Shown here: piece by piece, positions 1 through 64,000 of the stretch | Layout of the letters: each line of letters starts with the position of its first letter | Numbering within the stretch: the stretch's first letter is position 1 | NCBI GenBank assembly: GCA_022703505.1 | Contig: JAKLDN010000002.1 | Span: forward strand, 434,001-498,000 | DNA length: 64,000 bases | Source: Spirochaetota bacterium | GTDB taxonomy: Bacteria > Spirochaetota > Spirochaetia > Treponematales > UBA12059 | Direction of reading: 5' to 3' | Notes under the pieces: generated by a model | The model's input: the letters and a program-made list of their open reading frames with translations, nothing else | The model's database searches: none | Told to the model about the DNA's origin: nothing | Translations under genes and position numbers: made by a program

Positions 1-3000
1 GACGGCGGACGCTTCGCCACCTCCGACCTGAACGACCTGTACCGCCGGGTGATCAACCGGAACAACCGCCTCAAGCGCCTCCAGTCCCTGAACGCCCCGG
101 ACATCATCATCCGGAACGAGAAGCGGATGCTCCAGGAGGCGGTGGACGCCCTCTTCGACAACTCCAAGAAGAAGCGGGTGGTCAAGGGAGCCTCTAATCG
201 CCCCCTGAAGTCCATCTCGGACATGCTCAAGGGCAAGCAGGGCCGGTTCCGCCAGAACCTCCTCGGAAAGCGCGTGGACTATTCCGGCCGCTCGGTGATC
301 GTGGTCGGCCCGGAGCTCAAGATGCACCAGTGCGGCCTCCCGACCAAGATGGCCCTGGAGCTCTTCAAGCCCTTCATCATGAAGAAGCTGGTGGAGAAGG
401 ACGTCGTCTACAACATCAAGAAGGCCAAGATGCTGGTGGAGCAGGAGACCCCCGAGGTCTTCGCGGTCCTGGACGAGGTCGTGCGGGAGCACCCGGTCCT
501 GCTGAACCGCGCCCCGACCCTCCACCGCCTGGGCATCCAGGCCTTCGAGCCGGTCCTGGTCGAGGGCAAGGCCATCAAGCTCCACCCCCTGGTCTGCCAC
601 GCCTACAACGCGGACTTCGACGGCGACCAGATGGCGGTCCACGTCCCCCTGACCCACGCGGCCCAGGCGGAGTGCTGGACCCTGATGCTCTCCAGCCGGA
701 ACCTCCTCAACCCCGCCAACGGCAAGACCATCGTCTTCCCCTCCCAGGACATGGTCCTGGGCATCAACTTCCTGACCAAGGACAAGGCCAAGGGAAAGGG
801 CGAGGGTCGGCGCTACTCCTCCTCGGAGGAGGCCGTCATGGCCTGCGAGGCCCGGGCCCTGGACTGGGAAGCCCTGATCAAGGTGCCCGTTGCCAAGACC
901 CCGGTCTGGACCGCGGTGGGCAAGGAGGTGGAGGTCAAGGACGGGCTGCTCGTGACCACCGCGGGCCGGCTCCTCCTGAACGACGCCCTGCCCCCGGAGG
1001 TCCCGTTCATCAACTTCCAGATGGGCGACAAGGAGCTCCGTTCCCTGATCGAGAAGGTCTACAAGACCCGGGGTCCCTACGTCTGCGTGACCATGCTGGA
1101 CGCCATCAAGGACATGGGCTTCCGGTACGCCACCTTCTTCGGGGCCACCATCGGCATGGACGACATCGTCGTGCCCGCGGAAAAGCAGGGCATGATCGAG
1201 GACGCCAACAAGCAGGTGGACGCCATCCAGAAGCAGTACCTGGCCGGACACATCACCCAGGAGGAGCGGTACAACCGCGTGGTCGAGGTCTGGTCCAAGA
1301 CCAACGAGGACCTGACCGCGGTGATGATGAAGGTCCTGGAGAAGGACAAGGCCGGGTTCAACAACATCCACATGATGGCCCACTCCGGTGCGCGCGGAAG
1401 CCGCAACCAGATCCGCCAGCTGGCGGGCATGCGCGGCCTGATGGCCAAGCCCTCGGGGGACATCATCGAGCTGCCCATCCGCTCGAACTTCAAGGAAGGG
1501 CTGTCGGTCATCGAGTTCTTCATCTCCACGAACGGCGCCCGGAAGGGCCTGGCGGACACGGCCCTCAAGACCGCGGACGCCGGCTACCTGACCCGCCGCC
1601 TGGTGGACATCTCCCAGGACGTGGTCATCAACGAGGTGGACTGCGGGACCATCAACGGCATCGTCCAGCGGGCCATCAAGGACGGCGAGGAGGTCGTGAC
1701 CTCCCTTAAGGAGCGCATCGTCGGCCGCTTCACCCTGGAGCGGATCAAGCACCCGATCACCGGCGAGGTGATCGTGGACGTCAACGACGAGATCACCGAG
1801 GAGATCGCCCAGGCGATCGAGGACGCGGGGATCGAGCAGGTCACCATCCGCACGGTCCTGACCTGCGAAGCCCGCCACGGGGTCTGCCGCATGTGCTACG
1901 GCCGCAACCTGGCCACGGGCCGGGCGGTGGAGATCGGCGAGGCGGTGGGCATCATAGCCGCCCAGTCCATCGGCCAGCCGGGAACCCAGCTGACCATGCG
2001 GACCTTCCACATCGGAGGCGCGGCGACCAAGGCTTCCGAGGAAAACCGGGTCTACATGAAGTACCCGATCCTGGTCACGGACATGCAGGGATCCTTCGTC
2101 CAGACCAACGGACGCTTCCTCTTCACCCGCAAGGGCTTCCTCCAGGTGTGCAAGGTCTTCGCCTCCCACGAGCTCGGGAAGGGGGACAAGATCCTGGTGG
2201 AGAACGGAAGCCGCATCCTCAAGGACCAGGAGATCCTGAAGCGCAAGGGCGGGGAGATCGTGAGGTCCCACGACATCGCCTACGCCCGGATCGTGCCGGA
2301 CGCCCTCCTCCTGATCGCCCAGGAGAGCCGGATCGAGGTCCGGAACGGCTCCGAGGTGGTCGTCAAGGTCGGGGAAGTCGTCCCCGCCCAGGCCACCATC
2401 TCCACCTTCGACCCCTTCTCGGACCCCATCATCAGCGAGTACGAGGGCTATGTCCGGTACGAGGACATCATCCCGGGTTCCACGCTGAAGGAGGAGATCA
2501 ACGAGGAGACGGGGAACGTCGAGAAGAAGATAGCCGAGTTCGCGGCGGAGCGGGACGCCAAGCAGCCCCGCATCGTCATCACCGACGAGGCGGGGAACGA
2601 GACCTTCACCTACTTCCTGCCCGGCGGGGCCTACCTCAACGTGGAGGACGGCGAGTTCGTCAAGGCCGGCCGCACCCTGGCCCGTACCCTCAAGGAGAGC
2701 GCCAAGGCCATGGACATCACCGGAGGCCTGCCCCGGGTCAGCGAGCTCTTCGAGGCCCGCAAGCCCAAGACCCCGGCCGTCCTGGCCACGGTCGGGGGGA
2801 CGGTGGTCTTCCAGGGCATCGTGAAGGGCAAACGGGTCATCGTGGTCCGGGACCTCTTCAACAAGGAGTTCAAGCACCTGGTGCCCATGGGGCGCCGGCT
2901 CCTGGTACGGGACGGCGACACGGTGGAGGCCGGGGACAAGCTCTGCGACGGCAACCAGAACCCCCACGACATCATGATGATCATGGGTGAGCACGCCTGC

Positions 3001-3612
3001 CAGCGTTTCCTGATGGACGAGGTCCAGCAGGTTTACCGCCTCCAGGGCGTGACCATCAACGACAAGCACATCGGCGTCATAGTCCGGCAGATGATGAAGA
3101 AGGTGGAGATCGTCCAGCCCGGGGACACCCGGTTCATCTACGGACAGCAGGTGGACAAGTACAAGTTCCACGAGGAGAACCGGCGCGTCCTGGACGAGGG
3201 CGGCCAGCCCGCGGTGGGCCGGCCCCTGCTCCTGGGCATCACCCGGGCCTCCCTCAAGATCGACTCCTTCTTCGCCGCCGCCTCCTTCCAGGAGACCACC
3301 CGGGTCCTCACGGACGCGGCCATCGCGGGGGCCTCCGACGGCCTCCGGGGCCTCAAGGAGAACGTCATCATCGGCCACCTCATCCCCGCGGGCACGGGCA
3401 TGAAGAAGTACCGGGACATCCGCCTCTCGGACGGGGAGAACGACGACCTGGACGCCTACGTGGAGGAGATCCTGGAGAAGCGCCGCAAGGAGAAGGAGCT
3501 CCAGCCCCTCATGGCCCTGGAGGACCGGGCGGACATGAACGACGCGGTCTTCGACGAGGATACCGCCTTCGACGACGACGAGGGCTTCTCGCCCGTAGAT
3601 GAGGAAGAGTGA
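1..3612 (+). CDS. rpoC: DNA-directed RNA polymerase subunit beta' (5'-truncated)
   Basis: Catalytic beta' subunit of RNA polymerase. The window opens inside the gene: frame 1 reads [16 protein letters not shown] from base 1, a conserved segment near residue 295 of the E. coli protein, so about the first 300 residues and the N-terminal zinc site are missing. The catalytic loop NADFDGDQM is encoded at 607-633 and supplies the three Asp that bind active-site Mg2+. The second zinc site is visible as the Cys of VDCGTING plus [11 protein letters not shown]. The trigger-loop/bridge region ([20 protein letters not shown]) is intact. The C-terminus is a short acidic tail. rpoB would be expected upstream. 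Identification is certain; the true start lies outside the window. Confidence 0.98.
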
Positions 3613-3744
3613 CGAGACGCTCCGCGTCTCGTCCGCAACGAAGCAAGGCGGGACGTGGTCCCGCCCTGCTTCGTCGAGTTCCACCCGGGTGTTTATCGCC
3701 GAAGCCTGCTTCGGCGCCGTCAGGCCGGCGAAGCCGGCCTGACG
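3611..3744. repeat. Train of four hairpins in the rpoC-rpsL gap
   Basis: Four consecutive inverted repeats fill most of the gap. Arms are 3611-3620/3624-3633 (10 bp, loop tcc), 3638-3654/3658-3674 (17 bp, one mismatch, loop gtg), 3697-3705/3708-3716 (9 bp, loop ct) and 3718-3729/3733-3744 (12 bp, loop gaa). Arm sequences are unrelated to one another; only the architecture repeats. They could act as an RNA processing, stability or termination element after rpoC, but none is followed by a clear T tract. Confidence 0.75.
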
Positions 3745-3752
3745 CGGACGGG

Positions 3753-3782
3753 TTGACACGGGGGGGGCTTGGATTCTATTGT
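3753..3782 (+). promoter_or_regulatory. Candidate promoter for rpsL-rpsG
   Basis: A perfect -35 TTGACA (3753-3758) is followed after 18 nt by TATTGT (3777-3782, 4/6 match). It lies just downstream of the hairpin train and about 108 nt upstream of rpsL, which suggests rpsL-rpsG can be transcribed independently of rpoC. A second TATACT at 3819-3824 has no good -35. Confidence 0.5.
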
Positions 3783-3889
3783 GATGGTCCGCGCGCCCGG
3801 ATGGGCGTAACGGTTCCATATACTACTTCGCGTACCGAATTCTTGAACCGGGCGATGCTGACGCCCGGACGAACAGGAGAACGAGCGTA

Positions 3890-4267
3890 ATGCCTACGAT
3901 CAACCAGTTGATACGCCTGGGTCGAAAGAAGAACGTCTGGAAGACCAAGGCCCCGGCCCTCCACGAGTGCCCCCAGAAGCGCGGCGTCTGCACCCGCGTC
4001 ATGACGGTCACCCCGAAGAAGCCGAATTCCGCCCTCCGGAAGGTGGCCCGCGTGCGCCTGGCCAGCACCGGGGTGGAGGTCACCGCCTATATCCCCGGCG
4101 TCGGCCACAACCTCCAGGAGCACTCGGTGGTCCTCATCCGCGGAGGCCGCGTGAAGGACCTCCCGGGCGTTCGCTACCACATCATCCGCGGCGCCAAGGA
4201 CACCCTGGGAGTCGCCGACCGCAAGAAGGCCCGTTCCAAGTACGGCGCCAAGCGGCCGAAGGCGTAA
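3890..4267 (+). CDS. rpsL: 30S ribosomal protein S12
   Basis: Decoding-centre protein of the small subunit, 125 aa, usual length. It carries the conserved [10 protein letters not shown] loop and [13 protein letters not shown], the two segments where streptomycin-resistance changes occur; the lysines at both sites are wild type. The ATG at 3890 is preceded by a caggaga Shine-Dalgarno. First gene of the str-type cluster after rpoC. Confidence 0.99.
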
Positions 4268-4278
4268 GGGGGACGGAT

Positions 4279-4749
4279 ATGGGCCGCAAGAAAAAGACCG
4301 TGGATCGCGGGCACCAGCCCGATCCCAAGTACAACAGCGTGACCGTCACCCGTTTCGTCTGCCGGATGATGTGGGAGGGCAAGAAGGCCACCTGCTCCCG
4401 GATCATGAACAATTCCATGGCCATTCTCCAGGAAAAGGCCGGGGTTCCCGCCCTGGACGCCTTCTTGAAGGCCCTGGACAACGTGAAGCCCCTGGTGGAA
4501 GTGAAGTCCCGCCGCGTCGGCGGCGCCACCTACCAGGTGCCCATCGAGATCCGGGAGGTTCGCAGGGAAGCCCTGGCCATGCGCTGGCTCCTGGCCGCCG
4601 CCCGGGGCCGGTCCGGCAAGTCCATGGCCGAACGCCTGTCCGCGGAGCTTTTGGACGCCTTCAACAACACAGGCACCGCCGTGAAGAAGAAGGAAGACAC
4701 CCACCGGATGGCCGAGGCGAACAAGGCCTTCGCGCACTATCGCTGGTAG
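4279..4749 (+). CDS. rpsG: 30S ribosomal protein S7
   Basis: Primary 16S rRNA 3'-domain binder that nucleates head assembly. 156 aa from the ATG at 4279 ([11 protein letters not shown]), preceded by gggggacg as ribosome binding site, 11 nt after rpsL. The family signatures [12 protein letters not shown]-like helix, [13 protein letters not shown] and the C-terminal [20 protein letters not shown] are all visible. An in-frame open stretch extends further 5' into rpsL, but the S7 N-terminus fixes the start. fusA, which usually follows, is absent here. Confidence 0.98.
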
Positions 4750-4750
4750 C

Positions 4751-4837
4751 CCGTGAAACGACGCATAGCGTCGTTTCACGGATCGGATTTGGCCGTAGGC
4801 CAAATCCGGCTGCCCAGGACGATGCGTTGCATCGTCC
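4751..4837. repeat. Train of three perfect hairpins in the rpsG-tuf gap
   Basis: Three perfect inverted repeats each with a 3-nt loop: 4751-4764/4768-4781 (14 bp, loop ata), 4784-4794/4798-4808 (11 bp, loop gta) and 4817-4825/4829-4837 (9 bp, loop gtt). They begin immediately after the rpsG stop and end before the tuf promoter. This is the same architecture as the train after rpoC but with different arm sequences. Confidence 0.8.
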
Positions 4838-4875
4838 GGCGGGATATTTTAGGGCGAGGACCCGTCGGCGGGCTC

Positions 4876-4904
4876 TTGTCAAGATACGGGCTCGCCGTTA
4901 TAAT
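4876..4904 (+). promoter_or_regulatory. Strong sigma-70-type promoter of tuf
   Basis: TTGTCA (4876-4881, 5/6) and a perfect TATAAT (4899-4904) are separated by an optimal 17 nt. The expected start of transcription is near 4911, about 53 nt upstream of tuf. This is the best promoter match in the window and fits the very high expression expected of EF-Tu and perhaps the S10 operon behind it. Confidence 0.85.
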
Positions 4905-4963
4905 GCCGTGTCCCCAAAGGTGCGAGCTGGATCGTTCCGTATATAGCTAGAGGAGGAAGTTCA

Positions 4964-6154
<1,191 letters not shown>

Positions 6155-6166
6155 GTAAGGGATTCC

Positions 6167-6194
6167 GGGCGCGCGGACGCAAGTTCGCGCGCCC
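6167..6194 (+). terminator. Possible terminator or attenuator after tuf
   Basis: A perfect 9-bp G+C stem (6167-6175 with 6186-6194, 10-nt loop) starts 12 nt after the tuf stop and is followed by ttcgtcttcg rather than a clean T tract. It may reduce read-through from tuf into the S10 operon. Confidence 0.4.
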
Positions 6195-6244
6195 TTCGTC
6201 TTCGATCGGGGGCGCTTCGCGTTCCCGGCCGAAGCGGCGTTCCG

Positions 6245-6363
6245 CCCGGGAGGGCGTGACGCGTTCAGGTTTCCGGCGCGGCCGCCCCAGGGCGGCTTCG
6301 CCAAGCGGCTTGCGGGGGCCCAATCCCCCGCGGCTTCCGGCCCCCGGCGCACGCCCTCCCGGG
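6245..6363 (+). promoter_or_regulatory. Structured leader upstream of rpsJ
   Basis: The 252-nt tuf-rpsJ gap is highly structured. A 14-bp perfect inverted repeat (6245-6258 with 6350-6363) encloses about 90 nt that contain further hairpins at 6281-6287/6290-6296 and 6312-6318/6325-6331. No convincing -35/-10 pair was found. In many bacteria the S10 mRNA leader folds into a structure bound by L4 to repress the operon. This element is placed for such a role, but homology to the E. coli leader is not claimed. Confidence 0.4.
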
Positions 6364-6406
6364 AACGGCACGAAAGGACCGGAAGCAAGAGATCTTTGGA
6401 GGAAGC

Positions 6407-6712
6407 ATGAAAGACAGGATCCGCGTAAGGCTCAGGGGATTCGACGTCCGTCTCATCGACGACTCCGCTCGTTCGATCGTGACGACGGTCCAGAAGGCGG
6501 GCGCGAAGGTCGCGGGACCCATCCCGCTCCCGACCCGAATCAACAAGTACACGGTCCTACGTTCCCCGCACGTCCACAAGAAGTCGCGGGAGCAGTTCGA
6601 GATGAGAACCCACAAGCGCCTCATCGACATCATGGATCCGACCGCCGACGTTATGGACGCGTTGATGAAGCTGGAGCTTCCCGCGGGCGTCGACGTGGAG
6701 ATCAAGCAGTAA
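6407..6712 (+). CDS. rpsJ: 30S ribosomal protein S10
   Basis: Small-subunit head protein and, in other bacteria, NusE antitermination factor. 101 aa, usual length, with [20 protein letters not shown] and [15 protein letters not shown]. The start follows a strong ggaggaagc. It heads the S10 operon, in which every following gene is on the same strand with gaps of 0-45 nt. Confidence 0.99.
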
Positions 6713-6755
6713 ACGCCCGGTTACGTACCGAAGCGTTCAACGCTAGGAGCATCGA

Positions 6756-7388
6756 ATGATCGGAATCATCGGACAGAAGATCGGCATGACCCAGGTCTTC
6801 GACGAGACGGGCAGGATTACTCCCGTCACCGTCCTCAAGATCGCACCCAACGTGGTGGTCGGCCGCAAGGACAAGGAAACCTTTGGGTACGAAGCCGTGG
6901 TCTTCGGATTCTTCGACATAAAGAAGAAGAACGTGACCAAGCCCTACGCCGGGCAGTTCCCGGAGGGCGTCGCCCCCACCCGCATCCTCCGGGAGTCCAA
7001 GGGCTTCGAGGGCGAGGTCGAGGTCGGCAAGAGCGTCGGCGTGGAGTACTTCCAGGACGTGCGCTTCGTGGACGTCTCCGCGAACTCGAAGGGCAAGGGC
7101 TTCCAGGGCGTCGTGAAACGCTGGGGATTCGGGGGCGGCCGAGCCACCCACGGGTCCAAGTTCCACCGGGAACCCGGTTCGACCGGACAGCGGACCTACC
7201 CGCACAAGACCTTCAAGAACGTCAAGCTTCCCGGCCGCATGGGTAACGACAAGGTGACGGTCCAGAACCTCAAGGTCGTCCGGGTGGACGCCGAAAACGG
7301 GATTCTCCTGGTTCGCGGCGCCGTCCCCGGTCCGCGGAACTGCGCCGTCACGGTGCGTCCCGCGGTCAAGAAAATGAAGCGAGGGTAG
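6756..7388 (+). CDS. rplC: 50S ribosomal protein L3
   Basis: Early 23S rRNA-binding protein near the peptidyl-transferase centre, 210 aa. It starts with the diagnostic MIGIIGQKIGMTQVF and contains the loop GGRATHGSKFHREPGSTGQ, which reaches into the active site and carries the Gln methylated in E. coli. ATG 6756 follows taggagc. Second gene of the S10 operon, 43 nt after rpsJ. Confidence 0.99.
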   Translation: MIGIIGQKIGMTQVFDETGRITPVTVLKIAPNVVVGRKDKETFGYEAVVFGFFDIKKKNVTKPYAGQFPEGVAPTRILRESKGFEGEVEVGKSVGVEYFQDVRFVDVSANSKGKGFQGVVKRWGFGGGRATHGSKFHREPGSTGQRTYPHKTFKNVKLPGRMGNDKVTVQNLKVVRVDAENGILLVRGAVPGPRNCAVTVRPAVKKMKRG

Positions 7389-7397
7389 GTGACCGAG

Positions 7398-8033
7398 ATG
7401 GAAGGCAAGCTATATTCCGTACAGGGCAAGGAGCTCGGGACCGTCCAGCTGGACGACGCCGTCTTCGGCCTGCCCATCAACGAGGACGTGATCTACTACG
7501 CGATCCACAACGAGCTGGCCAACGCCCGGGTGGGCTCGGCCTGCACCAAGGGACGCTCCGAGGTCCACGGTACCAACCGCCGGCCCTATGCCCAGAAGGG
7601 CACCGGCCGCGCCCGGCAGGGCGACGTCAAGTCCCCGCTCTACGTGGGCGGCGGCATCGTGTTCGGGCCGAAGCCCCGGGACTACTCCTACCGGATGCCC
7701 CGGAAGGCCAAGCGCCTGGCGATCAAGACTATCCTGAGCCTCAAGGCCCAGGAGCGGGTCCTGAAGGTGGTCCAGGACTTCACGGTCCCCGCCGGCAAGA
7801 CCAAGGACCTGGCGTCCATCCTGAAGACGGTCCTGCCCCGGGAAAAGGACGAGCGCACGGTGGTCATCCTCAAGGACGACGACGCGGACCTGAAGCGGGC
7901 CGGCAGGAACATCCCCTGGCTCCACTTCCTGTCCTACAACCGCCTGCGGGCTCACGACCTGTTCTACGGACGCTCCGTCGTGGTGCTCGAGTCGGCCGTC
8001 AAGAGCCTCAACGAGTTCTACTCGGGAAATTGA
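7398..8033 (+). CDS. rplD: 50S ribosomal protein L4
   Basis: Assembly protein lining the exit tunnel; in proteobacteria it also autoregulates the S10 operon. 211 aa from the ATG at 7398. A GTG at 7389, directly abutting the rplC stop, would add three residues, but gagggtagg is better spaced for the ATG. Conserved segments include GSACTKGRSEVHGTNRRPYA followed by QKGTGRARQG, the tunnel loop region. Confidence 0.97.
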   Translation: MEGKLYSVQGKELGTVQLDDAVFGLPINEDVIYYAIHNELANARVGSACTKGRSEVHGTNRRPYAQKGTGRARQGDVKSPLYVGGGIVFGPKPRDYSYRMPRKAKRLAIKTILSLKAQERVLKVVQDFTVPAGKTKDLASILKTVLPREKDERTVVILKDDDADLKRAGRNIPWLHFLSYNRLRAHDLFYGRSVVVLESAVKSLNEFYSGN

Positions 8034-8043
8034 GGAGAGGAAG

Positions 8044-8328
8044 ATGCAGTACGAAGATATCCTGATCGAACCGGTCCTCTCCGAGAAGACCAACGAGATG
8101 CGCGAGGGCGGCAAGTTCGTCTTCCGCGTGGATCCGCGGGCCACCAAGACCCAGGTCATGGAAGCCGTGCGGAGGCTGTTCCAGGTTCATCCGGTGTCCT
8201 GCACCGTGATGAACGTCAAAGGCAAGCCGAAGCGCCTCCGGAATCGCGCCGGCTACACTCCCTCGTGGAAGAAGGCGACGGTGCGTCTGGCCGCGGGCGA
8301 GACGATCAAGGCCTTCGAGGGCGCGTGA
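8044..8328 (+). CDS. rplW: 50S ribosomal protein L23
   Basis: Exit-site protein that docks trigger factor and SRP. 94 aa with the family opening EDILIEPVLSEKT and GKPKRLRNRAG. The start follows gaggaag. It sits 10 nt after rplD in the canonical order. Confidence 0.98.
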   Translation: MQYEDILIEPVLSEKTNEMREGGKFVFRVDPRATKTQVMEAVRRLFQVHPVSCTVMNVKGKPKRLRNRAGYTPSWKKATVRLAAGETIKAFEGA

Positions 8329-8354
8329 GCCTTCACGGCAACTAAGGGGAAGAT

Positions 8355-9185
8355 ATGGCTATCAAGACGTTCAAGCCGATAACCCCGGGACTCCGGCACC
8401 GGGTCCAGGTGGTCAACACGGAGCTCACCTGCGGCAACGAGCCGGAAAAGGCCCTGTCCAGGGGCTCCAAGCGCTCCTCCGGCCGGGCCTCCAACGGCCG
8501 CATCTCCATGCGGCGCCGGGGCGGCGGGCACAAGCGCAAGTACCGGGAGATCGATTTCCTTCGGGACAAGATCGGGATCCCCGGGAAGGTCGCCTCCATC
8601 GAGTACGATCCCAACCGGAGCGCCAACATCGCCCTCATCAACTACGTGGACGGCGAGAAGCGCTACATCATCGCCCCGAAGGGGCTGACCGTCGGACAGA
8701 AGATCCTGTCCGGCCCGGACGCCCCCATCGAGACGGGCAACACCCTTCCGCTGGAGTCCATCCCCGTGGGCCTCACGGTCCACAACGTGGAGCTGAACCT
8801 GGGCCGGGGCGGCCAGCTGGCCCGCTCCGCCGGGGCCGGCGCCCTGATCGCGGCCAAGGAGGGCGACTACGTCATCCTCAAGCTGCCTTCCGGCGAGCTC
8901 CGGATGGTCTTCAAGAAGTGCTCCGCCACCATCGGGTCCGTCGGCAACGACGAGCACATGAACGAGCGGATCGGCAAGGCAGGCCGCAGCCGGTGGATGG
9001 GCATGCGCCCCCGGGTCCGCGGCGTGGCCATGAACCCGATCGACCACCCCCACGGCGGCGGCGAGGGCCGGGGCAAGGGCTATAAGCAGCCCGTGACCCC
9101 CTGGGGCCAGCCGTGCAAGGGCTATAAGACGCGCGACGACCACAAGCCGTCGGGCAGCTTCATCGTCAAGCGCAGGAAGGGATAG
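8355..9185 (+). CDS. rplB: 50S ribosomal protein L2
   Basis: Core 23S rRNA-binding protein needed for subunit association and peptidyl transfer, 276 aa. The signature [15 protein letters not shown], containing the conserved histidine near the active centre, is intact, as is the N-terminal [12 protein letters not shown]. The start follows aagggga. Confidence 0.99.
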
Positions 9186-9194
9186 GAGCCAACC

Positions 9195-9476
9195 GTGTCG
9201 AGATCCGTCAAGAAGGGGCCCTTCATAGAGGCCAGCCTGTATAAGAAGATCGTCGAGATGACCAAGGGCGGGGACAAGAAGATGGTGAAGACCTTCTCCC
9301 GCACCTCCACGATCATCCCCGAGATGGTCGGCATGACCATCTCGGTCTACAACGGGAAGACCTGGGTGCCGGTGTACGTCACCGAGAACCTGGTCGGTCA
9401 CAAGCTCGGCGAGTTCGCGCCCACCCGCATCTTCCGCGGCCATGCGGGCAGCGACAAGAAGGCCGAGAAAAAGTAG
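9195..9476 (+). CDS. rpsS: 30S ribosomal protein S19
   Basis: Head protein contacting S13 and the A-site tRNA. 93 aa with [32 protein letters not shown] and [11 protein letters not shown]. Uses a GTG start at 9195 with aggagcc upstream; the N-terminal match to the family decides the start. Gap of 9 nt to rplB. Confidence 0.98.
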
Positions 9477-9484
9477 GGGATGCC

Positions 9485-9841
9485 ATGAACGCAGGATACG
9501 TAGCCAAGGCAAAGTTTCTGATAGCGTCGCCCTCCAAGGTACGGCCGGTGGCGGACCTGATCCGCCGCAAGCCCTACACCGAGGCGGTGGCCATCCTGGA
9601 CAACATGCCCCACAAGGGCGCCCGGCTGATCCGTAAGGTCGTCATGTCCGCGGCGGCCAACGCCCTGGACCGCAACCGGAAGCTGGCGGAGGACATGCTC
9701 TTCGTCAAGGAACTCAGGATCGACGACGGTCCCCGGATGCGCCGCGTCTGGTTCCGCGCCCGCGGCCGGGCGGACATGCAGCTCAAGCGCATGTGCCACA
9801 TCAGCGTAGTCGTGGACGAAATCGGAAGGACGGAGGCGTAA
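9485..9841 (+). CDS. rplV: 50S ribosomal protein L22
   Basis: Tunnel protein whose beta-hairpin lines the macrolide region. 118 aa with [14 protein letters not shown] and the conserved C-terminal block [22 protein letters not shown] 9485 follows aggggatgcc. The stop lies one base before the rpsC start, so the two are probably translationally coupled. Confidence 0.97.
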
Positions 9842-9842
9842 C

Positions 9843-10637
9843 GTGGGCCAGAAAGTAAATCCGATCGGGCTCCGGCTCGGCATCAACAAGGACTGGAAGT
9901 CCCGCTGGTACGTCGATCCCCGGGAGTACGCCAAGACCCTCCACGAGGACCTGGCCCTCCGCAAGCGCCTGGGCGAGCTTCCCGAGGCCAAGAATGCGGA
10001 CATCTCCGAGGTGGAGATCGTGCGCCACCCCCAGCGGGTCACCATCGTGATCCACACCGCGCGCCCGGGCGTGCTGATCGGGGTCAAGGGCGCCAACATC
10101 GAGAAGATCGGCATGGAGCTCCAGAAGTCCGCGACCAAGAAGGTCCAGATCAAGATCAAGGAGATCAAGAAGATCGAGACCAACGCCCAGGTCGTGGCCC
10201 AGAACATCTGCCGCCAGCTGGAGACGCGCTCGAGCTTCCGCCGCGCCATGAAGATGGCCGTGACCAACGCCATCAAGGGCGGGGCCCAGGGCTGCAAGGT
10301 CCGGATGTCCGGCCGCCTGGGCGGGGCCGACATGAGCCGCACCGAGGAGCACAAGGAAGGCCGGACCCCCCTGCACACCCTGCGGGCGGACATCGACTAC
10401 GGCTTCTCCGAGGCGCTCACCACCTTCGGGAAGATCGGCGTAAAGGTCTGGATCTTCCAGGGCATGGTCTACAGCACGGACAAGAACGAGGACGCCGGGA
10501 CCCTGGTTCGCAAGCAGCGGCACGACCGCGAGGGCGGGCGGGACGACCGGCGCGAGGGCGGACGGGACGGCGGCCGCGGCCGCTACGACCGGGGCGACCG
10601 CCCCGAGCGGACCGAGCGCCGCGAGGTTAGGAGCTAG
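9843..10637 (+). CDS. rpsC: 30S ribosomal protein S3 with basic/acidic C-terminal tail
   Basis: mRNA-entry protein with helicase function together with S4 and S5. 264 aa, longer than the typical 210-235. GTG start at 9843, one base after the rplV stop; the family N-terminus [18 protein letters not shown] confirms it. The KH domain ([14 protein letters not shown]) and the C-terminal S3 domain are intact. The final ~40 residues are a low-complexity Arg/Gly/Asp-rich tail, a lineage-specific extension. Confidence 0.98.
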
Positions 10638-10639
10638 GT

Positions 10640-11062
10640 ATGCTGTCACCCAAGCGAGTCAAGCACAGAAAGGTCCAGCGGGGACGGATCCACGGGGAGG
10701 CCACCGGAGGGAACGAGGTTTCCTTCGGGGAGTTCGGCCTCGTGTGCCTGGAACCCATGTGGATCACCAATCGCCAGATCGAGGCGGCCCGCGTCGCCCT
10801 CAACCGCTACATCAAGCGGGGCGGGAAGATGTGGATCCGGATCTTCCCGGACAAGCCCTTCTGCAAGAAGCCCCTGGAAACCCGCATGGGCAAGGGCAAG
10901 GGCGGCCCGGAGTACTGGGTCGCCGTGGTGAAGCCCGGCACCGTCATGTTCGAGCTGGCCGGCGTGGAGCGCGCGACCGCCGCCGAGGCCATGCGCCTGG
11001 CGGGTTCCAAGCTCCCCATCCGGACCAAGTTCGTGGCGCGCACGGACCTGGAGATGGAGTGA
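10640..11062 (+). CDS. rplP: 50S ribosomal protein L16
   Basis: Protein at the A site of the large subunit, 140 aa. Starts [17 protein letters not shown] and has [20 protein letters not shown], the loop reaching the A-site tRNA. Two bases separate it from rpsC, and the SD aggagctaggt overlaps the rpsC end. Confidence 0.98.
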
Positions 11063-11066
11063 TCCG

Positions 11067-11267
11067 ATGAAGAACTCTTTCAAGGAACTGAAGTACGAGG
11101 AGCTCCTGGTCAAGCGCGAGGAACTCCGGAAGAAGTACATGGACCTCCGCTTCAAGATGGTGATCGGCCATGTCGAGAACCCCCTGGAGAAGCGGAACAT
11201 GCGCCGACAGATCGCCCGGCTCAACACGCTGATCCATCAGCACGAGTCCGAAGCGGCCCGGGCCTAA
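11067..11267 (+). CDS. rpmC: 50S ribosomal protein L29
   Basis: Small two-helix protein at the tunnel exit next to L23, 66 aa. [22 protein letters not shown] and a second helix with [15 protein letters not shown] match the family. Starts 4 nt after rplP. Confidence 0.96.
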
Positions 11268-11282
11268 GGCGAGGAGAAGAAC

Positions 11283-11555
11283 GTGGAACAGGTCGTACAG
11301 AACGTCAGGAAGGGCAAGCAGACCCTGACCGGGATCGTGGCCAGCGACAAGATGGACAAGACCATCGTGGTCGAGGTCGTCACGAGGAAGCTGCATCCTC
11401 TTTACAAGAAATACGTGAAGAGCTCCAAGCGCTTCAAGGCCCATGACGAGAACAACGAGGCCCATATCGGCGATACCGTCCGCGTGATCGAGTCCCGGCC
11501 CCTGAGCCGCGACAAGAGATGGCGGCTGGTCGAGATCCTCGAGCGGGCGAAGTAA
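11283..11555 (+). CDS. rpsQ: 30S ribosomal protein S17
   Basis: Small-subunit protein with an OB fold, 90 aa. GTG start at 11283 after gcgaggag. Family block [19 protein letters not shown] and the C-terminal [20 protein letters not shown] are clear. An N-terminal ~12 residues precede the usual start of homology; no internal start is better placed. Confidence 0.97.
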
Positions 11556-11575
11556 GGCGAGGGTAGGGACACGCT

Positions 11576-11944
11576 ATGATCCAGGTTGAATCCATGCTGA
11601 ACGTGGCGGACAACTCGGGCGCCAAGACGGTCAAGTGCATCAAGGTGCTCGGCGGGTCCAAGCGCCGCTACGCGGGCGTCGGCGACATAGTCGTCGTGGC
11701 CGTGCGTACGACGATTCCCAACTCCGCCGTGAAGAAGGGTACCATCGAGAAGGCGGTCATCGTGCGGACGCACAAGGAATACCGCCGGCCCGACGGCACC
11801 TATATCCGGTTCGACGACAACGCCTGCGTGCTCGTCGACGCGAACAAGAATCCCAAGGGAAAGCGCATCTTCGGTCCCGTCGCTCGCGAACTCCGCGAGA
11901 AGGACTTCATGAAGATCGTGTCGCTGGCTCCCGAGGTCCTCTAG
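11576..11944 (+). CDS. rplN: 50S ribosomal protein L14
   Basis: Interface protein contacting S12 and RsfS, 122 aa, exact family length. [17 protein letters not shown] is diagnostic, as is [20 protein letters not shown]. First gene of the spc-type block, 20 nt after rpsQ. Confidence 0.99.
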
Positions 11945-11953
11945 GAGATCAGG

Positions 11954-12277
11954 ATGATGGACAACAACGCGAAGTTCAAACTTCGAAAGGACGATCTCGT
12001 CCAGGTCATCGCCGGGAAGGACCGGGGCAAGCAGGGGAAGATCATCCGCATCGACCGCGACAAGAGCCGCGCCATCGTTGCGGGTGTTAACATGGTCAAG
12101 AAGGCCATGCGGAAGAAGAACCAGAACGACCGCGGCGGCATCGTCGAGATCGAGGCCCCGCTCCAGCTCTCCAACCTCATGATCGTCTGCAAGAAGTGCG
12201 GTCCCACCCGGATCGGGTACAAGATCGCCGGAGAGGACAAGGCGCGGGTCTGCCGCAAGTGCGGGGAGGCTCTGTAA
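11954..12277 (+). CDS. rplX: 50S ribosomal protein L24, zinc-site form
   Basis: Early assembly protein, 107 aa. The KOW motif ([19 protein letters not shown]) is at residues 14-31. The C-terminus carries two CxxC pairs, C79/C82 and C100/C103, a putative zinc ribbon seen in part of the L24 family. The start follows aggagatcagg. Confidence 0.97.
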
Positions 12278-12279
12278 CT

Positions 12280-12840
12280 ATGGCTGACAAGAAGAATTAC
12301 GTGCCCCGGCTCAAGAAGATTTACCAGGAGAAGGTGGCGCCGGAGCTCAAGGAGGAGTTCGGCTACTCCTCCGCCATGCAGGTTCCGCGGCTGGTGAAGG
12401 TCGTGGTGTCCATGGGCGTCGGCGAGGCCAAGGAGAACAAGAAGATCCTGGACGCCGCCGTCGAGGACCTCGGGCACATCACCGGCCAGAAGGCCGTGAA
12501 GACCAAGGCCCGCAAGTCCATCGCCACCTTCAAGATCCGCCAGGGCCAGGAGATCGGCTGCCGGGTCACCCTCCGGGGAGCCCAGATGTGGGAGTTCCTG
12601 GACCGGTTCATGAACGTGGCCCTCCCCCGGGTCAAGGACTTCCGGGGAGTGAATCCCAACGCCTTCGACGGGCACGGGAACTACGCCATCGGGCTCACGG
12701 AGCAGATCATCTTCCCGGAGATCGACTTCGACAAGATAGAGAAGATCATGGGACTGAACGTCGCCATCGTCACGACCGCCCGGTCCGACAAGGAAGCCAA
12801 GAGCCTCCTGGGGCGCATGGGCATGCCCTTCCGGAAGTAG
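12280..12840 (+). CDS. rplE: 50S ribosomal protein L5
   Basis: 5S rRNA-binding protein of the central protuberance, 186 aa from the ATG at 12280, two bases after the rplX stop; a gggaggctctgtaac SD lies inside rplX. Family blocks [16 protein letters not shown] and [19 protein letters not shown] are intact. A longer in-frame extension upstream overlaps rplX and is not homologous. Confidence 0.98.
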
Positions 12841-12851
12841 GAGGAAGTCAG

Positions 12852-13037
12852 ATGGCTAGGAAAGCGATGATCCTGAAGGCTCTCAAGAAGCCGAAGTTCA
12901 GTACGCGACTGGTGCGCCGCTGCAAGATCTGCGGCCGCCCGCGCGGATATTTGCGCAAGTTCGATATGTGCCGTCTATGTTTCCGGGACCTCGCCAGCAA
13001 GGGCATGATCCCGGGCGTGGTCAAGTCGAGCTGGTAG
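12852..13037 (+). CDS. rpsZ: 30S ribosomal protein S14, short zinc form
   Basis: 61-aa zinc-binding S14 with two CxxC pairs (CKIC, CRLC) around residues 24-43 and the usual C-terminus [14 protein letters not shown]. The ATG at 12852 follows gaggaagtcag. This is the Zn-dependent paralogue type rather than the ~100-aa zinc-free type. Confidence 0.97.
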
Positions 13038-13046
13038 GAGGAAGGC

Positions 13047-13445
13047 ATGAGCGTTTCGGACCCCATTGCCGATATGCTGACGAAGATCCGCAACGCGAGC
13101 TCGGCTCGCCACGAGAAGGTCGATATTCCGACCTCCAAGCTCAAGCTCGAGATCGTCAAGATCCTGAAAACCGAAGGCTACATCAAGAACTTCAAGAAGA
13201 TCGTGAACGAAGGCCAGAACTTCATCCGGATCTTCCTGAAGTACGACGAGGAGAACGATCCCGTCCTCCACGGCGTCGACAAGGTCTCCCGGCCGGGCCG
13301 GCGCGTATACGCCGGGTACAAGACCCTGCCCCGGGTGCACAACGGATACGGCACCGTCATCGTCTCCACCTCGGAGGGGGTGACCACGGGCCGGAAGGCC
13401 GTAGAGAAGAAGGTCGGCGGCGAGCTGATCTGCACGGTCTGGTAA
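13047..13445 (+). CDS. rpsH: 30S ribosomal protein S8
   Basis: Central-domain 16S rRNA binder, 132 aa; in E. coli it represses the spc operon. [14 protein letters not shown] at the start and [12 protein letters not shown] near the end are family signatures. aggaggaaggc precedes the ATG. Confidence 0.99.
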
Positions 13446-13457
13446 GAGGGGATAGCC

Positions 13458-14000
13458 ATGTCGAGGATAGGAAAACTGCCGATCGCGATACCCCAGGGCG
13501 TCAAGGTGACCGTCCAGAACCGGACCGTCACCGTCGAGGGCCCCAAGGGAAAGCTGTCCCAGGACTTCAACGATTCCGTGGAAGTAGCCGTCAAGGACAA
13601 TCTCGTGGAGGTCACCCGCAAGGACGACCAGAAGCCCACCCGGGCCTTCCACGGGCTCTATAGGAACCTGGTGAACAACATGGTCCTGGGAGTGTCCCAG
13701 GGCTTCACCAAGGCGCTCCTGATCAACGGAGTCGGGTACAAGGCCGAGCTGCAGGGCAACATCCTGGTCCTGTCCCTCGGGTATTCCAATGACGTGATGG
13801 TCGGCCTTCCCAAGGGGATCTCGGCGGCCGTGGAGATGAACGGCCAGAAGATCGTCGTCTCCGGCCACGACCGGCAGCTGGTGGGCAAGTTCGCCAGCGA
13901 GATCCGGAGCCTGCGGAAACCCGAACCCTACAAGGGCAAGGGCATCCGCTACGAGAACGAGACCGTCCGCAAGAAGGTCGGCAAGACCGGCGTGAAGTAA
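13458..14000 (+). CDS. rplF: 50S ribosomal protein L6
   Basis: Protein near the GTPase-associated region, 180 aa, two L6 folds. [15 protein letters not shown] and the C-terminal [16 protein letters not shown] are diagnostic. SD agaggggatagcc. Confidence 0.99.
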
Positions 14001-14012
14001 GGCAGGCACCTA

Positions 14013-14378
14013 ATGAGCACGAAGGAACAGGAATCCAAGCTCCGCAGGCGCGACCAGCGCAAGATGCACGTCCGGAAGAACCTGGAAGGTACCCCGGAGC
14101 GCCCGCGGATGACCGTCTTCAAGAGCAACCGCTACCTGTACGTCCAGGTCATCGACGACCTGGCCGGCGCGACCCTGGCTTCCGCGTCCACCCTGGAGGA
14201 GTCCCTCAAGGCCGTCAAGGCCAACCTGGAGGGAGGCTCCAAGCTCGGCGAGGAGATCGGCAAGCGGCTCAAGGACAAGAAGATCGGGACCGTGGTCTTC
14301 GACCGGAACGGGTACAAGTATCACGGCATCGTGAAAGCCATCGCCGACGGGGCCCGCAAGGCCGGCATAGAGTTCTAG
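14013..14378 (+). CDS. rplR: 50S ribosomal protein L18
   Basis: 5S rRNA-binding protein, 121 aa. [20 protein letters not shown] with [20 protein letters not shown] and the C-terminal [16 protein letters not shown] match the family. Starts 12 nt after rplF. Confidence 0.98.
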
Positions 14379-14387
14379 GGGGAAACC

Positions 14388-14915
14388 GTGGAGAATAGAG
14401 GAAGAGACAGGGACAGGGGAGACCGCGACTCCCGGAACGACGGTTTCGTCGAGAAGCTCGTGAAGCTGAACCGGACGGCCAAGGTCGTCAAGGGCGGCCG
14501 GCGCTTCTCCTTCTCCGCCCTCACCGTGGTGGGGGACCGGGCCGGCAACGTCGGTTTCGGCTTCGGCAAGGCCAAGGACGTCAGCGAGGCCATCCGCAAG
14601 AGCATCGACAAGGCCAAGCGGGCCATGGTCCGCCTGCCGGTCAAGAACGGCACCCTCCCCCACGACCTGGTCGGGGAATACAAGGCCTCCAAGGTCATCA
14701 TGAAGCCCGCCTGTCCCGGCTCCGGCATCATCGCCGGCGGGGCCGTCCGGGCCGTCATGGAGGCCGGGGGCGTCACGGATGTCCTGGCCAAGAGCGTGGG
14801 CGCCCGCACTCCGAACAACGTCGTCCGCGCCGTGTTCGCCGGCATCGAGAACATGATGGACGCCAAGGTCGTGGCCAAGAACCGCGGCAAGACCATCAAG
14901 GATATGTGGGGTTGA
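14388..14915 (+). CDS. rpsE: 30S ribosomal protein S5
   Basis: Decoding-fidelity and mRNA-entry protein, 175 aa. GTG start at 14388 after agggggaaacc. The first ~18 residues are a charged Arg/Asp extension before the homologous EKLVKLNRTAKVVKGGRRF. The double-stranded RNA-binding motif and the C-terminal VRAVFAGIENM are present. Confidence 0.98.
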   Translation: MENRGRDRDRGDRDSRNDGFVEKLVKLNRTAKVVKGGRRFSFSALTVVGDRAGNVGFGFGKAKDVSEAIRKSIDKAKRAMVRLPVKNGTLPHDLVGEYKASKVIMKPACPGSGIIAGGAVRAVMEAGGVTDVLAKSVGARTPNNVVRAVFAGIENMMDAKVVAKNRGKTIKDMWG

Positions 14916-14919
14916 TGCC

Positions 14920-15126
14920 ATGCCTAGGAAGAAGACCGAAACCAAGAAGATCCAGATAAAGCTCGTCCGCAGCGTGATCGGGCAGAAGCCCGAGAAGAGG
15001 GCCACCGTCCGCTCCCTCGGCCTGCGGAAGATCAGTTCCACCACGATTCAGGAAGCGAGCCCCGCCGTCCTCGGGATGGTGGCCGCGGTCGCCCACCTCG
15101 TGGAAGTCAAGGAGATCGAAGGATGA
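14920..15126 (+). CDS. rpmD: 50S ribosomal protein L30
   Basis: Small large-subunit protein, 68 aa. IQIKLVRSVIGQKPEKRATV and LGLRKI followed by the SPAVLGMVAAVAHLVEV helix are family features. Its TGA overlaps the rplO ATG by 4 nt (ATGA), implying translational coupling. Confidence 0.97.
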   Translation: MPRKKTETKKIQIKLVRSVIGQKPEKRATVRSLGLRKISSTTIQEASPAVLGMVAAVAHLVEVKEIEG

Positions 15127-15569
15127 GCGACTTCAACCTTCACCGCCCCGAGGGGGCTACCCACGCCAAGAAGATCGTCGGGCGCGGGCAGGGCTCGGGC
15201 CTGGGCGGCACGGCCGGCAAGGGCAACAAGGGCCAGCAGTCCCGGTCCGGCGGCAAGACCTACCCGGGCTTCGAGGGCGGCCAGATGCCCCTGTACCGGC
15301 GCCTGGCCCACCGGGGCTTCTCCAACTATCCGTTCAAGAAGGAATACCAGGTCGTCAACCTGGGCGCCATCGAGGCCAAGTACCAGGCCGGGGACACCGT
15401 GGACGCGGTGACCCTGCTCAAGTGCGGCCTCGTAAGCAAGGCGGGTTCCCCGATCAAGGTGCTCGGCTCCGGCGAGCTCACGAAGGCCCTGACCTTCGTG
15501 GTGGACAAGGTCTCCGCCTCCGCCTCCGAGAAGATCGCCAAGGCGGGCGGCAAGATCGAGTCCCGGTAG
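15123..15569 (+). CDS. rplO: 50S ribosomal protein L15
   Basis: Late-assembly 23S rRNA binder, 148 aa. The N-terminal Gly-rich stretch GRGQGSGLGGTAGKGNKGQQ and the conserved GGQMPLYRRLAHRGF are present. ATG 15123 lies inside the rpmD stop. Confidence 0.98.
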   Translation: MSDFNLHRPEGATHAKKIVGRGQGSGLGGTAGKGNKGQQSRSGGKTYPGFEGGQMPLYRRLAHRGFSNYPFKKEYQVVNLGAIEAKYQAGDTVDAVTLLKCGLVSKAGSPIKVLGSGELTKALTFVVDKVSASASEKIAKAGGKIESR

Positions 15570-15600
15570 CCCGGACGCGGCGTTAGGAAGGTAGGGATCC

Positions 15601-16917
15601 ATGGCAGGCAATCCGTTAGGCGACATCTTAAGGATCAAGGAACTCCGGGACCGGATCACGTACACCCTGTTCTGGCTCTTCGTATTCCGCGTGGGGGCGT
15701 ACCTGCCCATCCCGGGCATCAACGCCGGGGCCCTGGCGGTGTACTTCAAGAGCCAGACCTCGGGCGGCGGGATCACGGACTATCTCGACTTCTTCGCGGG
15801 CGGCGCCTTCAAGAACTTCTCGGTGTTCATGCTGGGCGTGATGCCCTTCATCTCCACCCAGATCATCATGCAGCTTCTCCTCGTGGTCTTCCCCAAGCTC
15901 AAGAAGGTGGCGGAGGAGGAGGGCGGACGGAAGAAGATCGCCCGCTGGACCCGCATCGGCGCGGTGGGCGTCTGCATCGTCCAGTCCCTGTCCGTCATCG
16001 CCTGGGCCAAGACCATCCCCGGGGCCCTCACCATCAGCGAGACCATGTACACCTTCGTGGCCATCGTCACGGTGACCACGGGTTCCATGTTCCTGATCTG
16101 GATCGGCGAGCAGATCACCAAGCGCGGGATCGGCAACGGGGTGTCCCTGCTGATCTTCGCGGGCATCGTGGCCCGTCTGCCGAACGCCCTCTTCGCCCTG
16201 TGGCAGAGGATCGCCAACAACGAGATCAACCCGGTGTTCGCCATCGTGGTGCTCCTGCTGTTCGCCGCGGTCATCGCCCTGGTCATCTACGAGCAGCAGG
16301 GCCAGCGCAAGATCCCGATCAACTACGCCAAGCGCGTGGTGGGCCGGAGGATGTACGGCGCCCAGAACACCTACATCCCCTTCAAGATCAACCCCTCCGG
16401 CGTCATCCCCGTGATCTTCGCCTCCTCCCTCCTGACCCTGCCCCTCCAGCTCCTGGGCGGTCCGGCGGCCAAGGCCAAGTGGATCCGGGACTTCACCGCC
16501 TGGCTGTCCCCCGAGGGGGTGTGGTACCAGGTGTTCTACATCCTGCTGATCATCTTCTTCGCGTACTTCTACACCCAGGTGACGCTGAACCCCCAGGAGA
16601 TCTCCAAGAATATCCGGGAGAACGGGGGTTCCATCCCGGGCATCCGCAGCGAGAAGATGGAGGAGTACCTGACCCGGATCCTGAACCGGATCATCCTGCC
16701 GGGTTCCCTCTACCTAGCGCTGATCGCGCTGATACCGACCGTCGTGCAGCGCCTCTTCAACTTCCCGAGCGAGCTCGCGTACCTGCTGGGCGGGACCTCG
16801 CTCCTCATTCTGGTGGGCGTGGACCTGGACACCATGAGCCAGGTGGAGGCCCTGTTGAAGATGCACCACCACGACGGGTTGACCCGGAAGGGGCACATAA
16901 AGCCCCGGAACCTGTAG
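15601..16917 (+). CDS. secY: Protein translocase subunit SecY
   Basis: Central channel of the Sec translocon in the inner membrane, 438 aa with about ten hydrophobic segments. FRVGAYLPIPGIN in the N-terminal region, PFISTQIIMQLL (plug/TM2 area) and the C-terminal GTSLLILVGVDLDTMSQVEA are family signatures. It sits between rplO and rpmJ as in many bacteria; adk, map and infA are not inserted after it. The start follows aggaaggtaggg. Confidence 0.98.
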   Translation: MAGNPLGDILRIKELRDRITYTLFWLFVFRVGAYLPIPGINAGALAVYFKSQTSGGGITDYLDFFAGGAFKNFSVFMLGVMPFISTQIIMQLLLVVFPKLKKVAEEEGGRKKIARWTRIGAVGVCIVQSLSVIAWAKTIPGALTISETMYTFVAIVTVTTGSMFLIWIGEQITKRGIGNGVSLLIFAGIVARLPNALFALWQRIANNEINPVFAIVVLLLFAAVIALVIYEQQGQRKIPINYAKRVVGRRMYGAQNTYIPFKINPSGVIPVIFASSLLTLPLQLLGGPAAKAKWIRDFTAWLSPEGVWYQVFYILLIIFFAYFYTQVTLNPQEISKNIRENGGSIPGIRSEKMEEYLTRILNRIILPGSLYLALIALIPTVVQRLFNFPSELAYLLGGTSLLILVGVDLDTMSQVEALLKMHHHDGLTRKGHIKPRNL

Positions 16918-16990
16918 CCGGACGCGGGTCTATGGACTCTGAAGGCTATAGCGTGGTACAAAGAAGACTTACCGGACCGTGGAGGAACGC

Positions 16991-17104
16991 ATGAAAGTCA
17001 GGACCAGCGTCAAGCGCATTTGCGATAAGTGCAAGGTGATCAAGCGGAACGGCATCGTCCGTATCATCTGCGACAATCCCAAGCACAAGCAGAAGCAGGG
17101 TTGA
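16991..17104 (+). CDS. rpmJ: 50S ribosomal protein L36
   Basis: 37-aa zinc-ribbon protein: [20 protein letters not shown], with C11, C14, C27 and H32 as the zinc ligands. The ATG at 16991 has a tggaggaacgc SD. This is the Cys-containing (zinc) form. Confidence 0.98.
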
Positions 17105-17117
17105 GGAGGAATACCCC

Positions 17118-17486
17118 ATGGCACGCATCGCGGGAGTGGACCTCCCCAACAAGCACGTAGAGATCGCCCTCACCTACATCTTCGGCATCGGCCGGACCAG
17201 CGCCCGAAAGATCTGCGACAGCGTCAAGATCGACCCGGACAAGCTGATCAACGACCTGTCCAACGAGGAGATCAACGAGCTCCGCAAGGTGATCGAGAAC
17301 GACTACAAGGTGGAGGGCCGCCTCCGCTCCGAAGTCGCCCTGAACATCAAGCGGCTCATGGATATCGGCTGCTACCGGGGCCTGCGACACAGGAAGGGCC
17401 TCCCGGTCAACGGCCAGCGAACCCGGACCAACGCCCGCACCCGCAAGGGCAAGCGGAAGACCGTGGCCGGGAAGAAGAAGGCCTAA
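17118..17486 (+). CDS. rpsM: 30S ribosomal protein S13
   Basis: Head protein contacting P-site tRNA and the large subunit, 122 aa. [18 protein letters not shown], the helix-hairpin-helix ([11 protein letters not shown]) and the basic tail [18 protein letters not shown] are diagnostic. First gene of the alpha-type block; SD gaggaggaa. Confidence 0.99.
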
Positions 17487-17504
17487 GGTAGGGAGGATAG
17501 AGAA

Positions 17505-17885
17505 GTGGCCGTCGCCAAGAAGAAGAAAGAGAAGAAGAGCGTATACGAGGGGAACGTCTACATCCAGGCGACCTTCAACAATACCATCATCACCGTGACC
17601 GACCTCAACGGCAACGCGATCTCCTGGGCCTCCTCCGGGGGCATGGGATTCCGCGGGGCGAAGAAGTCCACCCCCTTCGCAGCCCAGTCCGTCACCGAGG
17701 TTGCCGTCCAGAAGGCCCTGAACGTGGGCCTCCGGGAGGTGCACGTCTACGTGAAGGGCCCCGGAGTGGGCCGCGAATCGGCGATCCGCCAGTTGGGCGC
17801 CCTGGGCCTCAAGGTCAAGAGCATCAACGACGTGACGCCGATACCGCACAACGGCTGCCGCCCGTCCAAGGCGCGCCGCATCTGA
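17505..17885 (+). CDS. rpsK: 30S ribosomal protein S11
   Basis: Platform protein at the mRNA exit, 126 aa. GTG start at 17505 after gggaggatagaga. [37 protein letters not shown] and the C-terminal [13 protein letters not shown] are family blocks. Confidence 0.98.
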
Positions 17886-17905
17886 GGCAGGGGGAGGATA
17901 CCTAG

Positions 17906-18541
17906 ATGGCCCGTTACACCGGACCCCGATGCCGGCTCTGCCGTGCGGAGGGGAAGAAACTGTTCCTCAAGGGCGAGCGCTGCAAGAGCGACAAGTGCCC
18001 CGTCAACCGCAAGCGCCCCGCGCCGGGCAAGAACCCCAAGGCCCGGGCCGGCAAGGTCTCCGACTACGCCGTCCAGCTGCGGGAGAAGCAGAAGCTCAAG
18101 AGGACCTACGGCCTCATGGAGAAGCAGTTCCACCTGGCCTACGAGAAGGCCCTGCGCATGCCCGGCAAGACCGGCGACAACCTCTTCGCCCTGCTGGAGC
18201 GCCGGCTGGACAACGTGGTTTACCGCCTGCGATTCGCCACCTCCCGGTCCCAGGCCCGGCAGCTCGTGCTGCACGGACATGTGACCGTGAACGGCAAGCG
18301 CGTGAACGTCTCCTCGTTCTCGGTCAAGCCCGGGGACGCGGTGGCCATACACCCGACTTCCCAGAAGCTGGAGCTGATCAAGGCCGCCCTTCAGGAGTAC
18401 ACCCGAAGCGGCGTGATGCCCTGGCTTTCCGTGGATCCCGACGCCCTGGCCGGCAAGTTCGTTGCCGTACCCGCGCGCCAGGACATAACCGACATGGGCG
18501 ACATCCGCGAGCAGCTCGTCGTCGAGCTTTACTCGAAGTAA
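17906..18541 (+). CDS. rpsD: 30S ribosomal protein S4, zinc form
   Basis: Primary 16S rRNA 5'-domain binder; in E. coli it represses the alpha operon. 211 aa. The N-terminus carries C9, C12, C26 and C31, the zinc-binding arrangement of C+ S4. The S4 RNA-binding domain (ERRLDNVVYRLRFATSRSQA) is intact. SD gggggaggataccta. Confidence 0.98.
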   Translation: MARYTGPRCRLCRAEGKKLFLKGERCKSDKCPVNRKRPAPGKNPKARAGKVSDYAVQLREKQKLKRTYGLMEKQFHLAYEKALRMPGKTGDNLFALLERRLDNVVYRLRFATSRSQARQLVLHGHVTVNGKRVNVSSFSVKPGDAVAIHPTSQKLELIKAALQEYTRSGVMPWLSVDPDALAGKFVAVPARQDITDMGDIREQLVVELYSK

Positions 18542-18550
18542 GGAGAGGAC

Positions 18551-19606
18551 ATGGCGCGAAAGAACCTGCTCAAGGGATTCAAGCGGCCGAAAGGCATCAC
18601 TTACGAAACGAGCGAGAGTTCCTCCACGTACGGCAAGTTCATCGCGTATCCCTTCGAGCCCGGGTACGGCACGACGATCGGCAACACGCTGCGCCGTATC
18701 CTCCTCTCCTCGATCCAGGGCTACGCCATCACCGCCGTGCGCCTGGTTCGGACGGACGCCGACGGCGCCCAGCACACCGTGACCAGCGAGTTCGAGACCG
18801 TCCCCGGGATCGTCGAGGACACCATCGAGGTCCTGAACGCCCTCAAGCAGCTGCGCCTGCGGCTGCCGAACGACGAGGAGCAGGGGACCTTCCTCTTCGA
18901 GCTGGCGGGACCCGCCGAAATCACCGGCGGCTCCCTGGGACAGGACAAGGGTCTCGAGGTCCTGAACCCCGAGATCCGGATCTGCACCCTCATGGACGGC
19001 GTCAAGCTGGACCTTGAGATGCAGGTGGACCTGGGCCGGGGCTATGTCCCCAGCGAGGTGAACGAGAAGTACATCGAGGTGGTCGGCACCATCCCCATGG
19101 ACGCCATCTTCTCCCCCGTGAAGAAGGTGAAGTACTCCGTGGAGCCCACCCGGGTGGGTCACCGCTCGGACTACGACAAGCTCCTCCTGGAGGTCTGGAC
19201 CGACGGGACCCTCCGTCCCGAGGATGCCCTGGCCGAGGCCGCCAAGATCGCCAAGGACCACTTCTCCATCTTCGTCAACTTCGACGAGGGGGAGATCGGC
19301 GCCGACGACGAGAACGACGAGATCGAGGAGAGGATCCGCCAGATCCTCAACACCCCGGTCGAGGAGCTCGAGCTCTCGGTGCGGTCCTCCAACTGCCTCA
19401 AGAACGCGAACATCAAGACCATCGGGGACCTGACCCGAAAGACCGAGGACGACATCGCCAAGACCCGGAACTTCGGGAAGAAGTCCCTCCAGGAGATCAA
19501 GGACAAGCTCAAGGAGTGGAACCTGGATCTCGGCATGCCGGACTATACGGAACTCCGGAACCACCTGAAACTTTCCATGCAGAAGGAAGAGCCGAATGAA
19601 CCATAA
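18551..19606 (+). CDS. rpoA: DNA-directed RNA polymerase subunit alpha
   Basis: Assembly and UP-element/activator-contact subunit, 351 aa. The alpha-NTD has [19 protein letters not shown]. The CTD (about residues 270-340) has the conserved [18 protein letters not shown] and [13 protein letters not shown], including the DNA-contacting Arg. The linker is acidic. Its end overlaps rplQ by 11 nt. Confidence 0.99.
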
Positions 19607-20036
19607 GAAAGGCTTCAACAAGCTGAATCGGAACGCCTCCCACCGCAAGGCCCTGATGCGGAACATGATGACGGTCCTGTTCAAGCACGAGAGGATCGTC
19701 ACCACCAAGGCCAAGGCCCTGGAAGTCCGCCGCTTCGCGGAGAAGGAGATCACCCGGGCCAAGGTTGACTCCGTCCACAACCGCCGCCTGGCGGCCCGCA
19801 AGATCATGGACGAGGCCGTCCTGGTCAAGCTCTTCCAGGACATCGGCGTCCGCATGAAGGATCGGCCGGGCGGATACACCCGGGTCCTGAAGATCGGGTT
19901 CCGCAAGCAGGACGCCGCGGAGATGGTGGTCCTCGAACTCGTGGACCGCAAGGCCGACGACGAGAAGAACGCCAAGAAGGCGGCCGCCAAGGCTAAGAAG
20001 GCCGAGAAGAAGGCCGCCGCCGCCAAGGCCGAGTAG
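19596..20036 (+). CDS. rplQ: 50S ribosomal protein L17 with Ala/Lys tail
   Basis: Exit-side large-subunit protein, 146 aa. [20 protein letters not shown] and the KARYTRVLK-like segment [20 protein letters not shown] identify it. The last ~30 residues are a low-complexity Ala/Lys tail typical of some lineages. Start overlaps the rpoA end; SD ggaagagccga lies inside rpoA. Confidence 0.98.
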
Positions 20037-20049
20037 GGGAGGAAGGATT

Positions 20050-20220
20050 ATGTCCAAGGCTCATCGCGGGAAGGGACTGCGTGACCAGGTCGCGGGCGGC
20101 CGGGGCACCTGCCCGGTCTGCAAGCGGGAGGCCGTGAAGGTCCTCTACGAGCAGGAGATCGAGGGCAAGAAGACCAAGATCTGCAAGACCTGCAAGGCGA
20201 CCATCGCCAACAAGAAGTAG
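20050..20220 (+). CDS. Small two-CxxC zinc-ribbon protein after rplQ
   Basis: 56-aa basic protein in the same transcription unit, 13 nt after rplQ with a strong gaggaagg SD. Two pairs, CPVC at residues 21-24 and CKTC at 45-48, are spaced to form a single zinc ribbon; 13 lysines make it strongly basic. Its position at the end of the ribosomal superoperon and directly before the terminator suggests a ribosome-associated or RNA-binding role. No named family was recognised. The composition and position match what would be expected of a lineage-specific ribosomal or assembly protein, which is inference. Confidence 0.8.
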   Translation: MSKAHRGKGLRDQVAGGRGTCPVCKREAVKVLYEQEIEGKKTKICKTCKATIANKK

Positions 20221-20240
20221 CCCCCGGGCTACCCCCAGAG

Positions 20241-20270
20241 CGGCCGCCCCCGGGCGGCCGTTTCGTTTTT
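20241..20270 (+). terminator. Rho-independent terminator of the ribosomal superoperon
   Basis: Perfect 9-bp G+C stem (20241-20249 with 20252-20260, loop cc) followed by tttcgttttt. It lies 20 nt after the zinc-ribbon gene and before rarD. Confidence 0.88.
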
Positions 20271-20287
20271 CATTTCAAGGAGACGTC

Positions 20288-21193
20288 ATGGAAAAGCCGG
20301 ACCGGGGTCCCCGTTCCGCCGAGGCCCAGGGTATCCTCTTCGGGATCGCAGCCTTCGGGATGTGGGGGCTCTTCCCCCTGTACTGGAAGAGCCTCTCCGC
20401 CGTCCCCGCCTTCCAGATCCTGGCGCACCGAATCCTCTGGGCCTTCGCCTTCACCCTGGTCCTGACCTTCCTCCTGCGGCGGGGCAGGGTCCTGGCGGAG
20501 GTTTTCCGTTCCCGGAACCGGCTCCTGTCCACGGCGGCCGCGGGGCTTCTGATCAGCGTCAACTGGGGGATCTACATCTGGGCGGTCAACGCCTCCCAGA
20601 TCCTGGAAACCTCTCTGGGCTACTACCTGAATCCCCTGGTTTCCGCGGCCCTGGGCGCCCTGGTCCTGCGGGAGCGCCTGGACCGGGGGATGGTGGTCTC
20701 CTATGTCGTCGCGGGCCTGGGCATCGCCCTGCAGGCTTTTTCCTACGGCCGCCTCCCCTGGATCGCCCTTTCCCTGGCCTTCACCTTCGCCCTCTACGGC
20801 CTGGTGAAGAAGATGGCCAGCCTGGACGTCCTGTCGGGACTGACCCTGGAGACCGGAGTTGCCTTCCCCTTCGCCCTGGCCTTCCTATTGTTGGAGGAGA
20901 GGGCGGGCCGGGGGGCCTTCGGGAACCTGGGCGTCCTGAACACCACCCTCCTGGCCCTGGCGGGGCCCGTGACCGCCGTGCCCCTTTTGTCCTACGCCGC
21001 CGGGGTGGTCCGGCTGCCCCTGTCCAAGATGGGCCTTCTACAATACATATCCCCGACCCTCCAGCTCCTGGTCGGGGTCCTGGTGTACGGGGAGAGGCTG
21101 GACCTGACCCGGGCCGTCACCTTGGGCTGCGTGGTGGCCGCCCTGGTGATCTTCGGGGCGACCCGCGGCCGGAGGGACGCTTCCGGGGGCTGA
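20288..21193 (+). CDS. rarD: EamA/RarD-type inner-membrane permease
   Basis: 301 aa with about ten hydrophobic segments, the drug/metabolite transporter fold. The N-terminal GILFGIAAFGMWGLFPLYWK, the HRILWAF motif and NWGIYIWAVN are characteristic of RarD (named from chloramphenicol sensitivity in Pseudomonas). Substrate is unknown for the family. SD aaggagacgtc directly follows the superoperon terminator, so its promoter is unclear and partial read-through is possible. Confidence 0.88.
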   Translation: MEKPDRGPRSAEAQGILFGIAAFGMWGLFPLYWKSLSAVPAFQILAHRILWAFAFTLVLTFLLRRGRVLAEVFRSRNRLLSTAAAGLLISVNWGIYIWAVNASQILETSLGYYLNPLVSAALGALVLRERLDRGMVVSYVVAGLGIALQAFSYGRLPWIALSLAFTFALYGLVKKMASLDVLSGLTLETGVAFPFALAFLLLEERAGRGAFGNLGVLNTTLLALAGPVTAVPLLSYAAGVVRLPLSKMGLLQYISPTLQLLVGVLVYGERLDLTRAVTLGCVVAALVIFGATRGRRDASGG

Positions 21194-21208
21194 CCGGCCG
21201 AGCCGCGC

Positions 21209-21236
21209 TTGCGGTTCGGAGGATATGGAGTATACT
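21209..21236 (+). promoter_or_regulatory. Candidate promoter of the FlgO-like lipoprotein gene
   Basis: TTGCGG (21209-21214), 16-nt spacer, TATACT (21231-21236), 22 nt upstream of the ATG at 21259. The TTGC-type -35 with TATACT recurs in this window. Confidence 0.5.
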
Positions 21237-21258
21237 TGGAGGCAAGAGGATCCCGCGC

Positions 21259-21747
21259 ATGGTTTACAAGACTAGCGTTGCGGTTCTTGTGTTGTCTTCC
21301 CTCCTGTCCGGCTGCGCCACCCTGGGCACCCCAGCGGACGTCCTTGAGGACCTGTCCTGGGAACTCCTGGAGTACATTCCCTACGACGCGAAGGAAACCA
21401 TCGCGGTCTACTATTTCCTCGAGGATCGCCGGGAGAGCTCCCGGAGCGACTACGTCCTGAACCTCTTGAGTACGGGGATGGCGAACGCCGTCCACGAGGA
21501 GGGTCGTCCTCTGGTGCTGGTCAGCCGGACGGCCCTGGACCGCATCCTTAAGGAACAGGAGTTCCAGGTCTCCGCCTTGGCCGATTCCGGCACCCAGCTC
21601 CTTCTGGGGAAGCAGTTGGGCGCGGGAATCATCGTCACCGGGACGATCACTCCGGTCCCGGACGGCTACGAGGTGAACGCCCAGCTGATCCGGGTCGAAA
21701 CCGGCGCAGTCCTGGGCGGGGTGGTACGGACCATCTATCCGGAATAG
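21259..21747 (+). CDS. FlgO/CsgG-like lipoprotein
   Basis: 162-aa predicted lipoprotein: signal peptide with lipobox LSGC ending at C19. The body (about 45-160) resembles the FlgO/CsgG/LpoB fold: NLLSTGMANAVHEEGRPLVL, then SRTALDRILKEQEFQ, then GKQLGAGIIVTGTITPV and a final strand-rich segment ending IYPE. Proteins of this group sit at the outer membrane, acting in flagellar or secretion assembly or in sensing. It stands alone between rarD and the SH3 gene. Fold assignment rests on pattern, so the specific role is open. Confidence 0.65.
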   Translation: MVYKTSVAVLVLSSLLSGCATLGTPADVLEDLSWELLEYIPYDAKETIAVYYFLEDRRESSRSDYVLNLLSTGMANAVHEEGRPLVLVSRTALDRILKEQEFQVSALADSGTQLLLGKQLGAGIIVTGTITPVPDGYEVNAQLIRVETGAVLGGVVRTIYPE

Positions 21748-21808
21748 CGCCCGCCGCCCGGACATGCCTCCTTGTTGGACGGATTGCGATTCCCATCCTT
21801 CGTGTCCA

Positions 21809-21817
21809 TGCTATACT
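21809..21817 (+). promoter_or_regulatory. Extended -10 promoter of the SH3-M48-cyclase unit
   Basis: TGC followed by TATACT (21812-21817), an extended -10 element, 35 nt upstream of the ATG at 21853. No good -35 is seen, as is common for extended -10 promoters. Confidence 0.5.
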
Positions 21818-21852
21818 CCCGGGAAATCCTAATCCTGTGGAGTGTCCATCCG

Positions 21853-22332
21853 ATGAAGAAGAGCGCATTCCTTGCGGTATTCCTGTTCCTCCTGGCCCTG
21901 TCCCTCTGGGCGGCGGGCGGGGAGGCGACCGTCCAGGTCAAGGAGACCATCCTTCGGGATCAGCCGACTTTCACCGGAAAAACCCTCGGCATACTCAAGT
22001 ACGGAGCCAAGGTCTCTATCCTGGAGGAGAAATCGGGCTGGGCCCGGGTTTCCGCGGAGGGCGGGAAGCTGCAAGGCTGGGTCCACGGATCCGCGATCAC
22101 CAAGAAATCCGTGGCCCTGAGCTCCCAGGGCGGCACCGGGACCGGAGCCACGAGCGCCGAGGTCTCCCTGGCCGGAAAGGGATTCAGCGCCGAGGTGGAA
22201 GCCCAGTACCGCAGCCAGAACGCGGCCCTTGATTTCGCGACCATCGACGCCATGGAAAAGGTGCGTTTCCGGCCCGACGAGCTGAAGGCCTTCCTGTCGG
22301 CCGGCGGCATCCTCCCGAAGGGAGGCCTGTGA
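21853..22332 (+). CDS. Secreted bacterial SH3-domain protein
   Basis: 159 aa. Signal peptide (MKKSAFLAVFLFLLALSLWA) then an SH3 domain at about residues 27-80 with the usual repeat wording: VKETILRDQPTFTGKTLGIL, KYGAKVSILEEKSGWARVS, GWVHGSAI. The C-terminal ~70 residues contain no known domain. The gene has an in-frame upstream TTG extension, but the signal peptide fixes the ATG. Its stop overlaps the next ATG by one base (TGATG), so translation is probably coupled to the M48 protease. Confidence 0.8.
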   Translation: MKKSAFLAVFLFLLALSLWAAGGEATVQVKETILRDQPTFTGKTLGILKYGAKVSILEEKSGWARVSAEGGKLQGWVHGSAITKKSVALSSQGGTGTGATSAEVSLAGKGFSAEVEAQYRSQNAALDFATIDAMEKVRFRPDELKAFLSAGGILPKGGL

Positions 22333-23252
22333 TGAGGAACCGAACGTACGGGTCGTGCCTTCGGACCCTCGCGCTGGCCGCGGCGGCTTCGACGGCCCTG
22401 GCTTCCTGCGCTTCCATCGTCGAGAAGACTTCGGGCTTCGCGGTCGCTTCGGGCCTGATGACCCAGGACCAGGCCGCCTCCTCCGCCAAGCTGGCCCAGG
22501 CGGTGGACAAGACCTTCGAGGACATCACCCCGGAACAGGAGTACTACATCGGCCGGTCCGTGGGGGCCCAGGTCCTGAGCACGTCCCGGCCCTACAGCAA
22601 CGCGGCCGTCTCCCGGTACGTGAACCTGCTCGGCCAGTCCCTGGCCCTCTTCTCCACCCGCCCCGAGACTTTCGGGGGCTATCATTTCCAGGTCCTGGAC
22701 AGCGACTCGATCAACGCCTTCGCCGCCCCGGGAGGCCACATATTCGTGACCCGGGGGATGCTGCGCCTATGCTCCACGGAACACGAGCTCGCCGCGGTCC
22801 TGGCCCACGAGATCGCCCACGTGCAGTTCCAGCATGGCCTGAAGGCCATCAAGGCGAGCCGCTTGAGCTCGGTCTTCACGATCATCGGAACCGAGGCCGC
22901 CAAGAACCTGAGCCCGGGGAAACTCCAGGAGGTGACGGCTCAGTTCGCGGACTCCATCACCGATATCACGAGCTCTCTGATCAATTCCGGATACTCCCAG
23001 GCGACGGAGTTCGAGGCGGACAAGGGAGCCGTGGCGATACTCCAGAACGCCGGATACAATCCCGCCGCCCTGGTGTCCATGCTGGCGGCCATGAAGACCC
23101 GGCTCAAGCCCGGCGCCCCGGACTTCGCCAAGACCCATCCGGATCCGGAGACCCGGATCGACCGGGTCCGGCGCCAGCTGGGCACCCTGGCGCCCGTGGT
23201 CGAGAGCCCCCAGTCCCGGGAACGCCGGACCCGGGCCCTGGCGGGGGTTTGA
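22332..23252 (+). CDS. M48-family metalloprotease lipoprotein
   Basis: 306 aa. Signal peptide with lipobox LASC (C26). Zinc-protease motif HEIAH at residues 159-163 and the third ligand Glu in TEFEADKGAV; other typical segments are INAFAAPGGHIFVTRGML and HPDPETRIDRV. Closest in layout to periplasmic M48 proteases such as LoiP and BepA without the TPR domain, which degrade misassembled outer-membrane proteins. Second gene of the SH3-M48-cyclase-DUF1846 unit. Confidence 0.88.
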   Translation: MRNRTYGSCLRTLALAAAASTALASCASIVEKTSGFAVASGLMTQDQAASSAKLAQAVDKTFEDITPEQEYYIGRSVGAQVLSTSRPYSNAAVSRYVNLLGQSLALFSTRPETFGGYHFQVLDSDSINAFAAPGGHIFVTRGMLRLCSTEHELAAVLAHEIAHVQFQHGLKAIKASRLSSVFTIIGTEAAKNLSPGKLQEVTAQFADSITDITSSLINSGYSQATEFEADKGAVAILQNAGYNPAALVSMLAAMKTRLKPGAPDFAKTHPDPETRIDRVRRQLGTLAPVVESPQSRERRTRALAGV

Positions 23253-23257
23253 CCCGC

Positions 23258-25420
23258 ATGCGCGCCGCGTCGGCGGCCCTGGGCAGGAAGCGCAAGGCCG
23301 GCCACAAGGGCCCCGGGAGACGGGCCCTGGAAGGGGCCCTCCTCGGGCTCCTGGTCGCCGGGGTCTTCGCCGGGCTGGGCTCTTTCGGCGCCCTGGATGC
23401 CCTGGAGAACCGGCTTTGGGACCTGCGGGTCCGCACCTTCGCCCGGCCCTCGGAGGCAACCGACCGGATCCGCCTGATCCTCCTGGACCAGGGAAGCTTG
23501 GACTGGGCGGAAAAGGAGCTGGGGGTCCCCTGGCCCTGGCCCCGGGAGTTCTACGGGGTCATCGTATCCTTCCTGACCCGGTCCGGAGCCCGGGCCGCGG
23601 CCTTCGACGTCCTGTACACCGAAACCTCCTTCTACGGGGTCGAGGACGACGAGTCCTTCGCCGCGGCGGTCCGGGAGGGCGGCCGCACGGTTGCGGCGGT
23701 CCAGTTGAGCCGTGAACAGGGCAAGGACCTCTCCTGGCCGTCCGGGGCCGCCGAGCCCCCCGCGGCGGCCCTGAACGGGGTATCCCTCGCGGATCTTCTC
23801 CGGGGCGTCTTCCCCATACCGGAACTGAGCGCCGCGGCGGCCGCCCTGGGAAACGTCCTGGCGGTGCCGGATCCGGACGGGGTCAACCGGAGGCTGGCAC
23901 CGGCCGCCCGTTTCGACGGCCGGACCGTACCGACCCTGGCCCTGGCGGCCTACTGCCTCGGGGAGGGGATCCGGGACCTGGAGTTCCGCCCCGGTGCCGT
24001 GAAAGCCGGGAGCCGGAGCATCCCGCTTTCCGGGGACGGGCATGTCATCCTCCGGTACCGGGGGCCCAGCCAGACCCACCGGGCGGTCAACGCGGGGGCG
24101 GTCCTCCGGTCCGAGACGGCCCTCCGGGACGGAGGCGCGCCGGAGATCGATCCGGAGTTCTTCTCGGACAAGTACGTGTTCTTCGGGTTCAGCGCCCCGG
24201 GGCTCAAGGACCTGCGCCCCGCCCCGGTGGGGGAGGCGTATCCCGGAGTGGAGGTCCACGCGACCCTCCTGGACAACATCCTGGCCGGCGACGCGGTCCG
24301 GCCGCTTCCTCTTTGGGCCTCCGCGGTCCTTGTTCTGGTCCTGGGCATGGCCGCGGGGACGGCCATCCGGCTCTGCCGGGACGCCCTCCAGTCCGCCGCG
24401 GTCCTGGCCGTAGCCCTGGCCCTGCCCTTCGCCGCCGCCTGGATCGCCGCGGGTGCCGGGATCTGGGCGCCCGCGGCCGCCCCGGAGGGGGCCGTCCTCT
24501 TCGCCTTGATCGGCGGATTCGTGGTGAACTACGCCGGCGAGGGCCGCCAGAAGCGCTTCATCAAGGAAGCCTTCAGCCAGTACCTCTCCCCGGTGGTCAT
24601 CGAGCGGCTGGTCCATGACCCCGACAAGCTGACCCTGGGCGGGGAGAAACGCTGTCTGTCCATCCTGTTCAGCGACATCCGGGGCTTCACGAGCATCTCC
24701 GAGGGGCTGGACCCCGTCTCCCTCACGGCCCTCCTGAACGACTACCTTTCCGAGGTGACCGAGATCATCTACCGCTTCGGGGGGACCATCGACAAGTACG
24801 AGGGAGACGCCGTCATCGCCTTCTGGAACGCCCCCCTGGACCTGCCGACCCATGCCCTCAATTCCGTCAAGGCCGCCCTGGAGTACCAGAAGCGGCTCGA
24901 GGAAATACGCCCCCGCATGGCCGAGACCGCGGGCCGGGACGTCTATGCCCGCATCGGGATCAACACCGGGGACGTAGTCATCGGGAACATGGGCTCCCGG
25001 CAGCGCTTCAACTACACCTTCCTGGGGGACGCGGGCAACCTGGCCTCCCGGCTGGAGGGGATCAACAAGCAGTTCGGTACCTTCGTGATGGTCTCCGAGT
25101 TCACCAAGGCCGCCGCGGGGGAGGATCCCGAGGTCTCGTACCGGGAGCTCTCCCGGGTGACCGTGGTGGGCAAGAGCGAGCCCGTCCGGGTCTTTGAGCC
25201 TTTGTACCGGGACGAGTACGAGCGCCGCGCGGAGGTCCTCGATCGGTTCGGGCGCGGCCTGGGGCTGTACTACGCGGGAGACTTCCGGAACGCCTTAGGG
25301 GAGTTCGAGGCGATCCGGGATCGGGACGCCCCCGCGGCGGCCTACTGCGAGAGGGTGGGACGGCTCCTTGCGGACCCGCCCCGGGAGTGGGACGGAGTAT
25401 GGGCGATAACGGAGAAGTGA
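23258..25420 (+). CDS. CHASE2-domain adenylate/guanylate cyclase
   Basis: 720-aa membrane class III nucleotide cyclase. N-terminal TM at about 25-45, then an extracytoplasmic CHASE2 sensor (RIRLILLDQGSLDW, AAFDVLYTETSFYG, YVFFGFSAPGLKDLRPAPVG), then two or three C-terminal TM segments near 340-430. The cytoplasmic cyclase domain has both metal Asp residues (LFSDIRGFTSI, KYEGDAVIAFW) and the Asn/Arg pair (GNLASRLEGINK), so it should be active. The ATG at 23258 is 5 nt after the M48 stop; an in-frame TTG at 23249 is possible. cAMP is the likely product. A cNMP-binding protein lies at 57941-58444. Confidence 0.92.
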   Translation: MRAASAALGRKRKAGHKGPGRRALEGALLGLLVAGVFAGLGSFGALDALENRLWDLRVRTFARPSEATDRIRLILLDQGSLDWAEKELGVPWPWPREFYGVIVSFLTRSGARAAAFDVLYTETSFYGVEDDESFAAAVREGGRTVAAVQLSREQGKDLSWPSGAAEPPAAALNGVSLADLLRGVFPIPELSAAAAALGNVLAVPDPDGVNRRLAPAARFDGRTVPTLALAAYCLGEGIRDLEFRPGAVKAGSRSIPLSGDGHVILRYRGPSQTHRAVNAGAVLRSETALRDGGAPEIDPEFFSDKYVFFGFSAPGLKDLRPAPVGEAYPGVEVHATLLDNILAGDAVRPLPLWASAVLVLVLGMAAGTAIRLCRDALQSAAVLAVALALPFAAAWIAAGAGIWAPAAAPEGAVLFALIGGFVVNYAGEGRQKRFIKEAFSQYLSPVVIERLVHDPDKLTLGGEKRCLSILFSDIRGFTSISEGLDPVSLTALLNDYLSEVTEIIYRFGGTIDKYEGDAVIAFWNAPLDLPTHALNSVKAALEYQKRLEEIRPRMAETAGRDVYARIGINTGDVVIGNMGSRQRFNYTFLGDAGNLASRLEGINKQFGTFVMVSEFTKAAAGEDPEVSYRELSRVTVVGKSEPVRVFEPLYRDEYERRAEVLDRFGRGLGLYYAGDFRNALGEFEAIRDRDAPAAAYCERVGRLLADPPREWDGVWAITEK

Positions 25421-25424
25421 CGGG

Positions 25425-26972
25425 ATGACGGGCGTCAAGGGTTTCGACAACGAGCTGTACATACGGGAACAGGCTTCCTTCATCCGGGAGCGGATGCGCC
25501 GCTTCGAAGGGCGGCTCTACCTCGAGTTCGGGGGAAAGCTCCTTTCGGACCTGCACGCGGCCCGGGTCCTGCCCGGCTACGATCCCAACGTCAAGGTACG
25601 CCTGCTCAAGGAGCTCCGGGAGGACGCGGAGATCCTCTTGTGCATCCACGCGGGGGCCATCGAGCACCGCAAGATCCGGGCGGATTACGGGATCACCTAC
25701 GACGCGGACGCCCTGCGCCTGATCGACGACCTGGCCGAGTGGGGGCTGTCCGTCTCCGCGGTGGTGATCACACGCTGGGAGGGCCAGGCCGCGGCCCGGG
25801 CCTTCCGGACCAAGCTGGAGAACCGGGGCCTCACGGTCTACGCCCACGCCCCCACCAAGGGCTACCCGACGGACGTGGACCTCATCGTCTCCGAGGAGGG
25901 CTACGGCGCCAATCCCCGGATAGCGACGACCAAGCCCCTGGTGGTCGTGACCGGCCCCGGGCCGGGCTCGGGGAAGATGGCCACCTGCCTGTCCCAGGTC
26001 TACCACGAGCACCGGGCCGGCGGAAAGGCCATGTACGCCAAGTTCGAGACCTTCCCGATCTGGAACCTCCCCCTGAAACACCCCGTGAACATCGCCTACG
26101 AGGCCGCCACGTTGGACCTCAAGGACTTCAACCTCATCGACCCCTTCCACCTGGAGGCCGCGGGCGAGGCTTCGGTGAACTACAACCGGGACGTGGAGTC
26201 CTTCCCCATCCTCCGGGCCATCCTGGAGCGCATCACCGACGGGGACGCGGCCTACCGTTCCCCCACGGAGATGGGGGTCAACCGCGCCGGCTTCGCCATC
26301 GTCGACGACGAGGCCTGCCGGGAGGCCGCCAAGCAGGAGGTGGTCCGCCGCTACCTCCGCTGCGCCAGCGAGTACATGATGGGCATGGCGGACAAGGCGT
26401 CCCTGGAGAAGGCGGACCTCCTGTGCAAGGAGCTGGGGATCGGGCCCGAGTACCGGCCCGTTGTACCCGCCGCCCGCCGGGCCGCCGAGGAGGCCGCGAC
26501 CGTCGCTGAGTCGACGGTCCCGGGAGCCGCCGCTCCCCACGGGGTGGATTCCGCCTTCTGCGGGGCGGCCCTCCAGCTTCCGGGAGGGGAAATCGTCACG
26601 GGCAAGAACTCCCGCCTCCTCCACGCGGCCACCGCCGCCGTCCTGAACGGGGTCAAGCGCCTGGCGGGTATTCCGGACTCGATCCCCCTGCTTTCGCCCC
26701 TGGTCATCGAGTCCATCGAGAAGCTCAAGAGCGAGATCCTCCGGGGACGGAATCCCAGCCTGGACGTGGACGAGGCTCTGATCGCCCTGTCCATCGGGGC
26801 CGCTCTGACCCCCATGGTCCAGTCCTGCCTGGACCAGCTCCACCGCCTGCGGGGCTGCCAGATGCACCTTTCCCACGTGCCCAGCCCCGGAGACGAGGCG
26901 GGCCTGCGCAAGCTGGGGATCGAGCTGACCTCCGACCCGGTCTACGCCTCCAAGCGGCTCTTCGTGGAGTGA
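25425..26972 (+). CDS. DUF1846-family protein
   Basis: 515 aa, usual family length. Starts GFDNELYIREQASFIRERM, and has RLYLEFGGKLLSDLHAARVL, VTGPGPGSGKMATCLSQVY (P-loop-like) and EMGVNRAGFAIVDDE, all recognisable from the DUF1846 family, whose structure (a Streptococcus protein) suggests a nucleotide-binding enzyme of unknown substrate. Starts 4 nt after the cyclase stop, so it closes that unit. Function unknown. Confidence 0.88.
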   Translation: MTGVKGFDNELYIREQASFIRERMRRFEGRLYLEFGGKLLSDLHAARVLPGYDPNVKVRLLKELREDAEILLCIHAGAIEHRKIRADYGITYDADALRLIDDLAEWGLSVSAVVITRWEGQAAARAFRTKLENRGLTVYAHAPTKGYPTDVDLIVSEEGYGANPRIATTKPLVVVTGPGPGSGKMATCLSQVYHEHRAGGKAMYAKFETFPIWNLPLKHPVNIAYEAATLDLKDFNLIDPFHLEAAGEASVNYNRDVESFPILRAILERITDGDAAYRSPTEMGVNRAGFAIVDDEACREAAKQEVVRRYLRCASEYMMGMADKASLEKADLLCKELGIGPEYRPVVPAARRAAEEAATVAESTVPGAAAPHGVDSAFCGAALQLPGGEIVTGKNSRLLHAATAAVLNGVKRLAGIPDSIPLLSPLVIESIEKLKSEILRGRNPSLDVDEALIALSIGAALTPMVQSCLDQLHRLRGCQMHLSHVPSPGDEAGLRKLGIELTSDPVYASKRLFVE

Positions 26973-27026
26973 GGTCCCCTGTCCCGAAGCTTGTGAATAA
27001 ATTCGAAGATTCCGATTATGTTACTA

Positions 27027-27055
27027 TTGACAGAAACGAACTCCCCTGGTATTCT
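27027..27055 (+). promoter_or_regulatory. Promoter of trpB
   Basis: Perfect TTGACA (27027-27032), 17-nt spacer, TATTCT (27050-27055, 4/6), 29 nt upstream of the ATG. The gap is locally A+T-rich. No Trp-codon leader peptide or attenuator is seen. Confidence 0.7.
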
Positions 27056-27084
27056 CCCGTAACGTTCTTATAGGGAGAAACACC

Positions 27085-28290
27085 ATGAGCGACTATTTTA
27101 AGACGTATCCGGACGCTAAGGGCAACTACGGGCAGTACGGCGGCAGCTTCATCCCCCCCAACCTCCAGGCGGAGATGGAGAAGATCACGGACGCCTACTA
27201 CTCCATCAGCAAGTCCCATGAGTTCATCTCCGAGCTCCGGAGCATCCGCAAGCATTTCCAGGGCCGGCCCACGCCGGTGTATTTCGCAAAGCGGCTGTCC
27301 GACGAGTACGGCGGCCGGATCTACCTGAAGCGGGAGGACCTCAACCACACGGGGGCCCACAAGCTGAACCACTGCATGGGCGAGGCCCTCCTGGCCAAGT
27401 ACCTGGGCAAGAAGAAGCTGATCGCCGAGACCGGGGCGGGCCAGCACGGGGTGGCCCTGGCCACCGCGGCCGCCTACTTCGGACTGGAATGCGAGATCCA
27501 CATGGGCGAGGTGGACATCGCAAAGGAGCACCCGAACGTCGTCCGGATGAAGATCCTGGGCGCCAAGGTCGTCCCCGTCTCCCGGGGCCTGAGGACCCTG
27601 AAGGAGGCGGTGGACTCCGCCTTCGAGGCCTACATGGCCGACCCGGTGACCGCCATCTACTGCATCGGCTCCGTCGTGGGTCCCCACCCCTTCCCCATGA
27701 TGGTCCGGGAGTTCCAGCGGGTGGTGGGCATCGAGGCCAAGGAGCAGTTCTTCGAGATGACGGGGGAGCACCCGGACAGCGTGATGGCCTGCGTGGGGGG
27801 CGGCAGCAACGCCATGGGCATCTTCTCCGCCTACATCGAGGACCAGAACGTGAAGCTCTACGGGGTCGAGCCCATGGGAACCGGCACCAAGACCGGGGAG
27901 CACGCCGCCACGATCACCTACGGCAAGCCCGGGATGATCCACGGTTTCAAGTGCTACCTCCTCCAGGACGAGCAGGGCCAGCCCTCGCCGGTCTACTCCA
28001 TAGCCAGCGGCCTGGACTACCCCGGGGTGGGACCCGAGCACTCGATGCTCCACGACCTGGGACGGGTGACCTACACCTCCGTGACCGACGCGGAGGCGGT
28101 GGACGCCTTCTTCCAGCTGAGCCGCAAGGAGGGGATCATCCCCGCCCTGGAGAGCGCCCACGCGGTGGCGTACGCCCTCAAGCTGGCCCGCCGGGAACCC
28201 CGGCGCTCCATCCTGGTCAACCTGAGCGGCCGGGGGGACAAGGACATCGACTTCGTGGTGGAAAAGCACGGGGAGCAGTACGGCATCTGA
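27085..28290 (+). CDS. trpB: Tryptophan synthase beta chain, without trpA nearby
   Basis: 401 aa PLP enzyme condensing indole with serine to tryptophan. PLP lysine K93 in GAHKLNH, catalytic Glu E115 in AETGAGQHG, phosphate-binding GGGSNAMG, and [11 protein letters not shown] with the Asp that contacts substrate. These match TrpB1 rather than the longer TrpB2. No trpA or other trp gene is adjacent, so it may work on free indole or salvage indole; a partner elsewhere in the genome cannot be excluded. Own promoter and good SD (agggagaaacacc). Confidence 0.93.
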
Positions 28291-28301
28291 GCGCGGTGTC
28301 G

Positions 28302-28324
28302 GGCCGGGGCGGTTCGCCCCGGCC
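28302..28324. terminator. Hairpin between convergent trpB and the ACT gene
   Basis: Perfect 10-bp G+C stem (28302-28311 with 28315-28324) with a 3-nt loop gtt, 12 nt after the trpB stop. No T tract follows on either strand, so termination is plausible but not sure. Confidence 0.5.
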
Positions 28325-28352
28325 GAGCCGGCCGCCCCGGGCCCGGGAGTTC

Positions 28353-28820
28353 CTATAGGTTCTCGATCAGCTCCCAGGCGGAGCTCTTCCGGGTTCCCTC
28401 CACGTGCCCGGCGTGCAGGAACTCCATCACCCCGGTCTTGAGGACCTCGATGGCCTTGTCGATGTCCGTGATCCGGAAGATGAAGACCGCCTTGTTCTCG
28501 GCTTTCTCCCCGAACCCGTAGACGTACTCGATGTTGAGGTTGTTGGCCTTGAGGATCTCCAGGATCTTCATAAGTCCCCCGGGCCGGTCCTCGGCCTTGA
28601 GGGCGAAGACCTCGACCTCCTTGAGGAAGTACCCCCGTTCCCGGAGGAGCCCGACGGCCTTGTCGGGCTTGTCCACGATCAGGTGGACCGAGCTGAACTC
28701 CGTCTCCTCGCTGACGAAGATGCTCCGGATGTCGATGTCCCCCTTGTGCAGGACCTGGGACAGGGCATAGAGCTGGCCGGCCGTGTTTTCCAGGACGACG
28801 CTGATCTGCTTGATCTTCAT
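28353..28820 (-). CDS. Tandem ACT-domain protein
   Basis: 155 aa built of two ACT domains (about 1-70 and 72-140), starting MKIKQISVVLENTAGQLYAL; the second opens EVFALKAEDRPGGLMKILEI. ACT tandems bind amino acids and regulate metabolic enzymes or act as sensors. Stand-alone proteins of this type occur in anaerobes and spirochaetes. SD aaggag. Convergent with trpB and 36 nt downstream of pfk, possibly co-transcribed with it. Ligand unknown. Confidence 0.88.
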   Translation of the reverse strand: MKIKQISVVLENTAGQLYALSQVLHKGDIDIRSIFVSEETEFSSVHLIVDKPDKAVGLLRERGYFLKEVEVFALKAEDRPGGLMKILEILKANNLNIEYVYGFGEKAENKAVFIFRITDIDKAIEVLKTGVMEFLHAGHVEGTRKSSAWELIENL

Positions 28821-28856
28821 GACAGACTCCTTGCGGGATAACCGGCCCGGTCCGGT

Positions 28857-30158
28857 TCAGTTCACCATGGAGATGGGCTGGCGGGTGGCCTCGATGGCGT
28901 CCCTCCAGAGGCTGCTCTCCGGATCGACCTTCCTGCGCTGGGCGATGGCCACGCCGGTGGGGATGTGGACGAACTCGTTGTTCACCATCCCGATGAGTAT
29001 CCGGGTCTTCCCGGCCATGGCCGCGTGCACGGCGTTGCTGCCAAGCCGGTCGCAGTAGACCGAGTCCACGGGGCTGGCCGGGGAGGACCGGATGATGTAG
29101 CTGGGGTCGATGTACTTGAGGTTGACCTCGATCCCCTTCTTCTTGAAATGGGCGTTGATCGCGTCCTTGAGGAAGATCCCGATGTCCCCGAGCTTGCGGT
29201 TCCCCGAGGCGTCCGTACCCTCCGCGGCGGAATACTTCTGCCCCGCCCCCTCGGCTGCCACGATGACCGCGTGGTTCCGCTCGGCCAGACGCTTCTCCAA
29301 ATGGGCGAAGAGGCCGTTGGGGCCTTCCAGGTCGAAATCCACCTCGGGTACCAGGACGAAGTTCACCTCGTGGACCGCCAGGACCGTGTGGGCGGCGATG
29401 AAGCCGGATTCTCGGCCCATCAGCTTCACGAGCCCTATGCCGTTGATGGAGGAGTGGGCCTCCGTATGGGCCGCCGTCACCGCATGGGAGGCCTGGGCCA
29501 CGGCGGTGTCGAACCCGAAGCTCCGGTCCACGAACAGAAGGTCGTTGTCGATGGTCTTGGGGATTCCTACCACCGCGACCTTGAGGTTCCGGCGCTCGAT
29601 CTCCTCGGCGATGGCCAGGGAGCCCTTCTGGGTCCCGTCCCCGCCGATGGTGAACAGGATGTTCACGTTCAGGCGCTCCAGGGAGTCCACGATGTCCGAG
29701 GTCCGGTCCCCGCCGCCCCGGGAGGAGCCCAGGACGGTGCCCCCCAGCTTGTGGATGTCGTCCACGACGTCGGGATTCAGGGGCCGGATGTCGTAGCCGT
29801 AGTCCGGGATGAGGCCCCGGTACCCGAAGCGGACGCCGGAGATGCGCCGCACCCCGTAGCGGTACCAGAGGCAGCGGACCACGGACCGGATCACGTCGTT
29901 CAGGCCCGGGCAGAGTCCCCCGCAGGTGACGATCGCGGCGTGGACGTGCTGGGGGGCGAAGTAGAGTTTTTCCCGGGGGCCCGCCTTCTCGAAGAACTGG
30001 GTCAGGTCGGTGACCTCCCCGGCCCGGACGTGGACGTCGTGGCGCACCAGGTCCTCGTCCCGGATGTAGTTGGCGATCCCGTCCCCGACCGTGTTGGAGA
30101 GCTTGATGGGGGACTGCAGGGAGCACTTGCCGAGGTTGGGCACCAGTCGATCGCTCAC
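28857..30158 (-). CDS. pfkA: 6-phosphofructokinase, plant/trypanosome-type (probably ATP-dependent)
   Basis: 433 aa, longer than the E. coli ~320-aa enzyme. [16 protein letters not shown] and [10 protein letters not shown] and [11 protein letters not shown] and [14 protein letters not shown] are diagnostic. At the two donor-specificity positions (E. coli Gly104/Gly124) this protein has Gly and Lys. PPi enzymes have Asp and Lys, whereas ATP-using plant and trypanosome enzymes have Gly and Lys, so ATP is the likelier donor. GTG start at 30158 chosen for its perfect AAGGAGGT. Commits fructose-6-phosphate to glycolysis. Confidence 0.9.
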
Positions 30159-30228
30159 GGGGACCTCCTTCCGGGACAGGGATATTGTAGAGGAAGGAGG
30201 AGGGTTTTTCCACGGGGGAACCGTAATC

Positions 30229-31116
30229 TCAGGCCAGGAGACGTCCGCCCTCCCGGACCACCACCTCGGACAGGTCCCGGAGGGTGTCGGACTGGTACTT
30301 CCACACGTGCCAGTACAGGGGGATCTCCGTGCGCAGGCCCGGATCCAGGTCCACCAGGGTCCCGTCGGCCAACCCGGGCAGGACCTTGCTCTTCGCCACG
30401 AGGCCGTAGCCCAGGCCCGCCCGGATCGCCTCGAAGTACGCGTCCGCGACCGGGACATAGTGGGCCGGGGGCGTGACCTGGGGATCCCCGAAGGCCTTGT
30501 AGAGAACCCGGAGCTGGAACCGGTCGTTCCGGTCCAGGTTCACAAGGGGAGCCCGCGTCGCGGCTTCCCTGGAAAACCCTTCGGGGAACCATCGCCGCGA
30601 GAACTCACCGGACGCCACGAGGACGTACCGGAGGGACCCGATCCGGGTCGCGGTGCAGCCCTCCACGGCGTCCCGCTCCGAGGTGACGCAGCCCGCCACG
30701 GCCCCGGATCTCAGGTATCGCAGAGTCTGCTCGTGCCCGTCCACGAAGAGTTCCAACGTGGTACCGGAGCTTCGGGCGAAGGCGGCGGCGGCTTCCAGGA
30801 ACCAGACGAAGAGGCTGTCCGCGTTGACCGCCACGGGCACGTGGGGGCGGCAGGCCGGAGACTTGGCGCTGACCGCGTCCACGGTCTCGCCCTCCAGGGC
30901 CAGGACCTGGCGGTAGTGGCGCAGGAGCCGGGCTCCCGCCTCGGTGGGCCGGGGCGGGGTGTCCCGGATGACCAGGGCCCGGCCGATCTGATCCTCCAGC
31001 TGTTTCACCCTCTGGGATACCGCGGATTGGGTGATGCACAGGCGGTCCGCGGCCCGGGCGAATCCTCCCTCGTCCAGCACGGCGGCGAAGGCCTGGACCA
31101 GCTGATAGTCGAGCAT
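30229..31116 (-). CDS. LysR-family regulator, ArgP-like
   Basis: 295 aa. Winged helix-turn-helix near 15-60 ([20 protein letters not shown]) and a LysR substrate domain. Wording close to ArgP/Ici[33 protein letters not shown]. ArgP senses arginine/lysine. Here the gene diverges from hutU across a ~92-bp gap, so a role in controlling histidine degradation is a reasonable inference. ATG 31116 is preferred over a GTG at 31131 because homology begins there; a TAATAT lies 5 nt upstream, so it might even be leaderless. Confidence 0.85.
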
Positions 31117-31158
31117 GGCGTATATTACCACCCCTTCTCGGGTATCGGAAAAGATAAT

Positions 31159-31187
31159 TTCACAAAACCCCTTCCGCGGCGCATACT
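31159..31187 (+). promoter_or_regulatory. Candidate hutU promoter
   Basis: TTCACA (31159-31164, 5/6), 17-nt spacer, CATACT (31182-31187, 4/6), 21 nt before the hutU ATG and followed by the SD caggaggc. The A+T-rich stretch just upstream (aaaagataatttcacaaaac) would suit LysR binding. Confidence 0.5.
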
Positions 31188-31208
31188 GGACCGGTCAGGA
31201 GGCGCACC

Positions 31209-33230
31209 ATGAACGACCCCAGGCTTTCGGCTATCGAGGATATCCGGCTCACCTTCGACGAACTTCCCCCCGACCCGGTCTTTGTCCCCGGCATCCGCCG
31301 GGCCCCCCGCAGGGACGCCCCCCTCACCCCTGCCCAGGAAATCCTGGCCCTCAAGAACGCCCTTCGGTACGTCCCGGAGCGCTGGCACGAGAAGCTGGCT
31401 CCGGAGTTCCTCGAGGAGCTCCGGACCCGGGGACGGATCTACGGATACCGATTCCGCCCCTCTGGGCCCCTCAAGGGAAAGCCCATCGACTCCTATTCGG
31501 GCCGCTGCGTCGAGGGGAAGGCTTTCCAGGTCATGATCGACAACAACCTGGACTTCGACGTGGCCCTCTATCCCTACGAACTCGTGACCTACGGGGAGAC
31601 CGGGCAGGTCTGCCAGAACTGGATGCAGTACCGCCTGATCAAGAAGTACCTGGAGGTCCTGGACGAGAACTCCACCCTGGTGGTCGAGTCGGGGCACCCC
31701 CTGGGGCTCTTCCGGAGCCACCCCCTGGCCCCCCGGGCGATGATCACCAACGGACTCATGATCGGGATGTTCGACAACTCCAAGGACTTCGCCGTGGCCG
31801 CAGCCCTGGGGGTGGCCAACTACGGGCAGATGACCGCGGGGGGCTGGATGTACATAGGCCCCCAGGGGATCGTCCACGGTACCTTCAACACCCTGCTCAA
31901 CGCGGGACGCCTCAAGCTGGGCATCCCCGCGGACAAGGACCTGGCCGGCCGGCTCTTCGTCTCCAGCGGCCTGGGGGGGATGTCCGGGGCCCAAGGGAAG
32001 GCCGCGGTCATAGCCGGGGCCGCTTGCGTGATCGCCGAAGTGGACCCCAGCCGGGTGGAGACGCGGCTTTCCCAGGGCTGGGTGGACGCGGTCGAGGAGA
32101 CCCCCGAAGCCGCCTTCCGCCGGGCCGAGGAGGCACGGACCGCGGGCAAGCCGATCGCCGTGGCCTACCTCGGCAACGTGGTCGATCTCTTGGAATGGGC
32201 CATCGCGAAGAACGTCAAGATCGACCTCCTGTCCGACCAGACCTCCTGCCACGCGGCCTACGAGGGCGGCTACTGCCCCGCGGGGCTCTCCTTCCCGGAG
32301 CGCACCCGGATGCTCAAGGAGGATCCGGCCCGGTTCCGCACCCTGGTGGACGGATCCCTCCGCCGTCACTTCGAAGCCATCCGGACCTTGGCCGCCCGGG
32401 GGACCTACTTCTTCGATTACGGAAACTCCTTCCTCAAGGCCGTCTGGGACGCGGGAGTCAAGGAAGTGTCCCGCAACGGCACGGACGAGAAGGACGGCTT
32501 CATCTTCCCCAGCTACGTGGAGGACATCCTGGGGCCCGAGCTCTTCGACTACGGGTACGGTCCCTTCCGCTGGGTCTGCCTGTCCGGCAAGCCCGACGAC
32601 TTGCGCAAGACCGACCGGGCGGCCATGGACTGCATCGACCCGAACCGCCGGGGCCAGGATCGGGACAACTGGGCATGGATCCGGGATGCCGAGAAGAACC
32701 GCCTGGTCGTCGGGACCCAGGCACGGATCCTCTACCAGGACGCCATGGGCCGCACGAAGATCGCCCTGAGGTTCAACGAGATGGTCCGGAACGGCGAGAC
32801 GGGGCCGATCATGCTCGGCCGTGACCACCACGACTGTGGCGGAACGGACAGCCCCTTCCGGGAGACCTCCAACATCAAGGACGGCTCCAACGTCATGGCG
32901 GACATGGCCACCCAAATCTGGGGAGGCAACGCGGCCCGGGGCATGAGCCTGGTGGCCCTGCACAACGGAGGAGGGGTCGGTATCGGCAAGGCTATCAACG
33001 GGGGCTTCGGCCTGGTGCTGGACGGGTCCGAGCGGGTGGACCGGATCATCCGGATGGCTATGCCCTGGGACGTCATGGGCGGGGTGGCGCGCCGTGCCTG
33101 GGCCCGGAACGGCCACGCGGTTTCGACCTGCACCGAGTACAACGATGTCTACGCCGAATACGGACACGTGACCCTGCCGTACGTGGCGGACGACGAACTC
33201 CTGCGGAAGGCCGTAGGGAAGAAGGCTTGA
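31209..33230 (+). CDS. hutU: Urocanate hydratase, long form
   Basis: Converts urocanate to imidazolone propionate using tightly bound NAD+. 673 aa, about 115 residues longer than the common ~555-aa bacterial enzyme and close to the ~676-aa animal UROC1. NAD-site motif GLGGMSGAQGKAAVIAG; other conserved segments are GGWMYIGPQGIVHGT, LSDQTSCHAAYEGGY, RDHHDCGGTDSPFRET and ALHNGGGVGIGKA. First gene of a two-gene hutU-hutG unit, overlapping hutG by 4 nt. Confidence 0.95.
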   Translation: MNDPRLSAIEDIRLTFDELPPDPVFVPGIRRAPRRDAPLTPAQEILALKNALRYVPERWHEKLAPEFLEELRTRGRIYGYRFRPSGPLKGKPIDSYSGRCVEGKAFQVMIDNNLDFDVALYPYELVTYGETGQVCQNWMQYRLIKKYLEVLDENSTLVVESGHPLGLFRSHPLAPRAMITNGLMIGMFDNSKDFAVAAALGVANYGQMTAGGWMYIGPQGIVHGTFNTLLNAGRLKLGIPADKDLAGRLFVSSGLGGMSGAQGKAAVIAGAACVIAEVDPSRVETRLSQGWVDAVEETPEAAFRRAEEARTAGKPIAVAYLGNVVDLLEWAIAKNVKIDLLSDQTSCHAAYEGGYCPAGLSFPERTRMLKEDPARFRTLVDGSLRRHFEAIRTLAARGTYFFDYGNSFLKAVWDAGVKEVSRNGTDEKDGFIFPSYVEDILGPELFDYGYGPFRWVCLSGKPDDLRKTDRAAMDCIDPNRRGQDRDNWAWIRDAEKNRLVVGTQARILYQDAMGRTKIALRFNEMVRNGETGPIMLGRDHHDCGGTDSPFRETSNIKDGSNVMADMATQIWGGNAARGMSLVALHNGGGVGIGKAINGGFGLVLDGSERVDRIIRMAMPWDVMGGVARRAWARNGHAVSTCTEYNDVYAEYGHVTLPYVADDELLRKAVGKKA

Positions 33231-34270
33231 AGGCGAAGAGCGCCGGGAGCGCCCGCAAACACCGGCCCTCCGCGATACCGGGCGGGTCCTGGACGTGGAA
33301 GCCCCCGGAGCCCTGGGGCGGCCGGGTGGACGACCCGGAGGATCCAGCCGCCCTGCGCTGGCACCAGGTCGTCCGGCCGTGGGATGGTATGCCCATCGGC
33401 GCCGGATCGGGCACCCGGAGGATTTGGTTCATAGGATGCCCGACGGACATCGGGGTCTCCCGGAACAAGGGTCGTCCCGGGGCGGCCCGGGGTTCCGGGA
33501 GCCTGCGGAGGGCCCTGGCCAACTTGCCCGTGCGCTTCGGGGACGCCCTAGAGCTGATCGACGCCGGGGACCTGGAGCCCCGGGACGGGGACCTCGAGGG
33601 GCTCATGGAGGGTCTCGAGCTCCTGGTCGGCGCCGTCGTCGCCTCCGGGGGCTTCCCCGTCGTGCTCGGCGGGGGCCACGAGACGGCCTACGGCCATCAC
33701 CGGGGACTGGTCCGGGGGCTGGCCGCCCTGTCCCTCCCGGCCCCTAGGATCATAAGTTTCGACGCCCATTTCGACCTGCGTCCGGAAGGTCCCCCCGGGG
33801 CACCCCTGCACTCGGGGAACATGTTCAGGCTTCTTGCCCGGGAGGCCGGGGAGCGGGGCGAGCCCCTCGAGTACGACGTGATCGGGATCCAGCGCTCCGC
33901 CAACACCTTGAGCCTGTTCCGGGAGGCGGACGGGCTGGGGGTCCGGTACCTGCCGGCCCGGGAGGCGGGGAGCCCCGAAGCGATCCTGGGGTTCCTGCGG
34001 ACCGGGCGCATCGGAGACCGGCCCCTCCACGTGACCCTCTGCACCGACGTGATTTCCGCGGCCCACGCCCCCGCGGTCTCCGCCCCCCAGCCCTTCGGAC
34101 TGGACCCGAACGTGGTGCTGGAAGGCCTGCGCCACTTGGCCCGGAGCGGCCGAGCGGCGGGCTTGGATGTCGCCGAAGTCTCTCCCCGGTACGAGGGGGA
34201 CGACGGCACGGCCCATTTGGCGGCGGTGCTCCTCTTCGCCTGGGTGAACGCGATGGCGGGGTCGGACTGA
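33227..34270 (+). CDS. hutG: Formimidoylglutamase (arginase family)
   Basis: Last hut step: formimidoylglutamate to glutamate and formamide. 347 aa from a TTG at 33227 that overlaps the hutU stop (TTGA), with a ggaagaagg SD. The alternative ATG at 33390 would cut off the conserved GGRVDDPEDPAALRWHQ. Manganese-site motifs: GGGHETAYGH and FDAHFD. The third motif reads VTLCTDVISAAHAP, so the first Asp of the usual DxD is Cys; this may be a subfamily feature. Followed by a terminator. Confidence 0.85.
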   Translation: MKAKSAGSARKHRPSAIPGGSWTWKPPEPWGGRVDDPEDPAALRWHQVVRPWDGMPIGAGSGTRRIWFIGCPTDIGVSRNKGRPGAARGSGSLRRALANLPVRFGDALELIDAGDLEPRDGDLEGLMEGLELLVGAVVASGGFPVVLGGGHETAYGHHRGLVRGLAALSLPAPRIISFDAHFDLRPEGPPGAPLHSGNMFRLLAREAGERGEPLEYDVIGIQRSANTLSLFREADGLGVRYLPAREAGSPEAILGFLRTGRIGDRPLHVTLCTDVISAAHAPAVSAPQPFGLDPNVVLEGLRHLARSGRAAGLDVAEVSPRYEGDDGTAHLAAVLLFAWVNAMAGSD

Positions 34271-34294
34271 TCCGGCTTTCGACGCTTCGTATAA

Positions 34295-34321
34295 AAAGGC
34301 CCGGCTGTACGCCGGGCCTTT
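34295..34321. terminator. Bidirectional terminator between hutG and yjiH
   Basis: Perfect 11-bp stem (34295-34305 with 34311-34321, loop tgtac) with A's on the 5' side and T's on the 3' side, between convergent hutG and the YjiH-like gene. Confidence 0.88.
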
Positions 34322-34349
34322 CCGTTCCCAGGGGACACCGTCGCCGACG

Positions 34350-35726
34350 TCAGCCCCCGACCAGGATCAGTGCGAAGGGCAGGGCAAGGAAGAGGGAGAG
34401 GACCACCCGCTCGAACCACACGACCAGGAGTTCTCCGATGGACAGGGGAATCTTCGTGGACAGGATGCAGGGGATGGACGCGGAGAAGAAGATGATCTCC
34501 GATACGCAGACGATGGCCACCACGGCCTTGACAAGGGCAGACCCCCCGGCGATCACGCCCACGGGGATGAACATCTCCGCCAGGGAGGACGCCAGGGCCC
34601 CCGCCAGGACCATGGGGCTGCCCAAGGCCGGGAAGATGAGGCCGGCCAGCCAGGTGAAGGGCAGGAATATGTAGCCGATCACGTTGAAGATCCCGAAGTG
34701 GGCCAGCACCAGGCCGAAGTATCCGATGGACAGGAGGGTGGGACCGATGGCGATGGACAGGCGGACTCCCGCCGCAATGTTTCCGGCCATCTGCTTGAGG
34801 ACGTTGCCGGAGCGCTCCGCGGCCTCGCAGGCCAGGATCCAGGATTCCCGGGGGATCTCGGAGGCCGGGAATTTCGGTTCCGTTTCCGGAGCCTTGCCCT
34901 CGAACCCCGTGTCCTTCTTGCGGGCGATCGGGAAGAGCCGGGCCGTGATCGCGGTCACCAGGAAGGTTACCACCAGGGTGGACCAAAAATAGGCCACGAA
35001 CTTAGGACCGCCCAGGCCCGTCGTGTTGGCCACGATGACCATGAAGGTGGCGGAAACCGTGGAGAAGCCCGTGGCGATGATCGCCGCTTCCTTATCCGAG
35101 TACCGATGAGTCTGGTACATGCGGTCCGTGATCAGGAGGCCCACGGAGTAGCTTCCGACGAAGGAGGCCACCGCGTCCACCGCGGACTTGCCCGGGGTCT
35201 TCCAGATCGGGCGCATGACCGGCCGCAGGAATACCCCGAAGAACTCCATGAGACCGTAGGTGGTGATGAAGGCCAGGAACACAGCTCCAACCGGAACCAG
35301 GGTCGTGACGGGCACCACGACGCGGAGCCAGATGAAGGAGAGGTCCGCGCCCTTGGGCATGTTCGGCACGAGTTGCCACTTGAACAGGACCATGGACAGG
35401 GGCAGCAGGGCCAGGACCTTGAAGACCATGAAGACCTTGGAAGTCAGGTCCTTCTTCCAGCTGCCCGTGGCCAGGGGATACACGATGCCGATCAGGACGA
35501 TGGCCGTTCCCCACACGACGTCGAAGCTGGGGATCTTCCGGATCATCCCGACGATGTGGTCCACGGCGATGGTATTGATCGGAGCCTGGGCGCCGGAGAC
35601 CATCCGGAAGTAGCCGATCTCCTTGATCATCAGGTCGAAGGGCACGAAGAACATGAACAGGCCGAACAGGCTCAATCCGATGAACTTCAGGGCCGCCGAC
35701 GCTCCATACGATTTCCGTTCAGACAA
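34350..35726 (-). CDS. YjiH-family membrane protein (nucleoside-recognition/Gate domain)
   Basis: 458 aa with about ten hydrophobic segments. KFIGLSLFGLFMFFVPF at the start, the Gate-type ITTYGLMEFFGVFLRPVMRP and ASFVGSYSVGLLITDRMY match the YjiH family, which often sits beside histidine-degradation genes. It is therefore a candidate histidine or urocanate carrier; direct evidence for the family is lacking. TTG start at 35726 chosen because GGGAGGTG is ideally spaced and no ATG is near. Confidence 0.75.
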   Translation of the reverse strand: MSERKSYGASAALKFIGLSLFGLFMFFVPFDLMIKEIGYFRMVSGAQAPINTIAVDHIVGMIRKIPSFDVVWGTAIVLIGIVYPLATGSWKKDLTSKVFMVFKVLALLPLSMVLFKWQLVPNMPKGADLSFIWLRVVVPVTTLVPVGAVFLAFITTYGLMEFFGVFLRPVMRPIWKTPGKSAVDAVASFVGSYSVGLLITDRMYQTHRYSDKEAAIIATGFSTVSATFMVIVANTTGLGGPKFVAYFWSTLVVTFLVTAITARLFPIARKKDTGFEGKAPETEPKFPASEIPRESWILACEAAERSGNVLKQMAGNIAAGVRLSIAIGPTLLSIGYFGLVLAHFGIFNVIGYIFLPFTWLAGLIFPALGSPMVLAGALASSLAEMFIPVGVIAGGSALVKAVVAIVCVSEIIFFSASIPCILSTKIPLSIGELLVVWFERVVLSLFLALPFALILVGG

Positions 35727-35790
35727 GGGGCACCTCCCGATTGGATCGGCCGTTCCGCACGAGTCGATCGGGGCCGGCCGGTTTCCGGAT

Positions 35791-35820
35791 AGTATAGAAG
35801 GGGCTTTCAACTCCTGTAAA
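35791..35820 (-). promoter_or_regulatory. Promoter of the YjiH gene
   Basis: On the minus strand TTTACA (35815-35820), 18-nt spacer, TATACT (35791-35796), about 65 nt upstream of the TTG start at 35726. Confidence 0.65.
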
Positions 35821-35881
35821 ATTAGAAAAACCGATAGCAAAGAAGCAGGGATGATACGACCCGGCTAAGAGTCCTCGTCTC

Positions 35882-36334
35882 CTACCCGAACTTCTTTTTC
35901 ATGAACCGCCGATAGGGCTTGGCGAACCAGGGGATGTTGTCGAAGATGTCGCCCCACAGGTCGTAGTAGTCCCGCTGGGTGATGATCCGTCCGTCCCCGG
36001 AGAGCCCCAGCCGGGTGGCACCGTAGATGGTCGAGCTGGGGTACCCCTTGAAGATCATGGTCATCTCCCACTGCAGGAAGACGCAGTCCCCGCCGTGGAC
36101 CACGCTGGGCACCTTCATGCGGAGCTGCTGGCAGCGGTCCGTGAGGCGACCGCAGAGGGCCTTGAACTCCTCGATTCCCCGGATCTCCTGGATGCTGTCC
36201 CGGAAGACGACATCCTCGTGGTAGTACGGGAAGATGTGGGACCAGTCGGGCTTGCCCTCCCGGTTGTAGGTCCGGGACCAGAGTTCCCGGATCTCTTCGA
36301 CGGTCAGGGCGGCCAGGGATCGCGTGCCTTCCAT
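35882..36334 (-). CDS. SnoaL/NTF2-like protein
   Basis: 150 aa, one NTF2-like alpha+beta domain (EEIRELWSRTYNREGKPDW, YYHEDVVFRDSIQEIRG, VHGGDCVFLQWEMTMIFKG, DYYDLWGDIFDNIPW). Such proteins are small-molecule isomerases, hydratases or ligand binders, often encoded next to SDR enzymes. Here it diverges from the SDR at 36411 with a shared ~76-bp control region, suggesting one pathway. SD aagga. Substrate unknown. Confidence 0.75.
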   Translation of the reverse strand: MEGTRSLAALTVEEIRELWSRTYNREGKPDWSHIFPYYHEDVVFRDSIQEIRGIEEFKALCGRLTDRCQQLRMKVPSVVHGGDCVFLQWEMTMIFKGYPSSTIYGATRLGLSGDGRIITQRDYYDLWGDIFDNIPWFAKPYRRFMKKKFG

Positions 36335-36364
36335 GAGCTTGTCCTTGTATGATAAAATCAAGAA

Positions 36365-36380
36365 TGTATCGCAGGATACA
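36365..36380. promoter_or_regulatory. Operator-like palindrome between the SnoaL and SDR genes
   Basis: TGTATC-gcag-GATACA, a perfect 6-bp inverted repeat with a 4-bp centre. A further TTGTAT half-site is at 36345-36350. It lies in the divergent control region 31 bp upstream of the SDR start. Binding factor unknown. Confidence 0.35.
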
Positions 36381-36410
36381 ACAGCCGGAACCGGAGCGCA
36401 AGGACATCCC

Positions 36411-37394
36411 ATGACAAGCAGAACCGCCCGATACGTCCGGGAGTACACGTGGTCCAACGTATTCGCCATGATCCGGAACAACGGCCTTGAGCCGAAGATC
36501 TGTGGCGACGACTGCAAGGGAAAACTCGTGGTCATCACCGGAGCGACCTCGGGGATCGGCCGCGCCGCCGCCCGGAAGTTCGCGTCCCGAGGCGCGGACC
36601 TGCTGTGCGTCAACCGGAACCCGGAAAAGTCGGAAGCCCTGCGACGGGAGATCGAGGGCGAGTTCGGGACGCGCTGCGAGTACAGGATCGCCGACCTCAG
36701 CCGCCTTGAGGACATCCGCCGTACCGCCGAGGAGCTGTCGAGGCCGGGATCTCCCATCGACGTCCTCGTACACAACGCGGGGGTGTACCTGACCCGGCGG
36801 GAACTCACGTCCGACGGCCTGGAGACCACGTTCGTGGTCCATTACCTTTCGTCCTTCATCCTGAACTATCTGTTGATGGACACGCTCAAGGCCCGAGGCA
36901 AGGCCCGGATCCTCATGGTCGGCTCCGAGGGATACCGCTTCGCCGCCTGGGGACTCCGGCTGGACGACCTCAATTGGGAACGGAGGAAGTATTCGGGCCT
37001 GGCGAGCTACGGCTCGGCCAAGCTGGCCCAGCTTCTTTCCATGATCGTGTTCGACGAGCGCCTCCGGGGCACGGGGGTGACGATCAACACGATGCACCCC
37101 GGGGCCGTGAAGACCGAGACCGGACAGGAGAACGGACCTGCGTACCGTTGGTTCAAGCGGAATTTCTTCGACAAGACCTTGAAATCCCCGGAGCTCTCCG
37201 CGGAGGCACTATACTATCTAGGTGCGGCCAAGGAGTTGGAGGGGGTCAGCGGGAAGTTCTTCAACCTGACCACCGAGGAGGAACCGGCTCCGCCCGCCCG
37301 GGACCGGGAAGCCGCGTACGAGTTGTGGCGGGAAACCCTCAAGATGACAGGTCTTGAGGATGCGGAATCCGTACCCGGGCACGATCCGAAATAA
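36411..37394 (+). CDS. Short-chain dehydrogenase (retinol dehydrogenase/protochlorophyllide reductase-like)
   Basis: 327 aa classical SDR. TGATSGIG cofactor motif near residue 43, HNAGVYLT (NAG motif), and the catalytic SYGSAK (YxxxK). The extended C-terminus and FVVHYLSSFILNYLL resemble the retinol dehydrogenase-like group. ATG 36411 has an aaggaca SD; an in-frame GTG further upstream overlaps the SnoaL start and is rejected. Divergent from the SnoaL gene. Substrate unknown. Confidence 0.85.
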   Translation: MTSRTARYVREYTWSNVFAMIRNNGLEPKICGDDCKGKLVVITGATSGIGRAAARKFASRGADLLCVNRNPEKSEALRREIEGEFGTRCEYRIADLSRLEDIRRTAEELSRPGSPIDVLVHNAGVYLTRRELTSDGLETTFVVHYLSSFILNYLLMDTLKARGKARILMVGSEGYRFAAWGLRLDDLNWERRKYSGLASYGSAKLAQLLSMIVFDERLRGTGVTINTMHPGAVKTETGQENGPAYRWFKRNFFDKTLKSPELSAEALYYLGAAKELEGVSGKFFNLTTEEEPAPPARDREAAYELWRETLKMTGLEDAESVPGHDPK

Positions 37395-37415
37395 GGAAGC
37401 TCGCGGCCGCTCCTT

Positions 37416-38666
37416 TTAGGGCCGCTCGTACTCCAGCCGTCCCCCGATCACCGTCGTCTTCACGAGGTTCATGCCGCTGTGGTAGGCCAGGAAGGCCCGG
37501 GATGGGGCGTCCAGGATGACTAGGTCCCCCCGCTTGCCCGGTTCGATGGAGCCGACCTCGCCGGCCAGGCCCAGGGCGGCGGCCCCGTTCAAAGTCAGGG
37601 CGCAGAGAGCTTCGTCCACGGACAGGCGCATGTACAGGACCGCCAGGGCGAAGATGAGGGGGATGGACTGGCTGTAGCAGGACCCGGGATTCAGGTCGCT
37701 GGCCAGGGCCACGGCGCAGCCTGAGTCGATCATGCCCCGGGCGTCCGCGTAGGGCTCCCGGAGGACGAAGGCCGTCAGGGGCAGGCAGGTCGCCACCGTG
37801 GAGGACCGGGCCAGGGCCTCGTAGTCCGAGGGCACGCACTTCAGGAGGTGGTCCGCGCTGGCGGCTCCCAGCTCGGCCGCCAGGGCCGCACCGCCGATCC
37901 TCTCGATCTCGTCCGCGTGGACCTTGAGCCCGAAGCCCGCGGCCTTGGCGGCCTCGAGGTAGCGCCGGGAATCCGCCAGCTCGAAGACCCCCTTCTCGCA
38001 GAAGACGTCGCAGAACCGGGCGAGCCCCCGGGCCTTGACCGCGGGCAGCATGTCCCGGATCACGTAGTCCATGTACTCCGAGGTGCGGCCCGCGTACTCC
38101 GGCGGGGTCGAGTGGGGTCCCAGGAAGGTGGGGACGATCCGGACGGGCTGTTCCCGGCCCAGGATGTCCATGGCTTCCAGCTGGCGCAGCTCCGTGGCCA
38201 GGTCCATGCCGTAGCCGCTCTTGCCCTCCACGGTGGTGACCCCCAGGGAGACCATGGTCCCGAGGCGCCTCCGGCCGATCGCGACGAGCTCGTCCAGGCT
38301 TGCCGCCCGAGTGGCGTCCATGGACCTCCGGATGCCCCCGCCCCGGCGGTGGATCTCCATGTAGGGCAGGCCCCCGGCCCGCCAGAGGAACTCCTCGGAG
38401 CGGTCCCCGGCGAAGACGAAGTGGGTGTGGGAATCCACGAAGCCGGGGACCACGGTCCCCCCGCCCGCGGACAGGACCGGTACATCCTCGGGAATCGCGG
38501 GGGCTTCCGAGGCGGGACCCGCCCAGGCGATCCGGCCGTCCCGGATCAGGACCGCCGCGTCGGGCACCGACCGGACCTCGGCCATCTCCGGGCCCCGTTG
38601 GGCCTTGCCGCCCGTCGGCGTCGCAAGTTCGCGGATGTCCCGAACGAAGAGATCGGCGGTCGACAC
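37416..38666 (-). CDS. hutI: Imidazolonepropionase
   Basis: Third hut step: imidazolone propionate to formimidoylglutamate. 416 aa metal-dependent amidohydrolase: metal HxH in VDSHTHFVFAG, substrate loop EGKSGYGMD, HADEI and ASDLNPGSC with the metal Asp. GTG start at 38666, 8 nt after the carboxykinase stop; its SD (aggaagtgagg) contains that stop codon. Last gene of the hutH-carboxykinase-hutI unit. Confidence 0.95.
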   Translation of the reverse strand: MSTADLFVRDIRELATPTGGKAQRGPEMAEVRSVPDAAVLIRDGRIAWAGPASEAPAIPEDVPVLSAGGGTVVPGFVDSHTHFVFAGDRSEEFLWRAGGLPYMEIHRRGGGIRRSMDATRAASLDELVAIGRRRLGTMVSLGVTTVEGKSGYGMDLATELRQLEAMDILGREQPVRIVPTFLGPHSTPPEYAGRTSEYMDYVIRDMLPAVKARGLARFCDVFCEKGVFELADSRRYLEAAKAAGFGLKVHADEIERIGGAALAAELGAASADHLLKCVPSDYEALARSSTVATCLPLTAFVLREPYADARGMIDSGCAVALASDLNPGSCYSQSIPLIFALAVLYMRLSVDEALCALTLNGAAALGLAGEVGSIEPGKRGDLVILDAPSRAFLAYHSGMNLVKTTVIGGRLEYERP

Positions 38667-38674
38667 GGCGGGCC

Positions 38675-41600
38675 TCACTTCCTGGGTACGGGCTTGCGGC
38701 CCGTGAACAGGGGGTCCGCCCCCAGGGTCCCGGAAAGACCCTCCACGAAGGCGGGGTCCAGGACCACCCGAAGTTCCTTCTCGGCGGCCTTGAGGATCTT
38801 GTCCAGCCGCGGGGCGAAGGCGGGGTCCGTGAACCGCTGGTCGGCCTTGGCCTTGCGGATCTCGACGATGGACCGTTCCAGGAAGGTCACCTGCTTGTCC
38901 CGGTAGCGGTCCAGGCGCTCCTTGTACCAGTCCGAGGCGAGGACGTAGTCCCGGTCGAAGAGCCTTCGCAGCTCCGGATCGTCGATGGTCTTGCCGTTCC
39001 AGGTGCCCTCGGCCATGACGTGCAGGATGGCCGCCAGGGGCGGGATGGCCGCCTCCACGCTCCCGTCCGCCAGGTAATCCCGGGCCACCTTGGCCTGGGC
39101 CTCCGCGATGTTCTCCACCCCGTCCGCGAATTCCGCCAGGTCCTGGAGCTCGGGCTTGAGGAAGTCCTCGGGGAAGACCGAACTGGGGGTGTCGAAGATG
39201 CGGCCCAGGAAGGTGGTGGCGAAGAGGGAGGTGATCCGGTAGCCCAGGCGGCTTGCGGGGATCCGCCGGCCTTGGTAGTCGAAGTCCTCGATCTTCTCCA
39301 GGTAGCCGTTGGCGATGAGGAAGGCCGGGTCCTTCTCCTCGGGGTCCATCCGGGACCAGAGCTCGGGCACCAGGAGGGACACGTCGTGGTTCACCTTGTA
39401 CTTCCCGCCGATGTGTCCCGCGGCGCTGGAGAAGCCCCCGTATCCGGTCAAGATGTACGAGAGGAGGGCCGCGTTCAGGTCCGTGGTCGGAACCAGGGCG
39501 TTGAAGGGACCCTTGGTCAGGGCGCCCTCGCTGCCGGCCCCGGTGGTGGACGGGCTCTTCCCGGTCAGGGAGCAGACGAAGTCCATGAAGAGCTCCGGGA
39601 GCTCCTGGTAGTGGATGGGGCCGTAGACCGCCAGGGGGCGGATCTTTCCGGCCGGGTCCGCGGGATTGTTCCTGCGGCCCGGTAGGGCGGCGCCCACGGG
39701 ATGGAGTACGGGCTTGTCCTCGGGAATACGGTAGAAGAGGCGGTGCCCCAGGTCCGCAAGGTAGCGCTTGCAGGGCTCGATGTGGTTGGGGTCCAGCTGG
39801 AGGTAGCGGGGGTTCTTGGAGGGCTTGCCGTCCACCAGGCGGGGGCGGTCGCTGGCCACGAACCAGTCGAAGCCGTCGTCCTTCTCCGCGTCCTCGATGA
39901 AGCGCCGCATGGGCTCCGTGTACGCGGAGAACTCGATGGTCTTCTCGATCATGGCGTGGGCCTTGGACCGGGAGAGGGGTTCGAAGTTGGAGATGAAGTT
40001 GTCCGGCCGGGCCATGTCCTTTTCGGCCTGCTTGTCGTAGCCCCGGATGACCGCGTCGTCGGGGCGCTGGAAGAACCGCGCCTCCGCGTTCCGGCAGAAC
40101 TTGACCGATATCCCCGGCGATGCCTTCTCGAGCTCCGGCAGGGAGGCCTTGGGCAGGACGATGCTGGCGGTGATGTCGTCCTCCCACTGGACCTTCTCCG
40201 CGGGCAGGTAGTCCTGGCGGAGCTTGAAGATCCTCCGGCGGCCGTCCTGGGAGTACCCCACCCGGAGGTAGGAGCCCAGGACCGGGCGTCCCTCGAACTT
40301 GAGGATGTTCCCCGCGGTCCCGTTCACCGTGTCCACCGTGAAGTGCTTGGCCCAGTCCTCCCCCCAGTCGGGCACGTAGAAGCGCTTGATCAGGAAGACC
40401 AGGGCCTTGATCCGCTCGGGGATGGTCTTGAGCCAGTCGTTGTACTCGTCCGTGTACAAGGGCGAGGGGGACAGGAGCTTGATCACGCTGCCCAGGGAAC
40501 GTTGGCTGGAGAGCACCCTGCGCTCGTCGGGCCGGTGCTTCTCCTTGGTGGCGCGGAAACGGCCGGAGTAGTCCCGCTCCAGGATGTCCCGGACCTGGGC
40601 CATGTCCGCCTCGTAGTCCCCGATGATGAAGGGGAAATACTCGATGGCGTCCCAGATGCTCTTGGAAATCTCAGACTTGCCGCCCCCGGAGACCGTGCAG
40701 GGCTTGTGGCACAAGAGGCCCGTGGCCAGGGTGCCCACGAGCCGCCAGGCCCCGGAGCCCGCGTGGCGGTTCATGCCGATCTTGTAGCCCGTGGGGTGGA
40801 TGTAGGTCTCGTTCGGCAGGATCCGCAGGGAGTACTCCTTGCCGTCCCGGGTCCACCGGGCCTGCTGGTCCTCCAGGGAGATCTGGGCGTTTTCCGGAAG
40901 GTAGACGATGTTCGGGAAGGTACGGTCCCGGGCGAAGCCGTCGGGATGTTCCTCCAGGTGGTCCTTGAGGAGGCTCACCACCTCGTCGAAGTTATGGCCC
41001 CGGGCCTTGAGGTTGGCGTCCGGAACGAAGCGGGTGCCCAGGTTGTAGGTCGGGAAGACCAGGGCTCCCCCGGCGTGCTCCTCCTCGGTCATGCCCAGGA
41101 GGTTGGAGGAGAAGGAGATCTGGGTCTTCACCTCCTTCTTGGAGTACCCGAAGTAGTTGTCCGCGATGATGGTGAAGATCACCCCCCGCTCATTCCGGGC
41201 GCAGAGCTTGAAGGGCTTGCCCTCGTTGTAGAGCTCCTCGGGATCCTTCCAGGCCATCCCGTCCCGCCTCTGGCGCTCGGAGGCGTCGTCCCAGCGGGGA
41301 AGCCCCAGGTCCCGCTTCTTGAGGCCCACGAGGTGGGTGGCCAGGAGGATGCAGCCCGTGTGGCCGGTCCAGTGCAGGGGGTCCAGGGCGGAGTCGTTCT
41401 CGGCGATGTAGGGGTCGCCGGAGTTCCCGAAGATGCTCTCCACGAAGTCCAGGTTGGCCGCGAGGGAGCCCGGCGCGAAGAAGCGGATCTCCATGGAGCG
41501 CTCCGGACAGATCCCCGGCACCTCGGGCTGGACCACGGGGCGGAGCAGGAGGGAGAGGAAGGTCCGGCCGGGCTTGGGCTCCTGGGCCGTGAAGGGGAGG

Positions 41601-42151
41601 GTTAGCATCTCCTGCGGGGGGGTGACGGCGGCGGCCAGGATGCGGCCGAAGACCGCCTTGGGCACGGCTTTCTTGTCCGGGGGCACCGGAAGCCCCCCGT
41701 CGGCCACGTGGAAGACCCCCTCCGTGGTCCGCCGGTCGTTGGCGGGGTTGTGGAGGATCCCGTTCCGGATGCGGTAGGAGGTCAGTGTGGGGGAGGAGTA
41801 CGTGGAGGCTTCGGGGGGAAGGGACAGCTCCCGGGCCATGCCGTAGCGGTCCAGGGTCAGGGTGTTGGAGGGGAGACGGGGGATCTCCGGCAGCCCCGTG
41901 TCGGCCAGGTAGTCGGACAGGAAGGCCTGGATGCGCTGGTCCGCCGGGGGCAGGTAGCCGGTGAGGAGGCGGTCCTTCTCCCGGTAGTTCTCGATCAGCT
42001 CCCGGGCCAGCTCCACAAAGGCCGTGCCTTCCCGGGAATATACGGGAAGGCCCAGGCTGGCCAGCTTGATGTTGATGTAGGCCAGGAGCCGGCCTCGCTC
42101 CTGGGGGGACGTACGATCGAGCCTGAGTCCGAAGTCGCGTTTCACCGGCAT
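38675..42151 (-). CDS. Probable PPi-type phosphoenolpyruvate carboxykinase
   Basis: 1158 aa, one of the largest proteins here. Length, an internal P-loop-like TVSGGGKSEISKS (K492) and the following FPFIIGDYEADM match what is remembered of the PPi-dependent PEPCKs of Propionibacterium and Entamoeba (about 1130-1150 aa), often annotated as hypothetical. The expected reaction is oxaloacetate + PPi to PEP + CO2 + Pi, cytosolic. The ATG at 42151 has a strong AGGGAGGTC; an in-frame start at 42244 is weaker. It lies 118 nt downstream of hutH and 8 nt upstream of hutI. Family assignment is by memory and length, so moderate. Confidence 0.6.
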   Translation of the reverse strand: MPVKRDFGLRLDRTSPQERGRLLAYINIKLASLGLPVYSREGTAFVELARELIENYREKDRLLTGYLPPADQRIQAFLSDYLADTGLPEIPRLPSNTLTLDRYGMARELSLPPEASTYSSPTLTSYRIRNGILHNPANDRRTTEGVFHVADGGLPVPPDKKAVPKAVFGRILAAAVTPPQEMLTLPFTAQEPKPGRTFLSLLLRPVVQPEVPGICPERSMEIRFFAPGSLAANLDFVESIFGNSGDPYIAENDSALDPLHWTGHTGCILLATHLVGLKKRDLGLPRWDDASERQRRDGMAWKDPEELYNEGKPFKLCARNERGVIFTIIADNYFGYSKKEVKTQISFSSNLLGMTEEEHAGGALVFPTYNLGTRFVPDANLKARGHNFDEVVSLLKDHLEEHPDGFARDRTFPNIVYLPENAQISLEDQQARWTRDGKEYSLRILPNETYIHPTGYKIGMNRHAGSGAWRLVGTLATGLLCHKPCTVSGGGKSEISKSIWDAIEYFPFIIGDYEADMAQVRDILERDYSGRFRATKEKHRPDERRVLSSQRSLGSVIKLLSPSPLYTDEYNDWLKTIPERIKALVFLIKRFYVPDWGEDWAKHFTVDTVNGTAGNILKFEGRPVLGSYLRVGYSQDGRRRIFKLRQDYLPAEKVQWEDDITASIVLPKASLPELEKASPGISVKFCRNAEARFFQRPDDAVIRGYDKQAEKDMARPDNFISNFEPLSRSKAHAMIEKTIEFSAYTEPMRRFIEDAEKDDGFDWFVASDRPRLVDGKPSKNPRYLQLDPNHIEPCKRYLADLGHRLFYRIPEDKPVLHPVGAALPGRRNNPADPAGKIRPLAVYGPIHYQELPELFMDFVCSLTGKSPSTTGAGSEGALTKGPFNALVPTTDLNAALLSYILTGYGGFSSAAGHIGGKYKVNHDVSLLVPELWSRMDPEEKDPAFLIANGYLEKIEDFDYQGRRIPASRLGYRITSLFATTFLGRIFDTPSSVFPEDFLKPELQDLAEFADGVENIAEAQAKVARDYLADGSVEAAIPPLAAILHVMAEGTWNGKTIDDPELRRLFDRDYVLASDWYKERLDRYRDKQVTFLERSIVEIRKAKADQRFTDPAFAPRLDKILKAAEKELRVVLDPAFVEGLSGTLGADPLFTGRKPVPRK

Positions 42152-42214
42152 GGGGGACCTCCCTGGGGGATTGGGATGTTCTGGGACGGCGGTCGGCGCG
42201 CCGAAACCCCGGAC

Positions 42215-42244
42215 ATCATACCCTGCCCGGGGCGGGGACTTCAA
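42215..42244 (-). promoter_or_regulatory. Possible internal promoter between hutH and the carboxykinase gene
   Basis: Minus strand TTGAAG (42239-42244), 18-nt spacer, TATGAT (42215-42220, 5/6), about 64 nt before the ATG at 42151. It would allow the carboxykinase and hutI to be expressed without hutH. Confidence 0.4.
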
Positions 42245-42269
42245 TTCCGGGGTCCGAAACCGGGCACCG

Positions 42270-43781
42270 TCAACCGGCTTCCGGCCCCGCGGCGACCAGC
42301 CTCCTCGCCTTTTCCAGATCCGGATACATCACCCGGTCCCGGTCCACGAAGGGAACCTCGGCGCGGAGCCTGTCGTATAGCTTCCGGGTGGCGGGGGAAA
42401 GCTTTTCCGCCCCGTCCAGGAGGTCCACAGCCTGACAGGCCGCCAGCCACTCGATCCCCAGGACCTGCTGGAGGTTCCCGAGCACCTCCCGGGCCTTCCG
42501 GGCGGCGATCGTGCCCATGGAGACGTGGTCTTCCTGGTTGGCGCTGGAGGGTATGGAGTCCACCGAGGCCGGGTGGGCCAGGACCTTGTTCTCGCTGACC
42601 AGGGCCGCGGCCACGTACTGGAGGATCATGAAGCCCGAGTTGACCCCTCCCTCCTTCACCAGGAAGGCCGGGAGCCCGTTGGACAGGGCCGGATTCACCA
42701 GGCGCTCGGTGCGGCGCTCCGAGAGGTTGGCCAGCTCCGCCAGGGCGATGGCCAGGAAGTCCATGGCCAGGGCCACGGGCTGGCCGTGGAAGTTGCCTCC
42801 CGAGAGGATGTCCCCGTAGCCCGAACCGTCCGGGAAGATCAGGGGGTTGTCCGTGGCCGCGTTGAGCTCCCGGCCGACAATGGCCGTTACGTATGCGATC
42901 GCGTCCCGGCTGGCCCCGTGGACCTGGGGCGCGCAGCGCAGGGCATAGGCGTCCTGGACCCGCTCCTGGCCCTGCCGGGTCGTGAGGCCCGAGCCCGAAA
43001 GGAGGTCCCGGAGGGCCGCGGCGCTGGCGATCTGGCCGTCCTGGCGCCGGAGCTCGTGGATGCGGCCGTCGTAGGCGTCCGTGATGCCCCGGAGGGCCTG
43101 GTGGCTCAGGGCCGCCACCCCGTCCGCCAGCCCGACCAGGCGGGCGGCGTCCGCGCAGGCCAGGGCCGCTACCGCGGTCATCGCCTGGGTCCCGTTTATG
43201 AGGGCAAGGCCCTCCTTGGCGGAGAGCTCCACCGGTTCGAGGCCGGCTAGCCTGAGGGCTTCCGCCCCGGGGAGGCGACGGCCTCCGTGGAAAGCCTCCC
43301 CCATGCCGCAGAGGACCAGGGCCATGTGGGCCAGGGGAGCGAGGTCACCGGAGGAGCCCAGGGAGCCCTTTTCCGGGATCACCGGGACGACATCCGCGTT
43401 GAGCAGGTCCAGGAGGGCCCTCACCGTGGAAACCCGGGCCCCGGAGCTTCCCACCGCCAGGGCGTTGGCCCGCAGGAGCAGGATCGCCCGGACCACCTCG
43501 GCCGGGAAGGGATCCCCCACCCCGCAGGCGTGACTCATGATCAGGTTGCGCTGGAGGGCCGCGTTGTTCTCCGGTGAGATCACCACGTCGCTGAACTTCC
43601 CGAAGCCCGTGGTGATGCCGTAGCGGACCAGGCGTTCGGAGACGCAGCGGTCCACCACCGCGCGGGAGGCTTCCATCTTGGGTATCGCCGAGTCCGCCAG
43701 GGCGGCCCGGGCTCCTCGGCGGGCCACGAGCTCCACCTGATCCAGGGTGAGGCTTTCGCCGTCCAGCAGGATATCTTCCAT
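42270..43781 (-). CDS. hutH: Histidine ammonia-lyase with SSG cofactor triad
   Basis: First hut step: histidine to urocanate plus ammonia. 503 aa. Y54 in RYGITTGFG, the MIO region GSLGSSGDLAPL (residues 139-150), ATDNPLIF, SGGNFHGQPVALAMD and SANQEDHVSMG are conserved. The triad that cyclises to MIO is usually Ala-Ser-Gly; here it is Ser143-Ser144-Gly145, keeping the central Ser. Start ATG 43781; the extra upstream open frame lacks homology. It heads the minus-strand hutH-carboxykinase-hutI unit. Confidence 0.95.
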   Translation of the reverse strand: MEDILLDGESLTLDQVELVARRGARAALADSAIPKMEASRAVVDRCVSERLVRYGITTGFGKFSDVVISPENNAALQRNLIMSHACGVGDPFPAEVVRAILLLRANALAVGSSGARVSTVRALLDLLNADVVPVIPEKGSLGSSGDLAPLAHMALVLCGMGEAFHGGRRLPGAEALRLAGLEPVELSAKEGLALINGTQAMTAVAALACADAARLVGLADGVAALSHQALRGITDAYDGRIHELRRQDGQIASAAALRDLLSGSGLTTRQGQERVQDAYALRCAPQVHGASRDAIAYVTAIVGRELNAATDNPLIFPDGSGYGDILSGGNFHGQPVALAMDFLAIALAELANLSERRTERLVNPALSNGLPAFLVKEGGVNSGFMILQYVAAALVSENKVLAHPASVDSIPSSANQEDHVSMGTIAARKAREVLGNLQQVLGIEWLAACQAVDLLDGAEKLSPATRKLYDRLRAEVPFVDRDRVMYPDLEKARRLVAAGPEAG

Positions 43782-43817
43782 GGTTGTCTTCGCCTTTCGT
43801 GGTTTCGGGGGACCTGC

Positions 43818-43826
43818 ACTATAGCA
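43818..43826 (-). promoter_or_regulatory. Extended -10 promoter of hutH
   Basis: Minus strand TGC-TATAGT (TATAGT complement at 43818-43823), an extended -10 element about 36 nt upstream of the hutH ATG; no convincing -35. Overlaps the region of the divergent DJ-1 promoter. Confidence 0.45.
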
Positions 43827-43840
43827 CGGGGCGGGGGATT

Positions 43841-43869
43841 TTGGCAGGAGGTATTCCGTGTGGTATACT
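43841..43869 (+). promoter_or_regulatory. Promoter of the DJ-1/PfpI gene
   Basis: TTGGCA (43841-43846, 5/6), 17-nt spacer ending TGG, TATACT (43864-43869): a good sigma-70 promoter with extended -10, 57 nt upstream of the ATG. Confidence 0.75.
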
Positions 43870-43926
43870 CCGAGCCGTCGCGGTACATATATCGTGCTAA
43901 AATAATCGATTCCGACAGGAGTACTC

Positions 43927-44550
43927 ATGAAGTCCAAAAAAAACCATTCCAGCCGTTTGATCTTCCTGGCCGCCTGCCTCGCCTTCCTCCCCTCGGTTTC
44001 CCTTTCCGCGGCCCAACAGGATCCGGCCCTCCCGCCCCCCGGGACCCCGAATGCCGCCTTGATCCTGCCGCCTCGCAATTTCTACGATCCGGAATTTTTC
44101 GCCGTTCGGGACGCCCTGTCCGCGGCGGGGGTGCGGGTACGGATCTTCTGCAACGCCGAGGGCGACGCCGTCGGTTCCCAGGGAGGCAAGGTCCGGCCCG
44201 ACGCGCCCCTCGCGGAGCTCCGGCCCGCGGAGTTCGATCTGGTGTGCGTGATCGGGGGCACGGGGACCCTGAATTACCTCTACCACGACGAAGCCCTCGG
44301 GGAGAAGCTCCGGGAGGCCCGGGATCAGGGCAAGCGGGTGGCCGGGATCTGCGCGGGAGCCACCACCCTGGCCAAGTTCGGGGTCCTTTCCGGGCGAACC
44401 GCGACGGGAGCCAACCGGGGGGTCTTCGTCCGGGCCGGCGTCGCCTACTCCTTCGAGAAGGTCGTCGTGGACGGGCCCTTCATCACGGCCCAGGGCGACT
44501 ACCACGATCTCTTCGCCGCGGCCCTGGTGCGGGAACTTACCGGCGGATGA
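43927..44550 (+). CDS. Exported DJ-1/PfpI-family protein
   Basis: 207 aa. N-terminal signal peptide (SRLIFLAACLAFLPSVSLSA) followed by a DJ-1/PfpI domain: AALILPPRNFYDPEF, CVIGGTGTLNYLYHD and the nucleophile elbow AGICAGATTLAKFG with C142. An exported form is less usual than the cytosolic one. Possible activities are deglycase, chaperone or amidase-like; not resolvable here. Divergent from hutH. SD acaggagtact. Confidence 0.82.
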   Translation: MKSKKNHSSRLIFLAACLAFLPSVSLSAAQQDPALPPPGTPNAALILPPRNFYDPEFFAVRDALSAAGVRVRIFCNAEGDAVGSQGGKVRPDAPLAELRPAEFDLVCVIGGTGTLNYLYHDEALGEKLREARDQGKRVAGICAGATTLAKFGVLSGRTATGANRGVFVRAGVAYSFEKVVVDGPFITAQGDYHDLFAAALVRELTGG

Positions 44551-44586
44551 ACCGCGGGGTGCAGATCCGTCGGCCGTGCCGCCGTA

Positions 44587-44616
44587 TTGACAGCCGCCCC
44601 CGGCTTCGGGTATAAA
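44587..44616 (+). promoter_or_regulatory. tRNA-Leu promoter
   Basis: Perfect TTGACA (44587-44592), 18-nt spacer, TATAAA (44611-44616, 5/6), 22 nt before the tRNA. Confidence 0.8.
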
Positions 44617-44638
44617 ACCCGGGTACCGATTCACGTCC

Positions 44639-44722
44639 GCCCAGATGGTGAAATTGGCAAACACGCTAGATTCAGGTTCTAGTGCCCTAACCGGCTTGGG
44701 GGTTCAAGTCCCCCTCTGGGCA
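44639..44722 (+). tRNA. tRNA-Leu (anticodon CAG)
   Basis: 84 nt with the long variable arm of a class II tRNA. Acceptor GCCCAGA pairs with TCTGGGC, discriminator A. Anticodon stem CTAGA/TCTAG with loop TTCAGGT puts CAG at 44673-44675, reading CUG. T arm GGGGG-TTCAAGT-CCCCC. CCA is not encoded. Own promoter upstream and terminator directly downstream. Confidence 0.97.
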
Positions 44723-44751
44723 AAAAAACCGCCTTCAGGCGGTTTTTTTTT
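44723..44751 (+). terminator. tRNA-Leu terminator
   Basis: aaaaaaccgcc-ttca-ggcggtttttttt, an 11-bp stem with a long T run, starting at the tRNA 3' end. Confidence 0.95.
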
Positions 44752-45020
44752 GCCCGGAGGGGGACTTGTATCGCCCGCCGCCTCGGGCGGCGCCCTACAA
44801 TCCATACCTGGCGAGACCGGCAACGCAGGAGCCGGCAACGAGGGCTCGTCGCGAGCCGGCGAGCGCGAGGCGCAGGATGCCGTCGTGCGCGATAGCGCGC
44901 ATGTCAATTTGCTTCCTCTCGGCAAACGGAGCGAAGCGACGTATGCGCCGAGAGAGCCCGAGGCGGGCCGGAGCGACGAGGCAGGACGGCGAGGAGCGGA
45001 GGCCAAGTCCCCCTCTGGGC

Positions 45021-45050
45021 AAAAAGAGCTCCCTTTTGGGGGGCTTTTTT
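45021..45050 (+). terminator. Second terminator-like hairpin, after the tRNA-end copy
   Basis: aaaaagagctccc-tttt-ggggggctttttt, an imperfect stem with a T run, immediately after the direct copy of the tRNA 3' end. No tRNA body precedes it. Confidence 0.75.
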
Positions 45051-45201
45051 ATGCCGGGACCGGACGCCTCACTTGTGGCGGTAGGTTAATTCTTAGTATG
45101 GTAGATAAATAGGTGATCCGGCCGGTCCCGGTACAGGTTGAAGGCGATAGCCCCAGCGAATCCAGTGCCGCTCCGCCGCCCCGGACAAGGCTCACCGAAT
45201 T

Positions 45202-45570
45202 TCACCCGCGGATCTCCTCGATGGCGTTCGCGAGGGACTCCGAGGTGACCGGCTTGTTCAACAACAGGCTCGGCCCGAGCTCGTCGATCTCCGGACCGTA
45301 ATCCTCCCGGGTAAAGCCCGTCATGAAGATGATCGGCACGGGGTGACGATTCCGGATCCGCCGGGCGGCCTCGATACCCGTCATCGTACCGGCCAGGCGG
45401 ATGTCCATGACGATGAGGTCCGCCGGTTCCTGGTCCATGCGTTCGACGGCCTTCTCGCCGGTCGCCAAGACTGCGTTGACCGCGAACCCGGCTCGCTCCA
45501 GGCCGATCTTCAGGTTCAAGGCGATGAGTGCCTCGTCCTCCACCAGTAGCAGCGAGAGCGGCTTGCGCAC
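45202..45570 (-). CDS. Single-domain response regulator
   Basis: 122-aa receiver domain with nothing after it. Acidic pocket E11/D12 in LLLVEDEAL, phospho-acceptor D56 in LIVMDIRLAG, Thr in FMTGF and Lys in LLLNKPV. GTG start at 45570, 4 nt after the kinase stop. With no output domain it probably acts by protein contact or as a phosphate relay for the upstream kinase. Confidence 0.9.
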   Translation of the reverse strand: MRKPLSLLLVEDEALIALNLKIGLERAGFAVNAVLATGEKAVERMDQEPADLIVMDIRLAGTMTGIEAARRIRNRHPVPIIFMTGFTREDYGPEIDELGPSLLLNKPVTSESLANAIEEIRG

Positions 45571-45574
45571 GGCA

Positions 45575-47494
45575 TCACACCCGCGCCGCGTACAGCTGAT
45601 CGCTGAAGCGGATTCGCCAGGTAACGCCGTTATCGATTTCAAAGCCGGCGTGACCTTGAAGCTGGTGCTCGGCCAGGCCGATGATGGTCTGGAAACCCAG
45701 GGAGTTCTGCTTGCGATACTCGAATTCCGGTGCCACTCCCACTCCGTCGTCGGAGAAGACGAGCTCCAGGGTGAGCGGGTCCACCCGGGAAAGGCGGATC
45801 CGAACCGATCCGGGGCGCCCCTCCGGGAAGGCATGCTTGAAGCAGTTGGACACGAGTTCATTCAGGATCAGACCGCAGGGGATGGCGGTGTCGATGACCG
45901 CCTCGATATCCTCGATCTCCGTTTCCAGTCGTATGTCGCGGGTCTCGGTCGAATACCCGTGGAGCAGGAGCGAGAGCAATTCGTTGATGTACTGCCGCAG
46001 GCTCACGTGGGACAGGTCCTTGGATTGATAGAGCATCTGATGCACCAGGGACATGGCGCGGATACGCCGCTCCGTATCCCTGGCCATCGCCTCGACCGCC
46101 GGAACCCCGGAGTAGGCCGCCTGCAGTTCGAGCATCGACCCGATCACGTTCATGTTGTTCTTCGTCCTGTGGTACAGCTCGCGAAGGAGGGTTTCTTTCT
46201 CGGCCAGGGATTTCTTGAGCCGGGCGTCCACTCGCTTGCGCTCCGTGATGTCCCGCCAAATGCAATGAAAGATGGAGGCTTCACCGGATCGGATGACCTG
46301 CGCGATCACCAGCACGTCCAGGATCTCGCCCTGCTTCGTCCGCTGCTTCGTCTCGAACTCGTCATGGCCCGTCTCGATGATTTTTTTGATGTGCCGGAGG
46401 CTCTCCTCCAGCGACTCGATAACCTCGATATCCGCCAAGGACAAGCGGGCGAACTCTTCGCGCCCGTAGCCGAGCTGCCGGCAGACCTGCTCGTTGAATT
46501 CCAGGGGGCGGGCCGTGGCGGGATCGAGTATCACGACGCCGTCGGGGCTTTGCTCGAACAGTGTACGGTACCGATCCTCGCTCTCGCGCGAGGCGGCCTC
46601 GGCGGCCTTGCGCGCCGTGTTGTCGTGGTGGAATCCGAAGAACAGGTTCTGGTCCCGGATATAGGTCACGCTGATGTCCACGTCGAGGAGGGAGCCGTCT
46701 TTCCTCCGGAAGCGGGATTCGAAGAGGGCCGACCCTTCGCTCGCGATCTTCTCCATCCGGCGGGCGACTTCATCCGAATCGTCGATGGCGTCGATGTCCG
46801 CGACCGAGAGGGCGAGCAGATCCTCCCGGGTGTAGCCGAGCATCGCGCACATGGAATCGTTCACGTCCAGGATCCGCCCGGAATCGGCCGCCACCATCCA
46901 GAATCCGTCGAGCATCTTCTGGATGACGACATCGGCCCGGGCCTCGCTGGCCTCGATCTTCTTCCGCGCCTCGATTTCGCGCAGCTTCTTGAGGCCCGAC
47001 TCCGTGATGATCTCGATGAGTCCCTTGATGAAATAGAGGTAGTGCTCGAGCTGGTCCCGGGTCCAGATCGGTACTTTCCGTATGGCCTCCAGGTAGGCCG
47101 CCTCGTCGAAGCCGTACCGGCGGGCCTGCCGGGCGAAGAAATCCAGGTCCGGCGGCTCCAGGAAGAATTGGCCGGTGAAGAAGTTGCCGTAGTGGATTCC
47201 CTCGATGATGATGGGGGTCGCGTTGTCGACGAGCCCGTGAGGGCAGCGATAGCTGACCGCCGGATTCGCTTCGGAGAGATGATCCAGGATATATCGGTCG
47301 CTTTTAAGGCATTCCACCTCGCACTCGGGGTTCAGGCGATGGAATTTGGTGCACGCGTCCTGCCAGGCCGTCGCGGTCAGGATGACGCCGTCGTTGTCGA
47401 TGATGGCCGACGGGAAGGAGTATATGGCGTTGAGCCGATCCTGGAGGTGCTGGAACTGCTCGATGTCGATCAGGTCCGCGAGCTTGTACGCCAT
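45575..47494 (-). CDS. PocR-PAS-PAS HisKA_2 sensor histidine kinase
   Basis: 639 aa, no TM segment, so cytoplasmic. PocR-type sensor at about 1-165 (ADLIDIEQFQHLQDRLNAI, Cys-containing CEVECLKSDRYIL and YRCPHGLVDNATPI), two PAS domains at about 190-300 and 310-430, then a HisKA_2 dimerisation/phosphorylation segment with the His in ELYHRTKNNMNVIGS and an HATPase_c domain (ILNELVSNCFKHAF, FSDDGVGV). PocR domains bind small hydrocarbon derivatives. Operon with the receiver 45202-45570. Ligand unknown. Confidence 0.88.
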   Translation of the reverse strand: MAYKLADLIDIEQFQHLQDRLNAIYSFPSAIIDNDGVILTATAWQDACTKFHRLNPECEVECLKSDRYILDHLSEANPAVSYRCPHGLVDNATPIIIEGIHYGNFFTGQFFLEPPDLDFFARQARRYGFDEAAYLEAIRKVPIWTRDQLEHYLYFIKGLIEIITESGLKKLREIEARKKIEASEARADVVIQKMLDGFWMVAADSGRILDVNDSMCAMLGYTREDLLALSVADIDAIDDSDEVARRMEKIASEGSALFESRFRRKDGSLLDVDISVTYIRDQNLFFGFHHDNTARKAAEAASRESEDRYRTLFEQSPDGVVILDPATARPLEFNEQVCRQLGYGREEFARLSLADIEVIESLEESLRHIKKIIETGHDEFETKQRTKQGEILDVLVIAQVIRSGEASIFHCIWRDITERKRVDARLKKSLAEKETLLRELYHRTKNNMNVIGSMLELQAAYSGVPAVEAMARDTERRIRAMSLVHQMLYQSKDLSHVSLRQYINELLSLLLHGYSTETRDIRLETEIEDIEAVIDTAIPCGLILNELVSNCFKHAFPEGRPGSVRIRLSRVDPLTLELVFSDDGVGVAPEFEYRKQNSLGFQTIIGLAEHQLQGHAGFEIDNGVTWRIRFSDQLYAARV

Positions 47495-47736
47495 GCCTGA
47501 CTCCGGATCCCCGAGTGGCCTGGAATCCCTACTCCTTTTATAACCATTCTAGCGCTTCCGGTCGTCCCGTCAAGGCGTTCCGCATCCCTTTCCCGGATTT
47601 TAACGACCACCTCCGGAGCGTCGTCTCCGTCCGGGATCCGGCCGGATTCCGTCCATCGGCAGGTCGGATACCTGAAGGGCCTCCGCCCCTCGCATCCGTC
47701 CCCGGTCTGCACTACACTTACTCCCGGAGGCACCCC

Positions 47737-48708
47737 GTGGGCGACAAATCCGCGATGAGGAAGAAGGACTACCTGGAGGAACTGGACCGCCTGACCGTGG
47801 AGCTCGTTAAGCTCCAGGAGTGGGTCAAGGCCCGAAAGCTCAAGGTGGTGGTACTGTTCGAGGGCCGGGACGCCGCCGGGAAGGGCGGGGTCATCAAGGC
47901 CATCACGGGGGGCCTCAACCCCCGCTACGCCCGGATCGCGGCCCTGGCCGCCCCGACGGAGCGGGAGCGGAACCAGTGGTACTTCCAGCGCTACGCGGCC
48001 CAGCTCCCGACCGGCGGGGAGATGGTCTTCTTCGACCGCTCCTGGTACAACCGGGCCGGGGTCGAGCGGGTCATGGGCTTCTGCACCGAGGAGGAGTACC
48101 GGGAGTTCGCCCGGTCGGTGCCCGAATTCGAGCGCATGCTCCAGCGGGCGGGGATCATCCTGATCAAATACTGGTTCAGCGTCAGCGACGAGGTCCAGGA
48201 GGCCCGGTTCCGGGACCGGCTCGAGGACCCCGCCAAACGCTGGAAGCTGAGCCCCATGGACATGGACGCCCGCTCCAAGTGGATCGAGTACTCCAGGGCC
48301 AAGGACGATATGTTCGGGTTCTCGGACCTGCCGGACTCGCCCTGGTACGTTGTGGACGCGGACGACAAGTACTGCGCCCGGCTCAACACCATCGTCCACT
48401 TCCTGGGGAAGATACCCTACGGGGACCTGACTCCCGAGCCCATCGAACTGCCGCCCCGCCAGGAGGGCGGCGACTACCGGCGGCCTCCCATCGAGGGCCT
48501 GAAGTGGATCCCCCGGGTCTACCCCGAACCGAAGGGCAAGGGCGGCAAGGCGGCGAAGGGCGGCAAGCCCCCGAAGCCGGGCAAGGCCGAAAAGGCCGAC
48601 AAGAAAGTCAAAGGCGGTAAAAAGGATAAGCCCGGCAAAGCCGCGAAGGGCGCGGCTAAGGAAGACACCGGCAAGTCCGCCAAGCCGGACAAGGACGGCG
48701 GGGAGTAA
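47737..48708 (+). CDS. ppk2: Polyphosphate kinase 2 (class I) with Lys-rich C-terminal tail
   Basis: 323 aa. P-loop kinase of the PPK2 family: Walker A FEGRDAAGKGGVIKAI, lid and substrate segments APTERERNQWYFQRY, FFDRSWYNRAGVERVMGF, KRWKLSPMDMDARSKW. Uses polyphosphate to phosphorylate nucleoside diphosphates. The last ~60 residues are a low-complexity Lys/Gly/Ala tail absent from typical members. GTG 47737 chosen for its ggagg SD at 6-nt spacing; an ATG at 47755 lacks one. Confidence 0.92.
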   Translation: MGDKSAMRKKDYLEELDRLTVELVKLQEWVKARKLKVVVLFEGRDAAGKGGVIKAITGGLNPRYARIAALAAPTERERNQWYFQRYAAQLPTGGEMVFFDRSWYNRAGVERVMGFCTEEEYREFARSVPEFERMLQRAGIILIKYWFSVSDEVQEARFRDRLEDPAKRWKLSPMDMDARSKWIEYSRAKDDMFGFSDLPDSPWYVVDADDKYCARLNTIVHFLGKIPYGDLTPEPIELPPRQEGGDYRRPPIEGLKWIPRVYPEPKGKGGKAAKGGKPPKPGKAEKADKKVKGGKKDKPGKAAKGAAKEDTGKSAKPDKDGGE

Positions 48709-48790
48709 ATCGGCCGCGCGAGGTAGCCGCGGGTCCTCCGGGAAGGCCGACCGAATCGTCGCGGAACAACCCGGTAGGCCCGAGCCGTAT

Positions 48791-49036
48791 TCAGGAAGCC
48801 CGGGAGTATACCTCGTTCGAGTGGTCCCGCCGAATTTTCCGGGATATTTCTGAGAACCAGGATCGGCTCGGGTTTCGTGCCGTCCAGCGCCTAGACCGTG
48901 CTTGGTCTAGATCCGGAGATCCGATCCCAGCCGCGTTTCCGTGTCCGTCCCGGGGTTCCGCGACCTGGTCCGGGCGGGTAAGGCCCGCGGGCGCCGCCGC
49001 GCAGTCGATGCCGCAGGGAGAGAAGAAGGGTTCCAT
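48791..49036 (-). pseudogene. Possible decayed DUF3795-like gene
   Basis: In the ~420-bp gap 48709-49128 a minus-strand frame starts with ATG at 49036, 7 nt after a strong GAGGAGG, and reads MEPFFSPCGIDCAAAPAG. This resembles the DUF3795 opening (CGxDCxxCPA) with the third Cys replaced by Ala. Downstream residues show no similarity and the frame stops after 81 codons. A TTGACA lies upstream at the WYL gene end. It could be a frameshifted or truncated remnant, or chance. The rest of the gap holds nothing recognisable. Confidence 0.3.
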
Positions 49037-49128
49037 AAGAGCCTCCTCGGAGGTGGCGCGCCGGTCCGGTCCTCCGGATCGTCCGCCGTCCTGTTGGGAA
49101 GGCTATCGGGAAACCCTGTCGAAACATG

Positions 49129-50097
49129 TCAAGGTTTATCCGAATTCCCCGGTGTTTCGTACAATTCCGCGACCCTCCGCGCCCGGGCCGCGAACTCCGC
49201 CCGGAGTTCCGGGGGCCCCAGGACCTCGATACCGTCCCCGAAGCCCAGCAGGAAGTCGAACAGCCACTCCCCGGCCGGCATGCGGAGTTCCGCGATCCGC
49301 CCTCCCCGGCCGTCGGGTGTCCCGAAACCCCGGCCCAGGTCCTCCTCGAACCGGGGCAGGGCGGCCGGCGCGACCCGGATCCGGAGATCCGTCCGGGTCC
49401 CTCCCCCGCCCCGCCACGCTTCCTCGGAAGGTTCCGGGCGGGGCTCGAACCTCTCGATCCTGGTTCTCGGCCTTTCGATCCGGGCGAGCTTGAAGTGCCG
49501 CCACCCCCTCCGGAGCCGGCAATACGCCCAGAGGTACCAGCCCTCCCAGAGGTAGACCACCGCCGCGGGCTCCACGGTCCGATCGGTCCGGCGCCCTTCC
49601 GCGTCCCGGTACCCGAACTGGACCGTGCGGCGGCCCTCGATGGCGTCCCGGAGGAGTTCCACCAGGGCCCGCTCGTCCCGGCCGGGAGCCAGGGAGATCC
49701 GGAGCCAGGACGAGCGCCGGCTCCGGGGCCTTCCCAGGAGGGCGTCGATCTTGGCGGCCGCCCGTTCCAGCCCCCGGCCGCCGACGGCCTCCTCGACGCC
49801 CGCCAGGGCCGCGGAGGCGGCGGCCAGCTCCGACCGGTCCAGGACCGATCGGTCCAGGGCGTAGCCCGGCAGGATCCGGAAGCCTCCCTCCCGGCCGGGG
49901 ATCGACTCGATGGGGCAGCCCCAGGCGGACAGGAGATCGAGGTCCCGGTACAGGGTCCGCGCGGATACCCCGAAGCGCCGGGCCAGGTCGGGGGCCGAGT
50001 GCAGCCGGCCTCCCGCCAGGAGGAGGAAGAGCGAGAGGATCCGTTCCGCCCGGAGGCTGGGGGCGTCCGGGGCCGATTCGTCGCGGGTCCGGGTCAT
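49129..50097 (-). CDS. WYL-domain transcriptional regulator (YafY type)
   Basis: 322 aa. Helix-turn-helix at about 20-65 (RRFGVSARTLYRDLDLLSAW), a middle linker, and a WYL domain at about 150-230 (EGWYLWAYCRLRRGWRHFKLARI) with a C-terminal extension. WYL regulators sense ligands or nucleic acid. Start ATG 50097: a TAGAAT lies only 5 nt upstream, implying a leaderless mRNA. Divergent from the DinB-like gene. Confidence 0.9.
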   Translation of the reverse strand: MTRTRDESAPDAPSLRAERILSLFLLLAGGRLHSAPDLARRFGVSARTLYRDLDLLSAWGCPIESIPGREGGFRILPGYALDRSVLDRSELAAASAALAGVEEAVGGRGLERAAAKIDALLGRPRSRRSSWLRISLAPGRDERALVELLRDAIEGRRTVQFGYRDAEGRRTDRTVEPAAVVYLWEGWYLWAYCRLRRGWRHFKLARIERPRTRIERFEPRPEPSEEAWRGGGGTRTDLRIRVAPAALPRFEEDLGRGFGTPDGRGGRIAELRMPAGEWLFDFLLGFGDGIEVLGPPELRAEFAARARRVAELYETPGNSDKP

Positions 50098-50102
50098 GGG
50101 CC

Positions 50103-50131
50103 ATTCTAACCCGGCTTTGGAGGCCGGTGAA
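50103..50131 (-). promoter_or_regulatory. WYL gene promoter, probably leaderless
   Basis: Minus strand TTCACC (50126-50131), 17-nt spacer, TAGAAT (50103-50108). Only 5 nt separate the -10 from the ATG (50095-50097) and no SD is present, so transcription should begin at or within the start codon. Confidence 0.55.
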
Positions 50132-50171
50132 GCGCGGGATCCCGCCACAATCTTCGGAACACCAGGTCGGG

Positions 50172-50199
50172 TTGCGTCCCGGGCTCCGGGCGTTATACT
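50172..50199 (+). promoter_or_regulatory. DinB-like gene promoter, probably leaderless
   Basis: TTGCGT (50172-50177), 16-nt spacer, TATACT (50194-50199); the ATG starts 6 nt later at 50206, where transcription would be expected to begin. The ggaag just before the ATG is too close to act as an SD. Confidence 0.6.
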
Positions 50200-50205
50200 G
50201 GAAGC

Positions 50206-50703
50206 ATGAGCAAGAACATTTCCTTCTTCTTCGACTACGCGGACGGGGAGTTCGACGGCGAGTCCTTCAACGGACCCTCCCTCATGGCCACCCTGGACTG
50301 CCTCACCGCGCAGGCGGCGGCCGGCACGGACACCTGGGAGGGCTACAGCGCCTGGAGCGTGGCGATCCATGTCGCCTACTACAAATACTACTTCGTGCGG
50401 GCGATCCGGGGTCAGGACAAGGCGGGCGTCTTCCCCTATGCCAAGGACCAGCACGGCTTCGGGGATCCCCCGGAGGTAACCGCGGAGGCCTGGGTCGAGA
50501 TGCGGGCGTACCTCCGGAAGATCCACCGGGCGGTCATGGACGCCCTGGTGGAGCTGGGACCGGAGCGCTTCGCGGAGACCATGCCCCGCTGGGACATGCC
50601 CTACGGCAAGGCGGTCGCGTGGCTCCTGAACCACGACGCGTACCACGCGGCCCAGATCCGCAACATGGGCGTCCCGGGCCTCCGGGAGAAACGACCGACC
50701 TGA
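50206..50703 (+). CDS. DinB-like four-helix metal-binding protein
   Basis: 165 aa. The metal triad of DinB/YfiT-like proteins is visible: His in YSAWSVAIHVAYY and HxxxH in LNHDAYHAAQIRNMG. Members include thiol-transferases using bacillithiol or mycothiol and DNA-damage-induced proteins of unknown role. Divergent from a WYL regulator, which may control it. Confidence 0.82.
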   Translation: MSKNISFFFDYADGEFDGESFNGPSLMATLDCLTAQAAAGTDTWEGYSAWSVAIHVAYYKYYFVRAIRGQDKAGVFPYAKDQHGFGDPPEVTAEAWVEMRAYLRKIHRAVMDALVELGPERFAETMPRWDMPYGKAVAWLLNHDAYHAAQIRNMGVPGLREKRPT

Positions 50704-50719
50704 GCAGGCGGATCCCAGG

Positions 50720-51253
50720 TCAGCGGTAGCGCCCGGCGAACTCCTCCAGCAGGGAGTGCAGGCGCTCGTGCTCCCCGGGACCCATGACGGTCTCCTCGAA
50801 GCGGTCGAAGTCCCCGCCCAGGGCCTCGAGCCTGGACCGACCCAGCGCCTCCGCACCGGCGGGGAACAGGATGCCGTCCTCCTTCTCGATGTGGGCCCGG
50901 AGGAGAGCGGAATAGCCGGAGGCGGCGCGTGCGAAGGCCGCGTAGTCCCCGGATCCGAGGGCGCCGCCCATGTCCCGGATGAAGGACCTTCCGAGCCGGT
51001 GCTCCTCGAGCATGACTCCGAGGGGACCCCCTTCCCGGGGCATGCCGGCCGCCTCCAGGGCGGGGAAGAGGATGCCCTCCTCCTTGCCGTGGTGACAGGT
51101 GTCCGCGAAGCCCGAGAGGAACCGGACCAACTCGGGAAGGTCCGCCCGGGCCGCGGCATCCCCCGTCGACGCCCGGGCGGCCGCGCGGTCCAGGATTCCG
51201 AGGCCGAACAGGATGGCCTCGTGTTCGTGCTTGAGGATCGAAATGGCGTCCAT
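50720..51253 (-). CDS. Hemerythrin-domain protein
   Basis: 177 aa four-helix di-iron protein. Ligands visible in ILKHEHEAI, CHHGKEEGILFPAL, EEHRLGR and LRAHIEKEDGILFPAG. Binds O2 or NO, or acts in oxidative and nitrosative stress. SD taggaggtacgt; it follows the 4Fe-4S gene by 9 nt and the two probably form an operon downstream of an Rrf2 regulator. Confidence 0.9.
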   Translation of the reverse strand: MDAISILKHEHEAILFGLGILDRAAARASTGDAAARADLPELVRFLSGFADTCHHGKEEGILFPALEAAGMPREGGPLGVMLEEHRLGRSFIRDMGGALGSGDYAAFARAASGYSALLRAHIEKEDGILFPAGAEALGRSRLEALGGDFDRFEETVMGPGEHERLHSLLEEFAGRYR

Positions 51254-51262
51254 ACGTACCTC

Positions 51263-52249
51263 CTACATCCAGGTCAGCCCGCCCCCCTCGATGCCCACGA
51301 CCACCGTGGAGATCGGGACGGCGCGGGACGCCGAGGCGGCCGCCTCCTGCACGAGCCGGGAGAGGCCTCCGCAGCAGGGCACCTCCATGATCGCCACCGT
51401 CACGGAGGCGACCTCGGATTCGTCGATCAGGGCCCGGATCTTGTCCAGGTAGACCTCCCGGCCGTGGTCCAGCTTGGGGCAGGCGATCACGAGGCGGCGC
51501 CCGGCCAGCAGGGCCTGGTGGAAGGCCCCGCAGGCGAAGGCGGTGCAGTCCGCGGCGATCAGGAGGTCCGCGCCCCGGAAGTAGGGGGCCCGGGGATTCA
51601 CCAGGTGGAGCTGTACGGGCCACTGCTCCAGGCGGGAGGCGAGGCTTCCGGAAGCACCCGCCCCGGACGGCCCGAGGGCGGGCTTCGGGCGCGCGGGGGT
51701 CGAAGCCGGCGTACCCGCTCCGGACGCGAAGGACCGGGCCGCGGAGCCGGGACAGCCCCCGGATATGCCGTTGTCGATCCTCGGGGCCGCGAAGGAGGCG
51801 GGAGCGGCGGGCCGGAGGAGGGAACTCCCCCGGGTACCCGCGGCGGCGCGGGGTTCGGGGAAGGACGCCCCGCAGCCGGGGAGGGCGGGCTCCGGCTCTG
51901 GGACGGCCAGGCCCTTTTCCGCGAGCACGGCCCGGGCCTGGGCCAGCCAGGTGTCCTGGCCGTGGACGCGCAGGTGGTCCAGGTGGGCGGCCACGGTGTT
52001 CATCCCCTTGGGCAGGATGTTCTCGATGACCCGGCGCTCGTCGTAGTCCTCGACCTCCCGTTCCACGGTCCGTAGGGCGCCCCGGGGACACTCCCCGACG
52101 CAGGCCCCCAGGCCGTCGCAGAGGCTCTCCCCCACCAGGCGCGCCTTTCCGTCGATGATGCGCAGGGCGCCCTCGTGGCAGCCCCCGGCGCAGAGGCCGC
52201 AGCCGTCGCACTTCTCCTCGTCGATCTCGATCACCGCACGTTTCGCCAC
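51263..52249 (-). CDS. 4Fe-4S ferredoxin-type protein with a C-terminal Cys-containing domain
   Basis: 328 aa. First cluster site CDGCGLCAGGC (C14, C17, C20, C24); the second, CDGLGACVGEC, has only C44, C50 and C54, so it may hold a 3Fe cluster. A variable Pro/Ala-rich linker (about 115-200) leads to a C-terminal domain with HLVNPRAPYFRGADLLIAAD, DCTAFACGAFH and MEVPCCGGL, known from anaerobes beside hemerythrin or hydroxylamine reductase. GTG start, SD aaggag. Redox role, partner unknown. Confidence 0.85.
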   Translation of the reverse strand: MAKRAVIEIDEEKCDGCGLCAGGCHEGALRIIDGKARLVGESLCDGLGACVGECPRGALRTVEREVEDYDERRVIENILPKGMNTVAAHLDHLRVHGQDTWLAQARAVLAEKGLAVPEPEPALPGCGASFPEPRAAAGTRGSSLLRPAAPASFAAPRIDNGISGGCPGSAARSFASGAGTPASTPARPKPALGPSGAGASGSLASRLEQWPVQLHLVNPRAPYFRGADLLIAADCTAFACGAFHQALLAGRRLVIACPKLDHGREVYLDKIRALIDESEVASVTVAIMEVPCCGGLSRLVQEAAASASRAVPISTVVVGIEGGGLTWM

Positions 52250-52273
52250 GCTCGTCTCCTTGTATAAGGTAAT

Positions 52274-52291
52274 CTGGAACTAAAATACCTC
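52274..52291. promoter_or_regulatory. Imperfect Rrf2-type operator before the 4Fe-4S gene
   Basis: Reads GAGGTATTTTAGTTCCAG on the minus strand, matching 12 of 18 bases of the core of the perfect palindrome at the rrf2 start (52892-52915). It lies ~25 bp upstream of the 4Fe-4S start, where a repressor could control the operon. Confidence 0.4.
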
Positions 52292-52335
52292 AATAAAAGC
52301 CCGAGATTCCCCCTGTCGAGGTCTCGGCAGTCGTC

Positions 52336-52893
52336 CTATCCGCGCCGGACCCGGTCCGGGCGCGCCGGCTCCGGATTCGCCCCGGCGATCCGGGAACCGG
52401 CCGCGGCCCGGCGGCCTTTCGGGGAACCGTCGGGCTTTTTCCGGCCGCCGTCCCCGGGCCCGGACAGGAACCGGGGGACCCCGTCCCGTACGATATCCGC
52501 GATGGTGCGCCGCCCCAGGTAGGCCACGAGGCCCTCGGCCTGCCGGGAGAGCTCGTGCCCGAAGATGCAGGCCGAAGGATCGCAGTGGTCCGGGCTGAAG
52601 GGGCAGAAGTCCCCGGTCAGGGGCCCGTCGACCGCCTCTATCGCCTCCCGGAAGGTGACGGCCCCGGGATCCCGGGCGAGCCGGAACCCCCCGTGGGGTC
52701 CCTTCACGGATAGGACAAGCTCGGCCCGGACCAGGCGCTGCATCACCTTGGCCAGGTGGTTCTCGCTGGCCCCCATGGACGCGGCCAGGTCCTTGCCCAG
52801 GACGCGGCGGTCCGGCTCCGAGGCCAGGGCCGCCAGGGCGTGCACCGCGATCAGGGAGGCGTCCGAAAGATGGATGATTCCGTTCACTGGCAT
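52336..52893 (-). CDS. Rrf2-family Fe-S regulator
   Basis: 185 aa. Winged helix at about 10-75 (GASENHLAKVMQRLVRAELV, KGPHGGFRLAR) and three Cys, C97, C104 and C109 (spacing CX6CX4C), for an Fe-S cluster as in NsrR and IscR. Lys/Arg-rich tail of ~40 residues. Likely senses NO, O2 or iron and controls itself and the 4Fe-4S/hemerythrin operon. Start ATG 52893 lies inside a palindromic operator and has no SD. Confidence 0.9.
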   Translation of the reverse strand: MPVNGIIHLSDASLIAVHALAALASEPDRRVLGKDLAASMGASENHLAKVMQRLVRAELVLSVKGPHGGFRLARDPGAVTFREAIEAVDGPLTGDFCPFSPDHCDPSACIFGHELSRQAEGLVAYLGRRTIADIVRDGVPRFLSGPGDGGRKKPDGSPKGRRAAAGSRIAGANPEPARPDRVRRG

Positions 52894-52931
52894 TATGGTA
52901 TTACAATACCATAATAAACCGACCGTGTCAA
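52892..52931 (-). promoter_or_regulatory. rrf2 promoter with perfect palindromic operator
   Basis: A 24-bp perfect inverted repeat, ATTATGGTATT-ac-AATACCATAAT (52892-52915), covers the -10 (TATTGT, 52903-52908) and two bases of the ATG. The -35 is a perfect TTGACA (52926-52931) with a 17-nt spacer. The -10 ends 9 nt before the ATG, leaving at most a 2-3-nt leader. Repressor binding here would block the promoter directly, as in autoregulation. Confidence 0.8.
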
Positions 52932-52965
52932 CCGATTCTTGTCACGGTGGAATGTTCGGTGGACC

Positions 52966-53193
52966 TCAACGTTCGTCCAGGCGCACCAGGGGGCGGAGCA
53001 GGCCCTCCTGGCCGTTCTCCTTGATCGAGTAGAGGGCCGCGAGCTGCTCCCCGATCTCCCCCTCGGGCCAGCCGGCCCGGGCGAACCAGACCACGTAGGC
53101 CTCCGGAAGGTCGATCAGCAAGGTTCCCGCGTACCGGCCGAAGGGCATCCGGGCGTTCGCCAGGCGAAGGAGGAAGCCGGGATCGTCGAGCAT
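52966..53193 (-). CDS. DUF3820-family protein
   Basis: 75 aa. MPFGRYAGTLLIDLPEAYVV and the C-terminal IKENGQEGLLRPLV match the small DUF3820 family, of unknown function, found in many bacteria. Starts 4 nt after the SDR stop on the same strand and probably co-transcribed with it. Confidence 0.85.
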   Translation of the reverse strand: MLDDPGFLLRLANARMPFGRYAGTLLIDLPEAYVVWFARAGWPEGEIGEQLAALYSIKENGQEGLLRPLVRLDER

Positions 53194-53197
53194 CCAG

Positions 53198-53971
53198 CTA
53201 CAGGGTACCCTTGTAGGCCCCTCCGTCCACGGCGATCATGGAGCCCGTGACGTAGGAGGCCGCCGGGGACAGCAGGAAGACGGCGACGTTCGCGAACTCC
53301 TCGGGGGTGGCCATGCGGCCCAGGGGGAAGTCCCGGGCCCGCTCGGCCAGCTCGGCCTCCACGGTCGTTCCCTTGGCCGCCGCGCTCGAGGCCACGAGCT
53401 TGGTGGCCCGCTCCGTGGCCGTCCAGCCCGGCAGGATGGAGTTGAACCGGATCCCCTGTCCGCCCAGCTCCAGGGCCAGGGACTTGGTGAGTCCCACCGT
53501 GGCCGCCCGGACCGAGTTGGAGAGGATCAGGTTGGGGATGGGCTGCTTAACCGAGACGGAGGTCACCGTGAGCACGCTGGCCGACCCGGAACGGCGCAGG
53601 TGGGGGAGGGCGGCCCGGATGAGACGGACCGCGCTCAGGAAGCAGAGGTCCACGGCCTTGGCCCAGGCCCCGTCGTCGAAGGACTCGAAGGACCCCGGGG
53701 GCGGACCGCCGGCGTTCACCAGGAGGAGGTCGATACCCCCCAGGGCTTCCGCGGCACGGGCCACGACGGCCTCGGGGACGCCCGCCTCCGACAGGTCGCC
53801 GGGAACCCCTTCCGCCCGGATCTCCCGGGCCGCCTTGGCCAGCTTGTCCGGGTCCCGGCCGTTCAGGGCCACCCGGGCGCCCTCCGCGGCCAGGAGCCGG
53901 GCGGTCGCGAATCCCAATCCGCTGGAGGCCCCCGTCACCAGGGCCCTCAACCCCTTCACTTTCAAGTCCAT
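53198..53971 (-). CDS. Short-chain dehydrogenase/reductase lacking the YxxxK pair
   Basis: 257 aa, SDR fold. Cofactor motif TGASSGLG (14-21), NAGG near 86-89, catalytic Ser S138 in VTSVS. At the positions of the catalytic Tyr and Lys the sequence reads S151-N-S-V-R155, so the usual YxxxK is absent. C-terminal PLGRMATPEEFANVAVFLLS and GSMIAVDGGAYKG are typical. SD gaggagctgct. Either non-classical chemistry or a binding role. Followed by DUF3820. Confidence 0.85.
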   Translation of the reverse strand: MDLKVKGLRALVTGASSGLGFATARLLAAEGARVALNGRDPDKLAKAAREIRAEGVPGDLSEAGVPEAVVARAAEALGGIDLLLVNAGGPPPGSFESFDDGAWAKAVDLCFLSAVRLIRAALPHLRRSGSASVLTVTSVSVKQPIPNLILSNSVRAATVGLTKSLALELGGQGIRFNSILPGWTATERATKLVASSAAAKGTTVEAELAERARDFPLGRMATPEEFANVAVFLLSPAASYVTGSMIAVDGGAYKGTL

Positions 53972-53990
53972 AGCAGCTCCTCGTATGGAG

Positions 53991-54093
53991 CCAATTTTAA
54001 AAGTCGGTCACTTTTGAAATTGGCTTTGCGATTGCTCGCCAATCGCGGATTTCAAGGTAGCTTTTTCAAAACTTCCTGAGTTTTGAAAAAGCC
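53991..54093. repeat. Train of three hairpins between the SDR and FKBP genes
   Basis: Inverted repeats at 53991-54005/54011-54025 (15 bp, one mismatch), 54029-54035/54041-54047 (7 bp) and 54061-54074/54080-54093 (14 bp, perfect), each with a 5-nt loop. Unlike the two trains in the ribosomal region these are A+T-rich, but the serial layout is the same. They lie in the 5' region of the SDR gene, downstream of the FKBP gene. Confidence 0.7.
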
Positions 54094-54158
54094 TTTTATG
54101 GTTAAAAAGATACAGTGGAACCGGAGGGAAGGGAAGGAAGCGGACCTGTATATAGGGA

Positions 54159-54192
54159 AGGGCCGCGGCCCCGTCGACGGGACCGCGGCCCT
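54159..54192. terminator. Hairpin after the FKBP gene
   Basis: Long G+C inverted repeat with outer arms 54159-54168/54183-54192 and an inner cccgtcgacggg palindrome, 17 nt downstream of the FKBP stop. No strong T tract, so termination efficiency is uncertain. Confidence 0.6.
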
Positions 54193-54208
54193 CGTACCGC
54201 GGAAAGGT

Positions 54209-54898
54209 TTACTTCGCCTTCTCGATGGAGAGCAGCTCGACCTCGAAGACCAGGGTGGAGAAGGGGGGGATGACCCCGCCGGCGCCTTCCTCCCCGTAGG
54301 CCAGGGAGGAGGGGATAAAGAGCTTGTACTTGCTCCCCACCGGCATCAACTGGAGGGCCTCCACCCAGCCGGGGATCACTTCCTCCACCACGAACTCGGC
54401 GGGCTCGCCGCGCTCCACGGAGGAGTCGAAGGTCTTGCCGTCCGTGAAGGTTCCGGTGTAGTGGACCTTTACCGAGTCCGTGGCCTTGGGCTTCTCGCCG
54501 GAGCCCTCCGACAGGACCACGTACTGCAGACCGCTCTCGGTGGTCTTGACCCCGTCCTTCTTGCCGTTCTCGGCCAGGAAGGTCTTCTCCTTCTCGGCGT
54601 TCTCGGCGTTCTTCTTTTCCTGGGCTTCCATGACCGCCGCCTGGATGAGCTCCTGGGCCTTTTCCATGTCGATGGCGGGCTTGTCCTTGTCCAGGACGTC
54701 CTTGATCCCCTTGAGGAAGGAGGAGTAATCCAGGGAGACGTAGGCTTCCTTGAGACTGTTGCCGATGGCGACCCCGAAGGCGTAGCTCACGTCCTTCTTG
54801 GAGGCCTTGGGGGCTTCCCCCTCCGCGGGCTTGTCCTGGCCCTTGCAGGAGAGGAGGAGGGAAGAGGCGACGAGAACGGCAAGAATTAGTTTCTTCAT
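54209..54898 (-). CDS. FKBP-type peptidyl-prolyl isomerase lipoprotein (FkpA/Mip-like)
   Basis: 229 aa. Signal peptide with lipobox LLSC (C18), an N-terminal helical dimerisation domain (about 35-110: VSYAFGVAIGNSLKEAYV, KAQELIQAAVMEAQEKK) and a C-terminal FKBP domain with VHYTGTFTDGKTFDSSVERG, VIPGWVEALQLMPVGSKYKL and AYGEEGAGGVIPPFSTLVFE. Acts as a periplasmic folding helper. Its own promoter and a CCTATC/GATAGG dyad lie upstream. Confidence 0.93.
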   Translation of the reverse strand: MKKLILAVLVASSLLLSCKGQDKPAEGEAPKASKKDVSYAFGVAIGNSLKEAYVSLDYSSFLKGIKDVLDKDKPAIDMEKAQELIQAAVMEAQEKKNAENAEKEKTFLAENGKKDGVKTTESGLQYVVLSEGSGEKPKATDSVKVHYTGTFTDGKTFDSSVERGEPAEFVVEEVIPGWVEALQLMPVGSKYKLFIPSSLAYGEEGAGGVIPPFSTLVFEVELLSIEKAK

Positions 54899-54960
54899 AA
54901 CCTATCCAATAAAGTGAGATAGGACGACGGGCGTCCCCGGCCGAGCTCGGCCTTTCAGCT

Positions 54961-54989
54961 AAGATAGAGGGAATTCGAGAAAACGACAA
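54961..54989 (-). promoter_or_regulatory. Candidate promoter of the FKBP gene
   Basis: Minus strand TTGTCG (54984-54989), 17-nt spacer, TATCTT (54961-54966). A CCTATC...GATAGG dyad lies between this promoter and the ATG. Confidence 0.45.
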
Positions 54990-55055
54990 GCCGTCCGGGA
55001 TGTCCGTGGCCGTCGCCCGGGGTTCGGAGAGGCCCGCGTCACAAGGTTCGTGACC

Positions 55056-55922
55056 CTAGGGTCGGCGGGCCTTCCCTTCCTTGAGGCGGTCCGCCAGCTT
55101 GAGCCCCAGGACGGCTGCGCCGAGGGCGGCCAGGACGCAGGCCCCCAGGCCCAGGTACGTGAGGACGGTCCAGCCCAGGGCCGAGAGGACGGCCCCCAGG
55201 AGGAGGGATCCCCGGGCGCCGGACGGAACCTCCCGCAGGGTGAAGTGGATCGTGCAGAAGGAGTTGAGCTCGCTGAAGTCCCCCAGGGAGACCCCCAGCT
55301 CCTGGATCTGTCCCTCGATCTCCAGGATCCGGGTCTCCAGGTCGATCCGGTCCGCCAGGGAGGCCCCGGAGTCCCGCAGGCCGACCAGGCCGTCCCGGGT
55401 CTTCTCCAGGGACAAGCGGCGCGCCTCCAGGGCCCGGAAGTCCGAGGTCCGGTCCGTCTTGATCACGTTGGCGGACCGGAGATCCCCGATAGCCTTGAGG
55501 GTCTCCACGGTCGGGTCGAAGGCGTCCGGGATGACTCCCAGGGAGATGGACAGGACCCGCGCGCCCGGAAGGCCGTAGGAATTCTCCCGCTGGACCAGGG
55601 CCTTGGCCCCCTCGATCGCCAGCTTGACCGCGGCCAGGTCGGAGTCCCAGTGCCCGGTCCTGGACTCGATCTGGGAGACCCGCTCGTACTTCTGCTCCAC
55701 CACCTGGGCTCCCGAGGGGGCCTGATCCACGGCGATCTTGGCGCTGGCGTAGTTCCGGCGCTCCTGCGGGGGGACGGAGGACTGGACCATCTCGCCGGCC
55801 CCGAACCCTCCGAAGGGCGACGGCGCCGTCCGGTCCCGGGTCAGCTCCCAGGCCAGGCGCGCCGCGAACAGGACCGCGAACAGGGCCGCCGCGGCGATCA
55901 GGATTCTCCTCTTCCGTTCCAT
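55056..55922 (-). CDS. DUF4349-family membrane protein
   Basis: 288 aa. One N-terminal TM (about 7-27), an extracytoplasmic region (VVEQKYERVSQIESRTGH, SISLGVIPDAFDPTVETL), a coiled-coil (DFRALEARRLSLEKTRDGL ... DLETRILEIEGQIQEL) and a C-terminal TM pair with a basic tail. The layout is that of DUF4349 proteins, function unknown, often with anti-sigma or envelope genes. SD gaagggaggcacc. Confidence 0.82.
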   Translation of the reverse strand: MERKRRILIAAAALFAVLFAARLAWELTRDRTAPSPFGGFGAGEMVQSSVPPQERRNYASAKIAVDQAPSGAQVVEQKYERVSQIESRTGHWDSDLAAVKLAIEGAKALVQRENSYGLPGARVLSISLGVIPDAFDPTVETLKAIGDLRSANVIKTDRTSDFRALEARRLSLEKTRDGLVGLRDSGASLADRIDLETRILEIEGQIQELGVSLGDFSELNSFCTIHFTLREVPSGARGSLLLGAVLSALGWTVLTYLGLGACVLAALGAAVLGLKLADRLKEGKARRP

Positions 55923-55942
55923 GGTGCCTCCCTTCGGTTCCG

Positions 55943-56755
55943 TCAGCCCAGGGCCACGTCCAAGAGCATCATCAGGGCGAAGCCCCCCAGGGCCCCGAGG
56001 GTGGAGATGTCGGAGTTTCCGGATCCCTGGGATTCCGGTATGACCTCCTCCACCACCACGTAGATCATGGCTCCCGCCGCGAACGAAAGGGCGTAGGGCA
56101 GGAGGGGCTGGGCCGCGACGACCAGGGCGGCCCCCAGGAACCCCGCGATCGGCTCCACGACCCCCGAGGCTTGGCCGTACCAGAAGCTCTTGAGGCGGCT
56201 CATGCCCTCCCGACGGAGGGGGATGGAGACGGCCGCCCCTTCCGGGAAGTTCTGGAGCCCGATGCCCAGGGCCAGGGCGGCGGCTCCCGCCAGGCTCGCT
56301 CCCGGGATCCCCGCCGCCAGAGCGCCGAAGGCCACGCCCACGGCCAGGCCCTCCGGGATGTTGTGCAGGGTGATGGCGAACACGAGGAGAATGGAGCGCT
56401 GCCAGGAGGTCTTGGGCCCCTCGGCGTCCTCCAGCTTGGCCTCGATGTGGAGGTGGGGCAGGATCTTGTCCACGAGCTTGAGGAACAGGCCCCCCGCCAG
56501 GAACCCGATCACCGCGGGGACCCAGGGCACCATGCCCATGCTCTCGGCCATCTCGATGCCCGGGGCCAGGAGGGACCAGAAGGAGGCGGCGGTCATGACC
56601 CCGCCCGCGAACCCGAGCATGGCGTCCAGGACCCGCCGGTCGATCTTCTTGAAGAAGAAGACCATCCCGGCCCCCAGGGCCGTCACCCCCCAGGTGAAGA
56701 GGGTCGCCAGGAGCGCCTGGACCGTATGCGGAAGCCGGGCGAAGGTATCGAACAT
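55943..56755 (-). CDS. ZIP-family divalent metal transporter
   Basis: 270 aa, eight hydrophobic segments, ZupT/GufA type. Metal-site motifs [14 protein letters not shown] and [14 protein letters not shown] and the EEVIPESQ segment. A His/acid-containing loop ([13 protein letters not shown]) separates TM3 and TM4. Imports Zn2+ or other divalent ions across the inner membrane. Gap of 20 nt to the DUF4349 gene; probably one unit. Confidence 0.92.
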
Positions 56756-56809
56756 GGAAGCATCCTTTCCGGGCGCTCCGGCGGCGTTTCCGCCCGCCGG
56801 TCCCGCGCG

Positions 56810-57886
56810 TTACAGGTAGACGGTGTTCGGCCGGAGCAGGTCCGCGGCCAGGCAGGAATGCACCGGACAGAGGAAAACCAGGTCCCCGATCCGCGTCGAC
56901 GCCAAGTCCTCAGGTCCCATCCGGACGATCCCGTGCTCCTGGGTCACCGTCCGGACCCCGGCCCCCTCCCGGAAGCCCGTCCACCGGCCGTCCCGGACCT
57001 CGAAGACGGCCCCGTAGGAAGTCCCCCCCTCCGGAAGGGTCTGGGACTGCTTGGACAGGTGCACGGCCCCCCCGTAGACTACGGCCTCCCCTCGGTCGGG
57101 GTAGACCCCGACGACCGGGCAGGCCACGGCCGCCGCGATGTCCCCGGGGGAGCAGGATCCCGCGACGTACTGCTGGAGGTCGTAGTAGGCGAAGTTCCCG
57201 GGCCGGACCTCGTCCAGGCCGGACCAGTCCTCCACGAGGCTCATAGAGGGGGTGTCCCCGAAGGAGGCCCGCAGGTCCGGCCAGCCCTCGGAGGCCAGGA
57301 AGGCCTTGGCGGCAAGGAGGGCGTCCCGACCCTCCCGGAAGAGGGCGGCTACGGCCTCCCGGCCCCGGACCCCGTAGGTCCGGGAATCGTGGGTCAGGAC
57401 CCCCGCCAGGCGGAGGCGCGGGGCCGCTCGGACCGCCTCGGACACAGCCCGGAGTCCCTCCCGGTCCTCCGCCCGGATCCCGCAGCGACGGGAACCCACG
57501 TCGATCTTGATCCACAGGTCGACGGGCCGGGAGAGCCCCGCGGCCAGGGCCCGGATCGTCTCCGGGTTGTCCGCCAGGAGCCCCAGGCGGATCCGCCCCG
57601 CCAGCTCGTCCATCTCCCCGATCTCCCGGAGGTTGGCCGGAAAGGCGATGGTCAGGTCGTCCCAGCCGTCGTCCGCGAAGAGCTTGGCCATCTCCACGGA
57701 GGAGACCGTGCCGGTCCGGACCCCCAGGTCCCGGAAGAGGCGCCCGATGACCCGGGACTGGTGGGTCTTGAGGTGGGGCCGGAAGGCGGTCCCGTTCCGG
57801 TCCGCCCGTCCCTTCATCCTGAGCACGTTCTCCCGGACCTTGCCGGTGTCCACCACGAGGGTGGGGCGCCGGATCTCCTCGAACAT
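56810..57886 (-). CDS. DSD1-like PLP enzyme (D-threonine aldolase/D-serine dehydratase family)
   Basis: 358 aa, fold type III. PLP lysine in FRPHLKTHQSRVIG, phosphate segment SFGDTPSMS and the C-terminal DSD1 domain with the metal pair HxC in CPVHSCLAADLL and EHGIVRMG. Members act on D-threonine, D-serine or 3-hydroxyaspartate; the exact substrate cannot be told. Start ATG 57886 after ggaggtattcc. Confidence 0.85.
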   Translation of the reverse strand: MFEEIRRPTLVVDTGKVRENVLRMKGRADRNGTAFRPHLKTHQSRVIGRLFRDLGVRTGTVSSVEMAKLFADDGWDDLTIAFPANLREIGEMDELAGRIRLGLLADNPETIRALAAGLSRPVDLWIKIDVGSRRCGIRAEDREGLRAVSEAVRAAPRLRLAGVLTHDSRTYGVRGREAVAALFREGRDALLAAKAFLASEGWPDLRASFGDTPSMSLVEDWSGLDEVRPGNFAYYDLQQYVAGSCSPGDIAAAVACPVVGVYPDRGEAVVYGGAVHLSKQSQTLPEGGTSYGAVFEVRDGRWTGFREGAGVRTVTQEHGIVRMGPEDLASTRIGDLVFLCPVHSCLAADLLRPNTVYL

Positions 57887-57940
57887 GGAATACCTCCGTT
57901 CCGGGGGGCTCTCGCTATCCTTCGAGCATCCCGTCAAACG

Positions 57941-58444
57941 CTAACAATCCAGTCCGCCGGCCGGTCCGAGATCCCGGGGAGGCGCGGGGGAGGAGAAGTC
58001 CCGGGCGGCGGGGTCGGAGAGGGCGGCCGCCAGCTCGTCCATCCGACGGAGCTTCCGGGACAGGTCCCGTGCCAGGTTCATCATCAAAAGGGCGAAGATC
58101 TTGGGGTCCATGCAGTAGATCTGCCGGACCGCCCGGTTCGAGATGGCCGCGACGCGGAGGGGCCCGAGGGCGCGGACCGTGGCGGCCGAGGGCTGGACGT
58201 CCAGGAGCTCCATCTCCCCGAAGGTCTCCCCCTCCCCGAGTTCGGTCAGGACGCGGGTTCCCTTCACGATTTGGACGCGGCCGTCCAGGATGAAGTAGAC
58301 GCTGTCGTTGGGGTCCCCCTCCCGGAGGACGGACTGGCCCTCGGAGTAGGACGAGGGGAGCAGCAGGGGACGTATCCGCTCGACCTGATCCGGGATCATC
58401 CCCCCGAAGAGGGAGTACTTCTGGAGTGAGGCGGTGTCGATCAC
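57941..58444 (-). CDS. Cyclic-nucleotide-binding-domain protein without DNA-binding domain
   Basis: 167 aa. One cNMP-binding domain (VLREGDPNDSVYFILDGRVQ, GEGETFGEMELLD), then about 60 residues with a helix, and no helix-turn-helix, so it is a sensor or adaptor rather than a CRP-type factor. GTG start, SD ggagg. The CHASE2 cyclase at 23258 could make its ligand; direct evidence is lacking. Confidence 0.85.
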   Translation of the reverse strand: MIDTASLQKYSLFGGMIPDQVERIRPLLLPSSYSEGQSVLREGDPNDSVYFILDGRVQIVKGTRVLTELGEGETFGEMELLDVQPSAATVRALGPLRVAAISNRAVRQIYCMDPKIFALLMMNLARDLSRKLRRMDELAAALSDPAARDFSSPAPPRDLGPAGGLDC

Positions 58445-58576
58445 GGACGCCTCCGGGCGGGCCTACGCCGGGGCCGCGGATCGGGAAGGTTCATACCCTG
58501 ACAACCATAGCACGGGCCCCGGAGGGGCACAAGGCCGAGGGAGGGGCTTCACAAGCTTCGTACCACCGGGAGCGGG

Positions 58577-58605
58577 TTGCCCGATCCGTCCCGGGCCGCT
58601 AGGAT
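58577..58605 (+). promoter_or_regulatory. Promoter of the HD-domain gene, probably leaderless
   Basis: TTGCCC (58577-58582), 17-nt spacer, TAGGAT (58600-58605). The ATG at 58613 begins 7 nt after the -10, with no SD. Confidence 0.5.
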
Positions 58606-58612
58606 GGCGGAC

Positions 58613-59314
58613 ATGAAGCGCAAAGCCGGATTTCCCGAGGACCTCCTGTTCGGCGCGGCTCCCGCGGGAACCGCGCCCGCCGAGGGCCCGACTGCCGCGG
58701 CGGCCGGCCCGGCCTCCCCGGGCGACCCGTCCCCGGAGGAGGCCCTCCTCCGCGCGTACCTGCGGGTCCTGGCCCTCAAGCGCCTCTACCGACAGGGCTG
58801 GCTCAAGCGGGGCGTCCCGGAGGAACGGTGCGAGTCCGTGGCGGACCACAGCTTCGGCACCGCCGTGCTCGCCCTGTTCCTGGCGGGACGGGAACCCTTC
58901 CGGGACGCGGACCCCGGCAGGACCTGCCGCATGGCCCTGGCCCACGAGCTGGGGGAGGTCTACGCCGGGGACATCACCCCCGTGGACGGCATTTCAAAGG
59001 AAGAGAAGTACCGGATGGAACGGGAATCCCTCCTCCGGGTGCTCGAGGGGGCGCCGGGATCCGGGGAGATCCTGGCCCTCTGGGAGGAGTTCGAGGAAGG
59101 CGCCAGTCCGGAGGCCCGCCTCCTGCGCCGCCTGGACCGCCTGGAGATGGGCATCCAGGCCGCGGTCTACCGGGCGGAGGGCTTTCCCCGGATGGAGGAA
59201 TTCCTGGAGAGCGCCCGCAAGGCCGCGGGCGAGGGGCTCCCGGGGGAGGTGTTGGCGATGGCGGTCAACCGTCCATCCTCCTCAGCTGATCCCGCAGGTC
59301 CTCGGTCTCCTTGA
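58613..59314 (+). CDS. HD-domain phosphohydrolase (YfbR/HDDC2-like)
   Basis: 233 aa. Metal ligands in ESVADHSFGTAVLAL, ALAHELGEVYAGDITP (HE pair) and RLDRLEMGIQA. The segment between is of the 5'-deoxynucleotidase type. An N-terminal Ala/Pro-rich ~45 residues and a short Ser/Pro tail are unusual. The 3' end overlaps the convergent SrkA-like gene by 50 bp. Likely hydrolyses deoxynucleoside monophosphates. Confidence 0.83.
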   Translation: MKRKAGFPEDLLFGAAPAGTAPAEGPTAAAAGPASPGDPSPEEALLRAYLRVLALKRLYRQGWLKRGVPEERCESVADHSFGTAVLALFLAGREPFRDADPGRTCRMALAHELGEVYAGDITPVDGISKEEKYRMERESLLRVLEGAPGSGEILALWEEFEEGASPEARLLRRLDRLEMGIQAAVYRAEGFPRMEEFLESARKAAGEGLPGEVLAMAVNRPSSSADPAGPRSP

Positions 59315-60248
59315 TCCAGAAGGCCCGGCCGCCCCAGTCCGGGAAGTGCCGGAGGAATCCCGCGTCCCCCCGCTGGCGGGCCTGCCAGGCCAGGTAATGG
59401 ACCATCCGCAGGAAGCGCAGGGGCTCGATCAGGGCCCGTTCCGCGGAATCGAAGGGCCGGAACTCCTCGTACCCCTCCAGGATGAGGGCGAACTCCCGTC
59501 GGCATTCGTCCGAGGGGCCGGGAAGGAGGAGCCACAGGTCCTGGACGGCGGGCCCCATGACCATGTCGTCGAAGTCCATGAGCAACAGCCCCTCTCCGGG
59601 CCGGTCCAGGATATTGCCCCGGTGGAAGTCGCCGTGGATGCGCAGGAGCCGGGCCTCCGCCAGGAGGGGATCCAGGATCTCCCGGGCCCCCTCGACGGCC
59701 TCGCGGAACTCGGCCCGGCACTCGGGATGGGGCATTCCCTCCCGTTCCAATTCCTCGACATAGGCCGAGAGGAGTCCGGGGCGGAAGGAGATCCTCCGCT
59801 CCGCGGAGCGGAGGGCCCCCACGGCGTGGACCCGGCCGGCCAGGCGGCCCAGGCGCAGCCAGTCCTCGTCGGACTCCGCATCGAAGAGCCGGCCCCCCCG
59901 ACGGGGGAAGAGGGCGAAGGGGTAGAGGACGTCCCCGCCGTCCGGTGCCTCCAGGGCCAGGACCGGGAGTGTATCCCCCTCCGAGTCCGGAAGGGGGGCC
60001 GCCACCGGGATCTCCGCCGCGGCCAGCTCCGCCAGGAAGGCGTGCTCCTCCCGTATCGCCTCCGCTGTCCAACGTCCGGGGCGGTAGAACTTGGCAACGA
60101 AGTCCCGGCCGTCGGCGGACCGCAGTCCGTAGACCCGGTTGACGTAGCTGGGATAGGGGACCCAGATCCCCTTCAGGTCCAGGCCGAAGGCCTCCCGAAC
60201 GGATTCCATCGCGAGTTCGGGGTTCAGGACGTCGAAGGGAGCGGTCAT
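59265..60248 (-). CDS. SrkA/YihE-like protein kinase
   Basis: 327 aa, aminoglycoside-phosphotransferase fold. Catalytic loop RIHGDFHRGNILD and metal loop LLMDFDDMVMGPAVQDLWLL, which matches SrkA (YihE), a stress-response Ser/Thr kinase. Lysine in DFVAKFYRPG binds ATP. Start ATG 60248 has no SD, and TACAGT lies 6 nt upstream, implying a leaderless mRNA. Confidence 0.85.
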   Translation of the reverse strand: MTAPFDVLNPELAMESVREAFGLDLKGIWVPYPSYVNRVYGLRSADGRDFVAKFYRPGRWTAEAIREEHAFLAELAAAEIPVAAPLPDSEGDTLPVLALEAPDGGDVLYPFALFPRRGGRLFDAESDEDWLRLGRLAGRVHAVGALRSAERRISFRPGLLSAYVEELEREGMPHPECRAEFREAVEGAREILDPLLAEARLLRIHGDFHRGNILDRPGEGLLLMDFDDMVMGPAVQDLWLLLPGPSDECRREFALILEGYEEFRPFDSAERALIEPLRFLRMVHYLAWQARQRGDAGFLRHFPDWGGRAFWIKETEDLRDQLRRMDG

Positions 60249-60254
60249 GGGTCC

Positions 60255-60284
60255 ACTGTACGGCACCCGCCAGCCGCGCGGCAA
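60255..60284 (-). promoter_or_regulatory. SrkA-like gene promoter, probably leaderless
   Basis: Minus strand TTGCCG (60279-60284), 18-nt spacer, TACAGT (60255-60260), 6 nt from the ATG. Confidence 0.5.
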
Positions 60285-60292
60285 GCACCGGC

Positions 60293-60322
60293 TTTACCGA
60301 GCCGGGTTCCGGCGCCTATACT
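60293..60322 (+). promoter_or_regulatory. Promoter of the NAD-epimerase gene
   Basis: TTTACC (60293-60298), 18-nt spacer, TATACT (60317-60322), 40 nt upstream of the ATG at 60363 and back to back with the SrkA-like promoter. Confidence 0.55.
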
Positions 60323-60362
60323 GGCCGCCGTTTGCCGGAATTTCCGAGGGGGGGAGCGCCGC

Positions 60363-61352
60363 ATGAGGATTTTCATCACGGGAGCCACGGGATATATCGG
60401 ATCCGCCTTAGCTCTGTCCCTGCTGGAGGAGGGCCACGAGGTGGCCGCCCTGGCCCGGAATCCGGACCGGGGGGGCTTCCTGGCGGCCCGGGGAGCCCGG
60501 GTCGTCCGGGGCGACCTGGGGGACGAGGGGTCCCTGGACCGGCTCTGCGAGGGGGCCGAGGCGGGGTTCCACCTGGCCGGCTGGGTCAAGGCCTCGGGGT
60601 CCCCCGCCGACTACGAGGAGGCCAACGTGGCCGGGGCCCGCCGGGCCTTCGAGGCCGCCGTCCGGGCGGGGGTCCGGCGGGTGGTCTTCACCTCCTCCGC
60701 GGGAGTCCTGGGCCCGGCCCTGGACGGATCCCCCGTCCACGAGGACTCGCCCCGGCGCATCGGCTTCTTGAACGACTACGAGCGGACCAAGGCCCAGGCG
60801 GAGATCCTGGTCCCGGGCTTCCTGGACCGGGGGCTCGAGATCGTCACGGTGAACCCCACCCGGGTCTACGGCTGTCCCGTCGGACCGGACCTGCCCCCCT
60901 ACACGGCCATGATCGACCGCTACCTCCGGGGGAAGTTCCTGCTCATTCCCGGGGACGGCCGGAGCCTGGGCAACTACGCCTTCCTGGACGACGTGGTCGA
61001 GGGGCACCGGGCGGCCCTGGCCCGGGGCGTACCCGGACGCCGCCACCTCCTGGGAGGGCACGACCTGTCCTACCGGGACTTCTTCGCGGCCCTGGCCCGG
61101 GCCTCCGGGGTGGAGCGCCGGTTGCCGACAGCGCCGGCGGCCCTCCTCTACGCCGCGGCCGGCCTGGCCGGGGTAGCCGCCCGGCTGACCGGGGGCCGCC
61201 CCCTCCTCACCCCCGCCTGGGTCAAGCGCTTCCTGTACGACTGGAAGGTCTCCTCGGCCCGGGCCGAGTCGGAACTGGGATACCAAATCACGCCCCTCCC
61301 GGTCGCCCTGGCCCGGACGGTCCGGGGACTGCGGGACCGGGGCGGGTACTGA
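60363..61352 (+). CDS. NAD-dependent epimerase/dehydratase family protein
   Basis: 329 aa extended SDR. GATGYIGSALALSL (NAD-binding) at the start, FTSSAGVLGPA, the catalytic YERTK and NPTRVYG. Similar in layout to dihydroflavonol-reductase-like and hopanoid-associated epimerases. SD gagggggggagc. Substrate unknown. Confidence 0.87.
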   Translation: MRIFITGATGYIGSALALSLLEEGHEVAALARNPDRGGFLAARGARVVRGDLGDEGSLDRLCEGAEAGFHLAGWVKASGSPADYEEANVAGARRAFEAAVRAGVRRVVFTSSAGVLGPALDGSPVHEDSPRRIGFLNDYERTKAQAEILVPGFLDRGLEIVTVNPTRVYGCPVGPDLPPYTAMIDRYLRGKFLLIPGDGRSLGNYAFLDDVVEGHRAALARGVPGRRHLLGGHDLSYRDFFAALARASGVERRLPTAPAALLYAAAGLAGVAARLTGGRPLLTPAWVKRFLYDWKVSSARAESELGYQITPLPVALARTVRGLRDRGGY

Positions 61353-61373
61353 GGGCGCGGCTTCGGGCGCTTC

Positions 61374-61402
61374 TTCACTCCGGGAGGCGCCCCTGGTATA
61401 CT
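61374..61402 (+). promoter_or_regulatory. Promoter of the M29 aminopeptidase gene
   Basis: TTCACT (61374-61379), 17-nt spacer ending TGG, TATACT (61397-61402): extended -10 type, 38 nt upstream of the ATG. Confidence 0.65.
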
Positions 61403-61440
61403 CGATTCCGAATCCCCGATCCCTACCCGAGGATAGCCCC

Positions 61441-62556
61441 ATGCTAGACGCCCGACTGAAACGACTGGCCGAGATTCTCGTGAATTTCTCCGTGGAGGCC
61501 AAGCCCGGCCAGAAGGTCCTGATCCAGGCGACCAACGCGGAGACGCCCTTCGTGACCGCCCTGGTGGACGCCGTCCACGACGCCGGGGCCCGGCCCTTCG
61601 TCACCCTCCGGGACAAGACCGTGGACAGGGCCCTGATCCGGCGCTGTACCGCCGAGCAGATGGAGGCCCAGGCCCGGTACGAGCTGGCCCGCATGCGGGA
61701 GATGGACTGCTTCATCGGCTTCACCGCCAACCGCAACCTCTCCGCCTGGTCCGACATCCCCCCGGAGAAACTTAAGCTCTACAACGACATCCTCGCCCGC
61801 AAGGTCCACATGGAGTGCCGGGTGCCGGACACCCGCTGGGTGGTGCTGCGCTACCCGACCCCGGGGATGGCCCAGCTGGCGGGGATGAGCGAGGAGGGCT
61901 TCGAGGACTTCTACTTCTCGGTCTGCACCCTGGACTACGCCAGGATGTCAAAGGCCATGGACCCCTTGGTGGAGCTCCTGGCCCGCACGGACCGGGTGCG
62001 CATCGTCTCCCCCGGCACGGACCTCTCCTTCTCGATCAAGGGCCTGCCGCCGGTCAAGTGCGACGGCAGGATGAACATCCCCGACGGGGAGGTCTACACC
62101 GCCCCGGTCAAGGAATCCGTGAACGGGGTCCTGGCCTACAATACCCCCAGCGAGAAGGACGGCTTCACCTTCGAGAACGTGCGGCTGGAGTTCAAGGACG
62201 GGAAGATCGTGAAGGCGACGGCCAACGACACGGACAGGATCAACGCCATCCTGGACACGGACCCGGGGGCCCGGTACGTGGGCGAGTTCGCCCTGGGGGT
62301 CAACCCGTACATCACCAAGGCCATGAAGGAGACCCTCTTCGACGAGAAGATCGCGGGGTCCATCCACTTCACGCCGGGCAACAGCTACGACGACTGCTTC
62401 AACGGGAACCGGTCCGCGGTGCACTGGGACATGGTCCTGATCCAGACCCCCGAGCACGGGGGCGGGGAAATCTGGATGGACGGGCGCCTGGTCCGCAAGG
62501 ACGGCCGCTTCGTCGTGCCCGAGCTGGAATGCCTGAACCCGGAAAACCTGAAGTAA
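61441..62556 (+). CDS. M29-family aminopeptidase (AmpS/thermophilic type)
   Basis: 371 aa. Metal ligands of M29 are visible: Glu in NIPDGEVYTAPV, Glu in GEFALGVNPYI, His in GSIHFTPGNSYDD, and His/Asp in SAVHWDMVL. Cytosolic dimeric exopeptidase releasing N-terminal residues. SD gaggatagccc. Followed after 13 nt by the nuclease gene. Confidence 0.93.
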   Translation: MLDARLKRLAEILVNFSVEAKPGQKVLIQATNAETPFVTALVDAVHDAGARPFVTLRDKTVDRALIRRCTAEQMEAQARYELARMREMDCFIGFTANRNLSAWSDIPPEKLKLYNDILARKVHMECRVPDTRWVVLRYPTPGMAQLAGMSEEGFEDFYFSVCTLDYARMSKAMDPLVELLARTDRVRIVSPGTDLSFSIKGLPPVKCDGRMNIPDGEVYTAPVKESVNGVLAYNTPSEKDGFTFENVRLEFKDGKIVKATANDTDRINAILDTDPGARYVGEFALGVNPYITKAMKETLFDEKIAGSIHFTPGNSYDDCFNGNRSAVHWDMVLIQTPEHGGGEIWMDGRLVRKDGRFVVPELECLNPENLK

Positions 62557-62569
62557 CGGATCCCGCCCC

Positions 62570-63214
62570 ATGAGGCCGAGACCCCGCGCGCCCCTCCTGC
62601 CCACGGTCATCGTCTTCGCCTGCGTCACCGTGGCCGCGGCCTTCCTGGCCGCGGGCATCCCCGTCGCCTGCCAGTCCCGCCCGGCGCCCTCAGCCTCGGG
62701 CGCGGGCGCCACGGCGCCGGTCCCGGCGATCCCCTACAGCATCCACACGGAACGCATCCGGGAGCCCTCGGCCGCGGATCCGTCCCGGATGACGGTCGCC
62801 CGGGTGCTGCGCGTGGTGGACGGGGACACCGCGGTCGTCGAGATCCCCCGGCCGCCCGCGGGCCTGGGGACCCGGGAGACGGTTCGCCTCATCGGGGTGG
62901 ACGCCCCGGAGCTCGGGCGGGAGAGCCGGGCCGCGGATCCGGGAGGCCCCGAGTCCGCCGCGGCCGCCCGGGCCCTTCTGGAAGGCCGAGCGGTCTTGCT
63001 GGCCTTCGACCGGGAGCTCCGGGACCGGTACGGCCGGGTCCTGGCCTACCTGTATTCGCCCGACGGGGTCTGCCTGAACCTGGAGCTGGTGCGTTCCGGG
63101 GCGGCCCGGGCCCTCCTGAAATACCCCTTCGCCTTCTCCTCGGCCTTCGCCGCGGCGGAGCGGGAGGCCCGCTCGGCCGGCCGGGGACTCCACTCCGAAT
63201 TGTACATTCCGTGA
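62570..63214 (+). CDS. Exported staphylococcal-nuclease-like protein
   Basis: 214 aa. N-terminal signal peptide or anchor (TVIVFACVTVAAAFLAA, then ACQS that could be a lipobox), then a TNase domain with VVDGDTAVVEI, RLIGVDAPELG (Arg and Glu of the active site) and DRYGRVLAYLY (second catalytic Arg), so it should be active. In operon with the M29 gene; no SD is obvious. Confidence 0.88.
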   Translation: MRPRPRAPLLPTVIVFACVTVAAAFLAAGIPVACQSRPAPSASGAGATAPVPAIPYSIHTERIREPSAADPSRMTVARVLRVVDGDTAVVEIPRPPAGLGTRETVRLIGVDAPELGRESRAADPGGPESAAAARALLEGRAVLLAFDRELRDRYGRVLAYLYSPDGVCLNLELVRSGAARALLKYPFAFSSAFAAAEREARSAGRGLHSELYIP

Positions 63215-63229
63215 AAACTAGGTTAGAAT
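63200..63229 (+). promoter_or_regulatory. Candidate promoter of the ABC binding-protein gene
   Basis: TTGTAC (63200-63205), 18-nt spacer, TAGAAT (63224-63229), inside and after the end of the nuclease gene, 49 nt before the ATG at 63279. Confidence 0.4.
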
Positions 63230-63278
63230 ATCGTTTCCCATCGGAAGGAATCCGATGAGCAGAACGGGAGGAATACCT

Positions 63279-64000
63279 ATGAAACGCATTCTCGCAGTCG
63301 CGGCGATCCTTCTTGCCGCACTTTCCTTCGCGGCCGCCCAGGAGACCCTGAGCGTGTACACCACCCTGGAGGAACCCCTGGCCAAGGCCATCCTGGAGAA
63401 GTTCCAGGCCGAGACGGGGATCCGGACCAGCTTCGTCCGCCTGTCCGGCGGCGAGGCCATCGCCCGGATGGAGGCGGAGGCCGCCAATCCCCAGGCCTCC
63501 ATCTGGCTGGGCGGGGTGGGCCTGGACCACATCACCGCCAAGGACAAGGGCCTCACCACCGCCTACAAGTCCCGCTTCGCCTCCAAGACCGCCGCGGAGT
63601 TCAAGGACAAGGACGGGTTCTGGATCGGCCTGTATGTTGGCCCCCTCACCTTCGTGACCAACACCAAGCGCGCAGCTGAGCTCGGGCTCACCCCGCCGAA
63701 GAGCTGGGCGGACCTATTAAAGCCCGAGTACAAGGGCCAGATCCGCATGGCCAACCCGAACACCTCCGGCACGGCCTACAATGTCATCACCACCCTCCGC
63801 TACGTCTACAAGGGCGACGAGGAGAAGGTCTTCGACTACATGAAGAAGCTGGACGCCAACATCGACCAGTACACCCGCTCCGGCTCGGCCCCCGGCAAGA
63901 GCGTGGCCATCGGGGAGATCCCCATCGCCATCGGCTACGCCCACGACCAGGTGAAGCTCAAGGTCGAGGGCGCCCCCGTCGTGATCAACGCCCCCTCCGA
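63279..64000 (+). CDS. ABC transporter substrate-binding protein, iron(III) type (3'-truncated)
   Basis: First 240 codons of a periplasmic binding protein cut by the window end. Signal peptide MKRILAVAAILLAALSFAAA, then ETLSVYTTLEEPLAKAILEK, SIWLGGVGLDHI, YVGPLTFVTNTKRAAELGL and ANPNTSGTAYNVITTL, the pattern of FbpA/AfuA-type Fe3+-binding proteins. ATG 63279 has a strong gggaggaat; an in-frame ATG at 63255 lacks one. Permease and ATPase genes would be expected beyond the window. Confidence 0.9.
   Translation, partial: MKRILAVAAILLAALSFAAAQETLSVYTTLEEPLAKAILEKFQAETGIRTSFVRLSGGEAIARMEAEAANPQASIWLGGVGLDHITAKDKGLTTAYKSRFASKTAAEFKDKDGFWIGLYVGPLTFVTNTKRAAELGLTPPKSWADLLKPEYKGQIRMANPNTSGTAYNVITTLRYVYKGDEEKVFDYMKKLDANIDQYTRSGSAPGKSVAIGEIPIAIGYAHDQVKLKVEGAPVVINAPS

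Follow-up and report, generated by a model that had tools for sequence, protein, structure and literature searches.

Gene-less structured units behind tRNA and tmRNA genes form a phylum-wide family in Spirochaetota

Among known systems, RtT of Escherichia coli (RF00391), which occupies a single locus, appears to be the nearest counterpart of the element that we describe here, by likeness of plan and with common membership unproven. In E. coli K-12, RtT is present as four units, of which one lies between tyrT and tyrV and three lie behind tyrV; the end of the unit is the 3' end of tRNA-Tyr, and its start is an inverted copy of the T stem. The groups of Landy and Kersten reportedly found that the tyrT repeats have a length of 178 bp and that an RNA is released from them. 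Two further classes of element share some features with our units. Islands inserted by tyrosine integrases also carry an att-like direct repeat of the tRNA 3' end and leave the host tRNA intact, and REP/REPIN sequences, which are moved by RAYT transposases, are likewise short, gene-less, hairpin-built and dispersed. Here we report that a segment behind a spirochaete tRNA-Leu gene belongs to a family of small structured elements without genes, which is found throughout the phylum Spirochaetota directly behind tRNA and tmRNA genes. The single-locus plan seen behind tRNA-Tyr in E. coli thus finds a much more widespread counterpart in a different phylum. A search of the open-licence literature returned no description of such units in spirochaetes.

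Anatomy of the unit behind tRNA-Leu(CAG)

The window, that is, the whole stretch of 64,000 nucleotides that was analysed, belongs to a genome of 3.66 Mb (G000), which we compared with a congener (G001) and with a member of another genus of the same family (G010). The host gene of the unit is tRNA-Leu(CAG) at 44639–44722, as identified by ARAGORN and by Rfam RF00005. This gene and all features of the unit are read on the forward strand, except for the inverted copy. By sequence comparison, the template of the copies is the tRNA 3' end from C56 of the T loop to the last base (D1, 44705–44722). Abutting the tRNA is a terminator hairpin (T1, 44722–44751), recognised as an inverted repeat composed of an A-run, a CCGCC/GGCGG stem and a T-run, which is also present in the congener. 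The tRNA end then recurs in inverted orientation with one mismatch (I, 44752–44768, reverse strand), followed by a structured body (B, 44769–45003), a direct copy that matches the tRNA 3' end exactly (D2, 45004–45021) and a second terminator (T2, 45021–45050). The inverted copy and D2 provide the 5' and 3' sides of the closing stem P1.

An earlier note on this DNA had described much of this arrangement from the letters alone. The exact direct copy that it reported 299 bp downstream is indeed there: positions 44705–44726 equal 45004–45025 over 22 bp, comprising the last 18 bases of the tRNA and four As, and a matched block of 47 nt with 77% identity runs through both terminators. The inverted copy after the first terminator is present as well, and the predicted long hairpin corresponds to a palindrome of tRNA end, terminator and inverted copy with 31-nt arms that are 87% complementary. 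A degenerate inverted copy that the note placed after the second terminator was not found with up to three mismatches allowed. After this terminator the congener does carry a genuine inverted copy, together with a further unit; the window may thus hold a decayed remnant.

Compared with the G001 unit behind the same tRNA, the window unit shows few base differences and two clean inserts of approximately 68 and 66 bp, which makes it an interrupted copy. The first insert (44769–44838) is a repeat of approximately 68 bp with the motif ACAATnnnTnCCT, and the second (44877–44942) is a CGTC-tagged, REP-like repeat of 66 bp; both are missing from the congener in the alignment. What is left of the body, a core made of 44839–44876 and 44943–45003, differs from the congener body by one base. 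A covariance model built for the family matched the window at 44828–45011 (G000:C7:478828-479011) with an E value of 3.7e-11.

Both inserts have relatives elsewhere. Inserts resembling the first were also seen at two further loci (L025, L031). The 66-bp insert resembles the CGTC-tagged palindromic repeats described in PMC3733652, and repeats of its type have further genomic copies, also away from tRNAs. These copies make up a second short repeat family of approximately 66–75 bp with CGTC-tagged hairpins and a conserved CAATCnTTTCCT...AAACG...CGTATGC pattern, which inserts into tRNA units and elsewhere in the genome. Examples are window 44877–44942, G000:C7:369630 (L090) and G000:C7:516326 (L091).

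Association with tRNA ends across the phylum

The layout of the units is constant: tRNA 3' end, terminator, inverted copy, body (approximately 100 nt), direct copy and, often, a terminator again. The inverted copy reaches from the tRNA end as far as the T loop, with GAA or GAACC as its last bases; the direct copy begins at T-loop C56. Body lengths range from approximately 100 to 240 nt, which is too short for an integrase gene. The host tRNA and its terminator are left intact by the unit. The earlier note also offered a possible effect on tRNA maturation; with its position behind the first terminator, the inverted copy would be transcribed only by read-through. In many outer lineages the inverted copy consists only of the T stem and loop (approximately 10 nt), and the end copy is not always full length. 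Tandem units occur at five of the loci (L023, L036, L053, L151, L183), and units without a terminator also exist, for example in L183.

To quantify the association, we compared the 350 nt downstream of each of the 44 tRNA genes in G000 with the gene's own 3' end, using the ends of the other tRNAs on the same sequence as a control. Inverted copies of the own end were found behind 14 of 44 tRNAs and direct copies also behind 14, with both present in 12 cases; approximately 0.3 inverted copies were expected. With the ends of other tRNAs the rates were 0.74% (inverted) and 1.7% (direct). This genome-wide comparison of own and other ends, 14 of 44 against 0.74%, excludes chance. The two relatives gave similar counts (G001: 15/44 inverted and 12/44 direct; G010: 11/41 and 10/41) at inverted control rates of 0.6–0.7%. 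When the segment itself was searched against G000, further matches appeared, many of them just downstream of other tRNA genes. The arrangement is thus not confined to tRNA-Leu, as it would be after a chance local duplication, and the finding of the unit behind other tRNAs, each time with the 3' end of the tRNA concerned, strongly supports the earlier suggestion of a repeat family built on tRNA ends.

The covariance model (R1) gave 50 matches among 98 loci, and a tRNA gene was present in 27 of the 30 best-match loci. Each of the 17 matches in G000 stands behind a tRNA gene or behind a tRNA 3' end that has been displaced. The three behind displaced ends follow two tRNA-Met-like 3' parts and one tRNA-Leu(GAG) 3' part, which were moved off by genomic islands. 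Because the large-scale searches were strictly filtered, their counts are lower bounds: at least 96 of 149 relatives from within the order and at least 81 of 393 genomes drawn across the phylum contain matches. Specificity was controlled by way of the tRNA association and a pattern scan. Among 60 further matches from many families, 52 lie behind a tRNA or tmRNA gene on the same strand, usually 20–80 nt away. A direct copy of the gene's own end accompanies 45 of these 52 (control 3.6%), and a high-scoring inverted copy of the own end accompanies 22 (control 1.2%). In at least six of the remaining eight, the preceding sequence is a tRNA 3' part. The pattern scan over approximately 85,000 species returned 38 stretches, all but four of which are a model match or lie in a unit-bearing genome, from spirochaetes or unnamed metagenome-assembled genomes. 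The four from outside the spirochaetes (L207, L219, L220, L230) have neither a tRNA nearby nor a model match, and we attribute them to chance.

Genomes contain up to approximately 17 copies, and nearly every kind of tRNA, as well as tmRNA, can serve as host. Some near-complete close relatives contain no unit at all, for example G009 (99% complete). The tmRNA genes that carry units downstream (L244, L263, L267, L276) share only the T-arm and acceptor end with tRNAs. Other reuse of tRNA ends was also seen. Behind tRNA-Cys of G010 (L143) lies a different tandem repeat (GGCGCCTCACGGCTGTGGTG...), in which the final tRNA bases (GGCGCCTC) are used again, and behind tRNA-Thr(GGT) of G000 (L069, 1018–1200) near-tandem copies of the tRNA-Thr 3' end (GATCGGGGGCT), with no recognisable body, precede an apparent rpmG.

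Of 33 units, 8 have a direct repeat that extends into or through the terminator (control 0.3%). A terminator at the centre of a near-palindrome, and often included in the direct repeat, is what one would expect if the units were by-products of DNA repair, in which the long palindrome of tRNA end and terminator would induce template switching and so produce inverted and direct copies with no dedicated element. The similar tandem copies at E. coli tyrT fit this idea too. We nevertheless consider it improbable, since it leaves unexplained why unrelated tRNAs across the phylum are followed by a shared conserved body, and how the units without a terminator in L183 arose.

Fold, inheritance and proposed origin

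Bodies behind different tRNAs share a fold. The closing stem P1, formed by the inverted and the direct copy, encloses two branches: the first contains two hairpins, and the second combines purine internal loops with a hairpin loop, for example CAGGATG or ACGAA. Across 14 aligned bodies from several different tRNAs and eight genomes, compensatory changes affect both sides in 20 of 28 pairs, and 93% of the cells pair. The covariation score of 0.577 compares with 0.175 ± 0.020 for shuffled alignments (0 of 500 as high) and with at most 0.137 for slid ones; this signal comes partly from P1, whose bases follow the tRNA, and the inner helices 2, 4, 5 and 6 contribute too. The fold is strand-specific, with conserved purine loops and internal loops. 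Rfam 15 gave no significant match to the unit at five unit loci, permissive search included.

Many of the hairpin loops contain GGA and others CGA, which invites comparison with sponges of the CsrB/RsmZ type. Loops such as CAGGATG and ACAGGAAGT look like CsrA sites, A(N)GGA is the sequence of many loops of P4 and P6, G000 and most genomes with units encode CsrA, and units are also missing from several relatives that lack CsrA. From these sequences one might propose that the units are CsrA-binding RNA sponges. However, many units carry ACGA loops with no GG, the absences are concentrated in one family and are thus confounded with descent, several unit-bearing genomes (incomplete assemblies) show no CsrA, and Rfam gives no significant Csr or Rsm match. 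We regard this function as very improbable.

A broader proposal, made for E. coli RtT, is that the unit is a functional RNA produced by read-through of the tRNA terminator and cut from the tRNA transcript. The inverted and direct copies would form a helix like that of the acceptor and T stems for tRNA-processing enzymes, and the body would be the working part. This reading accounts for the deep conservation of a strand-specific fold, for ends that follow the host tRNA, for the second terminator that often stands after D2 and for the clustering of bodies by tRNA isotype described below; moreover, RtT shares the plan and includes an annotated small RNA, rttR, in K-12. On the other hand, the unit sits behind the first terminator, its carrier can be any tRNA or none, whole genomes do without it, interrupted units persist, and units displaced by islands have lost the promoter and the 5' part of the tRNA. 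We regard a functional RNA as less probable than the mobile element favoured below, but as its chief competitor.

Comparison of related genomes indicates how units come and go. Behind tRNA-Glu(TTC) a unit is present in G000, and the site is empty in G001 and G010. At tRNA-Cys the body classes of G000 and G001 differ, with Cys ends in both. A single genome can also carry related bodies behind different tRNAs, each with matching own ends (Met/Leu in G001, Met/Pro in G365, Ser/Tyr in G063), and at one locus (L029) the body is reversed between its inverted and direct copies. Bodies interrupted by other elements persist, as in the window unit and in a tRNA-Gly unit that contains a RAYT gene. Across genomes, bodies cluster by tRNA isotype (0.363 versus 0.319 ± 0.008 permuted) and not by genome (0.316 versus 0.315), which implies that most copies either descended in place or passed from one species to the corresponding tRNA of another. 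At sites where the ends of orthologous tRNAs differ, the inverted copy has the host base in 307 of 328 cells and the base of the other species in 5; for the direct copy the host base occurs in 1359 cells and that of the other species in 214, where in both counts cells are not independent and some Ser units were counted more than once. A shared body with ends that follow the host poses a mechanistic puzzle, namely, the source of the inverted and direct copies of each new target.

At about even odds, we favour a non-autonomous element whose point of entry would be the T loop and whose ends would derive from the target. As signs of mobility we count the differences at tRNA-Glu(TTC) and tRNA-Cys, the related bodies behind different tRNAs, the reversed body, the tandem units and the direct repeats that extend into terminators, while the absence of units from some close relatives and the interrupted bodies point to dispensability. 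Such an element would be mobilised rarely, by a host enzyme or a passing one. A putative enzyme, or a repair process, would recognise the folded single strand of the body, and the target would be opened at the T loop of a tRNA-like end. Repair would then place a copy of the target 3' end, often including the terminator, on either side, inverted on one and direct on the other, and each new unit would thereby receive its ends from the target. Later, recombination between the direct repeats would multiply or shrink the copies. Against mobility we count that no enzyme could be tied to the unit, that bodies cluster by isotype, that conservation of the fold is equally expected of a functional RNA, and that the inverted copy is not always full length.

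Two candidate movers were considered and dismissed. A gene for a RAYT-type Y1 transposase lies inside the body of the tRNA-Gly(TCC) unit (L083, 680–1284; G000:C8:150375-150710), preceded by GGGACAGAGCTTGATnnnnATGCAAGC; similar GGGACAGAGCTC sequences occur close to the other RAYT genes whose flanks were read. This gene suggested RAYT as the mover. However, Y1/RAYT transposases are absent from five unit-rich, near-complete genomes (G006, G011, G013, G020, G031), of which G011 (99% complete) has 11 units and G031 (complete) has 7, both without Y1 (PF01797), and the five RAYT genes could not be tied to units. Reverse transcriptase was ruled out, because PF00078 is absent from G000, G001 and G010.

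Comparison with known systems

Like the spirochaete units, RtT forms a tandem array behind a tRNA, and each RtT unit ends in a direct copy of the 3' end (ATCCTTCCCCCACCACCA). The inverted T-stem copy at its start (GGGGAAGGAT) pairs with the end copy to give a closing stem of the same kind, and a hairpin with facing GA motifs (CGAGCGccAGCGAG) is common to RtT and many spirochaete bodies. Unlike the spirochaete units, RtT has a different inner fold, and in the one region of K-12 that was read it was seen at the tRNA-Tyr locus only. RF00391 matched none of 59 spirochaete genomes at an E value of 0.001, with the E. coli positive control matched, and none of five unit loci in a permissive search; the spirochaete model found nothing convincing at the E. 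coli RtT locus. Since neither model finds the loci of the other, we describe the relation to RtT as a resemblance in plan.

The units differ from tyrosine-integrase islands by their size of approximately 100–250 bp, their lack of genes, their extra inverted copy and an identity block that starts from the T loop. At the G000 islands in tRNA-Leu(GAG) and tRNA-Met, the identity blocks start near the anticodon or the variable arm. This is much further upstream than the start of the units, and the islands displace units instead of creating them, which speaks against a simple integration scar, another origin considered in the earlier note. These two islands (tRNA-Met, G000:C12:40600-80164; tRNA-Leu(GAG), G000:C1:212215-219416) shifted units, along with tRNA 3' remnants, by 7–40 kb. 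Behind tRNA-Leu(GAG) lies a fragment of an integrase-like ORF, for which a Pfam scan returned no match.

Finally, REP/REPIN sequences differ from the units, which are bound to tRNA ends, have ends apparently rewritten for each target and are also numerous in some genomes without RAYT. The family is widespread, has no counterpart in Rfam 15 and is probably a small mobile element. More tentatively, and with rather less confidence than for entry at the T loop itself, the units might represent a class of gene-less mobile elements whose terminal repeats would not travel with them but be formed anew from the end of the target tRNA at every move, under the guidance of a folded single strand and a putative enzyme, with E. 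coli RtT as either an isolated member of this class or a parallel invention.
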